Below are positions 1 to 64,000 of a stretch of 64,000 bases of DNA, one piece after another; the stretch's first letter is position 1; each line of letters starts with the position of its first letter. The notes under the pieces are model-generated. The model worked only from the letters and a program-made list of their open reading frames with translations. It was not told the origin of the DNA and did not search any database. Position numbers and translations under genes: made by a program. Origin of the DNA: Paraburkholderia sp. IMGN_8 (GTDB lineage Bacteria; Pseudomonadota; Gammaproteobacteria; Burkholderiales; Burkholderiaceae); assembly GCF_038050405.1 (NCBI RefSeq), contig NZ_CP150900.1, positions 2,232,001 through 2,296,000 on the forward strand, in the 5' to 3' direction.

Positions 1-1151
1 GCTCGACCTTCAAGCCGTTCGTCTATGCCGCGGCATTCGAAGACGGCGCCAAACCTGCCGATACGTTCGTGGACAAGCCCGTCGAAATCCCGCTGGCGGG
101 CGGCGAGATCTGGCGGCCGAGCGACGAAGACGAGCCGAGCGGCCGCGCCATCAGTCTGCGCGACGGTCTCGCTTATTCGCGCAACCGGATTACCGCTCAG
201 CTGATGGAGACAGTCGGTCCGGCCAAGGTCGCGCGGCTGGCTCGCGCAATGGGCGTGCGCGACAGCGAGCTCGATCCGGTGCCGTCGCTGGCATTGGGCA
301 CGAGCCCCGTGACGCTGAAGGAAATGGTGTCGGCCTACGGCACGATCGCCAACATCGGCGGCTATGTGGAGCCGGTGATGGTCACACGCATCGAAGATCG
401 CAAGGGCGAAGTGCTGGCCGAGTTCGCGCCCGCGTCACCCAGACAGGAATTGCCGGCCGACGCCGCTCGAACGCTGGTGGACGTGATGCGCGACGTGATC
501 AGCCGGGGGACGGGTTCGAGTATCCGCAGCCGCTTCGGCGTGCGCGGCGATGTCGCCGGCAAGACGGGCACGACGCAGGGCAATGCCGACGGCTGGTTCA
601 TCCTGATGCATCCGCAACTCGTGGCCGGCGCGTGGGTCGGCTTCAACGACAGCCGCGTGACGCTGCGCAGCGACTATTGGGGCCAAGGGGCGCACAGCGC
701 ATTGCCGATCGTCGGCGATTTCTTCCAGCGCGTGCAGAGGTCGAGGTTGGTCGACGTCCGCGCCAGGTTCGCGACTGAGCAGGAGCCGGGCAGGTTTGCC
801 GAACTGTCGGGCAAGATCCGCGCGTGGTTCCAGCAGCTGTTTGCACCGGCCAAGCCTGAGGCGCCGGCTGCAAGCCGCAATACGACGCGCCGCGCGCCGG
901 CTGTCGCCGCTGCCTCCGCGGCGTCCGCTGCGTCCGTTGAACCGTGGCCGATGCCGCAGCCGCCGCTCATTCCACAGGCGCCGGCGTCCGCGCCTCTGCC
1001 GGCCGGCGAGCACATCGACGGACAGGCGCCCGCAGGCGGCGAGCCTGCGTCCGCGCCGACGCCCACGCCGGATGACGTGACGCCGGCAGACGCGGGCAGC
1101 ACGGCAAACGATCCTTCGAACGCGCCCGCCAGTACCGGCACATCGCCTTGA
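1..1151 (+). CDS. mrcA: Penicillin-binding protein 1A, C-terminal part (5' end outside window)
   Basis: Transpeptidase half of a class A PBP, which polymerises and cross-links peptidoglycan in the periplasm from an inner-membrane anchor. The window opens at the active-site serine: the S-T-F-K motif is at bases 3-14, the S-R-N motif at 177-185 and K-T-G-T at 561-572, giving the complete SxxK/SxN/KTG triad of penicillin-binding enzymes. The last roughly 100 residues form an Ala/Pro-rich, low-complexity periplasmic tail. The glycosyltransferase half lies upstream and is not seen. The gene converges on the trehalase, with a hairpin between them. The class A assignment rests on the wording around the motifs (FKPFVYAAA, GKTGTTQ). 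Confidence 0.9.
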   Translation, partial: STFKPFVYAAAFEDGAKPADTFVDKPVEIPLAGGEIWRPSDEDEPSGRAISLRDGLAYSRNRITAQLMETVGPAKVARLARAMGVRDSELDPVPSLALGTSPVTLKEMVSAYGTIANIGGYVEPVMVTRIEDRKGEVLAEFAPASPRQELPADAARTLVDVMRDVISRGTGSSIRSRFGVRGDVAGKTGTTQGNADGWFILMHPQLVAGAWVGFNDSRVTLRSDYWGQGAHSALPIVGDFFQRVQRSRLVDVRARFATEQEPGRFAELSGKIRAWFQQLFAPAKPEAPAASRNTTRRAPAVAAASAASAASVEPWPMPQPPLIPQAPASAPLPAGEHIDGQAPAGGEPASAPTPTPDDVTPADAGSTANDPSNAPASTGTSP

Positions 1152-1205
1152 GGTTCGATCATCCTGGATACGCTGTAGTGGCCAGACGTACCACAGCGTT
1201 GGCGA

Positions 1206-1236
1206 GGCGCACACGTCACCCACGGCCGTGTGCGCC
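1206..1236. terminator. Hairpin between convergent PBP and trehalase genes
   Basis: A perfect 10-bp stem, 1206-1215 pairing with 1227-1236 (GGCGCACACG / CGTGTGCGCC), closes an 11-base loop. It sits between the PBP stop (1151) and the trehalase stop (1255), where a bidirectional terminator would be expected. There is no clear T run on either side, so termination is inferred. Confidence 0.45.
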
Positions 1237-1254
1237 CCTTGCCGCGCCGGGACG

Positions 1255-2928
1255 CTACTCGCCCGGGCTATACAGATCGAGCAGCTTGAGCGTCACGCCG
1301 TTGGTCCAGCCGAAGCCGTCCTGCAACGGATACTCGCCACCGCCTCCGCCGCCGGTTCCCGCGCCTTCGACCACGTACTTCTCGACCAGCTTCTTGTCGG
1401 ACGCATAGACGTCCTTGACGTCGGCGAGAAACCGCGTGCCGATCTGTTGCGCGAGCGCGTCCTGTCCATAACGCTTCAGACCTTCGACCGCAATCCAGTG
1501 CAGCGGCGCCCAGCCGTTCGGCGCGTCCCATTGCTGCGTCGTGTTGTAGGTGGTCGTCACGAGGCCGCCTGGCTGCAGAAGTGTCGATTGCACCTGCCTG
1601 GCCGTCTTCCGCGCACGTTCCGGCCATGCCACGCCCGCGAACAGCGGATACAGCATCGCCGCCGTCTTGTTGTCGCGTGGCTTCGCGAGCTGCCAGTCGT
1701 AGTCCCCGTAGTAGCCATTGGCATTCCACAGATAACGGTTGATGCCGACCGCCCGTTTTGCCGCGCGTTCGGCGAACTCGCCCACGCAGCGGAAATCGCG
1801 GGTTTCGCCACAGCCTCTCGCGATGGTCGTTTCAAGGTGGAACATCAGGCTGTTCAGATCGACCGGAATGATCGACGTGGTGCGGACCGTCGCGAGCGTC
1901 ATGTTGTCGCCGAACCAGCGTGAGCTGAAATCCCAACCGCTCTCCGCGGTCGCGCGCAGTTCACGGTAGACCTCGTTTGGCGAGCGGCCCGTGGCTTGCT
2001 GCGCGGTCTTCACGTCTTCCAGATACGACTCGTCACGCGGGGTGTCGAGTTCGTCCCAATAGCGGTTGAGCACCGTCCGGTCCGGCATCACCACGACGTT
2101 GCGCGTCGCGTTGCCCGGCTGGGTCGAGTCGGCGCCTTGCATCCAGTACGCGTACTCCTTGCGCAAAGCGGGGAGATATTTCTGATAGACCTTGCCGCCT
2201 TCGACTTTCGCCGCGAGCGTCACCATGTACGAGAAGAATGGCGGCTGCGAACGGTCCAGGTAATACGTGCGATTGCCGTTCGGGATGTGGCCGAATGTGT
2301 TGATCTCATACGCGAAGTTGTCGAGCATGTTGTCGACGAGATCTTCGCGGCCGGCTTCCTGGAGTCCCAGCATCGTGAACCAGGTGTCCCAGTAGTAGCC
2401 CTCGCGGAAGCGTCCACCCGGCACGACATACGGTTTCGGCAAGGGAATCAGTGAACTGTTCGCCGGCGTGCTCGTCGTGGTGCGCGTGAGCGCGGGCCAC
2501 AGCCAGTCGATGTGTTCGCGCAGCGTCTGATTCGGGGGTGGCGTGATGACCGGCTCGCTCGGCGGCGTGAAGTACTGGTTGACGAAGCTCGCCAGCGAAA
2601 AGCCTGGATTGTTCTTCTGCTGTTCGTACAACTGCACGATCGCGGCAGGGTCCGCATTCGGCGTTGCATCGACGAAGGTCTTCTGATCGGGATAGATCTG
2701 CGCGGTTTGCACGGCGACGAACAGGTCGCCGTACAGCACGCTCGGAGCAGGCGGAAGCGCTGCGCCGACTTGCGTGTCGGCGAAGCAAACGCTAGAGACA
2801 CTGGTGAGGAATACCAAACCTGAAACGGCCGCCCGATGAACGCTTCGATGTCGAAGCGCGCCGGCTGCGAGGCGTGGCGAGGTCAGGGCGATAGCAATGT
2901 TGCGGCGGACTTGCGACGACTCAATCAT
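1255..2928 (-). CDS. treA: Periplasmic alpha,alpha-trehalase (GH37)
   Basis: Hydrolyses trehalose to two glucose molecules, probably in the periplasm. The 557-residue product has both GH37 signatures: [15 protein letters not shown] near residue 175 and [10 protein letters not shown] near residue 465. The region SGWDFSSRW carries the likely catalytic acid Asp, and EKY followed by a glycine run and GEY, near the C-terminus, carries the catalytic Glu region. An export signal is visible around residues 30-50 (hydrophobic core ending SSVCFA), preceded by a long basic N-region. The start is supported by a strong AGGAGGAGAC ribosome-binding site directly upstream. It is transcribed alone, convergent with the PBP gene. 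Family assignment is secure. Confidence 0.95.
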
Positions 2929-3300
2929 GTCTCCTCCTGAGGAATGGACAACAGGATTGGTCTCCGGCGCGGCCTCTTATTCTTCTGACGATACTGAGGC
3001 GAAGGAAGGATCGCATAAAAACAGGCGCGCTTCAAACTTTCGTGCGCGGCGCGATGGACATGCCTGCCGCCGCACACGTCTGCCGCACAGCACAATTTCG
3101 GAACACAGCGTGCGCCGGCAGTGTGGAACGCATTGTTCCCAGCACGTCAGCTATTGCCAGACATTGCTGTTCAATCTCGTCACTCCATCCGACGAACATC
3201 TTCTCGCCGGTCAGGCGCTCTGCGCCTGCTCGTGCCTGGCCGCGCCTATTAGCGGCATCCGGCGCACGTTCGAGAAGTATGGCGCCCATGTCGCCGGCGA
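2929..3300. other. Upstream region of trehalase; no recognisable gene
   Basis: The first 100 bases should hold the trehalase promoter. A 99-codon frame on the minus strand (3032-3331) has protein-like stretches (e.g. GEKMFVGWSDEIEQQ) but no ribosome-binding site and no family I recognise, and it overlaps the recombinase remnant. I do not call it a gene. Confidence 0.4.
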
Positions 3301-3486
3301 CATAGGCGCCACAGCCATGCGAGTCACGCACTGGCGCGCGATGCCGAGCTCACGAGCGTGCGTGACAACCTGCGCCACGCGTCGATCGCCAGGACCTCGA
3401 TGTACCTGCACGGCAACGACGCCAGGCGCGCCCGACAGATTACCGACGCCTTCGGCCCACGCAAGACCGTACGGCGCTCTGGCTGA
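3301..3486 (+). pseudogene. Tyrosine recombinase (phage-integrase family), C-terminal remnant
   Basis: Reading from 3301 to the stop at 3484-3486 gives the last 61 residues of a tyrosine recombinase. The R-H-S-H motif (catalytic Arg and His box), the line AELTSVRDNLRHASIA carrying the second His/Arg box, and TSMYLHG with the nucleophile tyrosine appear in correct order and spacing. No start or N-terminal domain precedes it; upstream sequence is out of frame or unrelated. The stop lies 20 bases before a 38-bp Tn3-type terminal repeat, so this was probably the outermost gene of a transposon. Family assignment is confident; the parent element is inferred. Confidence 0.75.
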
Positions 3487-3506
3487 CAGCGAGCCACTCG
3501 CGCTCG

Positions 3507-3544
3507 CTTATCGTACTTTGGCGCCTCTTTCATCGAACGCCCCC
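3507..3544 (+). repeat. Tn3-family-type terminal inverted repeat, copy A
   Basis: A 38-bp sequence read on the minus strand as GGGGG... ending ACGATAAG, like the 38-bp ends of Tn21/Tn3-type transposons (GGGG at the tip, ACGCTAAG inside). It matches the copy at 6397-6434 at 35 of 38 positions in the same orientation. The G tip is on the right, so the element body lay to the left. No oppositely oriented partner is visible. Confidence 0.7.
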
Positions 3545-3717
3545 TCAAGCAGCGCTTGCTTAACCGATCCATGTTCCCCCGGCCCAGGATCTCAGGATTA
3601 CCCACATCTCGTGGTGTGAATCACCCGTCCTGGCTGAAGAGCCGGTACATCTCTGTGATTTCGTGACGGACCAGGAACCCTCGCCACATGACGGTGGGAC
3701 CGGGCGGGTGATCATGC

Positions 3718-3861
3718 TTACGGTTCAGATAGCCGCCGAGGCTGCACGCCGGCTTCCTCCATCGCCTCATAGGTACCAGCCTGGTAGGCGCCGAGGGCGC
3801 TGCCGCCCTGCAAGACCAGAACGTGGAGCGGAGGTGGTGGCGTTTGGAATGGGCTGGACAT
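3718..3861 (-). pseudogene. Patatin-like phospholipase, N-terminal fragment
   Basis: Starts at ATG 3861 behind an AAAGGA ribosome-binding site and gives 47 residues. LHVLVLQGGSALGAYQAGTYEA is the glycine-rich oxyanion-hole motif of patatin-family acyl hydrolases (normally GGGALGAYQAG). The frame stops at 3718, before the GxSxG nucleophile motif; full family members are about 300-400 residues. It is a truncated remnant inside the mobile-element zone. A following frame (DHPPGPTVMWRGFLV) looks protein-like but is unassigned. Confidence 0.65.
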
Positions 3862-4214
3862 CACGGTTCCTTTCTTTTTGCCAGAGACGGGATGGAATCC
3901 GGTGCAGGACCAGCGGTCGGCGTCGCAGGTGCTGCTCCCCAACCACCCCTTACCCCGCGCGGCCGGCACACTCAATGAATGCCAGCAGCCCGGATCACGC
4001 CCGGTTCCCCACGAGCCGACAGCACTGCCACATTGCGGATCAGACAACGCTTGCCGTACGTACAACGAGGATAGATTGATTCGAAGAAAGCACCCCGCCC
4101 GAGCAGACACGCTACCGCCTGGCGACCCGGACAGGGGTAGCCTGCGTCGGGTTTATCGACCTATTCTGGAAGCATTCGCCGTGCGTCACGATTGATCGCG
4201 GCCAAGGGGGCATC
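3862..4214. other. Gap upstream of cysteine synthase
   Basis: No gene is recognised. The last bases hold the ribosome-binding site AAGGGGGC for the cysteine synthase start. Longer frames here have no start signals and no family resemblance. Confidence 0.4.
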
Positions 4215-5189
4215 ATGAATGTACAGGATGGTTTCACTGCCTGCATTGGCAACACGCCGCTGATCCGGCTTGCAAAGCTTAGCGCCGAGACCGGGTGCGA
4301 AATTCTCGGCAAGGCGGAGTTCCTGAATCCGGGCGGATCGGTGAAAGACCGCGCAGCGCTCTATATCATCCAGGACGCCGAGCGGCGTGGCGTGCTCAAG
4401 GCGGGCGGCACGGTGGTGGAGGGCACCGCCGGCAATACCGGCATCGGGCTGGCGCACATCTGTGCCGCGCGCGGTTATCGCTGCGTGATCGTCATTCCTG
4501 AAACCCAGTCGCAGGAAAAAATGGACCTCCTGCGCGTACTCGGCGCGCAGGTGCGTCCGGTGCCGGCGGTGCCGTACAAGGATCCCAACAACTACCAGAA
4601 GATCGCCGGCCGTCTGGCACAGGAGATCGAGAACGCTATCTGGGCCAACCAGTTCGATAACCTCGTCAACCGGCAGGCCCACTATGAAACCACCGGGCCG
4701 GAAATCTGGCGCGACACGGCTGGCTCGGTGGACGCTTTCGTGTGTGCCACCGGGACCGGCGGCACGCTCGCAGGCGTCGCGCGCTTTCTCAAGGAACAGA
4801 ATTCCAGGGTGAGGACCGTGCTGGCTGATCCGCACGGCAGCGGACTGTACAGTTTCGTCAAAACGCACGACATCATGACGGAAGGCAACTCGATCACGGA
4901 GGGCATTGGCTCCAGCCGCGTCACCGCCAACCTCGAGGGCACGCCTATCGACGACGCGGTGCGCATCGACGACCAGAGTTGCGTCACGATGGTGTATCGC
5001 CTGCTGCGGGAAGAGGGGCTGTTCGTGGGCGGTTCCAGCGGCATCAATGTAGCGGCGGCCGTTTGGCTGGCCCGGCAGATGGGGCCGGGCCACACCATCG
5101 TTACGTTGCTGTGCGATGGTGGGGGCCTGTATTTTGCGCGGCTATTCAACCCCGCCTGGCTGATGGAAAGAGGACTGGCGCCGGGTTGA
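4215..5189 (+). CDS. cysK: Cysteine synthase (O-acetylserine sulfhydrylase family, PLP-dependent)
   Basis: Makes L-cysteine from O-acetylserine and sulfide using pyridoxal phosphate in the cytoplasm. The 324-residue product has the fold-type II motifs in order: TPLIRLAKL near residue 15, PGGSVKDRAA with the Schiff-base lysine near 45, GTAGNTGIG near 80 (substrate loop), GTGGTLAG near 185 (phosphate cup) and GGSSGIN near 275. It ends with the LFNPAWLMERGL tail seen in a group of proteobacterial CysK-like proteins. A GGGGG ribosome-binding site precedes the ATG. It is intact between decayed transposon pieces, so it may be a passenger or an old resident. A cystathionine beta-synthase activity cannot be excluded. 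Confidence 0.88.
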   Translation: MNVQDGFTACIGNTPLIRLAKLSAETGCEILGKAEFLNPGGSVKDRAALYIIQDAERRGVLKAGGTVVEGTAGNTGIGLAHICAARGYRCVIVIPETQSQEKMDLLRVLGAQVRPVPAVPYKDPNNYQKIAGRLAQEIENAIWANQFDNLVNRQAHYETTGPEIWRDTAGSVDAFVCATGTGGTLAGVARFLKEQNSRVRTVLADPHGSGLYSFVKTHDIMTEGNSITEGIGSSRVTANLEGTPIDDAVRIDDQSCVTMVYRLLREEGLFVGGSSGINVAAAVWLARQMGPGHTIVTLLCDGGGLYFARLFNPAWLMERGLAPG

Positions 5190-5650
5190 GGAGAGGACTT
5201 CACGTGACGGCATCACCCGCGAACCGGCAGGGCGTCCCGGTAGCCCACGAAACCGCGCCCCTCTTTCCGGCCAGAACGTCATCACGAAACTGGCCGGTGC
5301 GCTGCCGTTGACGTCGGGCGGCAACACCGCCCGTACGGCTTCAAGTAAGGGCGCGGCGACGCGACATCCGGGCGGCTGCGGTGAGCTTGCTGCACAACGC
5401 GGTCGAGCGTCTCTGGAACAGGTGCAAGCGACAATCGGGAGTCCATCATGACGGGACCGGCGAAGAATCTCTATGTCGGTATTCCCGTGATTTCTGTACA
5501 AATTACGACGGTAGGTTGCCTCAAGCTTGACAAGGCTTTGCAATCTGGCCCGATTTAAACACCATTAAAAATCAGATAGTTGCAGTTTGCCTTTTCTGGT
5601 GAGCAACGCACGAAGAAACGTAGCGCAGCTAAAGCCGAAAAGAAGACGTC
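5190..5650. other. Gap after cysteine synthase; AT-richer stretch with promoter-like bases
   Basis: No coding remnant is recognised in 5190-5500. At 5521-5600 base composition drops and TTGACA occurs at 5527-5532, followed by TTTAAA at 5554-5559. The spacing is too long for a clean promoter, but this is the only promoter-like DNA upstream of the small gene at 5651. Confidence 0.3.
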
Positions 5651-5869
5651 ATGACGCGCAGTCACCTACCTTCCGGAACCACGCACGGGTTGGACTTCCT
5701 GATCCCAGACAACTGGGCGGCCGACCAGGCGCTCGCCGTCGTCGAACTCCTCGACGATCTACGCGTGCGGATCTGCACGCACTACCAGCTCGCGCTGCAT
5801 GAACTGCAGCGCGAGCAACGCGTCCCTCGTGCGAATGCTCACCCGAACGACATCGACGATCCCTTTTAA
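5651..5869 (+). CDS. Small hypothetical protein, acidic C-terminus
   Basis: A 72-residue protein starting at an ATG behind AAAGAAG. The middle (NWAADQALAVVELLDDLRVRICTHY) looks like an amphipathic helix pair and resembles, from memory, short conserved Burkholderiaceae proteins often found beside transposases. No enzyme motif, signal peptide or membrane segment is present. It lies directly upstream of the Tn3 transposase remnant and points the same way. Function unknown; it could be a passenger of the mobile element. Confidence 0.5.
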   Translation: MTRSHLPSGTTHGLDFLIPDNWAADQALAVVELLDDLRVRICTHYQLALHELQREQRVPRANAHPNDIDDPF

Positions 5870-5936
5870 CCTCAACCGTAGGCCGACGTCTGCCTTGGTT
5901 GTCTCTCCTTTACCCCTTGCCGCCATCTAGCCGCGC

Positions 5937-6396
5937 CTTTACACCGCCGGCAACACCCCCGGCAAAATGGCCTGGCGCGCGCCCTGCGCGAGCTCGGTCG
6001 CATCGAACGCACGCTCTTCCTGATCGACTGGTTGCTCGATCCAGCCCTGCGCCAACGCGTCACTGCCGGCCTCAACAAAGTCGAAGCGCGCAATTCACTG
6101 GCCCGCGCTGTGTGTTTTAACCGGCTCGGCAAGCTGCACGACCGCACGCACGAACTGCAGCGCCATCGCGCGAGCGGCCTGAATCTCGCCGTCGCGGCGA
6201 TCATGCTGTGGAACACCGTCTATCTCGATCGCGCCATCACCGCGCTGCGTGCGCAGCAGGGCGGCACCCTCGACGAAGCCCTGCTCAAGCACGTCGCGCC
6301 CGTGCATTGGAACCACATCATTGCGACTACTACTGGCGGCAAAACAGGCGTGTCGAGAAGGGCGGATTCCGGCCCTACGCCCAGTCCATCCGCCGG
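5937..6396 (+). pseudogene. Tn3-family transposase (TnpA), frameshifted C-terminal remnant
   Basis: Two frames join into the C-terminus of a Tn3-type transposase. The first carries [47 protein letters not shown] and [22 protein letters not shown], classic C-terminal TnpA lines. Near 6320 a frameshift moves the reading to [18 protein letters not shown], the usual last residues. The N-terminal two thirds, including the first acidic catalytic residues, are missing. It abuts the terminal repeat at 6397-6434, as tnpA does in intact Tn3 elements. Clearly non-functional. Confidence 0.85.
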
Positions 6397-6434
6397 CTTA
6401 GCGTACTTTGGCGCCCCTTTCGTCGAACGCCCCC
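6397..6434 (+). repeat. Tn3-family-type terminal inverted repeat, copy B
   Basis: 38 bp beginning CTTAGCG and ending with five C residues; on the minus strand it reads GGGGG...GTACGCTAAG, the canonical Tn3/Tn21-type end. It directly follows the tnpA remnant. It differs from copy A (3507-3544) at three positions and is in the same orientation, so it is another right-hand end, not the partner end. Confidence 0.75.
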
Positions 6435-6591
6435 TCACTGGACGTTTTTTGCCATCAGCTTGACGGCGACATCGCCTCCCGCCAGCAGCGACCGGCAATA
6501 CGGGCTGAACCCCTGGCCAGCTTGCGCTGTTCGTTCCTCAGTGGCTCCTTTGGGCTATCCCGGATGAAAGGTGCGAACAGGAAACGTCGGG

Positions 6592-7134
6592 CTAGCGCCG
6601 TCGTATTCCGCCGAACCCGCTCATTCCGCCGAACTGGTGCATTGCGCTGCCGCCCCGCGTTCCACCGAACCCGCGCATGCCGCCGCCGGGAAATGGTCCA
6701 TGGTGAAAGCCCGCTCCCATTGGCGCACCGAAGCGACCGTGATCCATCTGATTGAAGCGATCGAAGCGATGGAAGCGTTCGAAGCGATGAAAGCGATGGA
6801 AGTGATGGAAACGGTCGACAAAAATGAAGCTCGCCCCTGCGCCGACGAAAAACGGCGGCCCCCAATACCAGGGATCGGGATACGGGTAGGCGGCGAGCGG
6901 ATACCACCGCACGCTACCATCCGCGCTTTGTACGATCTGCCATGTTCCGTCACTTTGCAGGCATGCGCGTCCGACGATTTGCTGTATCGCGCCGTCGATC
7001 TCTGCCTGCCCAACGACCGCACGGCAATCGATGCTGTAGGCCGGTACGGGCAAATCGCCATACGTTTGCGCGAGGGCGGACGCAGAAGAACCGAGACAGA
7101 CGAGCAATGTCCCGAAACGAAGTAATTTGTCCAT
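6592..7134 (-). CDS. Exported hypothetical protein with His/Phe/Arg repeat
   Basis: A 180-residue protein with a clear signal peptide (hydrophobic core then ASALAQ near residue 22). Residues 25-75 form a compact domain with two cysteines (SIDCRAV, GRACLQSDGTWQIV) of the kind seen in small surface-antigen-like proteins. Residues 85-105 are a hydrophobic WYWGPPFFVG patch. About 107-127 is a repeat alternating H/F/R (HHFHRFHRFERFHRF), followed by a Gly/Phe/Arg-rich tail. The repeat comes from tandem 9-bp units. It may bind metal or nucleic acid through the histidines, but I do not recognise a characterised family. Confidence 0.65.
   Translation of the reverse strand: MDKLLRFGTLLVCLGSSASALAQTYGDLPVPAYSIDCRAVVGQAEIDGAIQQIVGRACLQSDGTWQIVQSADGSVRWYPLAAYPYPDPWYWGPPFFVGAGASFIFVDRFHHFHRFHRFERFHRFDRFNQMDHGRFGAPMGAGFHHGPFPGGGMRGFGGTRGGSAMHQFGGMSGFGGIRRR
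6754..6816. repeat. Seven tandem 9-bp units inside coding sequence
   Basis: Seven consecutive units close to GAAGCGATG run from 6754 to 6816 with one to three changes per unit. On the minus strand they encode a periodic H/F-R-F tripeptide in the exported protein at 6592-7134. The exact 9-bp period keeps the frame. Confidence 0.8.
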
Positions 7135-7488
7135 GATGGGGTCCTGAATGGGACCCCGACGTTGCGACGCGCGGCGTCACCCAGCACATCGGTTTGCTTG
7201 CGCAAATTCACGCCGAGGCGGTAGAGATTTGTCACTCGGGACGTGGTTGGCTGATGAGTAAACGATGGAATATGCCGGACTATTCCAGGGGGGAAGGAGT
7301 CAGTCGATCGCCGCCGAAGCTGGCGCTGGACCGGCGCGATGTCCGGCCCGGCCCAATAGCTAAGCCGCATCAGGTATTACAAACGGTTACAGGAGAGACG
7401 CCTCAGTTTCACCGGGCACTTTTCCTGTCGCCTACGATGGTGTATCGGACCCCGCAGGCGGTCCGCATAACCTGAATGGAAGAGCACC
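7135..7488. other. Divergent intergenic region
   Basis: Holds the promoters of two divergent small exported-protein genes. No convincing operator or coding remnant is seen. GGAAGAGCACC before 7489 is the ribosome-binding site of the rightward gene. Confidence 0.35.
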
Positions 7489-7767
7489 ATGAAACGCGCA
7501 TTGGTTTTAACTGCGCTGGGCGTTTCCATAGGATGCGCATCCGGCGCGGCTCTGGCCCACGCGGACATCGGAGTCTTTTTTGGCGTTCCCGGCCCGGTGT
7601 ATGTGGCACCGCCTCCGGTCGTCTACCAACCGCCGCCGGTTGTCTACGCGCCGGTACCAGCCTATGGCTACGGATATCAGGACGAATACTGGGAGGAACG
7701 GCGTTGGCATGACAATGGCCGGCATCGTGGCTGGTACAAGCACCACCATGAGGATGAGGATGACTGA
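7489..7767 (+). CDS. Small exported Pro/Tyr-rich protein with His/Asp tail
   Basis: A 92-residue protein with a signal peptide (MKRALVLTALGVSIGCASGAA, cleavage likely after ALA near 23). The mature part begins ADIGVFFGVPGPVYVAPPPVVYQPPPVV, a Pro/Val/Tyr repeat, and ends in a highly charged HRGWYKHHHEDEDD tail. Such proteins are common in Burkholderiaceae and of unknown function; the His/acidic end could bind metal ions. A GGAAGAG ribosome-binding site supports the start. It is divergent from the exported protein at 6592-7134. Confidence 0.7.
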   Translation: MKRALVLTALGVSIGCASGAALAHADIGVFFGVPGPVYVAPPPVVYQPPPVVYAPVPAYGYGYQDEYWEERRWHDNGRHRGWYKHHHEDEDD

Positions 7768-7861
7768 TGCATCGTTGTGCCGGGCTCAGTCATAGAGTTC
7801 GCACTGTGCCGCGAGGGCATCCGCCCTCCGTGATCAGGCGCGCATCAGACCCTGTGTTTCG

Positions 7862-9073
7862 CTAGAAGGCGTTCTTTCGCCGCGATCCTCCGCCTATAGC
7901 AAGGGCAGCCAGAGTCAGCAGACAAAAACCTGCACCCGCGTAAAAGGTTACCGCGGCGCCCATGCTGTCCCAAAGTTCACCCGCGACCACGCTTGCAATC
8001 AGCACCGCCAGTCCGCTCATCAGATTGAAGAAGCCGAACGCCGTGCCCTTCAGGTCTGGCGGTGCTGCATGTGCGACCATCGTCGCGAGCAGGCCCTGGG
8101 TGAGCCCCATATGCAATCCCCATAGTGCGACGCCGAGCAACACGACCGGCCAGTGACTTCCGTGCGCAAGCACGACATCGGACGCAATGAGCACCACGAG
8201 GCCGATGGCCAGTAGTCTGGTATGGCTCATCGAGTCAGCCAGTTTGCCAAATGGATAGGCCGACAACGAGTACACAAGGTTCATTGCCACCATCACGAGT
8301 GGCACCAGCGCGACCGGTACGCCACCCTGCATCGCGCGCAGGACGAGGAATGCCTCGCTGAATCGCGCAAGCGTGAATACGGCACCGATGAACACCACCC
8401 ACCAGTAGGGGCGACTCAGCTTCTTCAGATTTTCGAGTTTCAGCGGGTTGACACGTTTCGCGCCCGGCTGGTGCACTGGCTCCTTGATGCCGAATATGAG
8501 TATCGCCACCGCGACAAGGCCCGGAATCACGGCGACCCAGAAAACCAGGCGAAAGTTGTTTGCCCAAAGCAGCATCAACCCAACAGCAAGCAACGGCCCG
8601 AGAAATGCGCCGACCGTGTCGAGCGACTGGCGCAGACCATACGCCGCGCCGCGCAGATGCGGGGGTGTAATATCAGCGACAAGGGCGTCGCGCGGCGCGC
8701 CCCTCACACCTTTCCCGATTCGGTCCGCGACGCGCGCAGTCAGCACGATTCCCGCCGTTGGCGCGAGAGCAAAGAGCGGTTTGCTCAACGCTCCCATCCC
8801 GTATCCGATAACCGCGAGCCATTTCCGGTTGCCAAGATAGTCGCTGAGGGCACCGGAAAATATCTTCACGATGGGCGTCGCCGCTTCCGCTATGCCTTCA
8901 ATCAGGCCCACCATCATGGCGCTCGCACCCAGGGTCGTGACGAGAAACATTGGAAGGAGGCTATGAATGATTTCCGATGAGATGTCCATGAACATGCTCA
9001 CGAAGCCGAGCATCCAGATACCCCGGGGAATCTGGCTGAGCGTGCCGGTGCGCGGCGTGGAACTGGTCTGCAT
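7862..9073 (-). CDS. MFS transporter (paralogue of the one at 42108-43313)
   Basis: A 403-residue major facilitator with about twelve hydrophobic segments. The MFS loop 2-3 motif appears as SGALSDYLGNRKWLAVIGYG, and DRIGKGVRGAPRDALVAD is a second conserved loop. The start is placed at ATG 9073, behind GGAGGCGAG; a longer frame upstream adds a basic, non-membrane extension that is unlikely to be translated. The substrate is not predictable. It is strongly similar along its whole length to the MFS protein at 42108-43313 (shared SSEIIHSLLP, IVKIFSG, LRQSLDTVGAFLGP, RFSEAFLVLRA). Confidence 0.88.
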   Translation of the reverse strand: MQTSSTPRTGTLSQIPRGIWMLGFVSMFMDISSEIIHSLLPMFLVTTLGASAMMVGLIEGIAEAATPIVKIFSGALSDYLGNRKWLAVIGYGMGALSKPLFALAPTAGIVLTARVADRIGKGVRGAPRDALVADITPPHLRGAAYGLRQSLDTVGAFLGPLLAVGLMLLWANNFRLVFWVAVIPGLVAVAILIFGIKEPVHQPGAKRVNPLKLENLKKLSRPYWWVVFIGAVFTLARFSEAFLVLRAMQGGVPVALVPLVMVAMNLVYSLSAYPFGKLADSMSHTRLLAIGLVVLIASDVVLAHGSHWPVVLLGVALWGLHMGLTQGLLATMVAHAAPPDLKGTAFGFFNLMSGLAVLIASVVAGELWDSMGAAVTFYAGAGFCLLTLAALAIGGGSRRKNAF

Positions 9074-9224
9074 TTTTTCTCGCCTCCGGGATGTCCGTTC
9101 AGCGGCGGTATCGTCGCACGCCGATGTAAAACCAGTATGAAGCAGTGCCAACGGCGGGGCGATATTCCACCGCGACCGGGGCCTTGAAGGCTGGCAGGAA
9201 CGCCGCGTAATGGGGGAGGCTGGT

Positions 9225-10109
9225 TCAATCTTCGATGGCGCGGCGCACGCTACCGCCGACAGCCGTCAGGTGCGACTCGGCATCTTCGACCGAGATGCCG
9301 AGCTTTAACGCGACGATGGCCACTTTGACCTGGAACCCGCAAGACTCCAGCGTCTGGCGCGCCTGGTCACTCGAAGCGCCCGTCACGCGCACGGTCAAAG
9401 CGAGTGAGCGACGGACCAGCTTGGCGTTGGTAGGCCGCAGGTCGACCATGAGGTTGCTGTATACCTTGTGCAGGCCGACCATCAACGCGCTGGAGAAACT
9501 GTTTAGCGCGATCTTCTGGGCGGTCCCGGCCTTGAGCCGCGTACTGCCAGAGATGATCTCCGGCCCCGTGTCCAATGTAACGCCGATCTCCGCCTCAACC
9601 ACGATCGCAGATTGCGGGTTATTCGCAAAGCCGATCGTGAGCGCACCGACTCGCCGCGCGGCGCGCAGCGCCCCGAGCACGTAGGGGGTACGCCCTGATG
9701 CCGCAATGGCGAGCACCACATCGTCTGGCGAAGGTCGCGTTGCCAGCAGGTCGGCCGCGCCTTGCTCGTCGTCGTCTTCGGCGCCCTCAATCGCCTCGGT
9801 GATGGCAGTGGCACCTCCCGCCAGCAAAGCAATCGCGCGCTCTCTTGGCCAGGAGAAGGTTGGGTATAGCTCGACCGAGTCGAGCAGCCCGAGGCGCCCT
9901 GAGGTGCCGGCGCCGACGTAGATCAGTCGGCCACCGGCCGTTATCCGAGGTGCCGCCGCACGTACCGCGTCGGTCAATTGGGTACGGCTGGCCCAAACGG
10001 CCTTCACCGCATTGATCTGGTCTTTAACAAAGGTATCGATCAGACGGTCGACGGGATAAAGATCGAGATTTGTATGAAGTGGATTCGGAGTTTCGGTATT
10101 GTTCAGCAT
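9225..10109 (-). CDS. murQ: N-acetylmuramic acid 6-phosphate etherase
   Basis: Cleaves the lactyl ether of MurNAc-6-phosphate to GlcNAc-6-phosphate and D-lactate in cytoplasmic cell-wall recycling. The 294-residue product is a SIS-domain protein: TAGGRLIYVGAGTSGRLGLLDSVE near residue 55, IEGAEDDDEQGA near 105, IAASGRTPYVLGAL near 135 and SGSTRLKAGTAQKIALNS near 190 are hallmark MurQ lines. The start is set at ATG 10109 (MLNNTETPNPLHTNLD), where the family begins. The same frame stays open upstream for 78 codons and carries part of a broken, unrelated gene, so an automated call would probably be too long. No murP or anmK neighbour is visible. Confidence 0.93.
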   Translation of the reverse strand: MLNNTETPNPLHTNLDLYPVDRLIDTFVKDQINAVKAVWASRTQLTDAVRAAAPRITAGGRLIYVGAGTSGRLGLLDSVELYPTFSWPRERAIALLAGGATAITEAIEGAEDDDEQGAADLLATRPSPDDVVLAIAASGRTPYVLGALRAARRVGALTIGFANNPQSAIVVEAEIGVTLDTGPEIISGSTRLKAGTAQKIALNSFSSALMVGLHKVYSNLMVDLRPTNAKLVRRSLALTVRVTGASSDQARQTLESCGFQVKVAIVALKLGISVEDAESHLTAVGGSVRRAIED

Positions 10110-10675
10110 GATGGCGTGACTATTGTGCGAAGGTCGGACCGCTCGAGAATGGACATAACTTCGTCGTCCAACTGCGACCGTGGCTGAGCGAAACGGCGCG
10201 CAAGCTGCATCGATGCGATCGTAGTACTCCTTGCTGTAGTCGAATTCGTACCGGGTGCGGCCATCGATGGTAGTGCGCGCCCGCGCGACATAACCTCGGG
10301 CATCGGCATAGCGCTTCCTGGAGGCCGGCAGGTCGAAGATCACCTCTGACCTTCCACCGGACCACGGCTCGCCTCGACAAAATAGCTGAACTCCCTCGCC
10401 ACAATGGGTACCGACTGCGTCTTGTGAAATTTCAGGTGAAGGCGCGAGCCCGTATCGACACCTGGGAAGATCACCGCCTTCAATTGGGCGTCCTCAAATG
10501 TCGCAGAACCAGCGGCGTGCGGCTCCTGGACATCAACGATCTGACCTGGCGCGACCGGATGCTTCACACCGTCTTTGTCGATCGTGGAGGGCGCGACGCT
10601 ACTGCGTGAAGCTGCGCTGGAGACGGTGGATGTGCCGACAATCGCCGCAGTGCTTGCAATGAGAAGGTAGTGCAT
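10103..10675 (-). pseudogene. DUF3857-type exported protein, frameshifted remnant
   Basis: Starts at ATG 10675 with a signal peptide (MHYLLIASTAAIVGTSTVSSAAS). VAPGQIVDVQEPHAAGSATFEDAQLKAVIFPGVDTGSRLHLKF and the following FSYFVE line resemble the N-terminal DUF3857 domain of transglutaminase-like proteins. Near 10370 the frame breaks; the continuation PWSGGRSEVIFDLPA, DARGYVARA and RTRYEFDYSKEYYDRIDA is in another frame. Near 10200 a third frame gives RRFAQPRSQLDDEVMSILERSDL and stops at 10103, overlapping the murQ start (ATGCTGA). The transglutaminase core is absent. It could be a decayed gene or one with sequencing errors; the last segment may be unrelated. Confidence 0.6.
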
Positions 10676-10953
10676 GGGGTTGTCGCGATTGGCAAGGGTA
10701 AGTCGTCTTCAACACATTCCACATTATGAAAGCGGGCGGGTGTTGTCAAGGGTGCCGGTGCAAGGCACAGATCTATGAAGATAAGTTGAATGTTTTCAAT
10801 GATTCATACGCTCCGGTGTAAGCTATGCAAAACGCAAAAATCCGCTCCGCCCCAGCCGCCGTCAAGGCGACAGAACGGCTAAACCTTGCATCCAGACAGC
10901 TGTCGGTTAAATGGAAAGTTATATTTAAGCCACCTTCTCGCGATGGAGACATT

Positions 10954-11748
10954 GTGATTCGACATGGCCTTGGCGGTTTGCTGCTTGCGCTAAGCTGTCT
11001 TGGCAGCGCGATGGCGGCCGGTCCCGACTGTTCGCGTTCATTTACGCTCGCGTTGCACGATCACGGCCTGCTTTATTCGGTCGACACCGACACCGGAATC
11101 GATAAGGATTTCGCCAACGAACTGATCCGCCGCAGCGGCTGCCAGATCAGGATCAGCCTCATGTCGCGCGCCCGGATCTGGAAACTGATCGAATCCGGCG
11201 CACTCGATTTCAGCCTGTCCGGCATTGCCAACGATGAGCGCAATCAGTATGCGGATTTCGCCTGGTATTTCAGCAACAAATATTATTTGCTGGTGCGCAA
11301 GGATGCCGGCATCCATCAGCTGGCCGATTTCGAGCACAACGACCAATTTCAGCTCGGTGTCATCCGCAGCTTCCGTTACAGCAACTCGGCCAACCGGCTG
11401 GTGGACAAGCTGTCGGCTGAAAACCGCGTCAGTCAGGCTGGCGGTCTGGATCCGCTGTATCAGGCGCTGATCCTCCGGAGCATCCAGGGCATGATCATCG
11501 AACCCTTCGACTACCCCGCGCTCGACGAAAAGAAAATCCGCGACGTGACCACCATCGTCGAGTTCAACGACCCCGCCATACCGCACGGCCTCATCATGTC
11601 GAAGAGGGCACTGTCGCCGGCCGAGCGGGAAAAGTGGCGCGCCCTGGTGAATGAATTGCGAGCGGACGGCACCGTCCGGCGGATCTTCGAGAAGTATTTC
11701 AAACCCGACCTCGCCGATTCGATGGTCGATTTCCAGACGCCACCGTGA
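10954..11748 (+). CDS. Periplasmic solute-binding protein (bacterial extracellular family 3)
   Basis: A 264-residue exported binding protein. GTG at 10954 behind GGAG is preferred because it places a signal peptide at the N-terminus (VIRHGLGGLLLALSCLGSAMAAG); an upstream ATG at 10825 would bury it behind 43 basic residues. Features of the type 3 binding fold: GIDKDFANELIRRSGCQIRI, ALDFSLSGIANDERNQYADFAWYF and the closing helix VRRIFEKYFKP. No ABC permease or ATPase gene is near. Its stop overlaps the start of the GGDEF-EAL gene by four bases (GTGA), so it probably feeds a ligand signal to that sensor instead of a transporter. Confidence 0.85.
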   Translation: MIRHGLGGLLLALSCLGSAMAAGPDCSRSFTLALHDHGLLYSVDTDTGIDKDFANELIRRSGCQIRISLMSRARIWKLIESGALDFSLSGIANDERNQYADFAWYFSNKYYLLVRKDAGIHQLADFEHNDQFQLGVIRSFRYSNSANRLVDKLSAENRVSQAGGLDPLYQALILRSIQGMIIEPFDYPALDEKKIRDVTTIVEFNDPAIPHGLIMSKRALSPAEREKWRALVNELRADGTVRRIFEKYFKPDLADSMVDFQTPP

Positions 11749-14700
11749 GCTGGGCGCGCCTTGTCCTGCTCCCGTTACTGGTCCTGTCCGCTGCGTTAGG
11801 TGTTACATGGATACTTTGGGACCACGAACGGCAAGCCGCCCATCATGAACTGCTCACGCAGTTCGACTTCTCACTGGGCGACGCTGTTAGCCGGATCGAA
11901 CAGCGTATGGGCACCTATGAACTCTTGCTGCGCGGCGTGCAGAGTCTGTTCGCCGCCACCGGCGAGATCGACCGTGACCAGTTCCGGAACTACGTCGGCA
12001 CGCTCAAACTCGACGCCAACTTCTCCGGCATCCAGACCATAGGCATTGTCAAATGGGTACCGGCAACGCAGAAGGACGTTCATGTAGCCGCTATGCGCCG
12101 GCAGGGCTTGACCGGCTACACCATTGAGCCCAAGGGTTCGCGCGAAAACTATGCGCCCGTCATCCAGCGCGAACCGTCTATCGGCCTCAATCGCACGTCG
12201 CCTGGCTTCGATGCGTGGGCTGACCCTGTGCGGCGGCGCGCGATGGAGCAGGCGCGCGATTCCGGAATGGCAACCATTTCCGGGAAGATCCGCCTGGCCG
12301 TAGATTCTGAAGCCAGTGCTCTTCCCGGTTTCATCATGTATCTGCCGATCTATGCGCGAGGGCAGTCACAGGACAGCGTTGCCCAGCGCCGGGCGCACCT
12401 GGTCGGCTGGGTCTATGCCTCGTTCCGCATGCATGACGTCGTCGCCAGTCTGTACGGCGAGCAGCCGCCCGGTCTCACAATCGCTATCTACGACGGCGTC
12501 GAACCGTCCATCGCAACTCTTCTGCACAGGACTCCTGAAGCAGGCGGGCAGCATCTGGCTTCCGTCATTTCGGCCAATGAATATCTGGTCGTCGGCGGAC
12601 ACGACTGGACACTTTCGATGATTGCCCAGGACGATTTCAAATCCCGTTTCGGCCGTAACGCGGCAATGCTGATCGCCAGCACCGGCGCGGGCCTTAGCCT
12701 GTTGCTTGCGCTGCTCACCTGGCTGATGATGACCGGTCGCGGCCGCGCGATGCGACTCGCTTCCGCGATGACGCAGGAATTGCGCGAAAACGAGGAGAAG
12801 TTCCGCGCGATTGCCGACTGCACGGTCAACTGGGAGGTCTGGTGGGGGCCGGACGGCAAGCCACGCTGGATCAACCCATCCGTGCAGGAATACACGGGCT
12901 ATACAGTCGACGAGTGCATGGCCATGCCCGACTTCGCGGGCGCGCTGATCTATCCGGAGGATCTCCCCCGCGTCGCCCCTGAGTTTCTGAAAGGGCTTCA
13001 GGGCTTTCGCGGCGATGAACTCGAGTTTCGTTGTGTTCGCAAGGATGGCTCGCTGGTCTGGCTTTCCGTGTCGTGGGTTCCAATCAGCGACGCCAAAGGC
13101 GATTTCATCGGTTTTCGTACGAGCGGACGCGACATTACCGAGCGCAAACAGGTCGAGACCGAACTTCGAATCGCGGCTGTCGCCTTCGACTCGCTGGAGC
13201 CGATGATGATCACCGATGCCAGTGCCAAAATTCTGCGTGTGAACTCGGCTTTCACCGAATGCACTGGCTATACCGCCGAAGAAATCGTGGGCCAGACACC
13301 GCGAGTGCTTCAATCAGGCCGTCACGACGCAGCTTTTTTCCACGAGATGTGGGAAGCGATCCACCGTGCCGGCGGATGGCAAGGGGAAATCTGGGATCGC
13401 CGCAAGAACGGCGATGTTTATCCCAAATGGCTCACGATTTCCGCAGTGATGGGAGAGGACGGGATCGTCAGTCACTATGTCGGCACGCATCACGACATTA
13501 CCGAACGCAAGATCGCGGAAGAAAGAATCAAGGAGTTGGCCTTCTTCGATGCACTGACCCGTTTGCCCAACCGCACGCTGCTGCTGGACCGTCTGAAACA
13601 GGCGATCACCGCCAGCGCTCGAAGTGAAGCGTGCGGCGCGTTGCTGTTCATCGACCTGGATCACTTCAAGACGCTGAACGATACCCAGGGCCACGACAAA
13701 GGCGATCTGCTACTGCAGCAAGTGGCGCAACGTCTGGCTGCCAGCGTACTCGAGAGTGACACGGTGGCGAGGGTGGGGGGCGACGAGTTCGTGGTGGTGC
13801 TGGGGAGCTTGCACGAAAACCGCCAGGAGGCGGCCAGTCAGACTGAGGCGTTGGGTGAAAAAATTCTCGCTGTTCTTGGCACTCCGTATCAACTTGGCGA
13901 CATTGAATACCGCAGCACTGCGAGCATCGGTGCCACGGTTTTCAGCGGACATCAGGCTTCCATGGACGAACTTCTGAAGCAGGCCGACCTCGCGATGTAC
14001 AAGTCCAAAGAGAAAGGACGCAATGCCGTGTGCTTCTTCGACCCGGACATGCAGACCGTCGTGATTGAGCGGGCTGCGCTTGAGGCGGGTCTGCGCAACG
14101 CAATCGAGGAAAATCAGTTCCTGCTTCATTACCAGGCGCAGATCGACGGCGCCCGCGTCACGGGCGTCGAAGCGCTGGTGCGTTGGCAACATCCTCAGCG
14201 CGGTATCGTGCCTCCTGCCGATTTCATTCCGCTGGCTGAAGAAACCGGACTGATTCTTGCGTTAGGAAGCTGGGTCCTGGAAGCTGCCTGCACGCAACTG
14301 ACGCTATGGGCGACGCGGCCGGACATGGCACATCTCACCATTGCGGTCAATGTCAGCATCCAGCAATTCCGCGAACCTGACTTCGTGGACAAGGTGTTGA
14401 CCATCATTTGTCGAACAGGCGCGAGGGCAGACAGGTTAAAGCTGGAACTGACGGAAAGCGTGCTGGTGGACAATGTGCAGGACATCATTCAGAAGATGGG
14501 TGCGCTCAAGGCGAGAGGCGTCGTCTTTGCACTGGACGATTTCGGTATCGGATATTCGTCGCTTTCCTATTTGAAGCGTCTGCCTTTGGACCAGTTGAAA
14601 ATCGACCGGTCATTCGTGCGTGATGTCCTGGTCGATCCCAACGACGCCGTGATTGCCAGGGCCATCGTGGCGCTTGCGCAGAGCCTCGGCTTGGGGGTCC

Positions 14701-14855
14701 TCGCCGAGGGGGTGGAAACCGAGGCTCAGCGGGACTTCCTCGCTGCTGCGGGATGTCATGCCTATCAGGGTTACTATTTCTGCCGCCCGCTTCCCATTGA
14801 GGGCTTCGAAACGTTTTTGAACATGCGCGAGTCGCGCTTGTGCGTATCCGAGTGA
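11745..14855 (+). CDS. CHASE-PAS-PAS-GGDEF-EAL membrane sensor for cyclic di-GMP
   Basis: A 1036-residue inner-membrane signalling protein. TM1 is at about residues 5-25, a periplasmic CHASE domain at about 45-290 (YTIEPKGSRENYAPVIQREP), TM2 at about 308-332, and two PAS domains with PAC tails at about 345-600, each ending in a GRDITERK or HHDITERK motif. GGDEF (VARVGGDEF, near 680) follows, then EAL (EALVRW, near 809). Both enzyme motifs look intact, so diguanylate cyclase and phosphodiesterase activities are possible. EAL metal residues are supported by ELTESVLVDN, DDFGIGYSSLSYL and KIDRSFV. Start is GTG, coupled to the preceding binding protein. Confidence 0.93.
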   Translation: MSWARLVLLPLLVLSAALGVTWILWDHERQAAHHELLTQFDFSLGDAVSRIEQRMGTYELLLRGVQSLFAATGEIDRDQFRNYVGTLKLDANFSGIQTIGIVKWVPATQKDVHVAAMRRQGLTGYTIEPKGSRENYAPVIQREPSIGLNRTSPGFDAWADPVRRRAMEQARDSGMATISGKIRLAVDSEASALPGFIMYLPIYARGQSQDSVAQRRAHLVGWVYASFRMHDVVASLYGEQPPGLTIAIYDGVEPSIATLLHRTPEAGGQHLASVISANEYLVVGGHDWTLSMIAQDDFKSRFGRNAAMLIASTGAGLSLLLALLTWLMMTGRGRAMRLASAMTQELRENEEKFRAIADCTVNWEVWWGPDGKPRWINPSVQEYTGYTVDECMAMPDFAGALIYPEDLPRVAPEFLKGLQGFRGDELEFRCVRKDGSLVWLSVSWVPISDAKGDFIGFRTSGRDITERKQVETELRIAAVAFDSLEPMMITDASAKILRVNSAFTECTGYTAEEIVGQTPRVLQSGRHDAAFFHEMWEAIHRAGGWQGEIWDRRKNGDVYPKWLTISAVMGEDGIVSHYVGTHHDITERKIAEERIKELAFFDALTRLPNRTLLLDRLKQAITASARSEACGALLFIDLDHFKTLNDTQGHDKGDLLLQQVAQRLAASVLESDTVARVGGDEFVVVLGSLHENRQEAASQTEALGEKILAVLGTPYQLGDIEYRSTASIGATVFSGHQASMDELLKQADLAMYKSKEKGRNAVCFFDPDMQTVVIERAALEAGLRNAIEENQFLLHYQAQIDGARVTGVEALVRWQHPQRGIVPPADFIPLAEETGLILALGSWVLEAACTQLTLWATRPDMAHLTIAVNVSIQQFREPDFVDKVLTIICRTGARADRLKLELTESVLVDNVQDIIQKMGALKARGVVFALDDFGIGYSSLSYLKRLPLDQLKIDRSFVRDVLVDPNDAVIARAIVALAQSLGLGVLAEGVETEAQRDFLAAAGCHAYQGYYFCRPLPIEGFETFLNMRESRLCVSE

Positions 14856-14875
14856 TCACAAAACAAGTGGGACTG

Positions 14876-14942
14876 AATCGACTACATGCGGCCGGTCGAG
14901 GGAATGGTGGGCTACAACGTACAGGTGGCGGTAGATGCCAAA
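14876..14942 (+). pseudogene. IS1182-type transposase scrap
   Basis: Bases here read RPVEGMVGYNVQVAVDAK, matching the GxVGYNVQTAVDAKH line in the DDE core of IS1182-type transposases. Nothing else of the gene is present on either side. It is a tiny relic 20 bases after the EAL gene. Confidence 0.5.
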
Positions 14943-15045
14943 CTATTGTCGAATAGATTAGGGCCTCCCGAACTCAGCGCTCGCGGGCCCGAATGGAGAA
15001 AACCGTGTGCCAGGGCCGGGACGTGACCAGTGCACACGGCCCTGG

Positions 15046-16590
15046 TCAATGATCGGAGGCTGCGATGACGCCCGAGCGTTCATCGAGCAGCAGACGGCCT
15101 GCGCGCGGACCACCATCAAAATCGAAGAACCCATTCAGCGACCCGGCGACCGCATCGGCTGAACCATTGCCAATGCGCTGCACCCCCCAGTTGTCTTCGA
15201 TAAAGCGAATGATGGAGGACTGATCGGTCACCTGGTGGTCGATGTAGTTTGTCTTCGCCCAAGGCGATATCACCAGCAGCGGCAGTCGCGGGCCGTAGCC
15301 GCAGCGCCCGTTTTGCGCGCCGCCTGCCGGATCGTTCGCCCCGGGTTGGCCGCAGCTCCCCGGAGCCAGCAATTGATCATCAACGGTGTTGGACTGGTAG
15401 ACGACCGGTCCCATCACATGGTCGTACCATCCATCGGAATCATCGTAGGCAATCACGATCGCGGTCTCACGCCACTCCGGTGAGCGCATGACATCGTTGA
15501 TCACGCTCACGACAAACGTCTGCTCGTCCAGCGGATCGGAATATCCGGCGTGTCCATCCTGAAACGCTCGCGCTTTCAGGAAGCTCACCGCTGGCAGATT
15601 GTGACTCGCGAGCGCGATGTGAAAGCGGCCCAAGTCGTACTGATGGTTGGCCTGGTCAGTTTTGCCGATCGCCGCATCCGAACCCGGCGGCAAGTGGCGC
15701 GCGTTCTGCGTGCTCTTCCAGTACTGAAAGAACGCGTGATGCGGTATGTAGTCGGCGCCCGCGCTACTGCCCGACACATTGTTATGGGCCAGCTTGCAGT
15801 CGTCAAAGCCGCCCATGAATGCGCCCCAGGTGATGCCTGAGGCGTTCAACCGGTCGCCAATGTTTTCACCTGACATGGTGATCTGGGTGCGCGCAGGATT
15901 GGAGCACATGTCGCCCGCCGGGTCCGGATCGCCGATTACCGCGCCACTGTTGGCCCCGTTGGCAATATTGCCGGTCGCCGAAAGGCCGTTGGTGATCGTT
16001 CCCATGTAGGTCGTGCCGGCGACAAGGTTCAGAAGACCGGGCGTTGATGGACCGAAGCTCGTTCCGAACGAGTTGTCACTCATCGCATAGTGCTGGGCGT
16101 AATTCCACAGCGCGGTCACAGTGTTGCCATCGTAGTAGCCGAGCGTGCTGTTCGATCCGATGTTGGTATCTTTGCAACTGTGCGCAAGGAAGCGGTCCAT
16201 GAGTCCGCCGTGAAACGCGTACTGTTCGTCTCCGTAACCGTGATCCTGATCGCATGTCACAGGCACGCTGCGATCAATGCGAAACGGATTTGCTCCGTTG
16301 GGGTTGTGGGTAAGCAAACCCGCACTCAACAGCGTGTTGGCCCTGGGGGTATCGTTCCCTGGTTTATAGAAGAAGCGCGAGCCGTCCTTATTTGGTTGGG
16401 CGTGCGGATAGGTGCCGAAGTAATGATCGAAGGAGACGTTCTCCTGAAAGATCACAACGATGTGTTTGATCGGGGTCCTGGTGGGAAATTCATCGTCCGA
16501 TCGGGCGGGTGTCGAGACCATCAGTCCCGCGCTCACCATGGCCGCCAGTGTTCTGGCCGGCGTAAGCCAATGAGGTTTCAGTGTTTCCAT
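15046..16590 (-). CDS. Secreted acid phosphatase / phospholipase C-type phosphoesterase
   Basis: A 514-residue exported enzyme of the phosphoesterase family that includes bacterial phospholipase C and AcpA-type acid phosphatases. Signal peptide at residues 1-31 (AAMVSAGLMVSTPARS). The opening motif IKHIVVIFQENVSFDHYFGTYP near 41 carries the E-N and nucleophile region; NSFGTSFGPSTPGLLNLVAG is a second conserved block; AYDDSDGWYDHVMGP near 390 supplies metal ligands; GYGPRLPLLVISPWAK is the last conserved line. AAAGGAGG precedes the ATG. A PhoB-box-like direct repeat lies about 120 bases upstream, so phosphate-starvation control is likely. Substrate (phospholipid or phosphomonoester) is undetermined. 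Confidence 0.88.
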   Translation of the reverse strand: METLKPHWLTPARTLAAMVSAGLMVSTPARSDDEFPTRTPIKHIVVIFQENVSFDHYFGTYPHAQPNKDGSRFFYKPGNDTPRANTLLSAGLLTHNPNGANPFRIDRSVPVTCDQDHGYGDEQYAFHGGLMDRFLAHSCKDTNIGSNSTLGYYDGNTVTALWNYAQHYAMSDNSFGTSFGPSTPGLLNLVAGTTYMGTITNGLSATGNIANGANSGAVIGDPDPAGDMCSNPARTQITMSGENIGDRLNASGITWGAFMGGFDDCKLAHNNVSGSSAGADYIPHHAFFQYWKSTQNARHLPPGSDAAIGKTDQANHQYDLGRFHIALASHNLPAVSFLKARAFQDGHAGYSDPLDEQTFVVSVINDVMRSPEWRETAIVIAYDDSDGWYDHVMGPVVYQSNTVDDQLLAPGSCGQPGANDPAGGAQNGRCGYGPRLPLLVISPWAKTNYIDHQVTDQSSIIRFIEDNWGVQRIGNGSADAVAGSLNGFFDFDGGPRAGRLLLDERSGVIAASDH

Positions 16591-16995
16591 GTGCGGCCTC
16601 CTTTAGATCTATTGGTAATCACAATGGGATGCTTCGGGCAAACACCTGGTCGAGGCTGTCGGGATGAGGCGCTCGGATCAGGGCTGGACTCAGCGTAGGC
16701 AGCCGGTATGACACCTGGGTGACAGGCGCTCTAAGGTTGAGACCATTTCCTGTCACCAGGAGGGCGGGTATGGATACGTTAGTCGTACGACGGTATTCAT
16801 CAGATTCATCCAATCGCCACAGCCGGGACACATGATCGTCCCGCCATCGTCATGTTCAGCCGTTATCTTCCGGTAGGTCTTGTAATTTTCGGTGATGAAT
16901 AACCCATGGTTCACCAGCACGTCGCGCTGCGGCCATAGACCACCTCACCGTCTCGTGCCCCCCAAATACCGTCCGGTTTTCTGCGAGGAACAATC
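16591..16995. other. Divergent promoter region between two phosphoesterase genes
   Basis: 405 bases without a gene. It contains the PhoB-box-like repeat at 16708-16725 and a further lone CTGTCAC at 16750-16756 reading rightward. The rightward gene has GAGGAACAATC before its start. Confidence 0.5.
16708..16725 (-). promoter_or_regulatory. PhoB-box-like direct repeat
   Basis: On the minus strand, CTGTCAC, four bases, then GTGTCAT: two 7-bp half-sites close to CTGTCAT at the 11-bp period typical of PhoB boxes. It points at the phosphatase gene at 16590 and lies 118 bases upstream of its start. Thirteen of fourteen bases, or nearly so, agree with the consensus halves depending on the consensus used; binding is inferred. 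Confidence 0.45.
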
Positions 16996-19908
16996 ATGAA
17001 GAATCATTCGCTCGAGCGCGTGTTCAAGTTGTGCGTCGTGGTATCTGCAGTACTGCTGACTATACAGGCGCGCGCCGATTCGGAGAACGAAAGGGAATTC
17101 ACGGAACACAACGGAAGGATGCCGCTGGCGACTGGCCAGTACGTGACGCCTGCGTTCCTCAGCGGCGCGGTTCAGCAACCGCTTAACCCGGGCCTCGCCG
17201 CGTACCCGAATTTCGTCGCGGGCGAAGCGGTGCGTTCGCAGCTCAGTCCGGACGGCACGACGCTCGCGGTCCTCTGCGCCGGCCAGAATTCGCTCTACGC
17301 GCCCGACGGTACAGTCGATCAGGCAAACTCGACCCAGTACATTTTTCTCTACAACGTGGCCGGTGCCAACATGGCCAAGCCATTGCTGACCCAGGTGATC
17401 CAGCAGACCAACGCCCATGTCGGCCTGGTCTTTTCGCCTGACGGCAGCACGCTCTACGCGGCGGGTGGCGTTGACGATGCCGTGTATGCGTATCAGAAGA
17501 GCGGCGCAACCTGGTCGCAGATGGCAAAAATTGCCTTGGGCCATGCCGGCAAGGGTGTGGGCCTGGGCGTGCAACCCAATGCCGGTGGCCTCGGACTATC
17601 CGCCGACGGCAAGACGCTGGTCGTCGCGAACAACTACAACGACTCGATCAGCGTGATCGACACCGCCACCCGCACAGTTCGCTACGAGCACGACCTGCGC
17701 CCCTATCAGGCGAACAATGAAGGCGCCGGCGGCGGCGCCGGTGGAACCTTTCCGTTTGCGGTGGTCGTGAAGGGCAACGGCACGGCCTACGTGTCTTCCG
17801 ATCGCGACCGGGAAGTCGTCGTGATCGACATCTCTTCGCCCACCGCCGGCCGCCTGGTCAAGCGCATCAAGCTCGACGGCAATGCCCTCGGTATGACGTT
17901 CGATGCCTCGCAAGCCAGGCTGTACGTGGCGCAGGACAACGCCGACCAGGTCGCGGTCATCGACACCGCGAGCAACACGGTCACTGCAAAGATTGACGCG
18001 CGCGCTCCAGCGGGCCTGCTACGCGGACCGAAGTACACTGGCGCGGCCACGTTCGCGGTGACGGTTTCCAGAGATGGCAAGACGCTTTACGCTGTCAATT
18101 CCGGCGCGAACTCGGTGGCCGTGATTCCGATCAGCGGTCGCAATGCGAACACCGTCACGGGTCTGATTCCCACGGCCTACGAGCCGCACGACATTACGTT
18201 CAGCGCTGATGGCAACTGGATGTATATCGTGAACGGCAAGAGCATCACAGGCGCCAACCCGGGCCACCTGTATGGCCATACGGAACTCGTCACCAACGTC
18301 ACCTTCCCGGGCGGCAACACAGCGGCCGCGGCCGCGGCGAGAGCGTCGAACCAGTATCAGTTCCAGCTCGAACGCGCGTCTCTGGTCAGCGCCCCAGTGC
18401 CCAAGGCGTATGAGCTACATGAGTTGACGGAGATGGTCGCGCGGAACAACTTTTACTCGGACGAACCGGGCGAGCACGACGAGGGGAAGATCGACTTCTT
18501 GCGCAATCGGATCAAGCACGTCATTTATATCGTCAAGGAAAACCGCACCTTCGACCAGATTCTCGGTGACCTGCACAACGGTGCGAACGCCGATCCAAGT
18601 CTGGCCATGTTCGGTCAAAATATCACGCCGAATTTCCACAGTATGGCGCGCAACTTCGTCACGCTGGACAACTTCACGGACCCCGGCGACGGCAGCATGG
18701 ACGGTTGGTCATGGGCGCTGCAGGGCCGCGTGACCAATACCGAGACGATCACCCAGCAGATCAACTACGCCGCCGTGAACCGTGGCCTGTCCTACGAGTC
18801 GGAAGGTTCGAACCGCAACGTGCCGGTCAATCTGGCGACTACGATGGATCGCGATCACGCGACCAACGGCGCATACAGCACGGGAGCTGCCGCGCTGCCC
18901 GGCGGCCCGGCCAATCTGCTGGCGGGCGTAGGCAACCATGCGTCCTCCGACGCACCGTTCGGAATCCAGAAGGGTTACATCTTCAATGCCGTGCTTGCAG
19001 CCGGCGGCACGGTGCGCAACTACGGCTTCCTGGTCAGCAACATCGGCAGCATCGGCACCCAGGCGTCGCCGGTATCGAATCCGTTCGCCGCCGGTATCGT
19101 GCAGGTGGCCCCGCTCGAACCGACGCTCGCCGCGCTCACCGACGTCTACTTCCGCGGTTACGACCAGAATTACCCTGACCTCTGGAGGTACAACGAGTGG
19201 AAGCGCGAATTCGACCAGTTCGTGGCGCAGGGCAATCTCCCCAGCCTGTCGACGGTTCGCTTCAGCCATGACCACACGGGCAGCTTCGGCACCGCGCTCG
19301 CCGGCGTCAACACACCGGAAACCCAACAGGCCGACGACGACCTGGCCGTTGGTCGGCTCGTCGAGGCCGTGGCCCACAGCCCGTATGCGGCGAATACGCT
19401 GATCATCGTCACCGAGGACGACTGCCAGGACGGCCCGGACCACGTCGATTCGCATCGCGCGACGGCGTATGTTGTCGGCCCGTATGTCAAGCAAGGCGCG
19501 GTGGTTAAGACGCGCTACAGCCAGGTCAATGTGCTTCGGACGATCGAGGACATTCTCGGCACGCAGCACATCAATCTGAACACCGCCTATCAGCGGCCGA
19601 TGACAGACGTCTTCGACACTCGTTCATCAGGTGCCTGGACCTACAACGCTACCGCCTCTACCGTTCTGAAGACGACGACACTGGCGCTAGGCAGGCCGGA
19701 CGGCAACGTGCAATTCGCACAGGGCCCGGACGTCAAGCCAACGCACGATGCCGCCTACTGGGATAGAGTCACTGTCGGCTTCGATTTCGACGAGGCCGAT
19801 CAGGTGCCCCCCGCCAAATACAACAAGGTGTTGTGGTCCGGCATCAAGGGCAAGAAACCGTATCCGACGCCGCCCCACAGTCAGGACCTAGCTCAAACGG
19901 ACGACTGA
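16996..19908 (+). CDS. Exported YncE-type beta-propeller fused to phosphoesterase
   Basis: A 970-residue periplasmic or secreted protein. Signal peptide at residues 1-27. Residues 60-430 hold propeller blades of YVTN type (SPDGTTLAVLCAG, SADGKTLVVANNYNDSISVIDT, SRDGKTLYAVNSGANSVAVI). Residues 505-890 form a phosphoesterase of the same superfamily as the protein at 15046-16590: IKHVIYIVKENRTFDQILGDL, DNFTDPGDGSMDGWSWALQG, FSHDHTGSFG and EDDCQDGPDHVDSHR, with the acidic and histidine metal ligands. This two-domain architecture is widespread but not well characterised. It is divergent from the single-domain phosphatase, so they may share phosphate control. ATG follows GAGGAACAATC. Confidence 0.88.
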   Translation: MKNHSLERVFKLCVVVSAVLLTIQARADSENEREFTEHNGRMPLATGQYVTPAFLSGAVQQPLNPGLAAYPNFVAGEAVRSQLSPDGTTLAVLCAGQNSLYAPDGTVDQANSTQYIFLYNVAGANMAKPLLTQVIQQTNAHVGLVFSPDGSTLYAAGGVDDAVYAYQKSGATWSQMAKIALGHAGKGVGLGVQPNAGGLGLSADGKTLVVANNYNDSISVIDTATRTVRYEHDLRPYQANNEGAGGGAGGTFPFAVVVKGNGTAYVSSDRDREVVVIDISSPTAGRLVKRIKLDGNALGMTFDASQARLYVAQDNADQVAVIDTASNTVTAKIDARAPAGLLRGPKYTGAATFAVTVSRDGKTLYAVNSGANSVAVIPISGRNANTVTGLIPTAYEPHDITFSADGNWMYIVNGKSITGANPGHLYGHTELVTNVTFPGGNTAAAAAARASNQYQFQLERASLVSAPVPKAYELHELTEMVARNNFYSDEPGEHDEGKIDFLRNRIKHVIYIVKENRTFDQILGDLHNGANADPSLAMFGQNITPNFHSMARNFVTLDNFTDPGDGSMDGWSWALQGRVTNTETITQQINYAAVNRGLSYESEGSNRNVPVNLATTMDRDHATNGAYSTGAAALPGGPANLLAGVGNHASSDAPFGIQKGYIFNAVLAAGGTVRNYGFLVSNIGSIGTQASPVSNPFAAGIVQVAPLEPTLAALTDVYFRGYDQNYPDLWRYNEWKREFDQFVAQGNLPSLSTVRFSHDHTGSFGTALAGVNTPETQQADDDLAVGRLVEAVAHSPYAANTLIIVTEDDCQDGPDHVDSHRATAYVVGPYVKQGAVVKTRYSQVNVLRTIEDILGTQHINLNTAYQRPMTDVFDTRSSGAWTYNATASTVLKTTTLALGRPDGNVQFAQGPDVKPTHDAAYWDRVTVGFDFDEADQVPPAKYNKVLWSGIKGKKPYPTPPHSQDLAQTDD

Positions 19909-20332
19909 TACGCGGCCCGAATGCTCCGGCGGGGGCAAGGGCGCCTCGCCCCCGCAAGCGCCGGCTGCGCAACGGCTCAGGCCCAGAACCTATGAACGGT
20001 GGGCGACCATCGCCAAGGTCGACGGAAAGGCTTCACGGACGGCGGTCGTTTGTTCTGCGCTGTATTTCATGTTGCACGATCGGGGCACGACGCAGAGGAT
20101 GGTCTGGTCGCTGGCGACGCGCGTCGGTCTGCCGATTACGCTGTTCCTGTCCATCTTTTTTGCGCACTGGATGGGCTGGAACCGGTCCGCCGGCATTCCC
20201 TCTGGTCTCTGGGGCCTGTTCACATATGAAACTATACTGAAAGAAGTCGCCCTGGTTCATGTCCACCTGACTCAAGCGGCAGGCCCCGAACAGGACGTCA
20301 AGGCGAACAGGCCTGTCCGCGGGGAGAAACAT
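19909..20332. other. Gap upstream of universal stress gene, with an open frame of unknown status
   Basis: In frame with the downstream universal stress gene, bases 19891-20332 are open and encode a protein-like stretch (RWATIAKVDGKASRTAVV; then one hydrophobic segment, VGLPITLFLSIFFAHWMGW). Its only ATG is at 20069, without a ribosome-binding site. It may be a remnant of a membrane protein or chance. The hairpin at 19929-19955 is listed separately. Confidence 0.35.
19929..19955 (+). terminator. Hairpin after the propeller-phosphoesterase gene
   Basis: An 8-bp perfect stem, GCGGGGGC (19929-19936) pairing with GCCCCCGC (19948-19955), around an 11-base loop, starts 20 bases after the stop codon. 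No T run follows, so its efficiency as a terminator is uncertain. Confidence 0.4.
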
Positions 20333-20935
20333 ATGTTCAAGCATCTACTGGTGCCGACCGACGGTTCGGCACGCTCCGACGCAGCCATCCAGATGGCCGT
20401 GACGCTCGCCAGCGAAAGCGGAGCCAGGGTCACAGGGCTCCATGTCATCCCGGAATTCCATGTTCTCGCGTATGGGCTCGAAATGCTCGCGGACACCGAG
20501 GAGCAATTCATTCAGGTCACTCGACAGCATGCGGATGACTATCTCGCGGCGGTCACGAAAGCGGCCACGCAGGCCGGTGTCGCGTGCGATACGGTTGCCA
20601 GGAACCACGATCACCCGTACGAGGCGATTGTCAGCGTTGCAGCGCAACGAAACTGCGATCTCATCGTTATGGCGTCCCACGGCAGGGGCGGGATGCGCGC
20701 TTTGCTGCTCGGCAGCGAGACCCAGAAGGTGCTGACGCACACCCAGATCCCGGTCCTCGTCGTCCGGCAGTCGACGCAAACCGGCGTGGGCCAGGGCGTC
20801 GAATCCGGCACGTCATCAACCGCACCAAAACCTCCTCCGCCCCAGCCGTTCATCATCGCCCGCGCGTCGCTGGCTGTCAGTCCGGTGCGCGTCTCGTCCG
20901 CTGTGCCGGCACGCCCAGGAGGCTGGCGACGTTGA
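20333..20935 (+). CDS. Universal stress protein (UspA family) with Pro-rich tail
   Basis: A cytoplasmic stress protein of 200 residues. The start at ATG 20333 behind GGGGAG gives the canonical beginning MFKHLLVPTDGSARSDAAI. The ATP-binding loop is visible as MASHGRGGMRALLLGSETQKVLTHTQIPVLVV near residues 110-142 (GxGG...GS pattern). About 50 residues beyond the usual family end are Ser/Pro/Ala-rich. The stop is two bases from the convergent hyfI stop, so the two transcripts meet head to head. Universal stress proteins often accompany low-oxygen or energy-limitation genes, which fits the neighbouring membrane oxidoreductase operon, but no direct link is shown. Confidence 0.9.
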   Translation: MFKHLLVPTDGSARSDAAIQMAVTLASESGARVTGLHVIPEFHVLAYGLEMLADTEEQFIQVTRQHADDYLAAVTKAATQAGVACDTVARNHDHPYEAIVSVAAQRNCDLIVMASHGRGGMRALLLGSETQKVLTHTQIPVLVVRQSTQTGVGQGVESGTSSTAPKPPPPQPFIIARASLAVSPVRVSSAVPARPGGWRR

Positions 20936-20937
20936 CA

Positions 20938-21465
20938 TCAGGGCGGGAGGGTTGTGCGTTTTGCACGAAGCGCGGCGAGAATACCCCTCAGGATATCGAT
21001 GGGAGGCGGCGGGCAGCCCGGGATCGTGACGTCGACCGGCAGCAGATTCGACAGCGGCCCGCGCACGGCGTAACTGTCCTTGAAAATACCGCCCGTGCAG
21101 GCGCACTCGCCGGCGGCGACCACCAGCTTCGGCTGCGGCGTTGCCTCATAGGCCTGCAATACCGCTTCCTGCATGTTCAGCGTGAGCGGGCCGGTGACCA
21201 GCAGCATGTCGGCATGGCGGGGACTCGCGACGAACCGGATACCCAGACCCTCGATGTTGTAGTACGGATTGTTGAGCGCGTGGATTTCCAGTTCGCAGCC
21301 GTTGCAGGAGCCCGCATCGACCTCGCGAATGCACAGCGCCCGGCCGAGCACGTCGAGTATTTCCTGCTGGATCCGGTGGCCTTCGGCCCGCCATGCGTCA
21401 TCGCCCTCGGGCACGCGCAGAGTCGGCGTGCCAGTTGTCGCGATCTGTTTGAGAAGTTGCCACAT
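20938..21465 (-). CDS. hyfI: Ehr/Hyf-type complex small subunit (NuoB/HyfI-like)
   Basis: A 175-residue iron-sulfur subunit related to NuoB and the small subunit of group 4 hydrogenases. Cysteines for one [4Fe-4S] cluster are in place: GSCNGCE near residue 55, GECACTGG near 120 and IPGCPPPP near 150. It would be the proximal electron carrier, on the cytoplasmic face of the membrane complex. Last gene of the operon; its ATG overlaps the hyfG stop (TAATG). No nickel-iron site exists in the partner subunit, so the electron donor is unknown. Confidence 0.9.
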   Translation of the reverse strand: MWQLLKQIATTGTPTLRVPEGDDAWRAEGHRIQQEILDVLGRALCIREVDAGSCNGCELEIHALNNPYYNIEGLGIRFVASPRHADMLLVTGPLTLNMQEAVLQAYEATPQPKLVVAAGECACTGGIFKDSYAVRGPLSNLLPVDVTIPGCPPPPIDILRGILAALRAKRTTLPP

Positions 21466-23021
21466 TACAGGTCGTGTCCCGCGTAGTTCAGATTGAACGA
21501 TTTATTGATCAGCGGGAAATCGGGAACGATATTGCCGATGATCGCGTGTTCCAGGGCTGGCCAGTTCTGCCACGACGGGTCATGGCAATGGCAGCGCACA
21601 ATGGTGCCGTCGGCTCCAGTCTCGATGGCGACCAGCACATCGCCTCGCCAGCCCTCAATCCAGCCCACGCCATAGGACGGCGAGCTTCCGTGCTCAATCC
21701 CGGAGGCAATCGCTCCGTCCGGCAGATCCGTGAGCAGGGCGCGGATGAGCCGGATGGACTCGTAGACCTCGCCGAAACGGACCGCGACGCGGGCCGCCAC
21801 GTCACCCCGTTCGTCGCTGACCATCTGCACCTGAACCTCATGGTAGGGCGCGTAAGGATGATCGATCCGCACGTCGATTTTCCGCCCGCTGGCACGCGCG
21901 ACCAATCCGCATACATCGAAGTGCTCTGCCACTTTGGCGGACAGTATCCCTGAGCCCGCGAAGCGATCCTGCAGTCCCGATTGATCGTCATAGATACGCT
22001 GCATCACGCGGACCTGCGAATCGATCTGCTCGCACTGCGTCTCTATTGCAGTGATGAAACGCGGATCGATCTCCGTTGCCACGCCACCAGGAACGATCTG
22101 ATCCATCAGATAGCGGTGGCCGAAGAGCCAATCGTTCAGGCGCAGCCAGTCTTCCTTCAGGCGTGAAAACGTGGCCAGCCCGTACGCGAATCCTGCATCG
22201 TTGCCGAGCGCACCCAGATCGCCGAGGTGGTTGGCAATGCGCTCACGCTCGAGCAACAGCGCACGCAGCCACTGCGCGCGTGGCGGAATCTGGACATCGA
22301 GTGCCCGTTCGACCGCCATGCAGTACGCCCACGAGAACGCGACAGTAGAATCCCCGGCGATTCGTCCCGCCAGACGATGCCCGAGCAACAGAGGCGTTTG
22401 CTGAAACAGCTTTTCGATGCCGCGATGCGCGTAACCGAGCCGCTCCTCAAGCCGCAGCACTTTCTCACCGACGACCGAGAAGCGGAAGTGTCCCGGCTCG
22501 ATCACGCCCGCGTGGATCGGGCCAACGGCGATTTCGTGGACGCCATCCCCGGCGACCGGCACAAACGGATAGTCCGCTTCCTGCGATTCGAACCGTTCGG
22601 CCCCGGAAGACAGCTTCTGCAGCGGATAGTAGTCGGCAGGCCAGTTACCATGGTTCAGCCACGGCCTCGTATCTTCGGCTCCGATCGCACGCAGTCCTAG
22701 CAGATCGTAGACGGCGCGTTGCATACGCGTCGCGCCTGGAAAGACGGTCGACAGGTCCGGGTATCCGTTCTCATACACATCGCCTGCAGGCGACTGAAGC
22801 CACAGGATGCCGTCTTCCAGCGCATACGCGGCGGAGATCACAAATGCGCCCGCCGTCTCTTCGGTACCCCACAGGGAGATCAGACGGCCACCCGCCTCGC
22901 GCACCGTGCCGGCGGTGCGGGTCCACGTGTCATGATCGACCCGTGCGAGAAAAGCCGAGGATCTGCCCGCAAACATGGACAGGCGAACCAGGTTGGGAAA
23001 CCTGAAGGCCTCGATGCGCAT
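21465..23021 (-). CDS. hyfG: Ehr/Hyf-type large subunit (NuoC-NuoD fusion) lacking NiFe ligands
   Basis: A 518-residue fusion: residues 1-135 NuoC-like (FPGATRMQRAVYDLLG), residues 160-518 NuoD/HycE-like (GPIHAGVIEPGHFRF, EERLGYAHRGIEKLF). In hydrogenases a CxxC near the HRGIEK line and a C-terminal DPCxxC bind nickel and iron. Here the first region reads HRLAGRIAGDSTVAFSWAYC (about 215-234), with no CxxC, and the protein ends INKSFNLNYAGHDL without the second pair. It therefore cannot be a NiFe hydrogenase subunit. This is the pattern of energy-converting-hydrogenase-related (Ehr) complexes. Three bases separate it from hyfF. Confidence 0.9.
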   Translation of the reverse strand: MRIEAFRFPNLVRLSMFAGRSSAFLARVDHDTWTRTAGTVREAGGRLISLWGTEETAGAFVISAAYALEDGILWLQSPAGDVYENGYPDLSTVFPGATRMQRAVYDLLGLRAIGAEDTRPWLNHGNWPADYYPLQKLSSGAERFESQEADYPFVPVAGDGVHEIAVGPIHAGVIEPGHFRFSVVGEKVLRLEERLGYAHRGIEKLFQQTPLLLGHRLAGRIAGDSTVAFSWAYCMAVERALDVQIPPRAQWLRALLLERERIANHLGDLGALGNDAGFAYGLATFSRLKEDWLRLNDWLFGHRYLMDQIVPGGVATEIDPRFITAIETQCEQIDSQVRVMQRIYDDQSGLQDRFAGSGILSAKVAEHFDVCGLVARASGRKIDVRIDHPYAPYHEVQVQMVSDERGDVAARVAVRFGEVYESIRLIRALLTDLPDGAIASGIEHGSSPSYGVGWIEGWRGDVLVAIETGADGTIVRCHCHDPSWQNWPALEHAIIGNIVPDFPLINKSFNLNYAGHDL

Positions 23022-23024
23022 ATG

Positions 23025-24485
23025 TCACCCCGCGATCATGGCCGCCGCCTGCCGATACCACGTCGCAAGATAGGGCGGAATGTAGAGTCCCAGCATCAAC
23101 CCGGCGCCGAGATGGACGAACACGGGCAGCAACGCCGGCGGGTGTTCGAGAACTTTGGCCGTCGTGTCCCCGAACACCATACCCTGCACGCGCACGAAGA
23201 TGGCCGCGAACGCCGCAGCAAGCGCAAGCAACAAAAAGGGCGTGGTCCATGGGAGCTTGCTCATCGCGGTGGTCAGGATCAGGAACTCGCTCGCGAAGAC
23301 GCCGAATGGCGGCATGCCCAGAATCGCGAGCGCGCCGAGCATCATGCCCCACCCAACGGTTGGGCTCACGCGCAACAAGCCGCGGATGTCGTCGATCGCC
23401 TGGGTGCCAGCCTTTTGGGCCGCATGCCCGACGGTGAAGAAGATGGCCGACTTCACAAGCGAATGCACCGTCATGTGGAGCAGGCCCGCAAAGGTCGCAA
23501 TGGGGCCGCCGAGCCCGAAGGCGAACGTCATCAGACCCATATGTTCAATCGACGAATACGAAAAGAGCCGCTTGACGTCTTTCTGCCGGAACAGCGAAAA
23601 GGTGGCGATCAGCACCGAGACCAATCCGAAGCCGACCAGCAGGCGTCCTGGCAGGCCGTTCTGGAGTGCGCCATCGGCCAGCACCTTGCAGCGCAGCACC
23701 GCATAGAGCGCGACGTTGAGCAGCAGACCCGACAGCACAGCCGAAATCGGCGTAGGACCCTCGGCATGTGCATCGGGCAGCCAGTTGTGCATGGGCACGA
23801 GGCCGACCTTGGTGCCGTAGCCGATCAGCAGAAACACGAACGCTAGCGAAATGATGGTCGGGTCGAGACTCCCCTTGACCGCGTTCAGACTCGTCCAGAG
23901 CAGCGCATCGCCGCCGCCGAGCTGCCGGCTCGCGGCGAGATAGAGAAGGATCGTGCCGAACAGCGCCTGCGCGATGCCGACGCCGCACAGGATGAAATAC
24001 TTCCATGCGGCTTCCAGACTTGCCGCCGTGCGATAGACGCTGACCAGCAGCACCGTCGCGAGCGTGGCGGCTTCCATGGCGACCCAGAGGATGCCCATGT
24101 TGTTGGTGAGCAGCGCGAGCAGCATCGCGAAGATGAACAGCTGGTACATGCTGTGGTAGAGGCGCATGCGCGGGCCGGTCATCTTGCCGCGGTCACGCTC
24201 GATGCGCATGTACGGCCTTGAAAAGATCGACGTGGTCCAGCCGACGAAGGCCGTGAGCGCGACCAGGAATACGTTGAGCGGATCGACGAAGAACAGCTTG
24301 CCCAGCGCGAACGCGGGCCCATGCGCCACGGTTTTCACGGCGAGCAGCATGGCGGCGGCATAGGTCAGGAAACTGAAGCCGACGTTGAGCTCGGCCGCGA
24401 CATGGTGCTGTCCCACCAGCGCCAGACACGCGCCCGCTAAGAGCGGGATTCCGAAAACCAGCAGCAGTACCCAGGCTTCAGTCAT
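23025..24485 (-). CDS. hyfF: Ehr/Hyf antiporter-like membrane subunit (HyfF/NuoN-like)
   Basis: A 486-residue polytopic subunit of the proton/cation antiporter family (NuoL/M/N). Start at ATG 24485 (MTEAWVLLLVFG), overlapping the hyfE stop by eight bases. Conserved lines: NNMGILWVAMEAATLATVLLV with the TM5 glutamate, GYGTKVGLVPMHNWLPDAHAEGPTPISAVLSG with the channel lysine and histidine, KDVKRLFSYSSIEHMGL and HSLVKSAIFF. It likely pumps ions, coupled to electron transfer by hyfG/hyfI. About 13-14 hydrophobic segments. Confidence 0.9.
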   Translation of the reverse strand: MTEAWVLLLVFGIPLLAGACLALVGQHHVAAELNVGFSFLTYAAAMLLAVKTVAHGPAFALGKLFFVDPLNVFLVALTAFVGWTTSIFSRPYMRIERDRGKMTGPRMRLYHSMYQLFIFAMLLALLTNNMGILWVAMEAATLATVLLVSVYRTAASLEAAWKYFILCGVGIAQALFGTILLYLAASRQLGGGDALLWTSLNAVKGSLDPTIISLAFVFLLIGYGTKVGLVPMHNWLPDAHAEGPTPISAVLSGLLLNVALYAVLRCKVLADGALQNGLPGRLLVGFGLVSVLIATFSLFRQKDVKRLFSYSSIEHMGLMTFAFGLGGPIATFAGLLHMTVHSLVKSAIFFTVGHAAQKAGTQAIDDIRGLLRVSPTVGWGMMLGALAILGMPPFGVFASEFLILTTAMSKLPWTTPFLLLALAAAFAAIFVRVQGMVFGDTTAKVLEHPPALLPVFVHLGAGLMLGLYIPPYLATWYRQAAAMIAG

Positions 24486-25137
24486 CTTTGAGTTTTTCAA
24501 GGTGATGAATGTCCAGACTGTCGAACTGCTCGCGAATCTGGAACATGAACACGCCAAGAATCAGGATGCCCACCAGCACATCGAGTCCGATGCCGAGTTC
24601 GACGATCATCGGCATGCCGTTCGTTGCCGCGGTAGCGGCAAAAAACAGACCGTTTTCCATCGACAGAAAGCCGATTACCTGAGGGATCGCCTTCGCGCGC
24701 GTAATCATCATCATGAACGACAGCAGCACGCAGGCGAGTGCGATGCCGAGCGTGCCGCGCGCGACCGACGAGGCGAGCTGGCTGATCGGCGACGCGACAT
24801 TGAACGCGACGATCACGAGCACGATGCCGATCAGAAGGGTGGCGGGAATATTGAGGAGGGACTCCACATCCGTTTTGACGTTCAGCCGCTGCACGAGTCT
24901 GTGAAGTATCCAGGGGATCAGGCCGACCTTGAGCACCAGCGTCAGCAACGCGGAGACATAGATGTGCGTGTCGGCTGTGACGAAGCCCAGAACCAGATTG
25001 GCTGACACGAGTGTCAGGCCCTGCAGCGTATAGAGGTGAATCAAGGACAGGATCCGGCGCTGGCTGAGCATCGCAAACGACAGCAGCAACAGGATGGCGG
25101 CCAGGAAGTTGATGATCTGCGTCGCGAAGCCGTGCAT
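24478..25137 (-). CDS. hyfE: Ehr/Hyf small membrane subunit (HyfE, NuoK-like)
   Basis: A 219-residue, strongly hydrophobic protein with about six to seven membrane segments. It resembles HyfE: the N-terminal half LLSFAMLSQRRILSLIHLYTLQGLTL is the common opening, and the later segment GFLSMENGLFFAA carries the NuoK-type glutamate. It begins immediately after the hyfC stop and overlaps hyfF by eight bases, so the complex is made in fixed stoichiometry from one message. Confidence 0.88.
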   Translation of the reverse strand: MHGFATQIINFLAAILLLLSFAMLSQRRILSLIHLYTLQGLTLVSANLVLGFVTADTHIYVSALLTLVLKVGLIPWILHRLVQRLNVKTDVESLLNIPATLLIGIVLVIVAFNVASPISQLASSVARGTLGIALACVLLSFMMMITRAKAIPQVIGFLSMENGLFFAATAATNGMPMIVELGIGLDVLVGILILGVFMFQIREQFDSLDIHHLEKLKDD

Positions 25138-26088
25138 TCACGCCCCCAGCAGAAAGTGAACGAGCATCCCGATGACGGCCAGCAGGAACGCTGTCGCGAG
25201 AAACTCCGGCACGCGGAAAATGCGCATCTTCGCGTTGGTCGTCTCGACGATCGCGAGCGCCGCGCCCCCCACCAGCAACTTGACGATGAGCGCCGGTACG
25301 GCGAGCAGCAGCGCCACAGGATTGCCGGCCTCCGCGATGCCCCATGGAATGAACAAGGCGAGGCCGATACAGGAGTACGCGAACAGTTTGAGGCTCGCGG
25401 CCCATTCCATCAGCGCGAGATGCCGGCCGGAATACTCGAGGATCAGCGCCTCGTGAATCATCGTGAGTTCGAGGTGCGTGGTCGGGTTGTCGACCGGCAG
25501 GCGCGCGTTTTCGGCGAGCGACACCATCGTGAATGCGATCCCTGCGAACGCGAGGCTCGGATAGATCGCCAGTTCGCGATGGCTGAGCGTGGCGACGATG
25601 GTGGTCAGCAAGGTCGACTTCGTGATCAGCGACGCCGAAAACAGGACCATCAGCAGGGCAGGCTCCGCGAGGAAGCCAACCAGCATCTCGCGGCGCGCGC
25701 CGAGCGTGCCGAACGCAGTGCCGACGTCCATCGCGGCCAGCGAGATGGCCACGCGAGCCAGCGCGAAAAGGCCCACCAGGGCGATCGCGTCCGCGGCCGG
25801 CGACAGGGGAAGGTCGGTTGAGAGCGTGGGCACGATCGCGCAAGCGAGCGTCATGCATGCCCAGACGACATACGGCGCGCCGCGGAAAATCGGACTGGCG
25901 TGGTCGGCGACGACCGACTCCTTGTTGAACAGCTTGTGCAGCATCCGGTAGGGCTGCCAGATGCTCGGCGCCCGGCGGTTCTGTAATCTGGCGCGGCACA
26001 TATTGACCCAGCCCGTCAACAAGGGTGCTGCCGCCAGTGCGAGCAGGATCTCAAGCCCTTGGGAGAGCAATCCGGAGAGTGTGATCAT
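25138..26088 (-). CDS. hyfC: Ehr/Hyf membrane anchor subunit (HyfC, NuoH-like)
   Basis: A 316-residue NuoH-type protein with about eight membrane segments, linking the hydrophilic arm to the ion-translocating subunits. Typical lines: ARLQNRRAPSIWQPYRMLHKLFNKE, the first loop that contacts the quinone or Fe-S arm, and SLAENARLPVDNPTTHLELTMIHEALILEYSG, with the conserved acidic residues of the E-channel. Starts at ATG 26088, overlapping the hyfB stop (ATGA). A longer frame upstream in this phase is the antisense-free shadow of hyfB and was excluded. Confidence 0.92.
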   Translation of the reverse strand: MITLSGLLSQGLEILLALAAAPLLTGWVNMCRARLQNRRAPSIWQPYRMLHKLFNKESVVADHASPIFRGAPYVVWACMTLACAIVPTLSTDLPLSPAADAIALVGLFALARVAISLAAMDVGTAFGTLGARREMLVGFLAEPALLMVLFSASLITKSTLLTTIVATLSHRELAIYPSLAFAGIAFTMVSLAENARLPVDNPTTHLELTMIHEALILEYSGRHLALMEWAASLKLFAYSCIGLALFIPWGIAEAGNPVALLLAVPALIVKLLVGGAALAIVETTNAKMRIFRVPEFLATAFLLAVIGMLVHFLLGA

Positions 26089-28094
26089 CGTCTCACCAGC
26101 ATCAGCAGCACGATCAGCACGAGAAAGCTGTGCATCAGATAGACCGCGATGCGGCCTGTCTGGAGCAGCCCGGCCAGTGCCGCGAGGCGCCTCGTCAGCC
26201 GCTCGAGCGGCTCGTAAATCAGGGGCCACGCGCGATCCGTCACGGTGACGCTGTACGCGGGGTGTTCGTCGAACGGAGAGGGCAGCCGTCGTTGGATCCT
26301 GAACAGAGGCGCGAAGATTTCGCGGATCGGCTGCCCGAACCCTTCTGCCGTGTCCTGCATGCGCGCGTTCACGAACGGAAAGCCGCAGGCCCAGGGGGCC
26401 GCCCGCCGCAGGCGCCCATGATAAAGACGGCGTACCAGTAGCCACGCGAGCCCACAACAGGCGAGGAAGAACAGCAGGAAAACCGCCGGCATGTAGCTGG
26501 CCCGGTCTACGCTCGTGGGGGCGAGCAGCAGCCAGCCATTTCTCGCGACAGCCTGGCCGATGCCGGCGCCAACCAGCATCTGGGTGACGCGATCCAGAAC
26601 GACCACGAACTGCACCGGCAACAACCCGAGCAGCACGCATATCGTTGCCAGCCAGACGAAACCGGCCCGCTCCCACGGACTTGCGTCCCGCGCGTCGCGT
26701 AGCTTCGCCTCGCGGGGCTGGCCGAGAAAGACGATGCCGAAGAACTTGACCATCGTGTAGCCCGCGAGCGCGGCCACGAGAGCGATCAGCGCGGCGACGA
26801 CCGGCACCACCATGTTCAGAAACGGGTCGGGCAAGCCTGGCGTAAACAGAAAGCTTTGCAGCAACAGCCACTCGGAGACGAAACCGCTCAACGGCGGCAG
26901 CCCAGCACTGGAAAGCACGCCGACGAGGGCGGCCCATGCGGTCCAGGGCATGAAACGGATCAGACCGCCCAGATGCCCGAGATTGCGCTCGCCTGTCGCA
27001 TGGAGTACAGAGCCCGTCCCAAGAAACAGCAGGCTCTTGAATGTCGCATGGCTGGCGATCTGGTAGAGCAGAGCCGTCAACGACAAGGCAGCCAGCGCGC
27101 TCATCCCGTACGCGCGAAACAGAATCGCCAGCCCCATGCTGACGAACATCAGGCCGATGTTGTCGATCGATGAGTACGCAAGCAGCCGCTTCATGTCCGT
27201 CTGGATGGCGCTGAACACGACGCCGAAGAGGGCGGTGAAGAGTCCGAGTATCAGCATGAGCACGCCCCACCACGCAATCTGCACGTGCAGCAGATCGAAC
27301 ACCGTGCGCAGCACGCCGTAGAGGCCGGCCTTCAGGACGAACCCGCTCATGAGGGCCGACACCGGCGACGGCGCGGCCGGATGGGCCTCGGGCAGCCAGA
27401 CATGCAGCGGGAAAATGCCCGCCTTGGTGCCGAAACCGAACAGCGCCAGCGCAAACGCGACGGACGCCCAGAATACGTCCAGATGCTGCTGACGCATGTT
27501 GGCAAACGTGTAGTTGCCGGTATTGGCCTGCAACAGGCCGAAGCACAGCAGGAGCGCCAGCGCCCCGACGTGGGAGATCAGAAAGTAGAGCCAGGCTGCC
27601 CGGCGGATCTCGGCGATGCGGTGATTGGTCATCACGAGGAAGGTCGCCGACAGCGTCATCGTCTCCCACGCAACCATGAAGCAATATGCGTCGTCTGCCA
27701 GCAACAGCACCGCCATGCTCGCGAGGCACACGTGATATTCGAAGCAGAGCAATCCGGGCGGCGTGCCCTCGCCCTTGCGGAAGTAGCCGGAGGAGAACGC
27801 ACTCACGCCCGTGCTCACCACGCCGAGTACCGTGAGGAAATACGCCGACAGGCTGTCGAGCCGCAGATGAAACGGCAGGTCGGGCAACCCGAGCGGCAGG
27901 ACGGTTTGCTGGGGATTTGAAAAAACGCCCGCGAGGCCCAGTCCGCACAGAAGCAGACCGAATACGGCGCCGAGTGGAAACAGGCCATGCGCCACCACGC
28001 GTGTGCGGTGCAGGTTCGTCAGTCCCAGAACCCCGACGGCCAACCAGCCGGCGACCACCAGCAGCACGTAATGGACGACCAGCAGATGCTCCAT
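26085..28094 (-). CDS. hyfB: Ehr/Hyf antiporter-like membrane subunit (HyfB, NuoL-like)
   Basis: First gene of the operon; 669 residues, about 16 membrane segments. Start taken at ATG 28094 (MEHLLVVHYV) behind GGAGACAACACC; an ATG 16 codons upstream lacks a ribosome-binding site. Conserved lines: MVAWETMTLSATFLV with the key glutamate, GFGTKAGIFPLHVWLPEAHPAAPSPVSALMSG with lysine and histidine, and TDMKRLLAYSSIDNIGL. Together with hyfF it gives two antiporter-type modules, so two ion channels per complex. The C-terminal FPFVNARMQDTAEGFGQPIREIF region is typical of HyfB. Confidence 0.93.
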   Translation of the reverse strand: MEHLLVVHYVLLVVAGWLAVGVLGLTNLHRTRVVAHGLFPLGAVFGLLLCGLGLAGVFSNPQQTVLPLGLPDLPFHLRLDSLSAYFLTVLGVVSTGVSAFSSGYFRKGEGTPPGLLCFEYHVCLASMAVLLLADDAYCFMVAWETMTLSATFLVMTNHRIAEIRRAAWLYFLISHVGALALLLCFGLLQANTGNYTFANMRQQHLDVFWASVAFALALFGFGTKAGIFPLHVWLPEAHPAAPSPVSALMSGFVLKAGLYGVLRTVFDLLHVQIAWWGVLMLILGLFTALFGVVFSAIQTDMKRLLAYSSIDNIGLMFVSMGLAILFRAYGMSALAALSLTALLYQIASHATFKSLLFLGTGSVLHATGERNLGHLGGLIRFMPWTAWAALVGVLSSAGLPPLSGFVSEWLLLQSFLFTPGLPDPFLNMVVPVVAALIALVAALAGYTMVKFFGIVFLGQPREAKLRDARDASPWERAGFVWLATICVLLGLLPVQFVVVLDRVTQMLVGAGIGQAVARNGWLLLAPTSVDRASYMPAVFLLFFLACCGLAWLLVRRLYHGRLRRAAPWACGFPFVNARMQDTAEGFGQPIREIFAPLFRIQRRLPSPFDEHPAYSVTVTDRAWPLIYEPLERLTRRLAALAGLLQTGRIAVYLMHSFLVLIVLLMLVRR

Positions 28095-28410
28095 CGGTGT
28101 TGTCTCCGGTTTTCGAACAATGCGTTGCTGCTGCGTATGCAACCGAGGCGTTCCTGAGCATCGTTCTCTTCCAGAACGGAGTTATTTGGCAGGGAACATC
28201 TGGTTACCAATTGATGATAATGAGGTTATCATCCTAGCAGCTTTATTGATCCGGTTCCATACGTGATGATCCGTCGACAGGCGCGCAGGGCGCGCCGTGT
28301 TCGTTCAAGGCATCGGGAGTACGGGGTTTCATCCTGCGCATGGAATCTCGGAAGCCAGCTTGCTGCGCCGGTGCAGCTCACGCCGAAGCGCGGTTCGGAC
28401 AGGCCAACAC
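28095..28410. other. Divergent promoter region of hyfB and the DUF1275 gene
   Basis: 316 bases without a gene. It holds the perfect palindrome at 28213-28233 and an AT-rich segment around it, unusual in this high-GC DNA. The rest looks featureless. Confidence 0.5.
28213..28233. promoter_or_regulatory. Perfect palindromic operator candidate
   Basis: GATGATAA (28213-28220), five bases TGAGG, then TTATCATC (28226-28233): an exact 8-bp inverted repeat. It lies 119 bases upstream of hyfB and 178 upstream of the DUF1275 gene. The half-site does not match FNR (TTGAT) and only loosely resembles Fur-type GATAAT arrays; the regulator is unknown. Confidence 0.5.
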
Positions 28411-29220
28411 ATGAGTCGATACCTGATGCCAGCAGATTATTTCCGGAGCCTGACGGGAAAGAACCGGAGTGCCGGGGCCGACAGGCAGCTTGGCTTTTCG
28501 CTAGCGTTCGTGGCCGGCGCAACCAATGCCGGCGGTTTTCTGGCCGTCAGGCAGTACACGTCTCATATGAGCGGCGTGGTCTCCGCGATTGCCGACCAGG
28601 CCGCGCTGGGTGACCTGTCGCTGGTCCTGGCGGGTATCGGGTCGCTGATTTCATTCCTGCTGGGCGCCGCCAGTTCCGCCGTGCTCGTCAACTGGGGGCG
28701 GCGCCGGCGGCTGCATAGTCAGTACGCTTCGCCGTTGCTGGTTGAGGCCGTCCTGCTCCTCTGTTTTGGGCTGCTCGGCAGCCATCTCGCCTTGTGGGAG
28801 ACGCTGTTCGTACCGGCGACCGTCGTGCTCCTGTGTTTCATCATGGGTTTGCAGAACGCGATGATCACCAAACTGTCGGGTGCGGAAATCCGTACCACCC
28901 ACATGACGGGCATTGTGACGGACATAGGTATTGAGCTTGGCAAGCTTCTTTACCGGAACTCCTTGAGGAGCGAACTCAGTGCGCCGTTTGTGCAGGCCAA
29001 TCGGGCAAAGCTGAAAGTGCACGGGACGATGTTGACTGCGTTCTTTGTCGGTGGTGTCACGGGAGCGATGGGATTCAAGCGCGTTGGATACGCCTCGACG
29101 GTGCCGCTTGCGGTCGTGCTGATAGTGTTGGCCATCGTGCCCCTCGTCGATGATCTGCGCGCGCGGATCTATCTTTGCCGGATACGGCAATTACCGCGGT
29201 CGAAATCAATCCGGAAGTGA
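28411..29220 (+). CDS. DUF1275 (YoaK-type) membrane protein with altered C-terminus
   Basis: A 269-residue inner-membrane protein with six hydrophobic segments. Family lines: SLAFVAGATNAGGFLAVRQYTSHMSGVVSAIAD near residue 30 and GLQNAMITKLSGAEIRTTHMTGIVTDIGIELGK near 155. The start is placed at ATG 28411; an earlier ATG at 28297 adds a non-hydrophobic stretch. The reading frame runs past the family's usual end (PLVDDLRAR) for about 15 residues into DNA that, in another frame, encodes part of a spermidine synthase, so the 3' end is chimeric. Function of DUF1275 proteins is poorly known. Confidence 0.85.
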   Translation: MSRYLMPADYFRSLTGKNRSAGADRQLGFSLAFVAGATNAGGFLAVRQYTSHMSGVVSAIADQAALGDLSLVLAGIGSLISFLLGAASSAVLVNWGRRRRLHSQYASPLLVEAVLLLCFGLLGSHLALWETLFVPATVVLLCFIMGLQNAMITKLSGAEIRTTHMTGIVTDIGIELGKLLYRNSLRSELSAPFVQANRAKLKVHGTMLTAFFVGGVTGAMGFKRVGYASTVPLAVVLIVLAIVPLVDDLRARIYLCRIRQLPRSKSIRK

Positions 29221-29290
29221 TCGCGTTGCGCGACCGGTTTCACGCGCCGCGCGACAACGAGCGCTTCCGCGCGATCATCGGCCGCATATG
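29178..29290 (+). pseudogene. Spermidine-synthase-like methyltransferase fold, internal fragment
   Basis: In a frame different from the overlapping DUF1275 3' end, these bases read TAITAVEINPEVIALRDRF followed by HAPRDNERFRAII. This is the cofactor-binding strand and loop (xVEINPxVIALR) of spermidine-synthase-type enzymes. Neither the N-terminal domain nor the rest of the fold is present. The fragment marks a deletion or recombination junction near 29175. Confidence 0.6.
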
Positions 29291-29342
29291 GGCGAGCGAT
29301 TCAGGAATCGACGGCGCGTGGTGCGCCCGTGGCGTCACGAGG

Positions 29343-29371
29343 ATGACCCAGACCATGCGATGTATTATAAT
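29343..29371 (+). promoter_or_regulatory. Promoter-like sequence before the ribbon-helix-helix gene
   Basis: A perfect -10 hexamer TATAAT (29366-29371) with ATGACC (29343-29348) 17 bases upstream, matching TTGACA at four of six positions. It lies in a short AT-rich stretch 33 bases before the start at 29404. Confidence 0.4.
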
Positions 29372-29403
29372 TCAATTAACATACTTGGATTTTTGCCACC
29401 GTC

Positions 29404-29601
29404 ATGGAAACGAAAAGCGCTCGACTCACGATTCTGATTGATCCTGTGAAGAAGGAGGCGTTCGAAAAGCTGTGCGCGGCACAGGATTTGACACCCTCGC
29501 AGGTGGTGCGGCAACTGATTCGCGAATACCTTGAGCAGCATGGCGTCACCTACAGGACAAAGAGCGCCATGGGTGCCCGGGCACGTCGAAAAACTGCGTG
29601 A
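29404..29601 (+). CDS. Ribbon-helix-helix (CopG-type) small protein
   Basis: A 65-residue protein. SARLTILIDPVKKEAFEKLCAAQDLTPSQVVRQLIREYLEQHG shows the beta-strand followed by two helices of the MetJ/Arc/CopG DNA-binding fold; the tail is basic. It may be an antitoxin-type repressor, but no toxin gene accompanies it. No good ribosome-binding site is present; a promoter with a perfect TATAAT lies upstream. It converges on ybdD. Confidence 0.7.
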   Translation: METKSARLTILIDPVKKEAFEKLCAAQDLTPSQVVRQLIREYLEQHGVTYRTKSAMGARARRKTA

Positions 29602-29637
29602 ACCAGATCCTGCGCAAGGCGAGAGTTGGACGGAACG

Positions 29638-29907
29638 CTAGCAGCACCTCGACCCGTTGCGGGTGTATTTGCGATCGATCGCCCGGGCGCAGAACTCTCG
29701 TCGCGACAGCAGCGGATCACCCGGGTGATGCGACGCCATGTGCGACAGGTAGCGTTCATAGTCCGGGATGCCAAACACCTGCAGGTAGGCACGGTGCAGC
29801 GTCCTCGCAATGTCGGACAGGCGCGTAGGTGGTGCATCCGCACACGGCCGGATCCCCGTTGCCTGAAGCGGGGATCCCACAGGTTTGTGGCTGAGAATCG
29901 TTTTCAC
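29638..29907 (-). CDS. ybdD: YbdD/YjiX family small protein (DUF466)
   Basis: An 89-residue protein beginning at GTG 29907 behind a strong AAGGAGGG site. The core line [32 protein letters not shown] and the C-terminal RCC are diagnostic of DUF466, the small partner almost always encoded directly after cstA. Twelve bases separate it from the cstA stop. Studies of the E. coli BtsT-YjiX and CstA-YbdD pairs link the family to pyruvate uptake; a supporting role for CstA is inferred here. Confidence 0.88.
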
Positions 29908-29919
29908 GGCGAGCCCTCC

Positions 29920-31971
29920 TTAAGCGCGCGCGACAACTGGCGTCTCGTGGGTGGTGGGCTGTGTCTGGCGCAACGCCTGCCAGCTCATCCTGACGGCGAA
30001 GACGCACATCGCGAGCACCAGCACGACAAAGAGGCCGCAGACGACCGCATCCAGATAGTTGTTGAAGGCCACCCGCTGCATTTCCGCAATCGACCTGGCA
30101 GGCGCCAGCACTGTCCCGTGCGCGGCCGCGTCGCTGAACTTGTTCGCCAGCGAAAGGAAGCCGATGCGCGGATCGCTGCTGAAGATCTTCTGGATACCGG
30201 CCGTCAGCGTGGTGACCAGAAGCCAGGCTGTCGGCACTAGCGTCACCCAGACATAGCGTTCGCGCTTCATCTTCATCAGCACACTGGTGCACAGCAGCAG
30301 CGCAATGCCGGCAAGCATCTGGTTGCCGACGCCGAAGAGCTGCCAAAGCGTGTTGATGCCGCCCAGCGGGTCGACCACGCCTTGATAGAGGAAGTAGCCC
30401 CAGGCCGCCACACACAGTCCGGTGCCCAGCAGGTTCGCGGGCAGCAGCTGGGTGTTGCCGAGCGGCGGGTAGACGTGGCCCAGCATGTCCTGGATCATGA
30501 AGCGGCCGACGCGCGTGCCGGCATCTACCGCGGTGAGGATGAAGAGCGCTTCGAACAGGATTGCGAAGTGATACCAGAAGGCTTGCATAGCCGTACCACC
30601 GACCGCCTGGGCGAGGATCTGCGCCATGCCTACCGCCAGCGTCGGGGCGCCGCCGGCGCGCGACAGGATGGTGGTCTCGCCGATATTGGCGGACGCCTGG
30701 CTAATCATCTCTGGCGTAACGGTGAATCCCCAGCTGGAAATCACTTGCGCCGCGTGCGCCGCAGTGGTCCCGATGACCGCGGCCGGTGCGTTCATCGCGA
30801 AATAAATCCCCGGTTGCAGCACACAGGCCGCCGTCATCGCCATGACGGCAACGAACGATTCGGCAAGCATGCCGCCGAAGCCGATCAGACGCATATGCGA
30901 CTCGCGCTCGATCATCTTCGGTGTGGTGCCCGAGGAAATCAGCGCATGGAAGCCCGATACGGCGCCACATGCAATCGTGATGAACAGGAACGGGAAGAGC
31001 TTGCCGGAGAAGACCGGCCCACTGCCGTCGATGAAACGCGTGGTCTGCGGCATCGAGAGCGTCGGCGCGACGACGTAGATGCCGATCGCCAGGGCGACGA
31101 CCGTGCCGATTTTCAGGAAGGTGCTCAGATAATCGCGCGGCGCGAGCATCAGCCACACTGGCAGACTGGACGCAACGGCGCCGTACAGAATGAGGGCCCA
31201 CGCGAGTTGCGGGCCGCTCAACGTGAACGCTGGCCCCCACGTCGGGTCGCCTGCGACCGTCTTGCCGATCACGAGTGCCGCGAGCAGCAGCACGACGCCG
31301 AGCGCAGACGCCTCGCCCACGCGCCCAGGGCGAACGATCCGCATGTAGACGCCCATGAGCAGCGCGATCGGAATCGTTGCTGCGATCGTGAAGAGGCCCC
31401 ACGGGCTCGCCGTCAGTGCCTTGACGACCACGAGGCTCAGGACGGCCAGAATGATGATCATGATCGCCAGTACGCCGACCAGCGCGAGCGAGCCGGGCAC
31501 CGGGCCCAGCTCGACCTTGATCATCTCGCCGAGTGACTTGCCGTCGCGGCGCACCGACGCGAACAGCACAATGAAGTCCTGCACGGCACCCGCGACCACC
31601 ACGCCGGCGAGTATCCAGAGCGTGCCGGGCAGGTAGCCCATCTGCGCCGCCAGCACGGGGCCGACCAGCGGACCCGCGCCGGCGATCGCGGCGAAGTGAT
31701 GGCCAAACAGTACCCACCGGTTGGTCGGTACGTAATCCATGCCGTCGTTGTGGCGTTCGGCGGGCGTTTGCCGGGCATCGTCGAGTCCCAGAACGCGCCC
31801 GGCGATGAATTTGCTGTAGAACCGGTAAGCGATGAAATAGACGATCAGGGCCGCGGTCACGAGCCACACCGCGTTCACGTTTTCACCGCGCCCGAGCGCG
31901 AGCGTTGCGAATGAGAAAGCGCCGACTGCGGTGAGCGCACCCCATAGAAGAATGGACGCGAGCTTGTTCAT
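29920..31971 (-). CDS. cstA: CstA family carbon starvation / pyruvate transporter
   Basis: A 683-residue inner-membrane protein with about 16-18 hydrophobic segments. The start is at ATG 31971 ([11 protein letters not shown]) behind GGAGGTGCC, dropping 17 residues of a longer frame. Conserved CstA lines: [74 protein letters not shown], and the later [17 protein letters not shown]. CstA proteins take up peptides or pyruvate under carbon limitation. Acetyl-CoA synthetase and YbdD lie in the same direction, suggesting uptake and activation of small carboxylates. Confidence 0.95.
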
Positions 31972-32287
31972 GGCACCTCCGGGCAGACGCGTTGCGCGTC
32001 GGCGCCAGTCATTCCACGCCACGAGGATACCGGCTGTTGCGCGGCATCTGGATCACGGCAGGCGATCGAGTCGACACTGGGGCCGACATAAAAGAGGCTA
32101 CACCCGCACCAGAGCCGCTGCAAGATAGGGGCCAGCGCGCTTCGCTCAGACAAATGGGCCGCATTCGACGCGAATCCTCAACCGCCGCATTCGAGGAAGC
32201 CACTGCATGGTCGCCGCCCTCGCCACGCAAACGGGAGCCAGCGACAGATTGACAGATTTGGGCAATCGTTCGACGCGCGCCATTGCG
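31972..32287. other. Gap between acsA and cstA
   Basis: 316 bases between the acetyl-CoA synthetase stop and the cstA start, both leftward. It should contain the cstA promoter. No coding remnant or clear repeat is seen. Confidence 0.35.
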
Positions 32288-34345
32288 CTACTTCGCGAGC
32301 CCCTCTATCTGTTCAACAATCTCCGGATTGGCGAGAGTGGACACGTCGCCCGGGTCCTGACGATTGGAAATCGCTGCGAGCACGCGACGCATGATCTTTC
32401 CCGAGCGGGTCTTGGGCATATCGGGCACGATGACGACGCGGCGCGGCCGCGCGATCGCGCCGATCTGTGAAACCACCGATGCCATGACCTTGTTCGCGAT
32501 CTTCGTAGAGGGTGCGAGTCCCGGCTTCAATGAAACATAGAGGTCAGGCACCTTGCCCTTGATCGGGTCAGCGACCGGTACCACTGCCGCCTCAACGACA
32601 TCGGAGACGAGGAGAGCGGCCGACTCGATTTCCTTTGTGCCCAGGCGATGGCCGGCGACGTTGATCACGTCGTCAATGCGGCCGAGGATCCGGTAGTAAC
32701 CGTCCGCTGCCTGCACCGCGCCATCGCCAGCCATATAAGGCCAGTCGCGCCAGTCTTTGCTCTCGCGGTCATGACAATAGCGCGAGTAGTACTGGCTGAC
32801 GTAGCGATCCGGGTCCTTCCAGATAGTTTGGAATGACCCGGGCCAGGGGTTGCGGATGCAGATGTTGCCGGCCTTGCCCGAACCGCCCGGCAGCTCCTTG
32901 CCCTCGTCGTCGTAGATCACCGGATGGATGCCTGGAATCGCGGGTCCCGCGCTGCCGGGCTTCATCTTGTGGATCGCCGGCACTGTACTGCAAAGGAAGC
33001 CGCCGTTTTCAGTCTGCCACCAGGTGTCCACGATGACCGCCTCGCCCTTGCCGACCGCATGGTGGTACCACTTCCAGACTTCGGGCTCGATCGGCTCGCC
33101 CACGGTCGTCATGTGCTTGAAATGGAAGTTGTATTTCGCAGGCTCGTCGGGTCCGTAGCGTCGTAGCGCGCGGATCGCCGTGGGCGACGTGTGGAAGATG
33201 TTGACGTCGAGGTTTTCAGCGATACGCCACGGCCGTCCCGCGTCTGGATACGTCGGCACACCTTCGTACACGACCGAGGAAGCGGCGAGCGCGAGCGGGC
33301 CGTAGACAATGTAGGAATGGCCGGTAATCCAGCCGATGTCGGCCATGCACCAGTAAACGTCCTCGGGGTGGATGTCCTGGATGTACTTCGACGTCCACGT
33401 GACATAGGCAAGGTAGCCTCCGGTGGAGTGCTGGCAGCCTTTGGGCCGCCCCGTGGTGCCGCTCGTGTACATGAGAAAGAGCGGCGCCTCTGCCGGCATC
33501 TGAACGGGCTCGACCCGTTCGCCACGGAACTTCCCGAGGGCGTCGTTGATGATGACGTCGCGCCCCTCCACGAGTTTCGTGGGACTCGAGTACTTGCCCG
33601 GGTAGCGCTGCCATATCAGCACCTTGTCGACTTGATGACCGGTGCTGGCGGCCTCCATGACCGCAATGTCAGCCTTTTGCTTGTGATCAAGGAACTCACC
33701 GGCGCGGTTATAGGCGTCCATGGTAATCAACAGACGACTTCCTGAATCCGAGACGCGATCGCCGCACGCCTTTCCGCTGAATCCGCTGAAGACCTGCGAG
33801 TGAATCACGCCGAGCCGCGCGCATGCGAGCATGGTGATGGGCAGTTCCGCCACCATCGGCATATGCAGGGTCACCCGGTCGCCCGCCTTCAGGCCGCCGA
33901 AATCGCGCAACAGGGCCGCGAACTCGTTGACGCGGACGAAAAGCTCCTGATAGGTGAGGTGCTGTATCGCCTCGTTCTCCGGCTCCGGCACGAAATGGAT
34001 CGCTGTCTTGTTCCGGTAGCTGGCGAGGTGGCGATCCACGCAGTTATAGCACGCGTTGATCCTGCCGCCGACGAACCAGCGCCAGAAAGGGGGATGGCTG
34101 GCGTCGAACGTCGTCTCCCAGTATTTGTACCAGTCCAGCAGGTCCGCGAACTCCTTGAAGTACTCGGGGAAGTTGTCGATGGAAAAGCGCGCGAGCACCC
34201 TCGGGTCTGTCAGGTTGGCCTGCGCAATGAACTGGTTCGGCGGCGAGAAATAGTCCTCCTCCGGCCAATGCACCGCGATCTGTGCTTCGGAGACATCCGC
34301 AGTTTGCTGCTCCGCGGCATGGCGTGGCGATTTGTCTTCTGACAT
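32288..34345 (-). CDS. acsA: Acetyl-CoA synthetase (AMP-forming)
   Basis: Activates acetate with ATP and CoA through acetyl-AMP in the cytoplasm. The 685-residue protein, starting at ATG 34345 behind AAGGGGGCC, has the adenylate-forming motifs in order: YTSGTTGRPKG near 290 (P-loop), DTWWQTENGG near 440, YRILGRIDDVINVAGHRLGT near 555 (hinge and A8), and PKTRSGKIMRR near 640 with the lysine commonly regulated by acetylation. An N-terminal FWRWFVGGRINACYNCVDRH block is typical of Acs. Length is slightly above the usual 650. A propionate-preferring enzyme cannot be ruled out. Confidence 0.93.
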   Translation of the reverse strand: MSEDKSPRHAAEQQTADVSEAQIAVHWPEEDYFSPPNQFIAQANLTDPRVLARFSIDNFPEYFKEFADLLDWYKYWETTFDASHPPFWRWFVGGRINACYNCVDRHLASYRNKTAIHFVPEPENEAIQHLTYQELFVRVNEFAALLRDFGGLKAGDRVTLHMPMVAELPITMLACARLGVIHSQVFSGFSGKACGDRVSDSGSRLLITMDAYNRAGEFLDHKQKADIAVMEAASTGHQVDKVLIWQRYPGKYSSPTKLVEGRDVIINDALGKFRGERVEPVQMPAEAPLFLMYTSGTTGRPKGCQHSTGGYLAYVTWTSKYIQDIHPEDVYWCMADIGWITGHSYIVYGPLALAASSVVYEGVPTYPDAGRPWRIAENLDVNIFHTSPTAIRALRRYGPDEPAKYNFHFKHMTTVGEPIEPEVWKWYHHAVGKGEAVIVDTWWQTENGGFLCSTVPAIHKMKPGSAGPAIPGIHPVIYDDEGKELPGGSGKAGNICIRNPWPGSFQTIWKDPDRYVSQYYSRYCHDRESKDWRDWPYMAGDGAVQAADGYYRILGRIDDVINVAGHRLGTKEIESAALLVSDVVEAAVVPVADPIKGKVPDLYVSLKPGLAPSTKIANKVMASVVSQIGAIARPRRVVIVPDMPKTRSGKIMRRVLAAISNRQDPGDVSTLANPEIVEQIEGLAK

Positions 34346-34745
34346 GACGGCCCCCTTGATTTGCACCCGCAGCAACGGCCCGCACGAAGTGTGCTGGACT
34401 GCGTATGTCAATATTAAGTGCGGGGCTGGTAACTTACCAGGAAAGCGCACAAATTGCCGCCGCTCTCGCCAGGGCGCTGGGGCTGGCGTGCATTGGTATG
34501 ACGCGCCGTCTGCCGCGCAGCAACATCTGGCTTGCCCATGACCGGAGCCGTATCCGCTTCACGGGCAAAGGGGTTGCGGTCATCGATACGAGGTGAAGCG
34601 ATTTCGGGCTATATGCCCAACCGAAACAATTGGTTCTCGATGACAAATAGGATTCCTGATACTACCGTGCGGAGATTTGCCTGCGGGCCGGCCATGAGCT
34701 AGATTTTCACTAGGCTGCAATAGAAGAGAGGAAGGGGAAACTGTC
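34346..34745. other. Gap between acsA and the ACT-domain gene
   Basis: Divergent promoter region. It contains the possible FdhD remnant at 34372-34596; the last 140 bases are non-coding and end in GAAGAGAGGAAGGGG before the ACT gene. Confidence 0.4.
34372..34596 (+). pseudogene. Possible FdhD C-terminal remnant
   Basis: The frame reads CAGLRMSILSAGLVTYQ followed by ESAQIAAALARALGLACIGMTRR and ends HDRSRIRF. This resembles the last third of FdhD-type formate dehydrogenase sulfurtransferases (A..AGIPVLLS..GVT...LARALGLT.IGRA......ERI). No N-terminal part, start site or formate dehydrogenase genes are present. The similarity is judged by eye only. Confidence 0.35.
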
Positions 34746-35168
34746 ATGAATCTTCTCGTGGAACGTGTGGATGTTTGGGCGGCGACAATCCAGGACAGGC
34801 CGGGTGGCCTTGCGGAGGCGCTGGCTACTCTGCGGGATGCGGGGGCCGACCTGCAATTCGTCATTGCCCGGCGCGCACAGGAGGATCCCGGCAAGGGAGT
34901 CGTGTTCGTTGCGCCGCTCCAGAGTGACAGGGAAATCCGTGCAGCCGCACAGATCGGGTTCAACGTAACCCGCAGCCTTCACGCCGTTCGGGTCATGGGT
35001 CTGGATCGACCGGGCATCGCCGCGGAGCTAACTGGGAAGCTGGCTGAAGGGGAAATCAACCTGCGTGGGTTCTCGGCCGCCGTGATGGGCACACAGTTTG
35101 TCGCCTACGTGGGGGTCGACTCGCTGGACGATGCCACCAAGGCGTTAGAAATCCTGGGGAAGACCTGA
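34746..35168 (+). CDS. Tandem ACT-domain protein
   Basis: A 140-residue cytoplasmic protein made of two ACT-like domains: residues 1-70 (VERVDVWAATIQDRPGGLAEALATLRDAGADLQFV) and 72-140 (SLHAVRVMGLDRPGIAAELTGKLAEGEINLRGFSAAVMG). Both carry the D-R-P-G loop that binds small ligands, usually amino acids. No catalytic domain is attached, so it is probably a free-standing sensor or regulator. A strong GAGGAAGGGG site precedes the start. It is divergent from acsA. Confidence 0.85.
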   Translation: MNLLVERVDVWAATIQDRPGGLAEALATLRDAGADLQFVIARRAQEDPGKGVVFVAPLQSDREIRAAAQIGFNVTRSLHAVRVMGLDRPGIAAELTGKLAEGEINLRGFSAAVMGTQFVAYVGVDSLDDATKALEILGKT

Positions 35169-35496
35169 AACAGCCTCTCGGAGAATGCTCGTGGCGTTGG
35201 TGACGCTGGCGGCAGGTACTGGACACCCGCTCGGGTTCCGCATTGAGCGCAAGGGCAGCTTTGACAACGTAGGCGCCGCGAGGCTGACCGCTACCTCCAA
35301 AAGACCTCCATCAGTCTGTCGCCGGATAGTTTTACTCGCTGATGATATAAGCATTCCTCATTACCTCGGATTTTCTCGCCTTGCCATCCTTATCGCGACA
35401 CAACCGCCTCAAGTCGGGTTTGCCGCTGTTCCCGACGCGATCGCTGCGCTGCTTGCGAAGCTCCGGAAATGCCATTCCGGCAGCGCGGGCCGGCCC
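35169..35496. other. Gap between ACT gene and IS5-type gene
   Basis: 328 bases. Open frames exist on both strands, but none has a ribosome-binding site, codon pattern or family that I can support. Nothing further is seen. Confidence 0.35.
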
Positions 35497-35826
35497 TCAC
35501 GCTAAGTGACCCGTTGCACCGGCCAGGTTGCATGACCGGTCATCCGGTTCGCTATGCGCGACCTCATTACGGGTGGCTGCAAGCAGGGTATGAACCTGCT
35601 CGAGGATGCCGCTGCGTCTCCATTGAAGATACTTGATGTAGCAGGTCTGCTGCGGCGGAAAATCCGATGGCAGGTGGATCCATCGCTCGCCCGTGCGTGT
35701 GACCCAGAGGATTGCATCCAGCACGGCGCGCACATCGGACGCAGGCCGCCCGAATGGCTTCCTTGCCCCAGGCTCTGGAAAAAGACGTCTGACTGTTTTC
35801 CATTCCTCATCGGATAGCCGATTCAT
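35497..35826 (-). CDS. Stand-alone IS5-type transposase N-terminal domain (DUF4096)
   Basis: A 109-residue protein starting at ATG 35826 directly behind AAGGAGAAAATCA. MNRLSDEEWKTVRRLFPEP, GRPASDVRAVLDAILWVTRTGERWIHLPSDFPPQQTCYIKYLQWRRSGIL is the N-terminal DNA-binding half of IS5-type transposases. The DDE catalytic half is absent, and no terminal repeats flank it. The excellent ribosome-binding site and intact frame suggest a stand-alone, possibly domesticated gene instead of a simple truncation. The last 20 residues diverge from the family. Confidence 0.65.
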   Translation of the reverse strand: MNRLSDEEWKTVRRLFPEPGARKPFGRPASDVRAVLDAILWVTRTGERWIHLPSDFPPQQTCYIKYLQWRRSGILEQVHTLLAATRNEVAHSEPDDRSCNLAGATGHLA

Positions 35827-35953
35827 TGATTTTCTCCTTGTCGTCACTACACGTTATCCGTTCTCAAACGCGCGGGCGGGCACCACGAGCGCGGACGCCT
35901 GAATACCGCCTGTGGCAGGCTGCCGTGCCTGACGAGCAAGCTGGTGGCGCCGC

Positions 35954-36292
35954 TTACAGTTCGGGATTCTGAAACCGATGAAGCCCGCGATATCCGATTG
36001 ATGGATTCCGCGCACGCCAAGGGTAGGGTTTTGTTACCTGTTGCCGGCAGCGGCTGCTGCTCGGGGGCAGTGCGTCGATCGTGGTGAGGTCCTCGTAGAT
36101 CACGCGCAACGCCGTGATGCGCTGCATCTGCGGATGAATGATCTGGCTTTTCAGCACGGGCCCGAGGGCGCTGCCGATGGCCGGCCCTACACCGTGAGGC
36201 GTCCTCGGAGCGGGCGAAATTTCTTGAGCCGACGTAGATACGGCAAGGCTGACAAACGCGGCGCAAAACAGGACGTGGGACGCAGCCTTCAT
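35954..36292 (-). CDS. Small exported hypothetical protein
   Basis: A 112-residue protein with a clean signal peptide (MKAASHVLFCAAFVSLAVSTSAQ, cleavage after SAQ near 23) and a good GGAGGAAGCC ribosome-binding site. The mature part has no cysteine pair besides one Cys near 84 and no family I recognise. The C-terminal 40 residues are basic and compositionally different from the rest, so the original 3' end may have been lost by a frameshift. Function unknown. Confidence 0.55.
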   Translation of the reverse strand: MKAASHVLFCAAFVSLAVSTSAQEISPAPRTPHGVGPAIGSALGPVLKSQIIHPQMQRITALRVIYEDLTTIDALPPSSSRCRQQVTKPYPWRARNPSIGYRGLHRFQNPEL

Positions 36293-37037
36293 TGGCTTCC
36301 TCCAGCACTACCAGGGCGAACCAGGCAATTCTATGTTCCCGAAAACCGTATGAGACGGGAATTAACGCAAATTGACGTTTTGGCTGCGCCACGCCTATGC
36401 CTGCACGCTGGCGGTTGACTATCAGGTACCGTGTACTGGCCGGCCGCCAGCGGCGCGCGGCCGAGATCGGTCAGGACGCCGTTTGTCAGCGTGCGGTGCA
36501 AGCTTGTGACGGACCAGAAGCGCGTGCTGCTCGCCAAACCCACCTCGCTGCCAGACGATCGCGCTTATTGGTTTGGGCGGTTTGTCGCTGTCGTTGCAAC
36601 ATGTTCCATCCGCTTACTTCGCCGGGTTCTGGAGACAGGTTTCGCACAGTCGTGACGCGCGTCAATTTCGTCGCGTGCAGCATGTTACAAAAAATTTCAT
36701 GCCGCCTCCTTTCGTACGACCTAAATTCCTTTTCATTCCTTCTGGGGATCGTCATTGGCGGGACAGGAGCGCCGAGACTGGCGAAATGCCGACCACGAGG
36801 GAAGGCTGACTGTTCGTAGATGGAGTCGTAGCCGACGCGCTGGCGGTGTCCAGCGCCGGCGGCCTGTGACATGGAAGCGGCAGTGGGTACCGGCGAACGA
36901 CAATGGCGGGAGAGGCGCTTCGGCCATGCCATCGTGAAAGTCTCCGGCAAAAGGCGCAATGCCGATCGAGCCAGCAGCGGCTGCCGTGCTGCTGCCGCTT
37001 ATCGTGTTACGGGTCGCATATAGATGAGGAGTCTTCC
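36293..37037. other. Long gap before the BNR-type gene
   Basis: 745 bases without a supported gene. A minus-strand stretch around 36400-36540 (GVLTDLGRAPLAAGQYTV) looks protein-like but has no start and no family. GAGGAG at 37026-37032 is the ribosome-binding site of the next gene. Confidence 0.35.
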
Positions 37038-38477
37038 ATGCGACGCAACAAGCCTGGTGCATTTCTGATCGGAATTCCCCTTGCCGCCATGTTGGCGGCC
37101 AGCACAACAAGCTGGAGTGCCCCCACCCTGGTCTCGGGTCCCAGCCCGTTTGCAAGCTGTACCGTCGGCGGACCCGGCACGGTCTACGTGAATGCGGAGG
37201 TCGAACCCTGGGTGGCTGTGAATCCCGCCAATCCGTCGAACCTCATCGGGGCGTGGCAACAGGATCGCTGGTCGAACGGCGGCGCGCACGGCCTGGTTGC
37301 CGGCTTCTCGTTCGATGGCGGTCAGACGTGGAGACAGACGAATCTGCCTTTCAGCACGTGCGCAGGCGGACTCGGATACGAGCGCGCCTCTGACCCGTGG
37401 GTATCCATCGGGCCGGATGGAACCGCCTACTCCGTATCGATCTCGTTTAACCAGTCCAACAACAACAATGCAGTCGCCGCGGCCGTTTCACGGGACGGCG
37501 GCCAAAGCTGGGGGAATCTGAGCGTCCTCATCGCCGACAACGAGCCCACGCTGCAGTTCTTCAACGACAAAGAGTCGGTGACCGCCAATCCCATCAAGGC
37601 AGGTGTCGCCTATGCGGTTTGGGACCGGCTCGAACTGCCGAACGGCAACCCATACGCCAACCTGCACACTGCCGCGTTCCGGGGGCCGTCGATGTTCTCG
37701 AAGACCATCGACGGAGGTCTCAAATGGAGTTCACCATCGGCCATCGTGACAGTGCCGTCACGGCAGCAGACGATCGGCAACCAGATCGTGGTCAACTCGC
37801 AGGACGGGACACTGTATGACTTTTTCGACCTGATCAGTCCACCGTTCAAAAAGTCGGCCGGCAAGGTTGCGTTCATCAAGTCGACCGACGATGGCGCAAC
37901 GTGGACGAAGCCGCAGATCATCGCCGGTCTGGAGACCGTCCCGGTCACGGATCCCAACACCGGCGAAGCGGTGCGCACCGGCGACATCATCCCCGAGCCG
38001 GCGATCGATCCAGCGACGGGGCAACTCTACGTTGTCTGGCAGGACTCGCGTTTCAACGGCGGCCAGTATGACGAGATCGCCTTCTCGACGTCCACGAACG
38101 GCGGTGCGTCGTGGAGCGCGCCCATCCGGGTGAACACACCCTCAGGGCGGCCGGCGTTCAATCCGTCGGTTCGCGTGAATTCCGCCGGCACGGTCGCTGT
38201 CACGTACTACGACTTCCGCGACCTGGCGGCGGATAACAAGGCGACGCTGCCCACAAACTACTGGCAAACGACGTCGACCAACGGCGGGGGGAGTTTCGGC
38301 AGCGAACTGCGGCTATCCGGTCCGTTCGATCTGAAGACGGCGCCGGTAGCGGAGGGATTCTTCCTCGGGGACTATTCAGGTCTTGAAGCGCGAGGGAATG
38401 CTTTCCTGTCATTCTTTGTTCAAACGAACTCAGGCAACACATCCAATCGCACGGATGTATTCTTTGTTGCGCCGTAG
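37038..38477 (+). CDS. Secreted sialidase-fold (BNR-repeat) protein
   Basis: A 479-residue exported protein. Start at ATG 37038 behind GAGGAG gives a signal peptide (GAFLIGIPLAAMLAASTTSWSA, residues 7-28). The mature part has repeated Asp-box (BNR) motifs of form S-x-D-x-G-x-T-W: SFDGGQTWRQT, SRDGGQSWGN, TIDGGLKWSS, STDDGATWTKP and STNGGASWSAP. That indicates a six-bladed propeller of the exo-sialidase fold. The arginine triad of true sialidases is not evident by eye, so substrate and activity are unknown. It stands alone on the plus strand, near another exported propeller. Confidence 0.8.
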   Translation: MRRNKPGAFLIGIPLAAMLAASTTSWSAPTLVSGPSPFASCTVGGPGTVYVNAEVEPWVAVNPANPSNLIGAWQQDRWSNGGAHGLVAGFSFDGGQTWRQTNLPFSTCAGGLGYERASDPWVSIGPDGTAYSVSISFNQSNNNNAVAAAVSRDGGQSWGNLSVLIADNEPTLQFFNDKESVTANPIKAGVAYAVWDRLELPNGNPYANLHTAAFRGPSMFSKTIDGGLKWSSPSAIVTVPSRQQTIGNQIVVNSQDGTLYDFFDLISPPFKKSAGKVAFIKSTDDGATWTKPQIIAGLETVPVTDPNTGEAVRTGDIIPEPAIDPATGQLYVVWQDSRFNGGQYDEIAFSTSTNGGASWSAPIRVNTPSGRPAFNPSVRVNSAGTVAVTYYDFRDLAADNKATLPTNYWQTTSTNGGGSFGSELRLSGPFDLKTAPVAEGFFLGDYSGLEARGNAFLSFFVQTNSGNTSNRTDVFFVAP

Positions 38478-38697
38478 CTTCGGGTAGTCCGGCTGAGGCC
38501 CAGGCCGCCCAGATACTGCTGGGCGGTCGTACGGCCGTGTATGCGTGTCAGGCGACTAAAGATTTCAAACTTTCGAAGCATCTCGGAAGCCTGTGCCGGA
38601 TTTCCGGGGCGATCGCTGCTTCTGGAAAGAAACAATGTCGATAAGTCCACATGACGTGAGGCACTCGCCTGGGCGTAGCCGCGACGAGCTCTGCTGA

Positions 38698-40611
38698 TCA
38701 GGGTGTCCAGCGATAGATAATAATGCTGGTCCCGTTGTAGTTGTCCTTCGTGATCACGTACTCTCCGGTCGACCGACGGTACGATCTAAGGCCGTACATC
38801 GAATCCACGTCATTGCCGACGTACACGGTGTTGGGGCTGCTGTTGATCAACGTGGTGTCCAGGCTGCCTGTGGTCAGATTGAAGGCATCGATGTTGGGCA
38901 CGGTGTGTACGTATCCGACGAAGAGATAGTTGCCAGTCGCTGTGATCGACTTGGGATTGGCGCTGGTAAGGTTGATCACCGGATCGGGAGCGGTTGTGTT
39001 GCCTGCGAGCCAGCCGTGATACACCTCGACCCGCGTTCCGATCGACGTCCAGTCTGTACTCCCAACAATTCCCTGTGCCAGGATCATGGTGTCGCTTTCC
39101 GGCAGGTAGATAATCCGCGTCAATGGCGTGATAGTGCCCGGAATGGGAGTCGCAATTCCCGCTCCCCAATTCGGCTGACCGCTCGCGTCAAAGCCGGTCA
39201 GCGGATAGTGCGAGATGGTATTCGTCTTGTCCAAGCCGGCCCAGACGTCCCCTTTGCTGTCAAGGGCGAATCCGTGCCTGACCGGTGCGGTCGTATTGAA
39301 CGCTGTACCTGGAAGCGTGGCGTCCGGTATGGCGATGTAGCCATTCGCAGCGTTGAAGTGGAAAAAGTAGAAGGTATCGGGATTCTGGCCGGCTGCCACA
39401 AGGATCCGGTTGGCGCCGACGGTGGCGAGTTGACCGAAGTGCTCATCACGCGCGCGATCGTTGATGTTGATTCGTGGATCAGATGGATAGTCGATTGGAT
39501 CGACCGTGTTCGCTACGAAGGTTCCTCCAGCGGAGCCCGTATAGATGTTGGTGCCTCCATAGAAGTAGGCGCCATCGGTACCCGAGTCCGGAGCGGCGAT
39601 TCCCTCAAAGTTGAGAGACTGAAGCTTCCATCGCAGGTGGCCGGCGTTGTCGTAGGAGTGAATGTCCGTGCCGCCGTCGCGGCCGAGGTCCCAGGTTCCG
39701 CCCCATGGGTTGTTGAGCACATAAAGGTTGCCGGCGACGTCTTTGCCGATGCCGGTGACGCGGGTAAAGCGCTTATCACCCACCTGGCCTTTTATTCCGG
39801 CCGTAGTGTCGAGATATCCGCCCTGGATGCCAAACGTACTGACCAGAAATGGCGTGCCCGAGATGTTGTAGATCTTGATGTTCATGTCGGGCCCCTCGTC
39901 CCCGATCATGAGATACCCAGTCGCCGAATCGAAATACAGCGCGGACGGTCGAGAAACGACGGACATCTGGATGGTGTTCAGCAGCACGCCGACCGGATTG
40001 AATTCGAGGATTGCGCCCGCGCTTTTCTGCGCAACCCAGATGTTTCCTGCGCTGTCCACGGCGAGCCCGCCAGGGCCTGAGACGGCGATATCCTGCCGCC
40101 AGACGCCGTCGGTGGTGTAGACCCGGACGCGATTTCCAGGAAAGTCGCTCGCATAAAGGAGCGAGCCCGACGTCGCGAGTCCGGTGATGACATCAGCCCG
40201 CGGCTCAGCCGTTGTCGCGCTGACTGAGATGAGAAAATCGCGGGTTTGGGTGGTTCGGCCGTACCGTCCCACCGTGCCGCTGCCGTAAGTGGTATTAAAT
40301 TTCAACGCAGCGAAGATTGACGTTGCATTGCCAGTAATGGCGCTGCCCTGAAACTCGCCGTGACCTCCCAGAGACCCTATGCTTTGGCCGTTCTGGTATA
40401 TCGCAACGCCGCCCTCGTTTTCGTCCCACATGGATGCCGTATAGATAACACCCTCAGGCGCTACCCACATGGAGCGCGCGGCGTTACCCACGCGGGTGGC
40501 GTTGGTCCCAAATGTGTTCGCCACCCAGTCGGTGGCGTACTGCGCCTGGCACGCTGGTGCAATCGCAGCGATCAGCAGTACGGCGAAGAACGTGGCATAG
40601 ATTCGTTTCAT
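38698..40611 (-). CDS. Exported NHL-type beta-propeller protein
   Basis: A 637-residue exported protein with signal peptide MKRIYATFFAVLLIAAIAPACQA. Repeats of NHL/SMP-30 type occur: GPGGLAVDSAGNIWVAQKSAGAILEFNPVG near 185, TGIGKDVAGNLYVLNNPWGG near 290 and HGFALDSKGDVWAGLDKTN near 440. No catalytic motif is visible. The sequence is Asn/Thr/Gly-rich as in many secreted proteins. It could be a binding or polysaccharide-associated scaffold. The ribosome-binding site is weak. It converges on the BNR-type gene, 220 bases away, with which it shares propeller architecture but no recognisable homology. Confidence 0.78.
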   Translation of the reverse strand: MKRIYATFFAVLLIAAIAPACQAQYATDWVANTFGTNATRVGNAARSMWVAPEGVIYTASMWDENEGGVAIYQNGQSIGSLGGHGEFQGSAITGNATSIFAALKFNTTYGSGTVGRYGRTTQTRDFLISVSATTAEPRADVITGLATSGSLLYASDFPGNRVRVYTTDGVWRQDIAVSGPGGLAVDSAGNIWVAQKSAGAILEFNPVGVLLNTIQMSVVSRPSALYFDSATGYLMIGDEGPDMNIKIYNISGTPFLVSTFGIQGGYLDTTAGIKGQVGDKRFTRVTGIGKDVAGNLYVLNNPWGGTWDLGRDGGTDIHSYDNAGHLRWKLQSLNFEGIAAPDSGTDGAYFYGGTNIYTGSAGGTFVANTVDPIDYPSDPRININDRARDEHFGQLATVGANRILVAAGQNPDTFYFFHFNAANGYIAIPDATLPGTAFNTTAPVRHGFALDSKGDVWAGLDKTNTISHYPLTGFDASGQPNWGAGIATPIPGTITPLTRIIYLPESDTMILAQGIVGSTDWTSIGTRVEVYHGWLAGNTTAPDPVINLTSANPKSITATGNYLFVGYVHTVPNIDAFNLTTGSLDTTLINSSPNTVYVGNDVDSMYGLRSYRRSTGEYVITKDNYNGTSIIIYRWTP

Positions 40612-40824
40612 GATCGTGAAGAGCGCCCCCCAGAGGCGAGTCTGTCCAACCCAATACTGCGTTCGAGCGGTATATCGGCGAGGTGTGGAAAAAGTTGAGT
40701 TCGCGTTTCCAGTACGGGTAAACGGTGCTGGACCTCAGCCCGAGCAGCGCTTCCAGCCGCTCCGCGAGGCGGATGAGCGTTCACGTGTCAGCTGGCGGCT
40801 CGCAAGACCGTGTCCGCGGCGTCA

Positions 40825-41478
40825 TCATGTGTGCCCCCATGCATCAATTGGCGGCATTGCGCCGAGTCCCCTTAGCCATGCATGGTGGGCCAGCGCGAGC
40901 ATTTCGCGGTCGCCTGGGCTGTCGCCGTACGCATACAGCACGCGCGGTGGATCGCTGCCGAACCATTGTTGCAGCCTCCGCTCTTTCTCCGGCCCCCAAC
41001 AGTTCGGCGAGGCGAAGCGGCCCGAGAACCGGCCACCGCGAAATTCGAGTTCTGTCGCGAAAACCGCTTCAAAACCCGCGCTCGCAGCCCAATGCCTCAG
41101 GTAAAGCGCAGGCGACGCGCTGACCAGGACGAGCCGGTGGCCGCATCGCTTATGCTCCTGGATTCTGGCCGCCATTTCCGGTCGGATCAGGGCATTCAAC
41201 CTTTCTGCGGCATACCGCTGCGCCGCGTCCTCCAGTTCGAGTTGGGTCATGCCGCCGAGCGTTGCCGCAAGAAAACGCGCCTTGGCGGATCCCCGATCGC
41301 ACACGTCCGCCAGCAGGCCCACGAGCCACGGTGACGCACGCACGACCCCAACGGCAAACCGGCCGCGACCGACCGTGTAATGCACGAAGTCACGCAGGCT
41401 GTCCGAGGTGGTGATGGTGCCGTCGAAATCGAACGCGGCAACGGTTTGATTGCGCTGCATCGGTTGGTTGGTGATCAT
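40825..41478 (-). CDS. HAD-superfamily IB phosphatase
   Basis: A 217-residue cytoplasmic hydrolase. AAFDFDGTITTSDS near residue 15 holds the nucleophile Asp (DxDGT); LVSASPALYLRHW near 118 is motif II; YAYGDSPGDREMLALA near 183 is motif IV. The family includes phosphoserine- and phosphatidylglycerophosphate-type phosphatases. Start ATG 41478 shares one base with the stop of the upstream PAP2 gene (TGATG), so both are co-translated. Its place after a PAP2 phosphatase suggests lipid or isoprenoid phosphate chemistry. Last gene of a long leftward operon. Confidence 0.88.
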   Translation of the reverse strand: MITNQPMQRNQTVAAFDFDGTITTSDSLRDFVHYTVGRGRFAVGVVRASPWLVGLLADVCDRGSAKARFLAATLGGMTQLELEDAAQRYAAERLNALIRPEMAARIQEHKRCGHRLVLVSASPALYLRHWAASAGFEAVFATELEFRGGRFSGRFASPNCWGPEKERRLQQWFGSDPPRVLYAYGDSPGDREMLALAHHAWLRGLGAMPPIDAWGHT

Positions 41479-42080
41479 CAGCGCCGCAGCCAGCCGAGAG
41501 CGATCGGCCGCGCGAGAAGTTTGCGGTACAGCGTGATCGCCCGCCGCGTCACGGCAGCGCCGCCGAGCGCCCAGAACGGCGCGAGAAGAAAGTAAGCCAC
41601 ACCGGCCACCACGATCGCGCCAAGCATGTCCAGCGGGAAGTGAACCCCGAGAAAGACCCGCGCCCAGGCAACTGCCACCCCGGCCACCAGTGTGAATCCG
41701 CCGAGCCCGCGCGCCCCGCCCAGTAGCAACGTCAGCGCGATGCCGGCAAACACGGTCGCATGGTCGCTCGGAAACGAGGAGTCCGGCGCATGCGGCAGGA
41801 AGGTACGGCCGAGACCGATCATGAACGGGCGCGGATGCTGCCACGCCAGGCCGATCAACTGGTTCGCGCCGACGCCGAGCATCGCCACGAGGCATGCCCG
41901 GACGGCCAGACTCCGTTGTGCTTCGTTACCCCGCAGCCACATCGCTGCCAGCAGCAACGGGATCAGCCAGATCACGTAATCGGCGATCAGCATTGCCATG
42001 CCGACCAGCCACGCCGGTGTTGCGGTGGTGCCGTTGATCAGGAGAAACAGCGCCTGGTTGAATGCTTCGAGTGTATTCAT
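41478..42080 (-). CDS. PAP2-family phosphatase (undecaprenyl-diphosphatase type)
   Basis: A 200-residue inner-membrane protein with about five segments. The phosphatase motifs are intact: QHPRP near 82, FPSDHATVFAGI near 103 (catalytic His) and ARVFLGVHFPLDMLGA near 140 (nucleophile His and Asp). The opening MNTLEAFNQALFLLIN matches BcrC-like undecaprenyl pyrophosphate phosphatases, which recycle the cell-wall lipid carrier. It lies 27 bases after the MFS gene and overlaps the HAD gene. In contrast to the PAP2 domain of the DedA fusion two genes upstream, its active site looks functional. Confidence 0.87.
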   Translation of the reverse strand: MNTLEAFNQALFLLINGTTATPAWLVGMAMLIADYVIWLIPLLLAAMWLRGNEAQRSLAVRACLVAMLGVGANQLIGLAWQHPRPFMIGLGRTFLPHAPDSSFPSDHATVFAGIALTLLLGGARGLGGFTLVAGVAVAWARVFLGVHFPLDMLGAIVVAGVAYFLLAPFWALGGAAVTRRAITLYRKLLARPIALGWLRR

Positions 42081-42107
42081 CGCAATGAAGTCGTTGATAA
42101 AAATCCA

Positions 42108-43313
42108 TCAGGCCCGCGAGGCGGCCTGGCGCGACGCGAACCAGCACAGCAGCAGCGGCACCACGACGAGCGCTGCGCCAGCGAGAAAAGTCGTCGAGGC
42201 GCCAAAGCGATCCCACAGCCAGCCGGCCAGCGTGCTCGCGAGCAGCATGCACAGGCCGCAGGCCAGGTTGAACACGCCGAACGCGGTGCCGCGCAACGTC
42301 GAGGGTGCCGTTTCGGACACCATCGCGGCGAGGATGCCCTGCGTGAAACCCATGTGCAGCCCCCACACGGCAACACCGACGAACATCGACATGACAGATT
42401 GCCCCATGCCGAGCAGCAGATCGGCCGCGATCAGCAGTGCCATGCCGAGCGCCAGCAGAAGGCGTCGATCCAGCTGGTCCGAGAGGACTCCGACCGGATA
42501 CGCCGACAGCGAATACGCGAGACTCATGACGACCATCACGGCGGGAATCCACGCGAGATCCAGACCCGTCTGCTGCGCGCGCAACACGAGGAACGCTTCG
42601 CTGAAGCGCGCGAGCGTGAACGTTGCGCCGATGGTGACGATGAACCAGTAGCGCGCCGGGAACTCGCGCAGCGCGCGCCAGTGCAACGGCGAGCGGAAGG
42701 TACGCCTTGCCGGCGCATGGCCCGATTCGTCGATGCCGAACGCGATCAGGCCGATCGCGATGAAAGCCGGCACGACGGCGAACCACAACACAGTACGAAT
42801 GTGGTCAGCAAACCAGAACATCAGCGCGATGGCGAGCGCGGGTCCGAGGAACGCGCCGATCGTATCCATCGACTGACGCAGACCGAAACACGCGCCCCGG
42901 ATCTCCGGCGGTGCCACGTCGGCGACCAGCGCATCGCGCGGTGCACCGCGAATGCCCTTGCCGATGCGGTCGAGCAGGCGGGCCGTGACGACCCAGCCCG
43001 GCGTGCTCGCGAGCGGGAACAGCGGCTTGGTCAGCGCCGCCAGCCCATATCCCAGCAAGAGCAGACCCTTGCGCCGCCCGAGCCAGTCGCTGAGTGGCCC
43101 GGAAAACACCTTCACGATCAGCGCGGTTGCTTCCGCCGCGCCTTCGAGCACCCCGAGCGCCATGACGTTCATGCCCATCGTGGTCACGAGGAACACCGGC
43201 AGCAATGCATGCACGAGTTCGGACGACAGGTCCATGAAGAGGCTCACGAAGCCGAGCGCCCAGACCGTGCGCGGAATGGCGATCCTGGTGGCGGAAGGTG
43301 TGTCAGGGGTCAT
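42108..43313 (-). CDS. MFS transporter (paralogue of the one at 7862-9073)
   Basis: A 401-residue twelve-segment major facilitator. FSGPLSDWLGRRKGLLLLGYG is the loop 2-3 motif, followed by DRIGKGIRGAPRDALVADVAPPEIRGACFGLRQSMDTIGAFLGP. Whole-length similarity to the protein at 7862-9073 shows gene duplication. The ATG overlaps the stop of the DedA fusion gene by four bases (ATGA), so it belongs to the same operon. The substrate is unknown; operon context suggests export of a metal chelate, drug or lipid-related compound, an inference only. Confidence 0.88.
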   Translation of the reverse strand: MTPDTPSATRIAIPRTVWALGFVSLFMDLSSELVHALLPVFLVTTMGMNVMALGVLEGAAEATALIVKVFSGPLSDWLGRRKGLLLLGYGLAALTKPLFPLASTPGWVVTARLLDRIGKGIRGAPRDALVADVAPPEIRGACFGLRQSMDTIGAFLGPALAIALMFWFADHIRTVLWFAVVPAFIAIGLIAFGIDESGHAPARRTFRSPLHWRALREFPARYWFIVTIGATFTLARFSEAFLVLRAQQTGLDLAWIPAVMVVMSLAYSLSAYPVGVLSDQLDRRLLLALGMALLIAADLLLGMGQSVMSMFVGVAVWGLHMGFTQGILAAMVSETAPSTLRGTAFGVFNLACGLCMLLASTLAGWLWDRFGASTTFLAGAALVVVPLLLCWFASRQAASRA

Positions 43314-45361
43314 GGCGTGTCATGGGTAGAGGGGGCTGCGTCGGGAGCGGCCGGCAAGACTAGCACGGCATGCCGGACCGCCCCGTCTTCGATCGCCGAA
43401 GGGCTTGTCATCGGCATACCCGCAGGGAGCAGTTGCGCAATGATGGAGGCATCCGGCCAGGTCGTGGCGGCGCCCAGCGTGACGAGGTGCCACGGTTGCT
43501 GAAAGGCTTCCTGATACAGCGCGCCGTACCAGATCGGGTTCCCTGGCGCGGTGCCGGCCATCCCTTCCGTCACCAACCGGTAACGGGACCGCCACAGCCG
43601 CAGCACTAACCGGTTCATCGGCCGTCGCGGATCGGATTTCACAAAGGCCAGTTCAGCGCTGTTTCCTTCTGAGAGTCTCTGCAGCACGGGTAACGCGGCC
43701 ACTGATGTCTGGGGCGACAGCCACAGCAAGGACGACCTCGCGGACCACACCGGTGCCGGTTGCCAGTCCGCCGACTCGAGGCTATGCGCGATCGCACTGG
43801 AATCCGCGGCCCATTGCAACGGCAGATACTCTTCCTCGTCGCCGCTGAGCTCGAGCCGGCGGCCCGGCAGCGCACGCCATCCTCCGTCAGTCCACTGGCT
43901 GAGGGTGAGCACCGTTTCGTGCCGTGCAGGGCTATACCTGGCGAGGTCGGACCGCAGATGTTCAGGGTTCGTCCAGGGACCGAAGATGGCGAGCACCGCA
44001 GCCACAATGAAGGCCAATGGCTTCGGACGCACGTCGTCGCGCACCCGCTGATACGTGTAGGTGCCGGCCAGTACCGCAAACCACGCGAGCCCCAGGCTCC
44101 AGCCGCCCAGCACGTCCGCCAGCCAGTTTTCCCCGAGATACAGGCGGGCAAACCCGGTGAGTGCGACCCAGATGACGACGACCGTAATGACGGCGCTGCG
44201 CCAGAGTGGCGGTTGCCGTCGCACCAGCAGCCAGGCCAGGAAACCGTACACGAGCACGTTGAACGTGGCATTGCCGCTCGGCAACGGACTGTGCGCCGCG
44301 CCCGTCTGCCAACTGAACGGTCGCGCGTCATCATGCCCGGGTTCGATCACCGGACTCAAGGCGCCCGCTATCCCGACCGTGAGAATCCAGTAGCCTGCCG
44401 CGCTCCAGCATCGCCTCACGATGAGCCAGATGAAAACGGCGGCAGCCACCGCCAACCCCACACCGTAGGCACTGAATTCAGCCACACCCGCCATCATGTA
44501 ATCCGTCGGCGCCGCGCGCAAGGTCTGCAGAAAGCTGTAGATGATGGTGTCAGCGCGAACCAGCGGATCGTTTGCGAACACGTCCTGCAGGATGCCCAGA
44601 AACAGCCACACGCTGCCAATGAAGAGCAGCGCCAGAACCAGGAGTGTTTGCGTCTCGATCCCGTCCGGACCGACGATGCCCGATAACCGGCTCGCGAGGC
44701 GCGGATACCGCCGACTCAAACTCCGTTCAGCCAGTTGGGAAGCGGTCCTCGCGAGCGGCGCGCCGCGCTGGATGGCGAGGCGCGTCAGCCGGACCACCAG
44801 CCAGAGCAGTGCCGCCAGCAGGAGCAGCATTGCGGCGAGGCGCCCACTGACCGCTTCGGCGAGTTGCGCCGACGCGCCGAACACGATCCCCGGGCCGATA
44901 TGCGCGGGCGACCAGGCCAGCGCGGATGCGATGTTGATCGGGTAAAACCTGCGCCGCGGCATGTGCGCCGCGCCGACGACAAGCGGAACGATCGCGCGCA
45001 CGGGCGCGAAGAAACGGGCCAGCACGATACTTTTCCCGCCGTGCCGTTGCACGAAACGCTCGCCACGTTCCCAGACCGCCTCGTGTCCCTTCACCACCCA
45101 CCACGCGCGCACTTCGCGGTGATACAGGTGGCCGAGCTCGTAGCTGATCCCGTCGCCCGCCACAGCGCCGAGTGCGCCGACGGCGAGCGTCACCCACCCG
45201 TTCAGCGCACCAGCGCCAATCAGTGCGCCCGCGGCAAACATCACAATGCCCGCGGGGACGAATGTCCCGACGACAGCCAGCGACTCCGCGCACGCGACGC
45301 CGAACACGATGGCGAGGACAAGCCACGGATGGGCGCCAATGCCGGCAAGCAACGCGTGCAT
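43310..45361 (-). CDS. DedA-PAP2-LssY fusion protein with altered PAP2 active site
   Basis: A 683-residue inner-membrane fusion. Residues 1-200 are DedA-like (GDGISYELGHLYHRE, ARFFAPVRAIVPLVVGAAHMPRRRF with the conserved Phe/Arg motif). Residues 235-430 are PAP2-like. Residues 450-670 match the LssY C-terminal region (QTGGWRALPGR-type SQWTDGGWRALPGRR, PRRPMNRLVLRLWRSRY, GTAPGNPIWYGALYQEA). PAP2 motif 2 reads PSGNA (Asn364) and motif 3 reads YLGENWLAD (Asn412), where active enzymes have His. So the PAP2 part is probably not a phosphatase. DedA proteins flip lipid carriers. Gap of 63 bases from the RND gene. Confidence 0.88.
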   Translation of the reverse strand: MHALLAGIGAHPWLVLAIVFGVACAESLAVVGTFVPAGIVMFAAGALIGAGALNGWVTLAVGALGAVAGDGISYELGHLYHREVRAWWVVKGHEAVWERGERFVQRHGGKSIVLARFFAPVRAIVPLVVGAAHMPRRRFYPINIASALAWSPAHIGPGIVFGASAQLAEAVSGRLAAMLLLLAALLWLVVRLTRLAIQRGAPLARTASQLAERSLSRRYPRLASRLSGIVGPDGIETQTLLVLALLFIGSVWLFLGILQDVFANDPLVRADTIIYSFLQTLRAAPTDYMMAGVAEFSAYGVGLAVAAAVFIWLIVRRCWSAAGYWILTVGIAGALSPVIEPGHDDARPFSWQTGAAHSPLPSGNATFNVLVYGFLAWLLVRRQPPLWRSAVITVVVIWVALTGFARLYLGENWLADVLGGWSLGLAWFAVLAGTYTYQRVRDDVRPKPLAFIVAAVLAIFGPWTNPEHLRSDLARYSPARHETVLTLSQWTDGGWRALPGRRLELSGDEEEYLPLQWAADSSAIAHSLESADWQPAPVWSARSSLLWLSPQTSVAALPVLQRLSEGNSAELAFVKSDPRRPMNRLVLRLWRSRYRLVTEGMAGTAPGNPIWYGALYQEAFQQPWHLVTLGAATTWPDASIIAQLLPAGMPMTSPSAIEDGAVRHAVLVLPAAPDAAPSTHDTP

Positions 45362-45424
45362 ATGCGGTTCCGGTTAAGTGCGGGGTTTGCGAGAGTGCAT
45401 GGATCGCTCGTTCAATCGCGCGGC

Positions 45425-48400
45425 TTACGGTTCCGCCAGCGTGTCGCGCTCGAAGCGGCCATAGCGCAGCGCAAGAGTCGGAAGGACGATCAGGTTCAGG
45501 ATCGTGGAGGTGGTCAGTCCGCCAAGAATGACGATCGCCATTGGCCCCTCGATCTCGTTGCCGGCCGCGCCGCTGGTCAGTGCGAGCGGCAGCAAGGCGA
45601 GGGCGGTCACGAGCGCCGTCATCAGGATCGGTATCAGTCGTTCCGACGCGCCGCGCACGGCCGCCTCCATGCCCCACGGCATTTCGTCGACATGCACCAG
45701 ATGCTCGTAGTGGCTGATCAGCATGATCGAGTTGCGCAGCGAAATGCCGAACAGGGTGATGAAACCGACCATGCCGCCCAGCGACAGGTCGCCGCCGCTC
45801 AGCAGCACGCTCAGCACCCCGCCCACCAGCGCGAACGGCAGATTCACCATCACCAGCACGACCCCGCGCCGGCTCTTCATCGCGAGGAACAGCAGCAATG
45901 CGATGCCGGCCACGGACATCGCCCCATAGGCGAGCAGGTCGCGCTGCGATTGTGTGCGCGCTTCGCTTTCGCCCGAGAACACCGCGTACGTGCCCTTGGG
46001 CATCACGATGTCTCGATTCACACGCGCCCGCGCTTCGCTCACGAAATCGCTCACCGCACGGCTGCCGAGATTGACCGAGACCGTCTGCATCCGGCGGCCG
46101 CCGTCGTGCGTGATCTGATACCGGCCGGAGACCTGGCCGATGCTCGCCAGTTCGCGCAATGGCACGGCCAGCCCATCCGGATTGCGCAGCATCAGCGCGC
46201 CGACGTCGCGCAGATTCCTGCGCGCATCGGGCGCGAGAACCACGGTGACGTCGTAGGGCCGGCTGCCTTCATAGGTTTGCGCAACCGTGCTCCCCTGCCA
46301 GGCGCTCTGGATTGCATCGAGCACGTCGACGGGCCGGAAGCCCCAGCGGCTCAACTGGTCGGGCTTCAGTCTGACGTCGAGCTCCGGGATGCCCGGCGGC
46401 GATTCCACCCGCACGCTCGCCGCGCCGCGGATCGTGCCGAGCAGCCGGGCGATGTCCTGCGCCTTGCGATCGATCACATCGAGGTTGTCGCCGAAGACGT
46501 TGACCGCAACGGGCGCCGTCACACCCGAAATGGTCTCGTCGATCCGTTCGACAAGAAACGTGTTGACCGAGGTCGTGAGGCCGGGAAAGCGGGCGAGCGC
46601 TTCCTGGATACTGCGCAGGATCGCGCTTTGCCGGGCCGCGCTCATCGGCGCGAGGTCGACCTCGAACTCGCTCAACTGCACGCCGACCGGATCGACGACC
46701 TCGTTCGCCCGGCCGGCGCGCTGCGCGACCAGCCGCACCCCCGCCACGTGCATCAGCGCCTGCGAAACCTGTGTGCCGATGCGCATCGATTCGGCGAGCG
46801 ATGTGCCGGGAGCCAGGCCCATGTGCACGATGTAGTGCCCCTCGCGCAGCTCGGGAATGAAGTTGCCGCGCAGAAACGGCAGCGCAGCCAGAGCCGCCAC
46901 GCACATCACCGCGACCACCACCATGACCGTCTTCACACGCTGCTCGACCATCTGCAACAACGCGGTGTAGCGCGCCTTCAGCCACGTCAGCAGGCGCGGC
47001 TCGTGAGCCGGCAGCGGCCCGCGTGCCAGCAGCTCGAGCGCCATCGCCGGCGTGAGCGTGAGGGCGACGCCGAGCGACGCCAGCACCGCGAGGATGTAGG
47101 CGACGCCCAGTGGCGCGAACAGCCTGCCGGCTATCCCCGAGAGCGTCAGCACCGGCAGGAAGATCAGCATCACGATGAAGGTTGCGAACACGACCGCACT
47201 GCGCACCTCGAGTGAGGCGCGTAGCACCACGCGGAACGCGGCCAATGGCGCGGGCCGGCTGCGGTTCTCGCGCAACCGCCGGTAGATGTTCTCGACGTCG
47301 ATGATCGCGTCGTCGACCACTTCGCCGAGCGCGATCGCGAGGCCGCCGAGCGTCATCGTGTTCAGGCTCACGCCGAACGACGTCAGCACGATGATCGCGA
47401 CCAGCAGCGAGAGCGGGATCGCGACGGCTGAAATGAGCGCGGTCCGGACATTGAGCAGGAACAGGAACAGCACCGCGATCACCAGCACCGCGCCGACCAG
47501 CAGCGCAGTGCGCAGGTGACCCACCGCAGCGTCGATGAAATTCGCCGGCCTGAACACATCGGCGTTCAGATCGACGCCTTGCTGCGTCAGTACCGGCTTG
47601 AGCGCGGCGAGCGTCTTCTCGATGTCCTTCGTGACGGCGAGCGTGTTGGTGCCGTACTGGCTTTCGAGGACCAGCATCACACCGGGCGTGCCCATGATCG
47701 ATGCGGCACCGACAGGAGGCGCGCTGCCCCAGGTGACGGTCGCGACGTCGCCGAGCCGCACGGCTGCACCATTGCTCCAGCGCAGGACCACACCGGCCAT
47801 GGCGTCGGGTGTCCGGATCTGGCCATCGGTATTGATGGCGATGCGCTGATTCGCGCTCTCGATGAAGCCCGCGCCGCGCACGCCGGTAGACGCCCGGGCC
47901 GCGGCGATCACGTCCTGGATCGACAGCCCGTAGCGCATCAGCCTGGCCGGATCGGCCTGAATCTGCAACTGCCGCGTGTCGCCGCCGAACACGATGGCGT
48001 CCGCGACGCCCGGCACGCTCAACAGTTGCGGCTTGACCGTCCACTGCGCGATGTCGTACAGGTCCATTAGCGAGCGTGTCTTCGAGGTCAGGCCAATGGT
48101 GCGCACCACGCTCGTGGTGGTGGTGAGCGGCAGCAGCCTCGGCGGCTGCACGCCCGCAGCCAGCGTCGCGGCCAACGCGTTCACGCGCTCGGACACGAGT
48201 TGCCGGACCTGCAGCAGGTTCGCATGACTGTCGAACACCACCGTGATCGCGGACAGGCCCTGCAGCGACTTCGAACGCATCGACTGCAAGCCGACCATGC
48301 CCGCAAGCGCGTTTTCGACGGGCTGGGTCACCAGCGTCTCGACCTGCTCGCTCGTGAGGCCCGGCGCCTCGGTTTGCACAATGCTCATCGGCGGAGCGAA

Positions 48401-48523
48401 CTCCGGAAACACATCGAGCTTCGCGCGCGTGAGGGTATAGAGGCCATAGCCGGCCAGCAGCACGGCCAGCGCGTAAATGACACCGCGAAAGCGCAGCGAG
48501 AATCGGATGATGGCGTTGAGCAT
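45425..48523 (-). CDS. RND heavy-metal-type efflux transporter (CzcA/CusA family)
   Basis: A 1032-residue inner-membrane proton antiporter. N-terminal RGVIYALAVLLAGYGLYTLTRAKLDVFPEFAPP is the standard HME-RND opening; NTMTLGGLAIALGEVVDDAIIDVENIYRRL (TM4) carries the proton-relay acids; PLRELASIGQVSGRYQITHDGGRR and the closing LNLIVLPTLALRYG fit the family. TM4 has the DD...E pattern, neither exactly CzcA (DFGxxxDG) nor CusA, so the ion cannot be named. It follows the adaptor gene by 66 bases. The neighbouring bufferin operon favours copper, as inference. Confidence 0.9.
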   Translation of the reverse strand: MLNAIIRFSLRFRGVIYALAVLLAGYGLYTLTRAKLDVFPEFAPPMSIVQTEAPGLTSEQVETLVTQPVENALAGMVGLQSMRSKSLQGLSAITVVFDSHANLLQVRQLVSERVNALAATLAAGVQPPRLLPLTTTTSVVRTIGLTSKTRSLMDLYDIAQWTVKPQLLSVPGVADAIVFGGDTRQLQIQADPARLMRYGLSIQDVIAAARASTGVRGAGFIESANQRIAINTDGQIRTPDAMAGVVLRWSNGAAVRLGDVATVTWGSAPPVGAASIMGTPGVMLVLESQYGTNTLAVTKDIEKTLAALKPVLTQQGVDLNADVFRPANFIDAAVGHLRTALLVGAVLVIAVLFLFLLNVRTALISAVAIPLSLLVAIIVLTSFGVSLNTMTLGGLAIALGEVVDDAIIDVENIYRRLRENRSRPAPLAAFRVVLRASLEVRSAVVFATFIVMLIFLPVLTLSGIAGRLFAPLGVAYILAVLASLGVALTLTPAMALELLARGPLPAHEPRLLTWLKARYTALLQMVEQRVKTVMVVVAVMCVAALAALPFLRGNFIPELREGHYIVHMGLAPGTSLAESMRIGTQVSQALMHVAGVRLVAQRAGRANEVVDPVGVQLSEFEVDLAPMSAARQSAILRSIQEALARFPGLTTSVNTFLVERIDETISGVTAPVAVNVFGDNLDVIDRKAQDIARLLGTIRGAASVRVESPPGIPELDVRLKPDQLSRWGFRPVDVLDAIQSAWQGSTVAQTYEGSRPYDVTVVLAPDARRNLRDVGALMLRNPDGLAVPLRELASIGQVSGRYQITHDGGRRMQTVSVNLGSRAVSDFVSEARARVNRDIVMPKGTYAVFSGESEARTQSQRDLLAYGAMSVAGIALLLFLAMKSRRGVVLVMVNLPFALVGGVLSVLLSGGDLSLGGMVGFITLFGISLRNSIMLISHYEHLVHVDEMPWGMEAAVRGASERLIPILMTALVTALALLPLALTSGAAGNEIEGPMAIVILGGLTTSTILNLIVLPTLALRYGRFERDTLAEP

Positions 48524-48589
48524 CGGCGGCCAGAAGTGTGCGGTGCGGGTGAAGTGGGCCAGCCCCAGGTAGGCCAGCCGACCTGCGGA

Positions 48590-49654
48590 TCAGTCGTCAC
48601 ATTCGGGCGGATCCTTGCAAGCCGTCGCGATGCCCTGTGGCCGCAGCTCCTGGGAGAGCAGCAACTGCGCGCCATGCAACACCACTTCATCGCCCGCGTG
48701 AAAACCATCGGTCACGACGAAGCCCTGATCGCTGGAAGAGGCGTCCGGCACGTAACGTCGCGTGAAGCGATCGGGGGCGGTACGCACATAGACCCATAGC
48801 TGTCCGCCGTACCAGATCACGGCAGGTTCGGGAATCACGAGCGCGGCCACGTTCCGGTTCGACGCCGGCACATGTGCGGCGGTGTGCGTTCCCACGGGCA
48901 ACGCGCGCCCGGCCGCGTAGAAATACGGGTTGCCCTGGACCGCCGGATCGCCTTGCGGCGAGGCAGAGAGTTTCCGTGCCGCGACCGGCTGGCCGTCCGG
49001 CGCGTCGACCTTGATGCGCTCGGGCGGGGCGCCGCTGTAGCCGGCGGGCAGCGTCACGCGCAATACGACCGCGCGGCCGGTGAGCAAGTGCTGGAACAGA
49101 TCCGAAGCCGGCGCCATCGCGGCGCTCGCGAGCGCATCGCCGAACTGCTGCCGCATCGTCGCATCCAGCCCGCTTCGCGCCGCTTCGGCCGACTGGAGCT
49201 TCGCCTGATCGCCCTGCATAGCCGCTCGCGCGTCCTGCAGGCTCTTCTGCGAGACGTTGCGATCGTCTTCGAACAGCACGCGGCTACGCTCGTATTGCGC
49301 GTGCGAATTGCCGGCCTGTGCGCGCAACGTGTCGTAGTCCGCCCGCGCGGCCGCGAGCCGGTTGCGCAGATCGAACAGCGGCTGCAGGTCGACGACCGTC
49401 GCGTATGCAGTGTTCTCGGGCTGGATGGCGGCGACCGCGAGCGGCGCAACATCGATATGGCTGGCGCGCTGCACGTCGGTGGCGACGACGACCACCGTTT
49501 CGCCGTTCACCGTCTGCACGGACGGCTGGGCGGCGGCCTGCGCCGGTGCGCCCGGCCTCGGTTGACTGGCAACGAGTGTCTGGTAGATGAACCAGCTGGC
49601 GCCGGCCGCCAGCAGCACGGAGACAACCGAAAGAATGACCAATGTGCGTTTCAT
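48590..49654 (-). CDS. Periplasmic adaptor (membrane fusion) subunit of the RND pump
   Basis: A 354-residue adaptor with an N-terminal anchor (VILSVVSVLLAAGASWFIYQT). A coiled-coil hairpin is visible at residues 90-170 (FDLRNRLAAARADYDTLRAQAGNSHAQYERSRVL). Barrel domains follow. It ends CKDPPECDD, two cysteines in an acidic tail that could bind metal. ATG overlaps the upstream tolC-type stop by four bases (ATGA). Shorter than usual HME adaptors (about 400-500) because the first lipoyl half is abbreviated. Confidence 0.85.
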   Translation of the reverse strand: MKRTLVILSVVSVLLAAGASWFIYQTLVASQPRPGAPAQAAAQPSVQTVNGETVVVVATDVQRASHIDVAPLAVAAIQPENTAYATVVDLQPLFDLRNRLAAARADYDTLRAQAGNSHAQYERSRVLFEDDRNVSQKSLQDARAAMQGDQAKLQSAEAARSGLDATMRQQFGDALASAAMAPASDLFQHLLTGRAVVLRVTLPAGYSGAPPERIKVDAPDGQPVAARKLSASPQGDPAVQGNPYFYAAGRALPVGTHTAAHVPASNRNVAALVIPEPAVIWYGGQLWVYVRTAPDRFTRRYVPDASSSDQGFVVTDGFHAGDEVVLHGAQLLLSQELRPQGIATACKDPPECDD

Positions 49655-51066
49655 CGGGATATCTCTTGTTGGGTGACAGTGGGGTTGGCTGTCTCCGGTG
49701 CGAGCGGCCGCTGCATCGCGTCTTCGAGTGCGCCGGCTGCCTGCTGGGCGCCGACCACGGCGTCCAGATGGGCGATCTCGCTCGCTTCGTAGTCCGCCCT
49801 GGCTTGGGTGAACGTCAAGCGGTCGCTGGTGCCGGCCGTGAAGCTGGCGGCCTGGCTGTCCAGTTGCTTTCGCGCGGTTGTCTGGCGCGCGACGGAGAGC
49901 TGCACGGCATCGAGGCTTGCCTGGTAATGGGCGAGTGCATGGTCGAGGTGGTTGAAAATCGTGTCCTGCAAGGCTGCGGTGCGCGCGGCCGCCTCCTTGC
50001 GTTTCGCTTCCGCCTGCGCAATGCCGCCCTGGTTCTGGTCGAAGACCGGCAGCGTGATGCCGGCCAGCCCGAACGCGATCTTGTGCGTGCCGGTGTCGTA
50101 CGTGTAGCCGGGGCCGAAATGGACGTCCGGATATTGCTTCGCGACCTCAAGCTGCAACGCCGATTCGGCGGCCGCGTACTCGGCGAGCGATGCAAGCAGA
50201 TCGGCGCGATGAAAAACCGCCTCGCGCTGCGCGTCAGCGGCGGGCGGCGCAGGTGGTGCGGTCACGAACGCCTCGTCATCAAACTGGATGTCCTCGAGCG
50301 CGGTGACGGGCACGCCGATCGCCGTCGCCAGTTGCGCGCGCGCGTCCTGCGCGGCACTGTGTGCGGCGGCGAGATCGGTCTGTGCCTGGGTGGCTGCGAG
50401 CACCGCCGCGTCGACGTCCGGCCCTGAGTTTTCGCCGACCGAACGGCGCTTCGTCACCATCGCGACGATCTGCTGCTGGGCGCCGGCCTTGCGCGCCAGG
50501 AACGCGGTGTGTTGCCGGGCGGCGTAGAGCGAAAGCAGCGCGTCGCGCACCTGGGCGCGCACCTTCCACGCCTCATTGCCGATGGCGAGGCGCGCGGCTT
50601 CCGACAGGTGTGACGCCTGGTCGATCCGATAGCCGCGCTTGTGCGCGGTCTCGATCGGAATGTCGAGCGCGGGACCGACGACCCATGGCGCACCGGGCCC
50701 CGGGTTCGGCGTCGCGTACTGGAACGGCAGTTGCAGCACCGGGTTCGGCAGCGCGCGCGCGACATCGATGCCCGCTTTGGCGGTGCCCCATTGCGCACGC
50801 GCGATATCGAGGACTGGGCTGTAGTAGTCAGCCGCGAGCGTGAGCATCCCGCGGTTCCAGCGCGGCAGGGGCCACGGAACGATATCGTGCCCGAGCTGCC
50901 GCGCGAGGTACGCGCGCAGTTCGGCGCTCGCAAGCGTGCGTTCCTCGAATCGTTGGGCGAGTTGCGTCGGCGCGATGGGTTGCGGGTGGTAAGTCGCGCA
51001 TCCCGTCAGCACCACCATCAGCATCAGGCAGGTGAGCAGCAACGAACGGCGCATAGCAACATCCAC
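49651..51066 (-). CDS. TolC-family outer-membrane efflux protein
   Basis: A 471-residue outer-membrane channel protein. The signal region ends LTGCATY near residue 24, a lipobox (L-T-G-C), so it is probably a lipoprotein as in NodT/OprM types. Long alpha-helical stretches (residues 170-240 and 370-450) form the periplasmic tunnel, and NPVLQLPFQYATPNPGPGAPWVVGPALDIPIETAHKR is the typical strand region. An internal ATG four codons in (51054) is an alternative start. First gene of the efflux operon; a 10-bp direct repeat lies 54-96 bases upstream. Confidence 0.87.
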   Translation of the reverse strand: MDVAMRRSLLLTCLMLMVVLTGCATYHPQPIAPTQLAQRFEERTLASAELRAYLARQLGHDIVPWPLPRWNRGMLTLAADYYSPVLDIARAQWGTAKAGIDVARALPNPVLQLPFQYATPNPGPGAPWVVGPALDIPIETAHKRGYRIDQASHLSEAARLAIGNEAWKVRAQVRDALLSLYAARQHTAFLARKAGAQQQIVAMVTKRRSVGENSGPDVDAAVLAATQAQTDLAAAHSAAQDARAQLATAIGVPVTALEDIQFDDEAFVTAPPAPPAADAQREAVFHRADLLASLAEYAAAESALQLEVAKQYPDVHFGPGYTYDTGTHKIAFGLAGITLPVFDQNQGGIAQAEAKRKEAAARTAALQDTIFNHLDHALAHYQASLDAVQLSVARQTTARKQLDSQAASFTAGTSDRLTFTQARADYEASEIAHLDAVVGAQQAAGALEDAMQRPLAPETANPTVTQQEISR

Positions 51067-51119
51067 GGTCTGTTGGCCATCTGTCGAGATGGCGACAGAC
51101 GTGGATGCTACGCAACGGC

Positions 51120-51162
51120 CTGTGAAGTTTTCGTCAAGTAGGTGTTAATTCGCTGTGAAGTT
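51120..51162 (-). promoter_or_regulatory. Direct repeat upstream of the efflux operon
   Basis: AACTTCACAG on the minus strand occurs at 51153-51162 and again at 51120-51129, 33 bases start to start (about three helical turns). It ends 54 bases before the TolC-type start. Direct repeats are the usual target of OmpR-family response regulators such as the one at 55833-56522. Regulator pairing is inferred. Confidence 0.45.
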
Positions 51163-51179
51163 CGTGCGTCTGTGGCGAA

Positions 51180-51644
51180 TTAACCGACCCAGCGCTTTCG
51201 TAGCCAATGGTCGACGGACCCGCTTCCGGCACCGCGGCATAAGAGCACCAGCAGCATGGCAGCCCACTGGATATGGGTGGGCCATGCCTGGGGATAGACA
51301 AATATCTCGATGACGCTTGTCATCCCCAGAAGTAGAAATGCAACGGGCCTGGTAGCCAGGCCGAGTATCAACAGGACAGGCGTCGACAACTCGATCGACA
51401 CGGCCATGTAAGCGGCAAGTTCCGGCGGCAGGAGCGGCAATCTGTATTCATCGCGGAACAGGGCAAGAGCGGCCTCCCAGTTCGCCAGTTTGGTCATCGC
51501 GGAGTTCCAGAAGACGGTCGCAACCGCAATTCGCAACGGGATGGCGAGCAGGGCGTAGGGCACGCGCTCGAGCCATCTGACAAGACGCATGATTTGACTG
51601 CTGTCGGCCGGCGACAGGGTGGCGGGTTGATGAGAGCGTGTCAT
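51180..51644 (-). CDS. DoxX-family membrane protein of the bufferin operon
   Basis: A 154-residue inner-membrane protein with four hydrophobic segments (PYALLAIPLRIAVATVFWNSAMTKL near 30; PPELAAYMAVSIELSTPVLLILGL near 75; AFLLLGMTSVIEIFV). This is the DoxX fold commonly found as the last gene of DUF2282-DUF692-DUF2063 operons. Start at ATG 51644 overlaps the DUF2063 stop (ATGA). Its task there is unproven; roles in thiol or quinone redox have been proposed for DoxX proteins. Confidence 0.85.
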   Translation of the reverse strand: MTRSHQPATLSPADSSQIMRLVRWLERVPYALLAIPLRIAVATVFWNSAMTKLANWEAALALFRDEYRLPLLPPELAAYMAVSIELSTPVLLILGLATRPVAFLLLGMTSVIEIFVYPQAWPTHIQWAAMLLVLLCRGAGSGSVDHWLRKRWVG

Positions 51645-52456
51645 GTGTGGGTCCTCCGTACTGCGCGTGCAACCGCCTTGGGAACCACGCTAACATCCGC
51701 AAGGCATCCGCGCGCCAGGTGCGTGGCGAGCACTGTGTACGCGTCGTCGCATGGCGCCTCTTCCAGCGCGGCGGATAACGGCTTTCCCGACAACAGCGCT
51801 GCGGTAAAGCGCCATTCGCACTCGCCCAGACGCACCACCTCGATGCCGCTCCGTGTTCGGTGAACGAGCAGCCAGACGGGTCCTTCCGCGAAATCGACCG
51901 CTGCCATGGCCCGCTCATCGCGCTCCAGTACCGCATGCCAGATGACATCAACCGGGAATTCACATCGCAGCAGTCGCACCGCCGGGTGAGACCGGAAGCA
52001 CAATTGCGCCGGCCCGGCTTCGCCCAGCGCCGTCAGACGCGCGATATCGAGCGGTGGGGCATCTGGCGCGTGGAGGGCGAGGTTGACGTGCCATTCCAGG
52101 CGTGCCACGTCGGCGAGATAAGGCACCGACGCCGCTTGCCGCAGCCGGTCCAGAAAATCTGGAAATCCTGCACCATACTCATCCAGCCACGCGCTTCGCG
52201 GTGGAGCCTCTGCAACGAATAACCCCGCAGCGCCCTCAAAAAACGCCGGACCGACCAGATGCTGCACCGCCGGGAAGGCCAGGCGAAGGGCCGTGACGAG
52301 CACGCTGGCGCAGGTATTCCGGTAAATGCCGAGCCGTGCGCCGGCGTCCAGCCCGTCGGCGATCACCCAGGCCGACGCGTCGCCATCAGTGCGGTCGAGC
52401 AGGCTTCGCTGCATCGCGCGCTGCAACTCAAGCAGCGCTGGCGTGTCGGTGTTCAT
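51641..52456 (-). CDS. bufC: DUF2063 protein, bufferin-maturation partner
   Basis: A 271-residue cytoplasmic protein. LLELQRAMQRSLLDRTD near residue 8 and GARLGIYRNTCASVLVTALRLAFPAVQHLVGPAFF near 40 are the DUF2063 hallmark lines; FLDRLRQAASVPYLADVARLEWHVNLALHA follows. It is the recognition partner of the DUF692 enzyme in bufferin-type and HvfC systems, binding the peptide substrate. It overlaps the end of the DUF692 gene by 29 bases and is followed by DoxX with ATGA overlap, so all four proteins come from one message. Confidence 0.88.
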   Translation of the reverse strand: MNTDTPALLELQRAMQRSLLDRTDGDASAWVIADGLDAGARLGIYRNTCASVLVTALRLAFPAVQHLVGPAFFEGAAGLFVAEAPPRSAWLDEYGAGFPDFLDRLRQAASVPYLADVARLEWHVNLALHAPDAPPLDIARLTALGEAGPAQLCFRSHPAVRLLRCEFPVDVIWHAVLERDERAMAAVDFAEGPVWLLVHRTRSGIEVVRLGECEWRFTAALLSGKPLSAALEEAPCDDAYTVLATHLARGCLADVSVVPKAVARAVRRTHT

Positions 52457-53318
52457 GGCGTTGCCTTTCCAGTTCGGTCTCGGCGAGGACGGCCTCTTCG
52501 ATCAGGGTTTCGATCGGCGGTACGTCGGTATCCCATTCGATCAGCGTCGGAACCGGCCCGAAGCGCTTGAGCGCCTCACGGTAGAGCGCCCAGACTTGCG
52601 GTACCACGCGTGAACCGTGGTCGTCGATGCGCAGCGTCTGTCCGTTATCGAGCGGCCGGACGCTGTGCCCGGCGAGATGGATTTCGCCGATCGAGGCCGG
52701 CGGCAAGGCATCGAGGTAGGTCATCGCGTTCCAGCCGTGATTGCAGGCGCTCACGTAGATGTTGTTGACGTCGCACAGGATGCCGCAACCGGTGCGCTGT
52801 GCGACCTGAGCGAGGAATTCCCATTCCGGAATCGTCGAATGCCTGAAGCGCAGGTAGGTCGATGGGTTCTCCACGAGAATGCGTCGGCGGAGGCGCGTTT
52901 GCAGCTCATCGACATGCCGGCAGACAACGCTCAACGCTTCTTCAGTCATCGGCAGCGGCAACAGGTCGGCCAGATACGTGCCGCCGGCTACGCTCCACGC
53001 CAGATGTTCGGAAACGAGCCCGGGTTCGACCCGCTCGACCACTCTGCTCACCCGGGCCAGATGCGCCGCGTCGAGCCCGTCGGCGCTGCCGAGGGACAAC
53101 CCTACGCCGTGCAGCGACACCGGATAGTCGCGGCGAATCGTGTCCAGGTATTGGGGCGCGCTGCCGCCGCCCATGTAGTTCTCGGTATGCACCTCGAACC
53201 AGGCGACCGCGGGTCGCGTGTCGAGCACGGGTTGGTGATGGCGAAAGCGCAGCCCGACACCGGCCTTCACCGGAATCGGGCTGGAGGCTTCCAGCGCGGG
53301 GAGCACGGTAACGCTCAT
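52428..53318 (-). CDS. bufB: DUF692 multinuclear iron oxidative enzyme (MNIO), bufferin-maturing
   Basis: A 296-residue TIM-barrel enzyme. Metal-binding lines are all present: FEVHTENYMGGG near 40, SLHGVGLSLGS near 70, VSEHLAWS near 100, ILVENPSTY near 145, CDVNNIYVSACNHG near 182, GEIHLAGHS near 213, IDDHGSRV near 233 and IEWDTDVPP near 260. MNIO enzymes use iron to convert cysteines in small peptides into copper-binding heterocycles (MbnB is the best known). The start is at ATG 53318; a 52-codon extension of the frame upstream overlaps bufA and was excluded. Thirteen bases after bufA. Confidence 0.92.
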   Translation of the reverse strand: MSVTVLPALEASSPIPVKAGVGLRFRHHQPVLDTRPAVAWFEVHTENYMGGGSAPQYLDTIRRDYPVSLHGVGLSLGSADGLDAAHLARVSRVVERVEPGLVSEHLAWSVAGGTYLADLLPLPMTEEALSVVCRHVDELQTRLRRRILVENPSTYLRFRHSTIPEWEFLAQVAQRTGCGILCDVNNIYVSACNHGWNAMTYLDALPPASIGEIHLAGHSVRPLDNGQTLRIDDHGSRVVPQVWALYREALKRFGPVPTLIEWDTDVPPIETLIEEAVLAETELERQRHEHRHASAA

Positions 53319-53331
53319 CAGGGTGGGCCGC

Positions 53332-53664
53332 TCAGCTTGCCTGCAACTTGCCGCCCTGAATCTTCGAGCAGTCACCCGCCGGCAGCAGCACGAAGGACTT
53401 CGTATCGCGCGCCTGGGTGGCCTGGCCTGCACACGAATGGGCGCCCTCGGCACAGTCGTTCTTCGCGACCGCATTGACGCCGTAGCATTTTTCCAGCTTG
53501 TTCTTTTGCATCCGCATCATGTTGTCCTGGACAACCTGCGGCATCTTGCTCATGTCCTTCATCTCCTGCGCCTGTCCTGGCAACGCCTGCATCGCAAGCG
53601 CCAGACCGATCGCTGCGGACAGGGTCGAAGCAGCCAGTAGCGGCTTACCGAGTTGCTTGCTCAT
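53332..53664 (-). CDS. bufA: Bufferin precursor peptide (DUF2282), four cysteines
   Basis: A 110-residue exported peptide. Signal peptide residues 1-33 (STLSAAIGLALAMQALPGQAQ). The mature part has the four cysteines of the family at 60, 71, 78 and 99, in EKCYGVNAVAKNDCAEGAHSC and PAGDCSKIQGG. Between signal and first cysteine is a Met-rich segment (residues 35-52 contain five Met), a possible extra copper site. In Caulobacter, homologous peptides are oxidatively modified by the MNIO partner before export and buffer copper. ATG 53664 follows CAGGAGGATGCAAA. The first gene of the operon, behind an ECF-type promoter. Confidence 0.92.
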   Translation of the reverse strand: MSKQLGKPLLAASTLSAAIGLALAMQALPGQAQEMKDMSKMPQVVQDNMMRMQKNKLEKCYGVNAVAKNDCAEGAHSCAGQATQARDTKSFVLLPAGDCSKIQGGKLQAS

Positions 53665-53713
53665 TTTGCATCCTCCTGAGGTTGGGGTCGCAGAATCGCA
53701 ACCTGCAGGAAGA

Positions 53714-53739
53714 TTCGCCGGACGACGGGCAAAGGTTAC
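53714..53739 (-). promoter_or_regulatory. ECF SigF-type promoter of the bufferin operon
   Basis: On the minus strand GTAACC (53739-53734), exactly 16 bases, then CGAA (53717-53714). This is a full match to the GTAACC-N16-CGAA element reported for Caulobacter SigF, the ECF factor that controls heavy-metal-responsive bufferin genes. It lies 50 bases upstream of the bufA ATG. No sigF-like gene is in this window. Confidence 0.65.
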
Positions 53740-53957
53740 GCCGCACGCAAAATTAATATTCACGCTGGCATCCGGCCAAACGCGCAGAATTTGTACATGT
53801 CCTCCAGAACGCACCGCCCTGGCCCGACGTTGAGTGTCGTACGGAATGCATCTCGATGCGGCCCAGGCTGATTACCCCCGAAACGTCGGGGCGGGAGAGT
53901 AACCATGCCAGGCTGCCGCCGGTAGCAGCTGGTGCATCGCTCAGGGAGACCTCGGAA

Positions 53958-54476
53958 ATGACGCCAACGACTCGTATCCTTCTCATGCTTCTGCTAGTCG
54001 GAATACTGGGCGCATGTCGCTCGGGTGTGAAGCTCGCCCCGAGCGCGAACACCACCGAGGCAAGTGGCCCGGTCGGCGCGCAAACCAGCCCCAACGCCGT
54101 CACCCAGATCGGGATCGATCCGCTGAACGACCCGAACAGCCCGCTCGCCAAACGCAGCGTCTATTTCGACTTCGATGACTACACCGTCAAGGATGAATAT
54201 CAACCGCTACTGCAACAGCATGCGCAATATCTGAAAAACCATCCGCAACGCCATGTGGTCATTCAGGGCAACACCGATGAACGTGGCACGAGCGAATACA
54301 ATCTGGCGCTGGGCCAAAGGCGCTCCGAGGCGGTTCGCCGCGTGCTGCTCCTGTTCGGTGTTCCCGATTCGCAGATCGAGGCGATCAGTTTCGGTAAAGA
54401 AAAGCCGGCGGCCACCGGGCATGACGAGGCATCCTGGGCAATAAATCGTCGTGCCGATCTCGTTTACCGCCAGTAG
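53958..54476 (+). CDS. pal: Pal-like OmpA-domain lipoprotein
   Basis: A 172-residue outer-membrane lipoprotein. The lipobox LLLVGILGAC is at residues 11-20. After a Ser/Thr/Pro-rich linker, RSVYFDFDDYTVKDEYQPLLQQHAQYL opens the OmpA C-terminal peptidoglycan-binding domain, and QGNTDERGTSEYNLALGQRRSEAVRRVLLLFGV carries the Asp and Arg residues that bind diaminopimelate. Unlike canonical pal it is not with tol genes, so it is likely a second copy. It is divergent from bufA and convergent with the histidine kinase gene. Start ATG 53958 follows GGAGACCTCGG. Confidence 0.9.
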   Translation: MTPTTRILLMLLLVGILGACRSGVKLAPSANTTEASGPVGAQTSPNAVTQIGIDPLNDPNSPLAKRSVYFDFDDYTVKDEYQPLLQQHAQYLKNHPQRHVVIQGNTDERGTSEYNLALGQRRSEAVRRVLLLFGVPDSQIEAISFGKEKPAATGHDEASWAINRRADLVYRQ

Positions 54477-54568
54477 CCCGAAACGCAGTCATGTCCGCCG
54501 TAGTATCCGGCCTGCCCAGTGCGGATAACGGAATTCCAGCCTGGTAGTACCGCCGTGCCGGACAGATC

Positions 54569-55849
54569 TCAGTCGAGCGGCGGCAGGTGCAGGGACACGC
54601 GCGTTCCTTTCCCGGGCTCGCTATCGAGTCTGATCGACCAGCGGTAGCGATCGCAGATCTTCCTGACTATCGACAGACCGATGCCAAACCCGTGTCTGCC
54701 GGGCTCGGGCGGGTTAGCCTGGTATAACCGTTCGAACACCCGCGCCAGCGCATCCGGCGGGATGCCGCAGCCTGTGTCTTCGATCTGCAGCCAGCCGTCC
54801 GTATAGGTGAAACGGACGTGGCCGCTGTCCGTGTAGCGCACTGCGTTGCCGATCAGATTCGACAGCACGATGGCGAGCGCGGGCCGATTCGCCTCGATGC
54901 GCAGGCGACTGTCGACGTCGATTCTGGTCTCGATTCCCTTGCCTGTCAGCGTGACGGCAAACGGATCCAGCGCGTCTTCGATGGCGCCTGCGATGCGCAC
55001 AGGGCCGACATCGGCCGACGATTCTTCGCGCGCGAGCAGCAGCAGCGCGTTGACGAGATCTATCATCTTGTCCGCCGCGCGATCGATCTGCCGCAGCCGC
55101 GCCCGCGACTTCGCGCCCAGCGCCTCATCCTGGTCGAGGAGTTCGCAACTGGTCTTGATCGCTGTGAGCGGCGTGCGCAATTCGTGGCTGACATTGCCGG
55201 TGAAGTCCTTCTCGCGCTCAATCATCTGTGCCATCCGCCCGTGATAGTCATTGAACGCTTCGACCAGCTCCACGACTTCCACTTCGTCATACCTGGCGGC
55301 ATCGAGTGCGGACGATGCGCCGAGCCTGAGTGCCTTGACCTGGCGGGCGAGGCCGGCAACCTGCCGGACCAGCAGGCCGGACAGTCCGAACGCGAGCCAG
55401 AAGGCCAGTAGCGCAAAGATGCCGGTGCCGATCATCAACGCATTGATCACCTGCCGGAAACGCTGCTCATACGCACTGAAGTCGTAGATCCGATATAGCT
55501 TCGAATCGCCGAACAGCGCGACCGCGACGTGGATTTCACGGTCGTCCACGATGACTTCATGCGTGCCAACGCGCAGATCCTTGACCGACGCGGGCAGCGC
55601 GATGCTCACGTGGCCGCCGGCGGAGACATGGCCGCCGAGCCGCGGATCGAGCGGCGGCACGAGCGTCGGGTTCATCCGGTAGCTCTGCAGCAGGCTCGCC
55701 ATGTCGTCTTCGATCAGCGCGGCGATGAGCGACTCCTCCTGCGCTTCCGTCAGTGCCTTCACGCCGAGCGCCTGGCCTACGAGCAGCAGGATCGTCAGCG
55801 CGGAAAAGACCAGCGCGACCTTCAGGCGCAGGCTACGACGCGTCTGCAT
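54569..55849 (-). CDS. Two-component sensor histidine kinase
   Basis: A 426-residue membrane kinase starting at ATG 55849 ([10 protein letters not shown]). TM1 is at about 10-32, a periplasmic sensor loop about 33-145, and TM2 about 150-175. HAMP-like linker, then [19 protein letters not shown] with the phosphorylated His near 225, [10 protein letters not shown] (N box) near 330, DTGCGIP (G1) near 365 and GFGIGLSIV (G2) near 395. It overlaps the response regulator by 17 bases, so signal pair and stoichiometry are coupled. The sensor loop has no cysteine or His cluster typical of CusS, so its signal is unknown. Confidence 0.9.
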
Positions 55850-56522
55850 CGCTGTCCACGAACCGGTAGCCCAGACCGTGTACCGTCTCGATGAGATCGT
55901 CCTCACCATCGGCGGTCAGCGCACGCCGCAACGTGTAGACGTGCGCGCGCAGCGTATCGCTGTCCGGCAATTGCTCGCCCCAGATCTCGGCCTCGAGTTC
56001 GGCCCGGCCAAACACCCGATTCGGCGATTGCATCAGGATGCGCAGCAGTTGCAGGCACTTCGGCGGAAGCTTGACAGGCCGTCCGGCGCGCTCCACCGTG
56101 AGCGTCGCCAGATCGAAGTGCACGTCCACGCAACACAGGCTCGCTTGCGTCACCTGGCCCTTGTAGCGCTTGATCAGGGCATGGAGCCGTGCGCCGACTT
56201 CCTTGAGCGAGAACGGCTTGACCAGGTAGTCGTCCGCGCCGTGCACGAATCCCTCGAGTTTGTCGTCGAGCGTATCTTTCGCGGTTAGCATCAGCACCGG
56301 CGTGTCCCGACGTGCTTCTTCCCGCAGTTTGCGGCAGATGGCCAACCCATCCACGCCAGGCAGCGACAGGTCCAGCAGGATGGCATCCCAGTGCTGCGTC
56401 ACAGCGAGATGCAGGCCCATCGTGCCGTCTGACGTAACGTCGACCTCATAGCCGCCGTTTTCCAGATAGTCGTAGAGATTGGTCGCGATATCCGCGTCAT
56501 CTTCGATAATCAATACTTTCAT
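55833..56522 (-). CDS. OmpR-family response regulator
   Basis: A 229-residue regulator starting at ATG 56522 (MKVLIIEDDADIATNLYDYL). Acidic pocket EDD near 8, phospho-Asp in LLDLSLPGVDG near 51, and VKPFS lysine near 101 are intact. The winged-helix output domain (residues 130-225: RAGRPVKLPPKCLQLLRILMQSPNRVFGRAELEAEIWG ... RAHVYTLRRAL) binds DNA direct repeats. It precedes and overlaps its kinase. Possible target: the repeat at 51120-51162 before the efflux operon. Confidence 0.93.
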   Translation of the reverse strand: MKVLIIEDDADIATNLYDYLENGGYEVDVTSDGTMGLHLAVTQHWDAILLDLSLPGVDGLAICRKLREEARRDTPVLMLTAKDTLDDKLEGFVHGADDYLVKPFSLKEVGARLHALIKRYKGQVTQASLCCVDVHFDLATLTVERAGRPVKLPPKCLQLLRILMQSPNRVFGRAELEAEIWGEQLPDSDTLRAHVYTLRRALTADGEDDLIETVHGLGYRFVDSDADAS

Positions 56523-56975
56523 CGGGCGGTGTTCCGGGCGAATGGGATGGGGCAGTTTAGCAAGGCCACGATGTCCGGTGCGCAGGGAATGTCCTGCCGA
56601 ACCTCGCAACGGTGGTTATCCGCAGAACTACGGTTCCTGGTCCGGGCATCCTCCTGGGGAGGCTGGCCGTCGCCATTGCCACGTGAGCGCCCTTGGCCCA
56701 TTTTTTCAGATCCTGCACGATCAATTCGCGATCGATCTTGTCGCTCATGTTAAGGCCGTTGCGTACGAGCTTCGCGCCGGCCCAGTTCTTCAAGCGTCGT
56801 TCAATCGAAGACGAGACGATCGGGCATGGACGCCGGCGATTCTTTCTCGGCTCATCAGTGCGCCGCCACGTGAAAGTGCGTTCGCCAGGCCGTGCCCGTC
56901 GATCTCCAGCTCACAAACCCTGGCGAACCGGGGCGACGACGCGGCAAGGCCGTCGACGGTCCACCCGCATCGTGC
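56523..56975. other. Gap between the response regulator and pectate lyase
   Basis: 453 bases. A minus-strand frame 56557-56748 begins MSDKIDRELIVQDLKKWAKGAHVAMATAS and looks protein-like for 30 residues, then turns random; it has no ribosome-binding site. It may be the start of a decayed small gene. Otherwise nothing is seen. Confidence 0.35.
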
Positions 56976-58181
56976 TTATTGTGGACCAGCGCGGCTTTGC
57001 ACCAGGTTCGGAATATTCAATACTGGATCGACGCTATACGAGTAGCTGACAGGCGCACCCGAAAAAGCATCCCCCGTCGCCGATGTCCCGGTCGTGTTGT
57101 TATAGTAATTGCCGCTTTCGTAGAAGCCATATGCGTCGCCGGAGGAATCCAGCCCAATCTGGTTGCTCTGATTGGTCAGGTAGAAATAGTTCGACTCGGA
57201 ATAGATGACGCTGCCACTACCAATCTGCAATGCGTTGTATTGCGTTTCGTTGTAGCCATCAGCGGTGGTTCCGGTGGGCACGGTATCGTTGTCGAAATAG
57301 TTGCCGTATGCATGGACCCAGCCGCGCAGCAGCGGCCGCCCCTTCAGATTGGGACCGAACCGGTTGTGGTGCAATGTGACATGCAGCATGTTGCCGCCAT
57401 AGGTGTACGAATCCGAACTGCTGGCGCCGACCACCATGGCGAGGCGTTCGTTGGCCAGGTCCTGGTAGTTGCCAACCCAATTCCAGAGCGGGTCCGGATT
57501 CATATTCAGCCATTCGTTGGTGAAATAGAACCGGCTGTACGAGATAGTCACGTTATCCGACGACAATGTGACGCTCATCAGATCGTCGCTCGTGTCATAG
57601 AAGGTGCAATGATCGATCCACGCGTTGGTGACTCGTCGCAGAGAAACACCCTCGTAGTTGATGCCCGTATAGTTAGATGTGCCGTAGACCTGCGTGGGCA
57701 ACGCCTGGAGATCGGCGATTACGCCGTGAAACGTGATGTTTTTTACGACGATGTTTTGAATGTTTTGCCCGGACGGCAGAAGTTCGCCGTCGAATTTCAA
57801 CTGAATATTTTCCAGCACCGCGCGCCCGCCGCTTGCGCCTTCGATCGTCGTGTTGTTCCAACCGACGCTGGAAAAGGTGAGTGTCGTCAGCGTGGAACCT
57901 CCGTAGATATCGCCGCTAATGACGATATGGTGCCGACCTGCAGCAAACGCGGCCTTGAGTTCGCTCAGTGTCGTCACGGTCACAGCGGTATCGGTCGATC
58001 CCGTTGCCGTCGAAAAGCCTCCCGTTACGGCCGTCGCGGAAGCGGCGGCATTGACCACCGCCGATATCTTCGAACTGGCGTTCGATACGGTTTGTGCCGA
58101 AGACGGGGTGCCGTTTCCACCACCGCCGCATGCGGTCAAGAGGCTAACAATGATTGTTGTTAAGGCAATTGTTCGCTTCAA
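56976..58181 (-). CDS. Lipoprotein pectate lyase (PL1 family)
   Basis: A 401-residue right-handed beta-helix enzyme for pectate cleavage at the cell surface. Start proposed at TTG 58181 (KRTIALTTIIVSLLTACGGGG) because GGGGAAG lies just upstream and it gives a perfect lipobox LLTAC; an alternative TTG at 58220 adds 13 residues. PL1 lines: IVISGDIYGG, GWNNTTIEGASG, NAWIDHCTFYDTSDDLMSV (calcium Asp), ISYSRFYF, HHNRFGPNLKGRPLLRGWVHAYGNYF near 285 and YNETQYNALQ. The usual RxPRxR catalytic region reads GRPLLRG here. It stands alone. Confidence 0.85.
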   Translation of the reverse strand: MKRTIALTTIIVSLLTACGGGGNGTPSSAQTVSNASSKISAVVNAAASATAVTGGFSTATGSTDTAVTVTTLSELKAAFAAGRHHIVISGDIYGGSTLTTLTFSSVGWNNTTIEGASGGRAVLENIQLKFDGELLPSGQNIQNIVVKNITFHGVIADLQALPTQVYGTSNYTGINYEGVSLRRVTNAWIDHCTFYDTSDDLMSVTLSSDNVTISYSRFYFTNEWLNMNPDPLWNWVGNYQDLANERLAMVVGASSSDSYTYGGNMLHVTLHHNRFGPNLKGRPLLRGWVHAYGNYFDNDTVPTGTTADGYNETQYNALQIGSGSVIYSESNYFYLTNQSNQIGLDSSGDAYGFYESGNYYNNTTGTSATGDAFSGAPVSYSYSVDPVLNIPNLVQSRAGPQ

Positions 58182-58609
58182 TTTGGTCTTCCCCGCTATA
58201 AAGATCACGTTTTTTAGCAACAGAATTGATTGCTTTTGTTTAATTTTTTGGCTCTGGATTCAAAACACTTTGCTATCCAAACTATTCGGGGCGATGCATG
58301 GCTTGCGAAGCGAATGAGCCGAACTTGCGAACGACGAAAAACGTCGTCCGCATGCCGCACATCGCACCGGACTATGCAAGATGGATTTTAATGACACATG
58401 TGCGCCGCATGTCCTGAATTGGCTATAGGGATTTCCTTAGGTGGCGGCACGACTGCGGACCCTCCCATACGCTTTCACCAGGATGTTCGAGCCTCGGCCC
58501 CGTCCAGAGAACGGACTGCCATGCGCCGGGGGTATCTGGGGATGATCCTGGTTTCAAGAACGTCTCGCGGCACGGTCAATGAGGTCGGGTTGCTCCGCGA
58601 GATCTTCGA
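58182..58609. other. AT-rich region upstream of pectate lyase
   Basis: 428 bases including a strongly AT-rich segment (58190-58280) with several T runs, the likely promoter of the pectate lyase. No coding remnant is recognised; frames toward 58600 have no start signals. Confidence 0.4.
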
Positions 58610-59287
58610 CTACGGCACGAACGAGTCGTCGAATCGCTTCGTTTCCAGTTGTTGCGTTATGCCGTTGCGCCATACCTCAAAACCCGAAATCTGCGCCAAC
58701 CTCATCGCATGAACGCCGAGCAATACATGTCCGGCACTCATGGCATTCAGCGTGGCGGCGAGGCCATCCGCCAACAATTCATGCACGGCCACCGCGAGCG
58801 AAATCGACGCGTCCCACCGGTTTCCTTCGTCAAGCGGTGCGGGAAGCCTGGCGCGACGCCGCTTGTTCGCGGCATGGTCATCTGGCGTCACGACGTGCAG
58901 GCCTATGTGAGGTCTTGAACGGGGGCGCCTGGGCTGCACCTTAGCTGCATCCAGGGAAGCTCCGGATCTCTGCGCCTTCGCACCTGTGCCCTTGACAATC
59001 TGGCCGTCGCGGGCGTCGATATCGGCACGCGTTACCGGTTCGCGAGGGAACGCTGAAAAAGTTGCCGCTGAATCGCCTCGATGCTCCGCGTCGAACCGGT
59101 CCAACTGCAGGAGCAGGCTATCGATCGAGCACAACTGGACTTTCGTCAGGTGGTACGAGTCGAGTAGCCGATGGAGCCGTCTCCGCCAATATTCGGCTGG
59201 CAGAATCGGACCACCTTCAAACCCGCATAACGACGGACGCATCACGCACTCGATGTGCGCGATGTCCTCATCGATCAATATGCCCAT
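58610..59287 (-). CDS. Hypothetical protein, possibly chimeric
   Basis: A 225-residue protein starting at ATG 59287 behind GGGGGCGAGC. Residues 1-70 (IDEDIAHIECVMRPSLCGFEGGPILPAEYWRRRLHRLLDSYHLT ...) read like a compact helical domain similar to short conserved Burkholderiaceae hypotheticals. Residues 75-155 are low-complexity and basic. Residues 158-225 (AVHELLADGLAATLNAMSAGHVLLGVHAMRLAQISGFEVW) again look like a real helical protein. The middle suggests fusion of two small genes. No catalytic motif, signal or membrane segment. Function unknown. Confidence 0.5.
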   Translation of the reverse strand: MGILIDEDIAHIECVMRPSLCGFEGGPILPAEYWRRRLHRLLDSYHLTKVQLCSIDSLLLQLDRFDAEHRGDSAATFSAFPREPVTRADIDARDGQIVKGTGAKAQRSGASLDAAKVQPRRPRSRPHIGLHVVTPDDHAANKRRRARLPAPLDEGNRWDASISLAVAVHELLADGLAATLNAMSAGHVLLGVHAMRLAQISGFEVWRNGITQQLETKRFDDSFVP

Positions 59288-60039
59288 GCTCGCCCCCGGT
59301 ACATCTTCGAATACTGCTCGATGACGTGTTTTACATGCATGTGTGACCGGTACTATAGGTCTATCTATCTTCGAAATCCAATCTTAAATCGTGCATATGG
59401 CGAGTCGATGCCTATCTGTAAATTGTTCGATAGGAAATCATTTTAAAAAGAACGTATGATTTAAACACTTTTTCGCTTTGGCGAAGAGTCATATGTCGAA
59501 GCAGGGGATCCTTGTGGGAAAGAGTAATTCTCGAAAATAAGCCATGTAAATAATGTGGGCTGGGTGAAGAACGAATCAAATGGCACCATTGCCGCGCGGT
59601 GAAACGGCGACAAATCAATTTATTGGCGAACGCCGCGCCTGTTACATGCCGCACGATGGTGCAACCTGGTGAATTCTGGTTCGTGGAGTCGTGCAAATGG
59701 GCATAGGGCGGAGGAGCCTTGACAGCGGCTCAATGGCTCCTACCATCGATTGACTGACCGGTGCCAGGACGAGTGCAAAGGTTGTCTTTCGCTCCCTGGC
59801 GTGGGAAGTTGCGGCCGAAGGTGAGCGGCCGTTGCGGCGACCTCGCGTTGGCGCGGTTTGAGGTTGTCTGCGAGCAATGTATGTCCCTACACCCAATGCT
59901 CTCCGGAAGGCCGCTGAAATTTGCTTCGGCTGGATGATTGGGGTGCTGTCCCGACAAGCTCCGAATACGGCTTACCTGCTGATTTTCGGATGCGCAAAGC
60001 TGGTGGCCGATGCTGCGAGGGCTCGTAGGGAGATACAAC
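59288..60039. other. Long gap with a low-GC island
   Basis: 752 bases without a supported gene. About 59325-59640 is clearly AT-richer than the rest of the window, with a short hairpin TTCGC-TTTG-GCGAA near 59475. It may hold the sedolisin promoter or be foreign DNA. AGGGAGATACAAC before 60040 is the ribosome-binding site of the next gene. Confidence 0.4.
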
Positions 60040-62187
60040 ATGTTCACTCGATTCCAATCAGGGTTCCGGGTACTTGTTCTGATGCTCGTCACTGTAGTCT
60101 GTACGTCGCCCGAAGCAATGGCGCAAACGGTCCGGCAACTGGTCACTCAGGTCGTCGACGAGCGACAGACCGTCGAGCTGACCGGCAATATCCGGCCCGA
60201 GGCAAGTGCGGAGAACGATCGCGGGCGTGTCGACGACACGCTCGTGGTCGACCACATGCAGCTTCTGCTGAAGCGCCCAGCCGAGACCGAAGCCGCGCTC
60301 GTGCGCTTCATCGATTTGCTCCACGATCCGAAGTCGCCTTATTTCCATCAGTGGCTCACGGCCGAACAATTCCGCGTGAATTTCGGCCCGGCAGACGCCG
60401 ATGTGAGCATGATCAGCAATTGGCTTTCGAGGCATGGACTAACGGTGAACGGCGTGCAGGCGAGCGGCATGGTGATCGACTTTTCCGGGACTGCAGGACA
60501 GATCCGCGACGCATTCAAGGCCGAGATCCATCGGCTTGACGTGGGCGGCGTTGCGCATATCGCGAACGTGAGTAATCCGCGGATTCCGGCAGCTCTTTCT
60601 GAGGTCGTGAATGGGATCGTGTCGCTGAACGACTTCCTGCCACATGCGAATTTCAAGTCCCGGCCGGAATACACGTACATCAATGGCAACTCGACCTATC
60701 ACGCAGTCGCTCCGGCCGATCTCGCGACGATCTACAATCTGAACCCGATGTTTCGTTCCGGCATCTCCGGCCAGGGACAGACGATCGTTGTGATCGAGAA
60801 TACCAACGTCTTTAGTCCCGCAGACTGGGCGACGTTCCGCTCGGCCTTCGGATTATCCGGCTACACGTCCGGCTCCTTTACGCAAATCCATCCGGCGCCG
60901 GCCAGCGGCGCTAACAATTGCCTGAATCCCGGCGTCGTGGCCGGTACCGAGAGGGAAGCCGAACTCGATGCGGAATGGGCGAGTGCGGCAGCCCCAAGCG
61001 CCGCCATCGTGCTCGCGTCCTGCGCGGATACCAGCACCACGTTCGGCGGCCTGATCGCACTCCAGAACCTCGTGAACAGCAACAACCCGCCGGCGATCAT
61101 CAGCATCAGCTACGGCGAATGCGAGGCGAAGAACGGCGCCGCAGCCAACGCCGCTTACAGTGCCGTTTACCAGCAAGCGGTCGCCCGGGGTGTCTCGGTT
61201 TATGTGTCCGCCGGCGACGAAGGGGCCGCGAGCTGTGATGCCGGCCTAGCCAATGCGACTCATGGCATCGGAGTCAGCGGTCTCGCCTCGACGCCGTACA
61301 ACGTGGCGGTCGGCGGCACCGATTTCGGCGACACCTATGCGCGGACCACCGCTTCTTATTGGGCGGCGACCAATACTGCGAACTACGGCTCGGCGATATC
61401 CTATGTCCCCGAAATTCCGTGGAACGATTCCTGCGCCAGCGTGCTGATTGCCGCAGCGAGCGGCTATTCGGCAACCTATGGTGCAGCCGGTTTTTGCAAC
61501 AGCCCGACCGGCAAGGCCTATTACCTGACGACGTCGAGCGGCAGCGGTGGGCCAAGCGGCTGCGCGGGTGGGACGCCGTCGGTGAGCGGTGTCGTGAGCG
61601 GAACATGCCGCGGCTATGCCAAGCCGGTGTGGCAAACGCTGCTCCTGCTGCTGGGCAACCCGGCCGACGGTGTGCGTGACCTTCCCGATGTCTCTCTGTT
61701 CGCGGCCAACGGCGTTTGGGGCCACTACTACATTGTTTGCGATTCCGATACGGCGAACGGCGGCGCCGCCTGCACGGGAGCGCCGAGCGGGTGGGCTGGC
61801 GGTGGAGGAACGTCGTTCGCCGCGCCAATCTGGGCTGGGTTCCAGGCGTTGGTGAACCAGAAGACCGGCGCCCGCCAGGGTAATCCGGATCCGGTCTTCT
61901 ATACCCTTGCGGCCACGGAATATGCGTCAGGCGGGACTATCACCTGCAATTCGAGTCGCGGCAACGGCGTCGCCAGCAACTGCATCTTCTATGACGTCAC
62001 GCTCGGCGACATGGACGTGAATTGTTCGGGCACGAACAATTGCTATGGCCCGAGCGGCAATTTTGGTGTCCTCTCAACGAGCAACAGTCGCTACTCGAAA
62101 GCCTACGGCGCCGGTGCAGGCTGGAACTTTGCTACTGGCATCGGCACGGTCAACGTGACCAATCTGGTGAAAGCCTGGCCGCGTTGA
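60040..62187 (+). CDS. Secreted sedolisin-type (S53) serine-carboxyl peptidase
   Basis: A 715-residue acid-active endopeptidase, exported. Start ATG 60040 with AGGGAG; signal peptide MFTRFQSGFRVLVLMLVTVVCTSPEAMA. Residues 45-190 are the pro-kumamolisin activation domain (LLKRPAETEAALVRFIDLLHDPKSPYFHQWLTAEQF). The catalytic domain has EREAELDAEW (Glu/Asp pair, E-x-x-x-D), VYVSAGDEGAASC (Asp) and GGGTSFAAPIWAGF (Ser). YDVTLGDMDVN near 655 is the calcium site, and AGWNFATGIG the closing line. All four catalytic residues are present. Followed by a strong hairpin. Confidence 0.93.
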   Translation: MFTRFQSGFRVLVLMLVTVVCTSPEAMAQTVRQLVTQVVDERQTVELTGNIRPEASAENDRGRVDDTLVVDHMQLLLKRPAETEAALVRFIDLLHDPKSPYFHQWLTAEQFRVNFGPADADVSMISNWLSRHGLTVNGVQASGMVIDFSGTAGQIRDAFKAEIHRLDVGGVAHIANVSNPRIPAALSEVVNGIVSLNDFLPHANFKSRPEYTYINGNSTYHAVAPADLATIYNLNPMFRSGISGQGQTIVVIENTNVFSPADWATFRSAFGLSGYTSGSFTQIHPAPASGANNCLNPGVVAGTEREAELDAEWASAAAPSAAIVLASCADTSTTFGGLIALQNLVNSNNPPAIISISYGECEAKNGAAANAAYSAVYQQAVARGVSVYVSAGDEGAASCDAGLANATHGIGVSGLASTPYNVAVGGTDFGDTYARTTASYWAATNTANYGSAISYVPEIPWNDSCASVLIAAASGYSATYGAAGFCNSPTGKAYYLTTSSGSGGPSGCAGGTPSVSGVVSGTCRGYAKPVWQTLLLLLGNPADGVRDLPDVSLFAANGVWGHYYIVCDSDTANGGAACTGAPSGWAGGGGTSFAAPIWAGFQALVNQKTGARQGNPDPVFYTLAATEYASGGTITCNSSRGNGVASNCIFYDVTLGDMDVNCSGTNNCYGPSGNFGVLSTSNSRYSKAYGAGAGWNFATGIGTVNVTNLVKAWPR

Positions 62188-62193
62188 CCGGTT

Positions 62194-62237
62194 CGATGAG
62201 AGGGGCGTGGACCTTGCGCCACCGGAACCTCTCATCG
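62194..62237 (+). terminator. Strong hairpin after the sedolisin gene
   Basis: A perfect 10-bp stem CGATGAGAGG (62194-62203) pairs with CCTCTCATCG (62228-62237) across 24 bases that can pair further (GTGG/CCAC). It starts seven bases after the stop codon. There is no immediate T run, but position and stability suggest transcript termination or 3'-end protection. Confidence 0.6.
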
Positions 62238-62285
62238 TGCAAGTGGTCTATATACGATATTGCCCTTTTTTCGGGGGTGTCCAAA

Positions 62286-63656
62286 ATGGCTGCCACGCAA
62301 TCAGGGGCAAAGCCCCTCTCCGATGCGGACGCCCGGCGCCAGTTGCGCCGCGCCGTCATCGCCAGCACGATTGGTACCACGATCGAATGGTACGACTTCT
62401 TCCTCTACAGCACGGTCACCGGCCTGGTTTTCGCGAAGCTGTATTTTCCAGCGTCGGACCCGCTCGTCGGCACATTGCAGGCTTTTCTGATCTACGCCGT
62501 CGGTTTCGTAGCGAGGCCGGTTGGCGCGGCCATTTTCGGCCACTACGGCGATCGCATCGGACGCAAGGCGACGCTGATCGTGACGCTGTTACTGATGGGA
62601 CTCGCCACGTTTGCCGTGGCCTTTGTTCCGACCTATGCGGCGATCGGCATCTGGGGCGCCGTCGCGCTCACGGTGCTGCGCTTCATCCAGGGTGTGGGCG
62701 TCGGCGGCGAATGGGGCGGCTCGGTCCTGATGTCGATGGAATGGGCGCGTACCAACGCGCATCGCGGCTTCGTCGCCTCCTGGCCGCAGTTCGGGGTGCC
62801 GGCGGGACTTTTCCTGGCCAACCTGGCAGTGCTGGCCATGAGTCAGATCTCCGGCAGCAATTTCCTCACGTGGGGCTGGCGAGTGCCTTTCCTGCTCAGT
62901 ATCGTACTGGTCGCGATCGGCCTCTACATCCGTTTGAATATTCTCGAGACGCCGATCTTCGCGCGACTCCTGGCTGAGCGCAAGATCGAGAAGACGCCGA
63001 TGCTCGAGGTGTTGCGCCGCCAGCCGAAAGACATCCTTCTCTCGGCTTTTGCGCGCATGGCCGAACAGGCACCTTTCTATATTTTCACGGCCTTCGTCTT
63101 CACCTATGGCGTCTCGACACTGGGCGTGACACGCGACCTGTTGCTGACGGCGGTGCTGGCGGCCTCAGTGCTGGAATTCGGCACTATCCCGCTCTTTGGC
63201 CATGTGTCCGATCTGATCGGGCGGCGGCGGATGTATATGATCGGTGCTGCCGCCGTCGGCGTATTCGGCTTCGTCTATTTTGCTATGGTCGGCACCAGGG
63301 ATCCGATGTGGATCTTCGCGGCCATCGTGCTCTCGCTGGTGCCGCATTCGATGATGTACGGTCCCCAGGCCGCTTTGATCGCTGAATCCTTCACGGGGCG
63401 GCTGCGTTACAGCGGTGCGTCGCTGGGCTACCAGTTGGCTTCGGTCATTGCCGGCGGCCCTGCGCCGCTGATTGCGACCGCGCTCTTCGCTTACTACCAT
63501 TCGGGCTATGCAATCGCGGGCTATGTCCTGGCGTGCGCGGTCCTCAGCCTGATCGCCGCTTCGCGGCTGGGCGATTACACGAACAAGGATATCTCGCGGG
63601 AATACGACGATCCGCGCGCGATGAGCGATAGCGGACACGCGAACCCGGCTGCATGA
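62286..63656 (+). CDS. MHS-family MFS transporter (metabolite:proton symporter)
   Basis: A 456-residue twelve-segment symporter of the metabolite:H+ symporter group (ShiA/ProP/KgtP relatives). Start ATG 62286 behind GGGGGTG. Opening line VIASTIGTTIEWYDFFLYSTVTGLVFAKLYFP is the family hallmark; RPVGAAIFGHYGDRIGRKATLIVTLLLMG is the loop 2-3 motif; GVGVGGEWGGSVLMSMEW follows; GHVSDLIGRRRMYMIGA is the loop 8-9 repeat. Substrate probably a carboxylate or betaine, not decidable. It points toward the convergent LysR-type gene, which may regulate it. Confidence 0.92.
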   Translation: MAATQSGAKPLSDADARRQLRRAVIASTIGTTIEWYDFFLYSTVTGLVFAKLYFPASDPLVGTLQAFLIYAVGFVARPVGAAIFGHYGDRIGRKATLIVTLLLMGLATFAVAFVPTYAAIGIWGAVALTVLRFIQGVGVGGEWGGSVLMSMEWARTNAHRGFVASWPQFGVPAGLFLANLAVLAMSQISGSNFLTWGWRVPFLLSIVLVAIGLYIRLNILETPIFARLLAERKIEKTPMLEVLRRQPKDILLSAFARMAEQAPFYIFTAFVFTYGVSTLGVTRDLLLTAVLAASVLEFGTIPLFGHVSDLIGRRRMYMIGAAAVGVFGFVYFAMVGTRDPMWIFAAIVLSLVPHSMMYGPQAALIAESFTGRLRYSGASLGYQLASVIAGGPAPLIATALFAYYHSGYAIAGYVLACAVLSLIAASRLGDYTNKDISREYDDPRAMSDSGHANPAA

Positions 63657-63763
63657 TTCATCAGCTTGCCGCGGCTTGCGCCAATACGCCGAGGTAAGTT
63701 GCTCAAGCTGGGGCCAGCACGCCCATGGTGGCGTTGAAGCGGCGCAGTCACGCAAATCCCGGC

Positions 63764-64000
63764 TCAAAGCGAGAACTCATCAAATATGAGTTGCCGAAGC
63801 CACTGATTGCTGGGCTCGCGATGGTTGCGCGCATGCCAGAGAACATTAATCGAAATATCCGGAATCTTGATAGGGCACGGTGCCGACTCGAGACCAAACG
63901 GAGCGAGTGTCCTCGCCGCATAAGCTTCTGGAACAACGGCGATCAGATCCGTCGTCTGAAGGATGTGTCCCACAGCCACGAAATGCGGTACGCGCAGACG
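63764..64000 (-). CDS. LysR-type regulator, C-terminal end (continues beyond window)
   Basis: The last 78 residues of a LysR-family regulator read leftward from the window edge: RLRVPHFVAVGHILQTTDLIAVVPEAYAARTLAPFGLESAPCPIKIPDISINVLWHARNHREPSNQWLRQLIFDEF. The pattern of a small-ligand co-inducer domain (xxDLIAVVPExxAxxLAP ... WHARxHxEPSxQWLR) is characteristic. The DNA-binding domain lies outside the window. The gene is convergent with the MHS transporter, 107 bases apart. Confidence 0.85.
   Translation of the reverse strand, partial: RLRVPHFVAVGHILQTTDLIAVVPEAYAARTLAPFGLESAPCPIKIPDISINVLWHARNHREPSNQWLRQLIFDEFSL

Follow-up and report, generated by a model that had tools for sequence, protein, structure and literature searches.

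Control of bufferin operons by SigF-type sigma factors is known already from Caulobacter and Sinorhizobium. In Caulobacter crescentus, the accessible parts of the published accounts state that SigF controls bufferin operons, that copper induces them, and that loss of sigF by mutation makes the cells sensitive to copper (PMC3511200, PMC8224329); one of the operons under SigF control, CC2907-2905, lies remote from sigF (PMC3511200). In Sinorhizobium meliloti, the overexpression of RpoE7 activates a homologous operon, and the experiments described in the accessible text detected no induction by Cd, chromate or peroxide (PMC6180224). More generally, Buf1 clusters are described as sharing a core of BufA, MNIO, DUF2063 and DoxX, and sigma and NrsF genes are known to occur with them (PMC12452194, accessible sections).

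The family to which the host of our sequence belongs also contains a homologous operon, the gigPABT-rpoQ-rsqA region of C. metallidurans, whose regulation is disputed in print. One report assigned the region to RpoQ control (PMC7563307), whereas another finds no evidence for RpoQ control of gig and describes higher gig expression upon rpoQ deletion (PMC10304878), and a third calls RpoQ not essential for gig (PMC13192273). That the rpoQ deletion raises gig expression, and does not abolish it, speaks against regulation in trans of the kind considered below (PMC10304878). The dispute extends to RpoQ/SigF-type control of Burkholderiaceae gig/bufferin operons as a whole. A search of the open-access literature for the promoter motif string together with a sigma factor in C. 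metallidurans returned the Caulobacter paper only. An earlier note on our sequence had proposed that an alternative sigma factor acts "here too", which is less new than it implied, since gig-rpoQ-rsqA had already been assigned to RpoQ in the accessible text of PMC7563307. What is new is a survey of promoter and NrsF in Burkholderiaceae, a deletion that splits the sigma factor from its operon, and a lineage that combines a Met-rich precursor with displaced NrsF cysteines; we found no description of a split locus, an NrsF subtype or a promoter survey in the open-access literature.

The window, the 64-kb stretch of DNA analysed here, comes from a genome of 9.11 Mb in two contigs and carries a complete Buf1 bufferin operon at 53664-51180 on the minus strand, with four genes that overlap or stand close together. 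The first, bufA (53332..53664, minus strand), encodes a DUF2282 (Buf1) bufferin precursor of 110 aa (Pfam PF10048, 72.0 bits, cut-off 22.4) and is preceded by a ribosome-binding site, AGGAGG, recognised by eye at 53672..53677 (minus strand). It is followed on the same strand by bufB (52428..53318), encoding an MNIO maturase of 296 aa (DUF692; Pfam MbnB_TglH_ChrH, PF05114, 350.8 bits, cut-off 25), bufC (51641..52456), encoding a DUF2063 partner protein of 271 aa (PF09836, 79.8 bits, cut-off 27.2), and the gene of a DoxX-family membrane protein of 154 aa (51180..51644; PF07681, 60.6 bits, cut-off 23.6). The MNIO also scores above the cut-off of the NCBIfam model NF050167, "MNIO family bufferin maturase" (380.7, cut-off 310), and these matches bear out the four-gene bufferin operon read in the earlier note. 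The bufC product reaches 36.2 bits only against NCBIfam HvfC (cut-off 142) and the DoxX protein 58.5 bits against HvfX, also under the cut-off (80). The MNIO has a relative of known structure (PDB 3bww) and is 98% identical to that of Paraburkholderia lacunae, the closest named relative. As a Buf1 cluster the operon is ordinary, with the core described in PMC12452194, in whose accessible sections promoter classes, a Met-rich subclass and NrsF subtypes are not described for Buf1 clusters.

Counting confirmed the four cysteines that had been claimed for the BufA product (60, 71, 78 and 99), and they are invariant across 46 aligned sequences. Its methionines stand at positions 1, 25, 35, 38, 41, 49, 50 and 52. 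The Met-rich stretch previously noticed at residues 35-52 is real and, as a stretch, conserved in the lineage; its best-conserved part is DNMxRM, with Met49 and Met52 in at least 90% of the 46 sequences. The N-terminus is hydrophobic, with an end near GQAQ as judged by eye. The predicted structure of BufA (mean pLDDT 58.6) was used solely for a helix at 43-54.

Upstream of bufA, a motif scan located a -35 element, GTAACC (53734..53739, minus strand), and a -10 element, CGAA (53714..53717, minus strand), the latter at a position conserved in relatives. Together they form a perfect match, GTAACCTTTGCCCGTCGTCCGGCGAA, at 53739-53714 on the minus strand, about 50 bp upstream of bufA, and the spacer is exactly the 16 bases that had been reported. 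The start site of bufA is predicted to lie near 53707-53705. GTAACC-N16-CGAA occurs once in the window against 0.05 occurrences expected, and 5 of 100 shuffles reach one match. A SigF-type promoter for an operon of this kind is already known in principle. As far as the accessible descriptions go, the Caulobacter SigF-NrsF system resembles the window in its gene order, in GTAACC-N16-CGAA and in having one of two bufferin operons remote from sigF. The S. meliloti RpoE7-EcfR7 system likewise combines an ECF16 factor, a divergent DUF692/DUF2063 operon and a GTAAC...CGAA promoter; it differs in that its locus is linked whereas that of the window is split, and the evidence given for it in the accessible text is overexpression only (PMC6180224).

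The survey covered 249 genomes from the family; DUF2282 was found in 77 of them and NrsF in 70. The sample consisted of 108 hit regions from the other 76 genomes and the three loci of our own genome; eleven duplicate loci were removed prior to counting, and a motif was counted if perfect, with a spacer of 15 or 16, at most 350 bp upstream of the DUF2282 domain. Of the 113 distinct DUF2282 loci, 44 have a perfect motif, against a mean of 0.14 and a maximum of 10 for 300 permuted motifs; the genomes are related and the counts not independent. By genome, it is found in 38 of 44 DUF2282 genomes with NrsF and in none of the 32 without (the 77th, G215, which has both NrsF and the motif, was left out as a duplicate). 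The same split is seen within genera when Pfam NrsF positions are used instead of class-1 models: genomes with both and genomes with neither number 4 and 7 in g25, 3 and 4 in g3, and 1 and 14 in g24. The converse does not hold, and NrsF does not imply the promoter, since 6 of the 44 NrsF-containing genomes have a perfect motif at no DUF2282 gene and 27 of the 68 sampled DUF2282 loci that have no motif, again by Pfam NrsF positions, belong to genomes with NrsF.

Adding 80 named loci found via the MNIO protein brought the set to 182 distinct loci, 85 of them with a perfect motif (spacer 16 in 81, spacer 15 in 4), and the distance from the motif to the DUF2282 domain is fixed among relatives. A related ECF gene lies within 2.6 kb at 64 loci, and 60 of these have a perfect motif; the models for class-1 ECF and NrsF derive from our two own sequences only, so that linkage to class-2 ECF and NrsF genes is underestimated in this positional survey. 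In C. metallidurans CH34, perfect motifs stand upstream of both gigP and rpoQ, their CGAA elements lying near 1315168 (minus strand) and 1315203 (plus strand). With the promoter tracking NrsF over 76 genomes and both gigP and rpoQ carrying perfect sites, the dispute over RpoQ becomes directly testable.

The motif-bearing loci fall into two classes: class 1, the window's kind, is defined by TT after the -35 element (53 loci), and class 2 comprises 32 loci. Over the 28 residues that precede the first cysteine, class-1 precursors have on average 4.55 methionines, class-2 precursors 0.50 and motif-less ones 0.49; at least three are found there in 50/53 class-1 and 2/32 class-2 precursors, with start codons chosen by rule. 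The Met-rich stretch therefore marks the window's lineage, and the link is not circular, because the class is defined on the promoter and methionine is counted on the peptide, though the sequences are related.

The anti-sigma factors differ between the classes as well. In the numbering anchored on RsqA of C. metallidurans, a sequence included in the alignment by which Kohler et al. defined the two NrsF cysteines, the first canonical cysteine is present in 48/48 class-1 NrsF proteins, both of our own included, and the equivalent of Caulobacter C181 in 0/48. All 48 have another cysteine at position 110 (numbering of the P. lacunae protein, L155), besides the one at 130, and this invariance was confirmed on 33 sequences. 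In class 2, the C180 equivalent is found in 29/29, the C130 equivalent in 17/29 and the new cysteine (110) in 0/29. Since the second canonical cysteine is absent, class-1 NrsF is a variant and not a canonical member. The NrsF model is weak (mean pLDDT 66.4, pTM 0.57), four further models were much poorer, and nothing but the helix limits was used. By these limits, positions 110 and 130 would lie at either end of the loop that joins helices 3 and 4, and position 180 just past helix 5. The ends of that loop would be periplasmic. If the rewired cysteine pair is functional, it would offer a comparison for metal sensing by a poorly understood anti-sigma family.

C. metallidurans CH34 belongs to the other class, with Cys130 and Cys180 in RsqA, few methionines before the first cysteine, and an rpoQ gene with its own motif. 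For class-1 ECF genes, no promoter of this kind with at most one mismatch was found at any of 47 divergent loci. Three loci (L176, L182 and L199) combine a class-1 promoter and a Met-rich peptide with a class-2 NrsF, and the traits of the lineage can thus separate. Judged by sequence, class 1 is a lineage marked by three traits: its peptide is Met-rich, its promoter is of the GTAACCTTT type, and its NrsF is without the second canonical cysteine.

At the place corresponding to the upstream side of our operon, P. lacunae (L155) carries merP-merT-NrsF-ECF, with the ECF and NrsF genes divergent to the operon; its MerP is above the cut-off of its model and its MerT-like protein, with 116.5 bits, under its own (150). 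Both flanks of this place are collinear with P. lacunae, one at 96% over 6.4 kb and the other at 89% over 2.0 kb. In place of the four P. lacunae genes stands a pal-type lipoprotein gene (53961..54476, plus strand; TIGR02802, 145.9 bits, cut-off 125.35), which is present in almost all genomes compared for the deletion. Between it and the operon, 93 bp of the 5' end of an ECF sigma gene remain (53797..53889, plus strand), and homology to five relatives stops at 53887-53889. Its first 18 codons can still be made out, with MSSRTHRPGPTLSVVRNA against MSSRMHRPGPTLSVVRNA, and the frame is lost beyond them. The collinear flanks and the ECF remnant show, at the level of DNA sequence, that the operon's own sigma/anti-sigma pair has been deleted and its promoter kept. 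A search across other genomes for the junction found it in our own genome alone among the matches listed. An overlooked adjacent sigma factor was also considered and rejected, as models from our two own pairs found no ECF or NrsF reading frame in the 64-kb window.

The earlier note had suggested a search of the genome for a SigF-like ECF gene with its membrane anti-sigma factor, whose absence would have refuted its reading; two ECF-NrsF pairs were found. The NrsF genes, at C1:4316733 and C2:3121005, score 96.4 and 105.9 bits, above the cut-off; each adjoins an ECF gene, and neither pair is near the window operon. The chromosome 1 pair adjoins, in divergent orientation, a second operon that is complete and has a perfect promoter. 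The pair on chromosome 2 faces a one-mismatch promoter and the initial part of a bufA gene, which then breaks off. Its ECF and NrsF proteins share 89% and 87% identity with their counterparts in Caballeronia mineralivorans (L170), where the pair still has its operon, but 72% and 74% with the P. lacunae pair. These identities make it a separate lineage whose own bufA has been truncated; a recent transposition of the window operon's sigma pair to chromosome 2 is rejected, the pair being far closer to C. mineralivorans. The extended pattern GTAACY-TTT-N13-CGAA, picked after seeing its three loci, has three sites in 9.1 Mb, namely the window and both NrsF loci, and its reversed control has none.

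With the local pair deleted, the window operon is likely controlled in trans, and the simplest assumption is that its promoter is read by one of the remaining ECF factors or by both. The reading of the earlier note is borne out in part: the SigF-type promoter and the ECF-NrsF pairs in the genome support it, whereas the deletion of the local pair, which leaves the operon to control in trans, had escaped it. According to its accessible descriptions, Caulobacter differs in that one sigF serves both operons and NrsF has Cys131 and Cys181, whereas our genome has two ECF-NrsF pairs, both of its NrsF proteins are without the second cysteine, and the remote state has arisen via a visible deletion. The window is in this respect a natural experiment, with the local sigma factor deleted, the promoter still perfect, and paralogous pairs left for takeover.

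Considering these results, we are fairly confident that the window holds a gig-type Buf1 bufferin operon with an ECF/SigF-type promoter, whose adjoining sigma and anti-sigma genes have been lost and which now depends on a factor acting in trans. The complete bufA-MNIO-DUF2063-DoxX operon stands behind GTAACC-N16-CGAA, the divergent ECF and NrsF genes retained beside it in P. lacunae and relatives survive here as the ECF-start remnant, and the two other pairs each face the same extended promoter. Periplasmic metal or thiol stress would inactivate NrsF, free the ECF factor or factors and switch on the remote operon. By analogy with characterised bufferins, as far as these are described in the accessible literature, the precursor would be exported by Sec, MNIO and the DUF2063 protein would convert the central Cys 71 and 78 to thiooxazoles, the outer Cys 60 and 99 would form a disulphide, and the mature product would chelate copper in the periplasm. 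The copper ligand role and the cysteine modification of the window peptide proposed in the earlier note are inferred in the same way, and the conserved Met-rich stretch may contribute soft ligands.

It is rather unlikely that the lineage handles or senses chiefly another soft metal (mercury, gold or silver) and not copper. A merT-like gene is found in 12/53 class-1 loci, 0/32 class-2 and 1/96 motif-less loci, for flanks that differ (3.5 or 5 kb), and the NrsF cysteines depart from the canonical pair, both of which would suit such a metal; however, merT was not seen in 41/53 class-1 loci, and the characterised Buf1 systems are copper-responsive in the accessible text of PMC8224329 and PMC12452194. 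A broader proposal, which we put forward tentatively as possible, is that a distinct bufferin lineage of Burkholderiaceae and some other Proteobacteria, with a Met-rich DNMxRM precursor, a GTAACC-TTT promoter and NrsF Cys110/Cys130 bracketing one predicted periplasmic loop instead of Cys130/Cys180, senses and binds another set of soft metals, and that in our genome reciprocal gene losses on two replicons converted one such self-contained cassette to a trans-regulated operon and a sigma factor without its own operon.

We consider it improbable that the operon answers to metal stress through a different regulator and that the ECF site plays a minor part. The neighbouring histidine kinase and response regulator (two-component system, 54569-56609) would be one candidate, another sigma factor a second, and the reported dispensability of RpoQ for gig in C. 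metallidurans (PMC10304878, PMC13192273) would fit. On the other side, no sigma-70-like site was found within 50900-54100, and the motif tracks NrsF between genomes. Less plausible still is a relic promoter, the sigma factor having been lost and the operon being silent or read through from elsewhere. The deletion of the adjoining pair is compatible with this, and the truncated bufA on chromosome 2 shows that such half-loci decay; yet all four reading frames are open and the promoter is perfect, while the adjacent ECF remnant is already frameless, and two paralogous ECF factors are still in the genome. A chance match can be dismissed as negligible: the genome scan for GTAACC-N16-CGAA suggested in the earlier note does give mere background (15 perfect sites against 14 for the reversed control), but the motif draws its significance from position and relatives, since dozens of divergent loci have it at the matching position before bufA, against 0.14 expected.

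The bufferin operon of the window lies in a metal-handling neighbourhood, being flanked by a CusA/CzcA-like RND efflux set and a two-component system (window 45425-51066 and 54569-56609). The CusA/CzcA-like RND match scored 677.9 bits, slightly under the cut-off of 701.45. Mercury-type genes were observed at related loci: in P. lacunae, MerP and MerT-like genes adjoin the pair formed by an ECF sigma gene and its NrsF anti-sigma gene (L155:2435-3103, minus strand). Within flanks of 3.5 or 5 kb, merT-like genes were found at 12 of the 53 loci sharing the window's kind of motif (class 1, with TT after the -35 element), as against none of the 32 class-2 loci.

On chromosome 2 of the source genome (C2:3122357), an associated bufferin operon has been lost from beside an ECF-NrsF pair that retains its divergent promoter and now neighbours a gene for a large secreted beta-propeller-like protein. 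The third DUF2282 gene of the genome (L016:4662-5213, minus strand; C2:4147473) continues in frame, after the DUF2282 domain, into part of a superoxide dismutase C-terminus, which matches positions 31-102 of the 102 in Sod_Fe_C at 58.1 bits; the gene is possibly a fusion remaining after a deletion. Neither the motif nor an MNIO gene was found in the stretch fetched around it; the adjacent gene presumably resembles chrB.

In C. metallidurans CH34, two perfect GTAACC-N16-CGAA sites stand back-to-back, at 1315168 (minus) and 1315203 (plus), one facing gigP and the other rpoQ.

A complete NrsF-sigma-bufferin cassette was found on a P. phenoliruptrix plasmid (NC_018696.1, 124910-129073). Since this plasmid is conjugative by typing and 352 plasmid records contain an MNIO relative, cassettes of this kind can travel.
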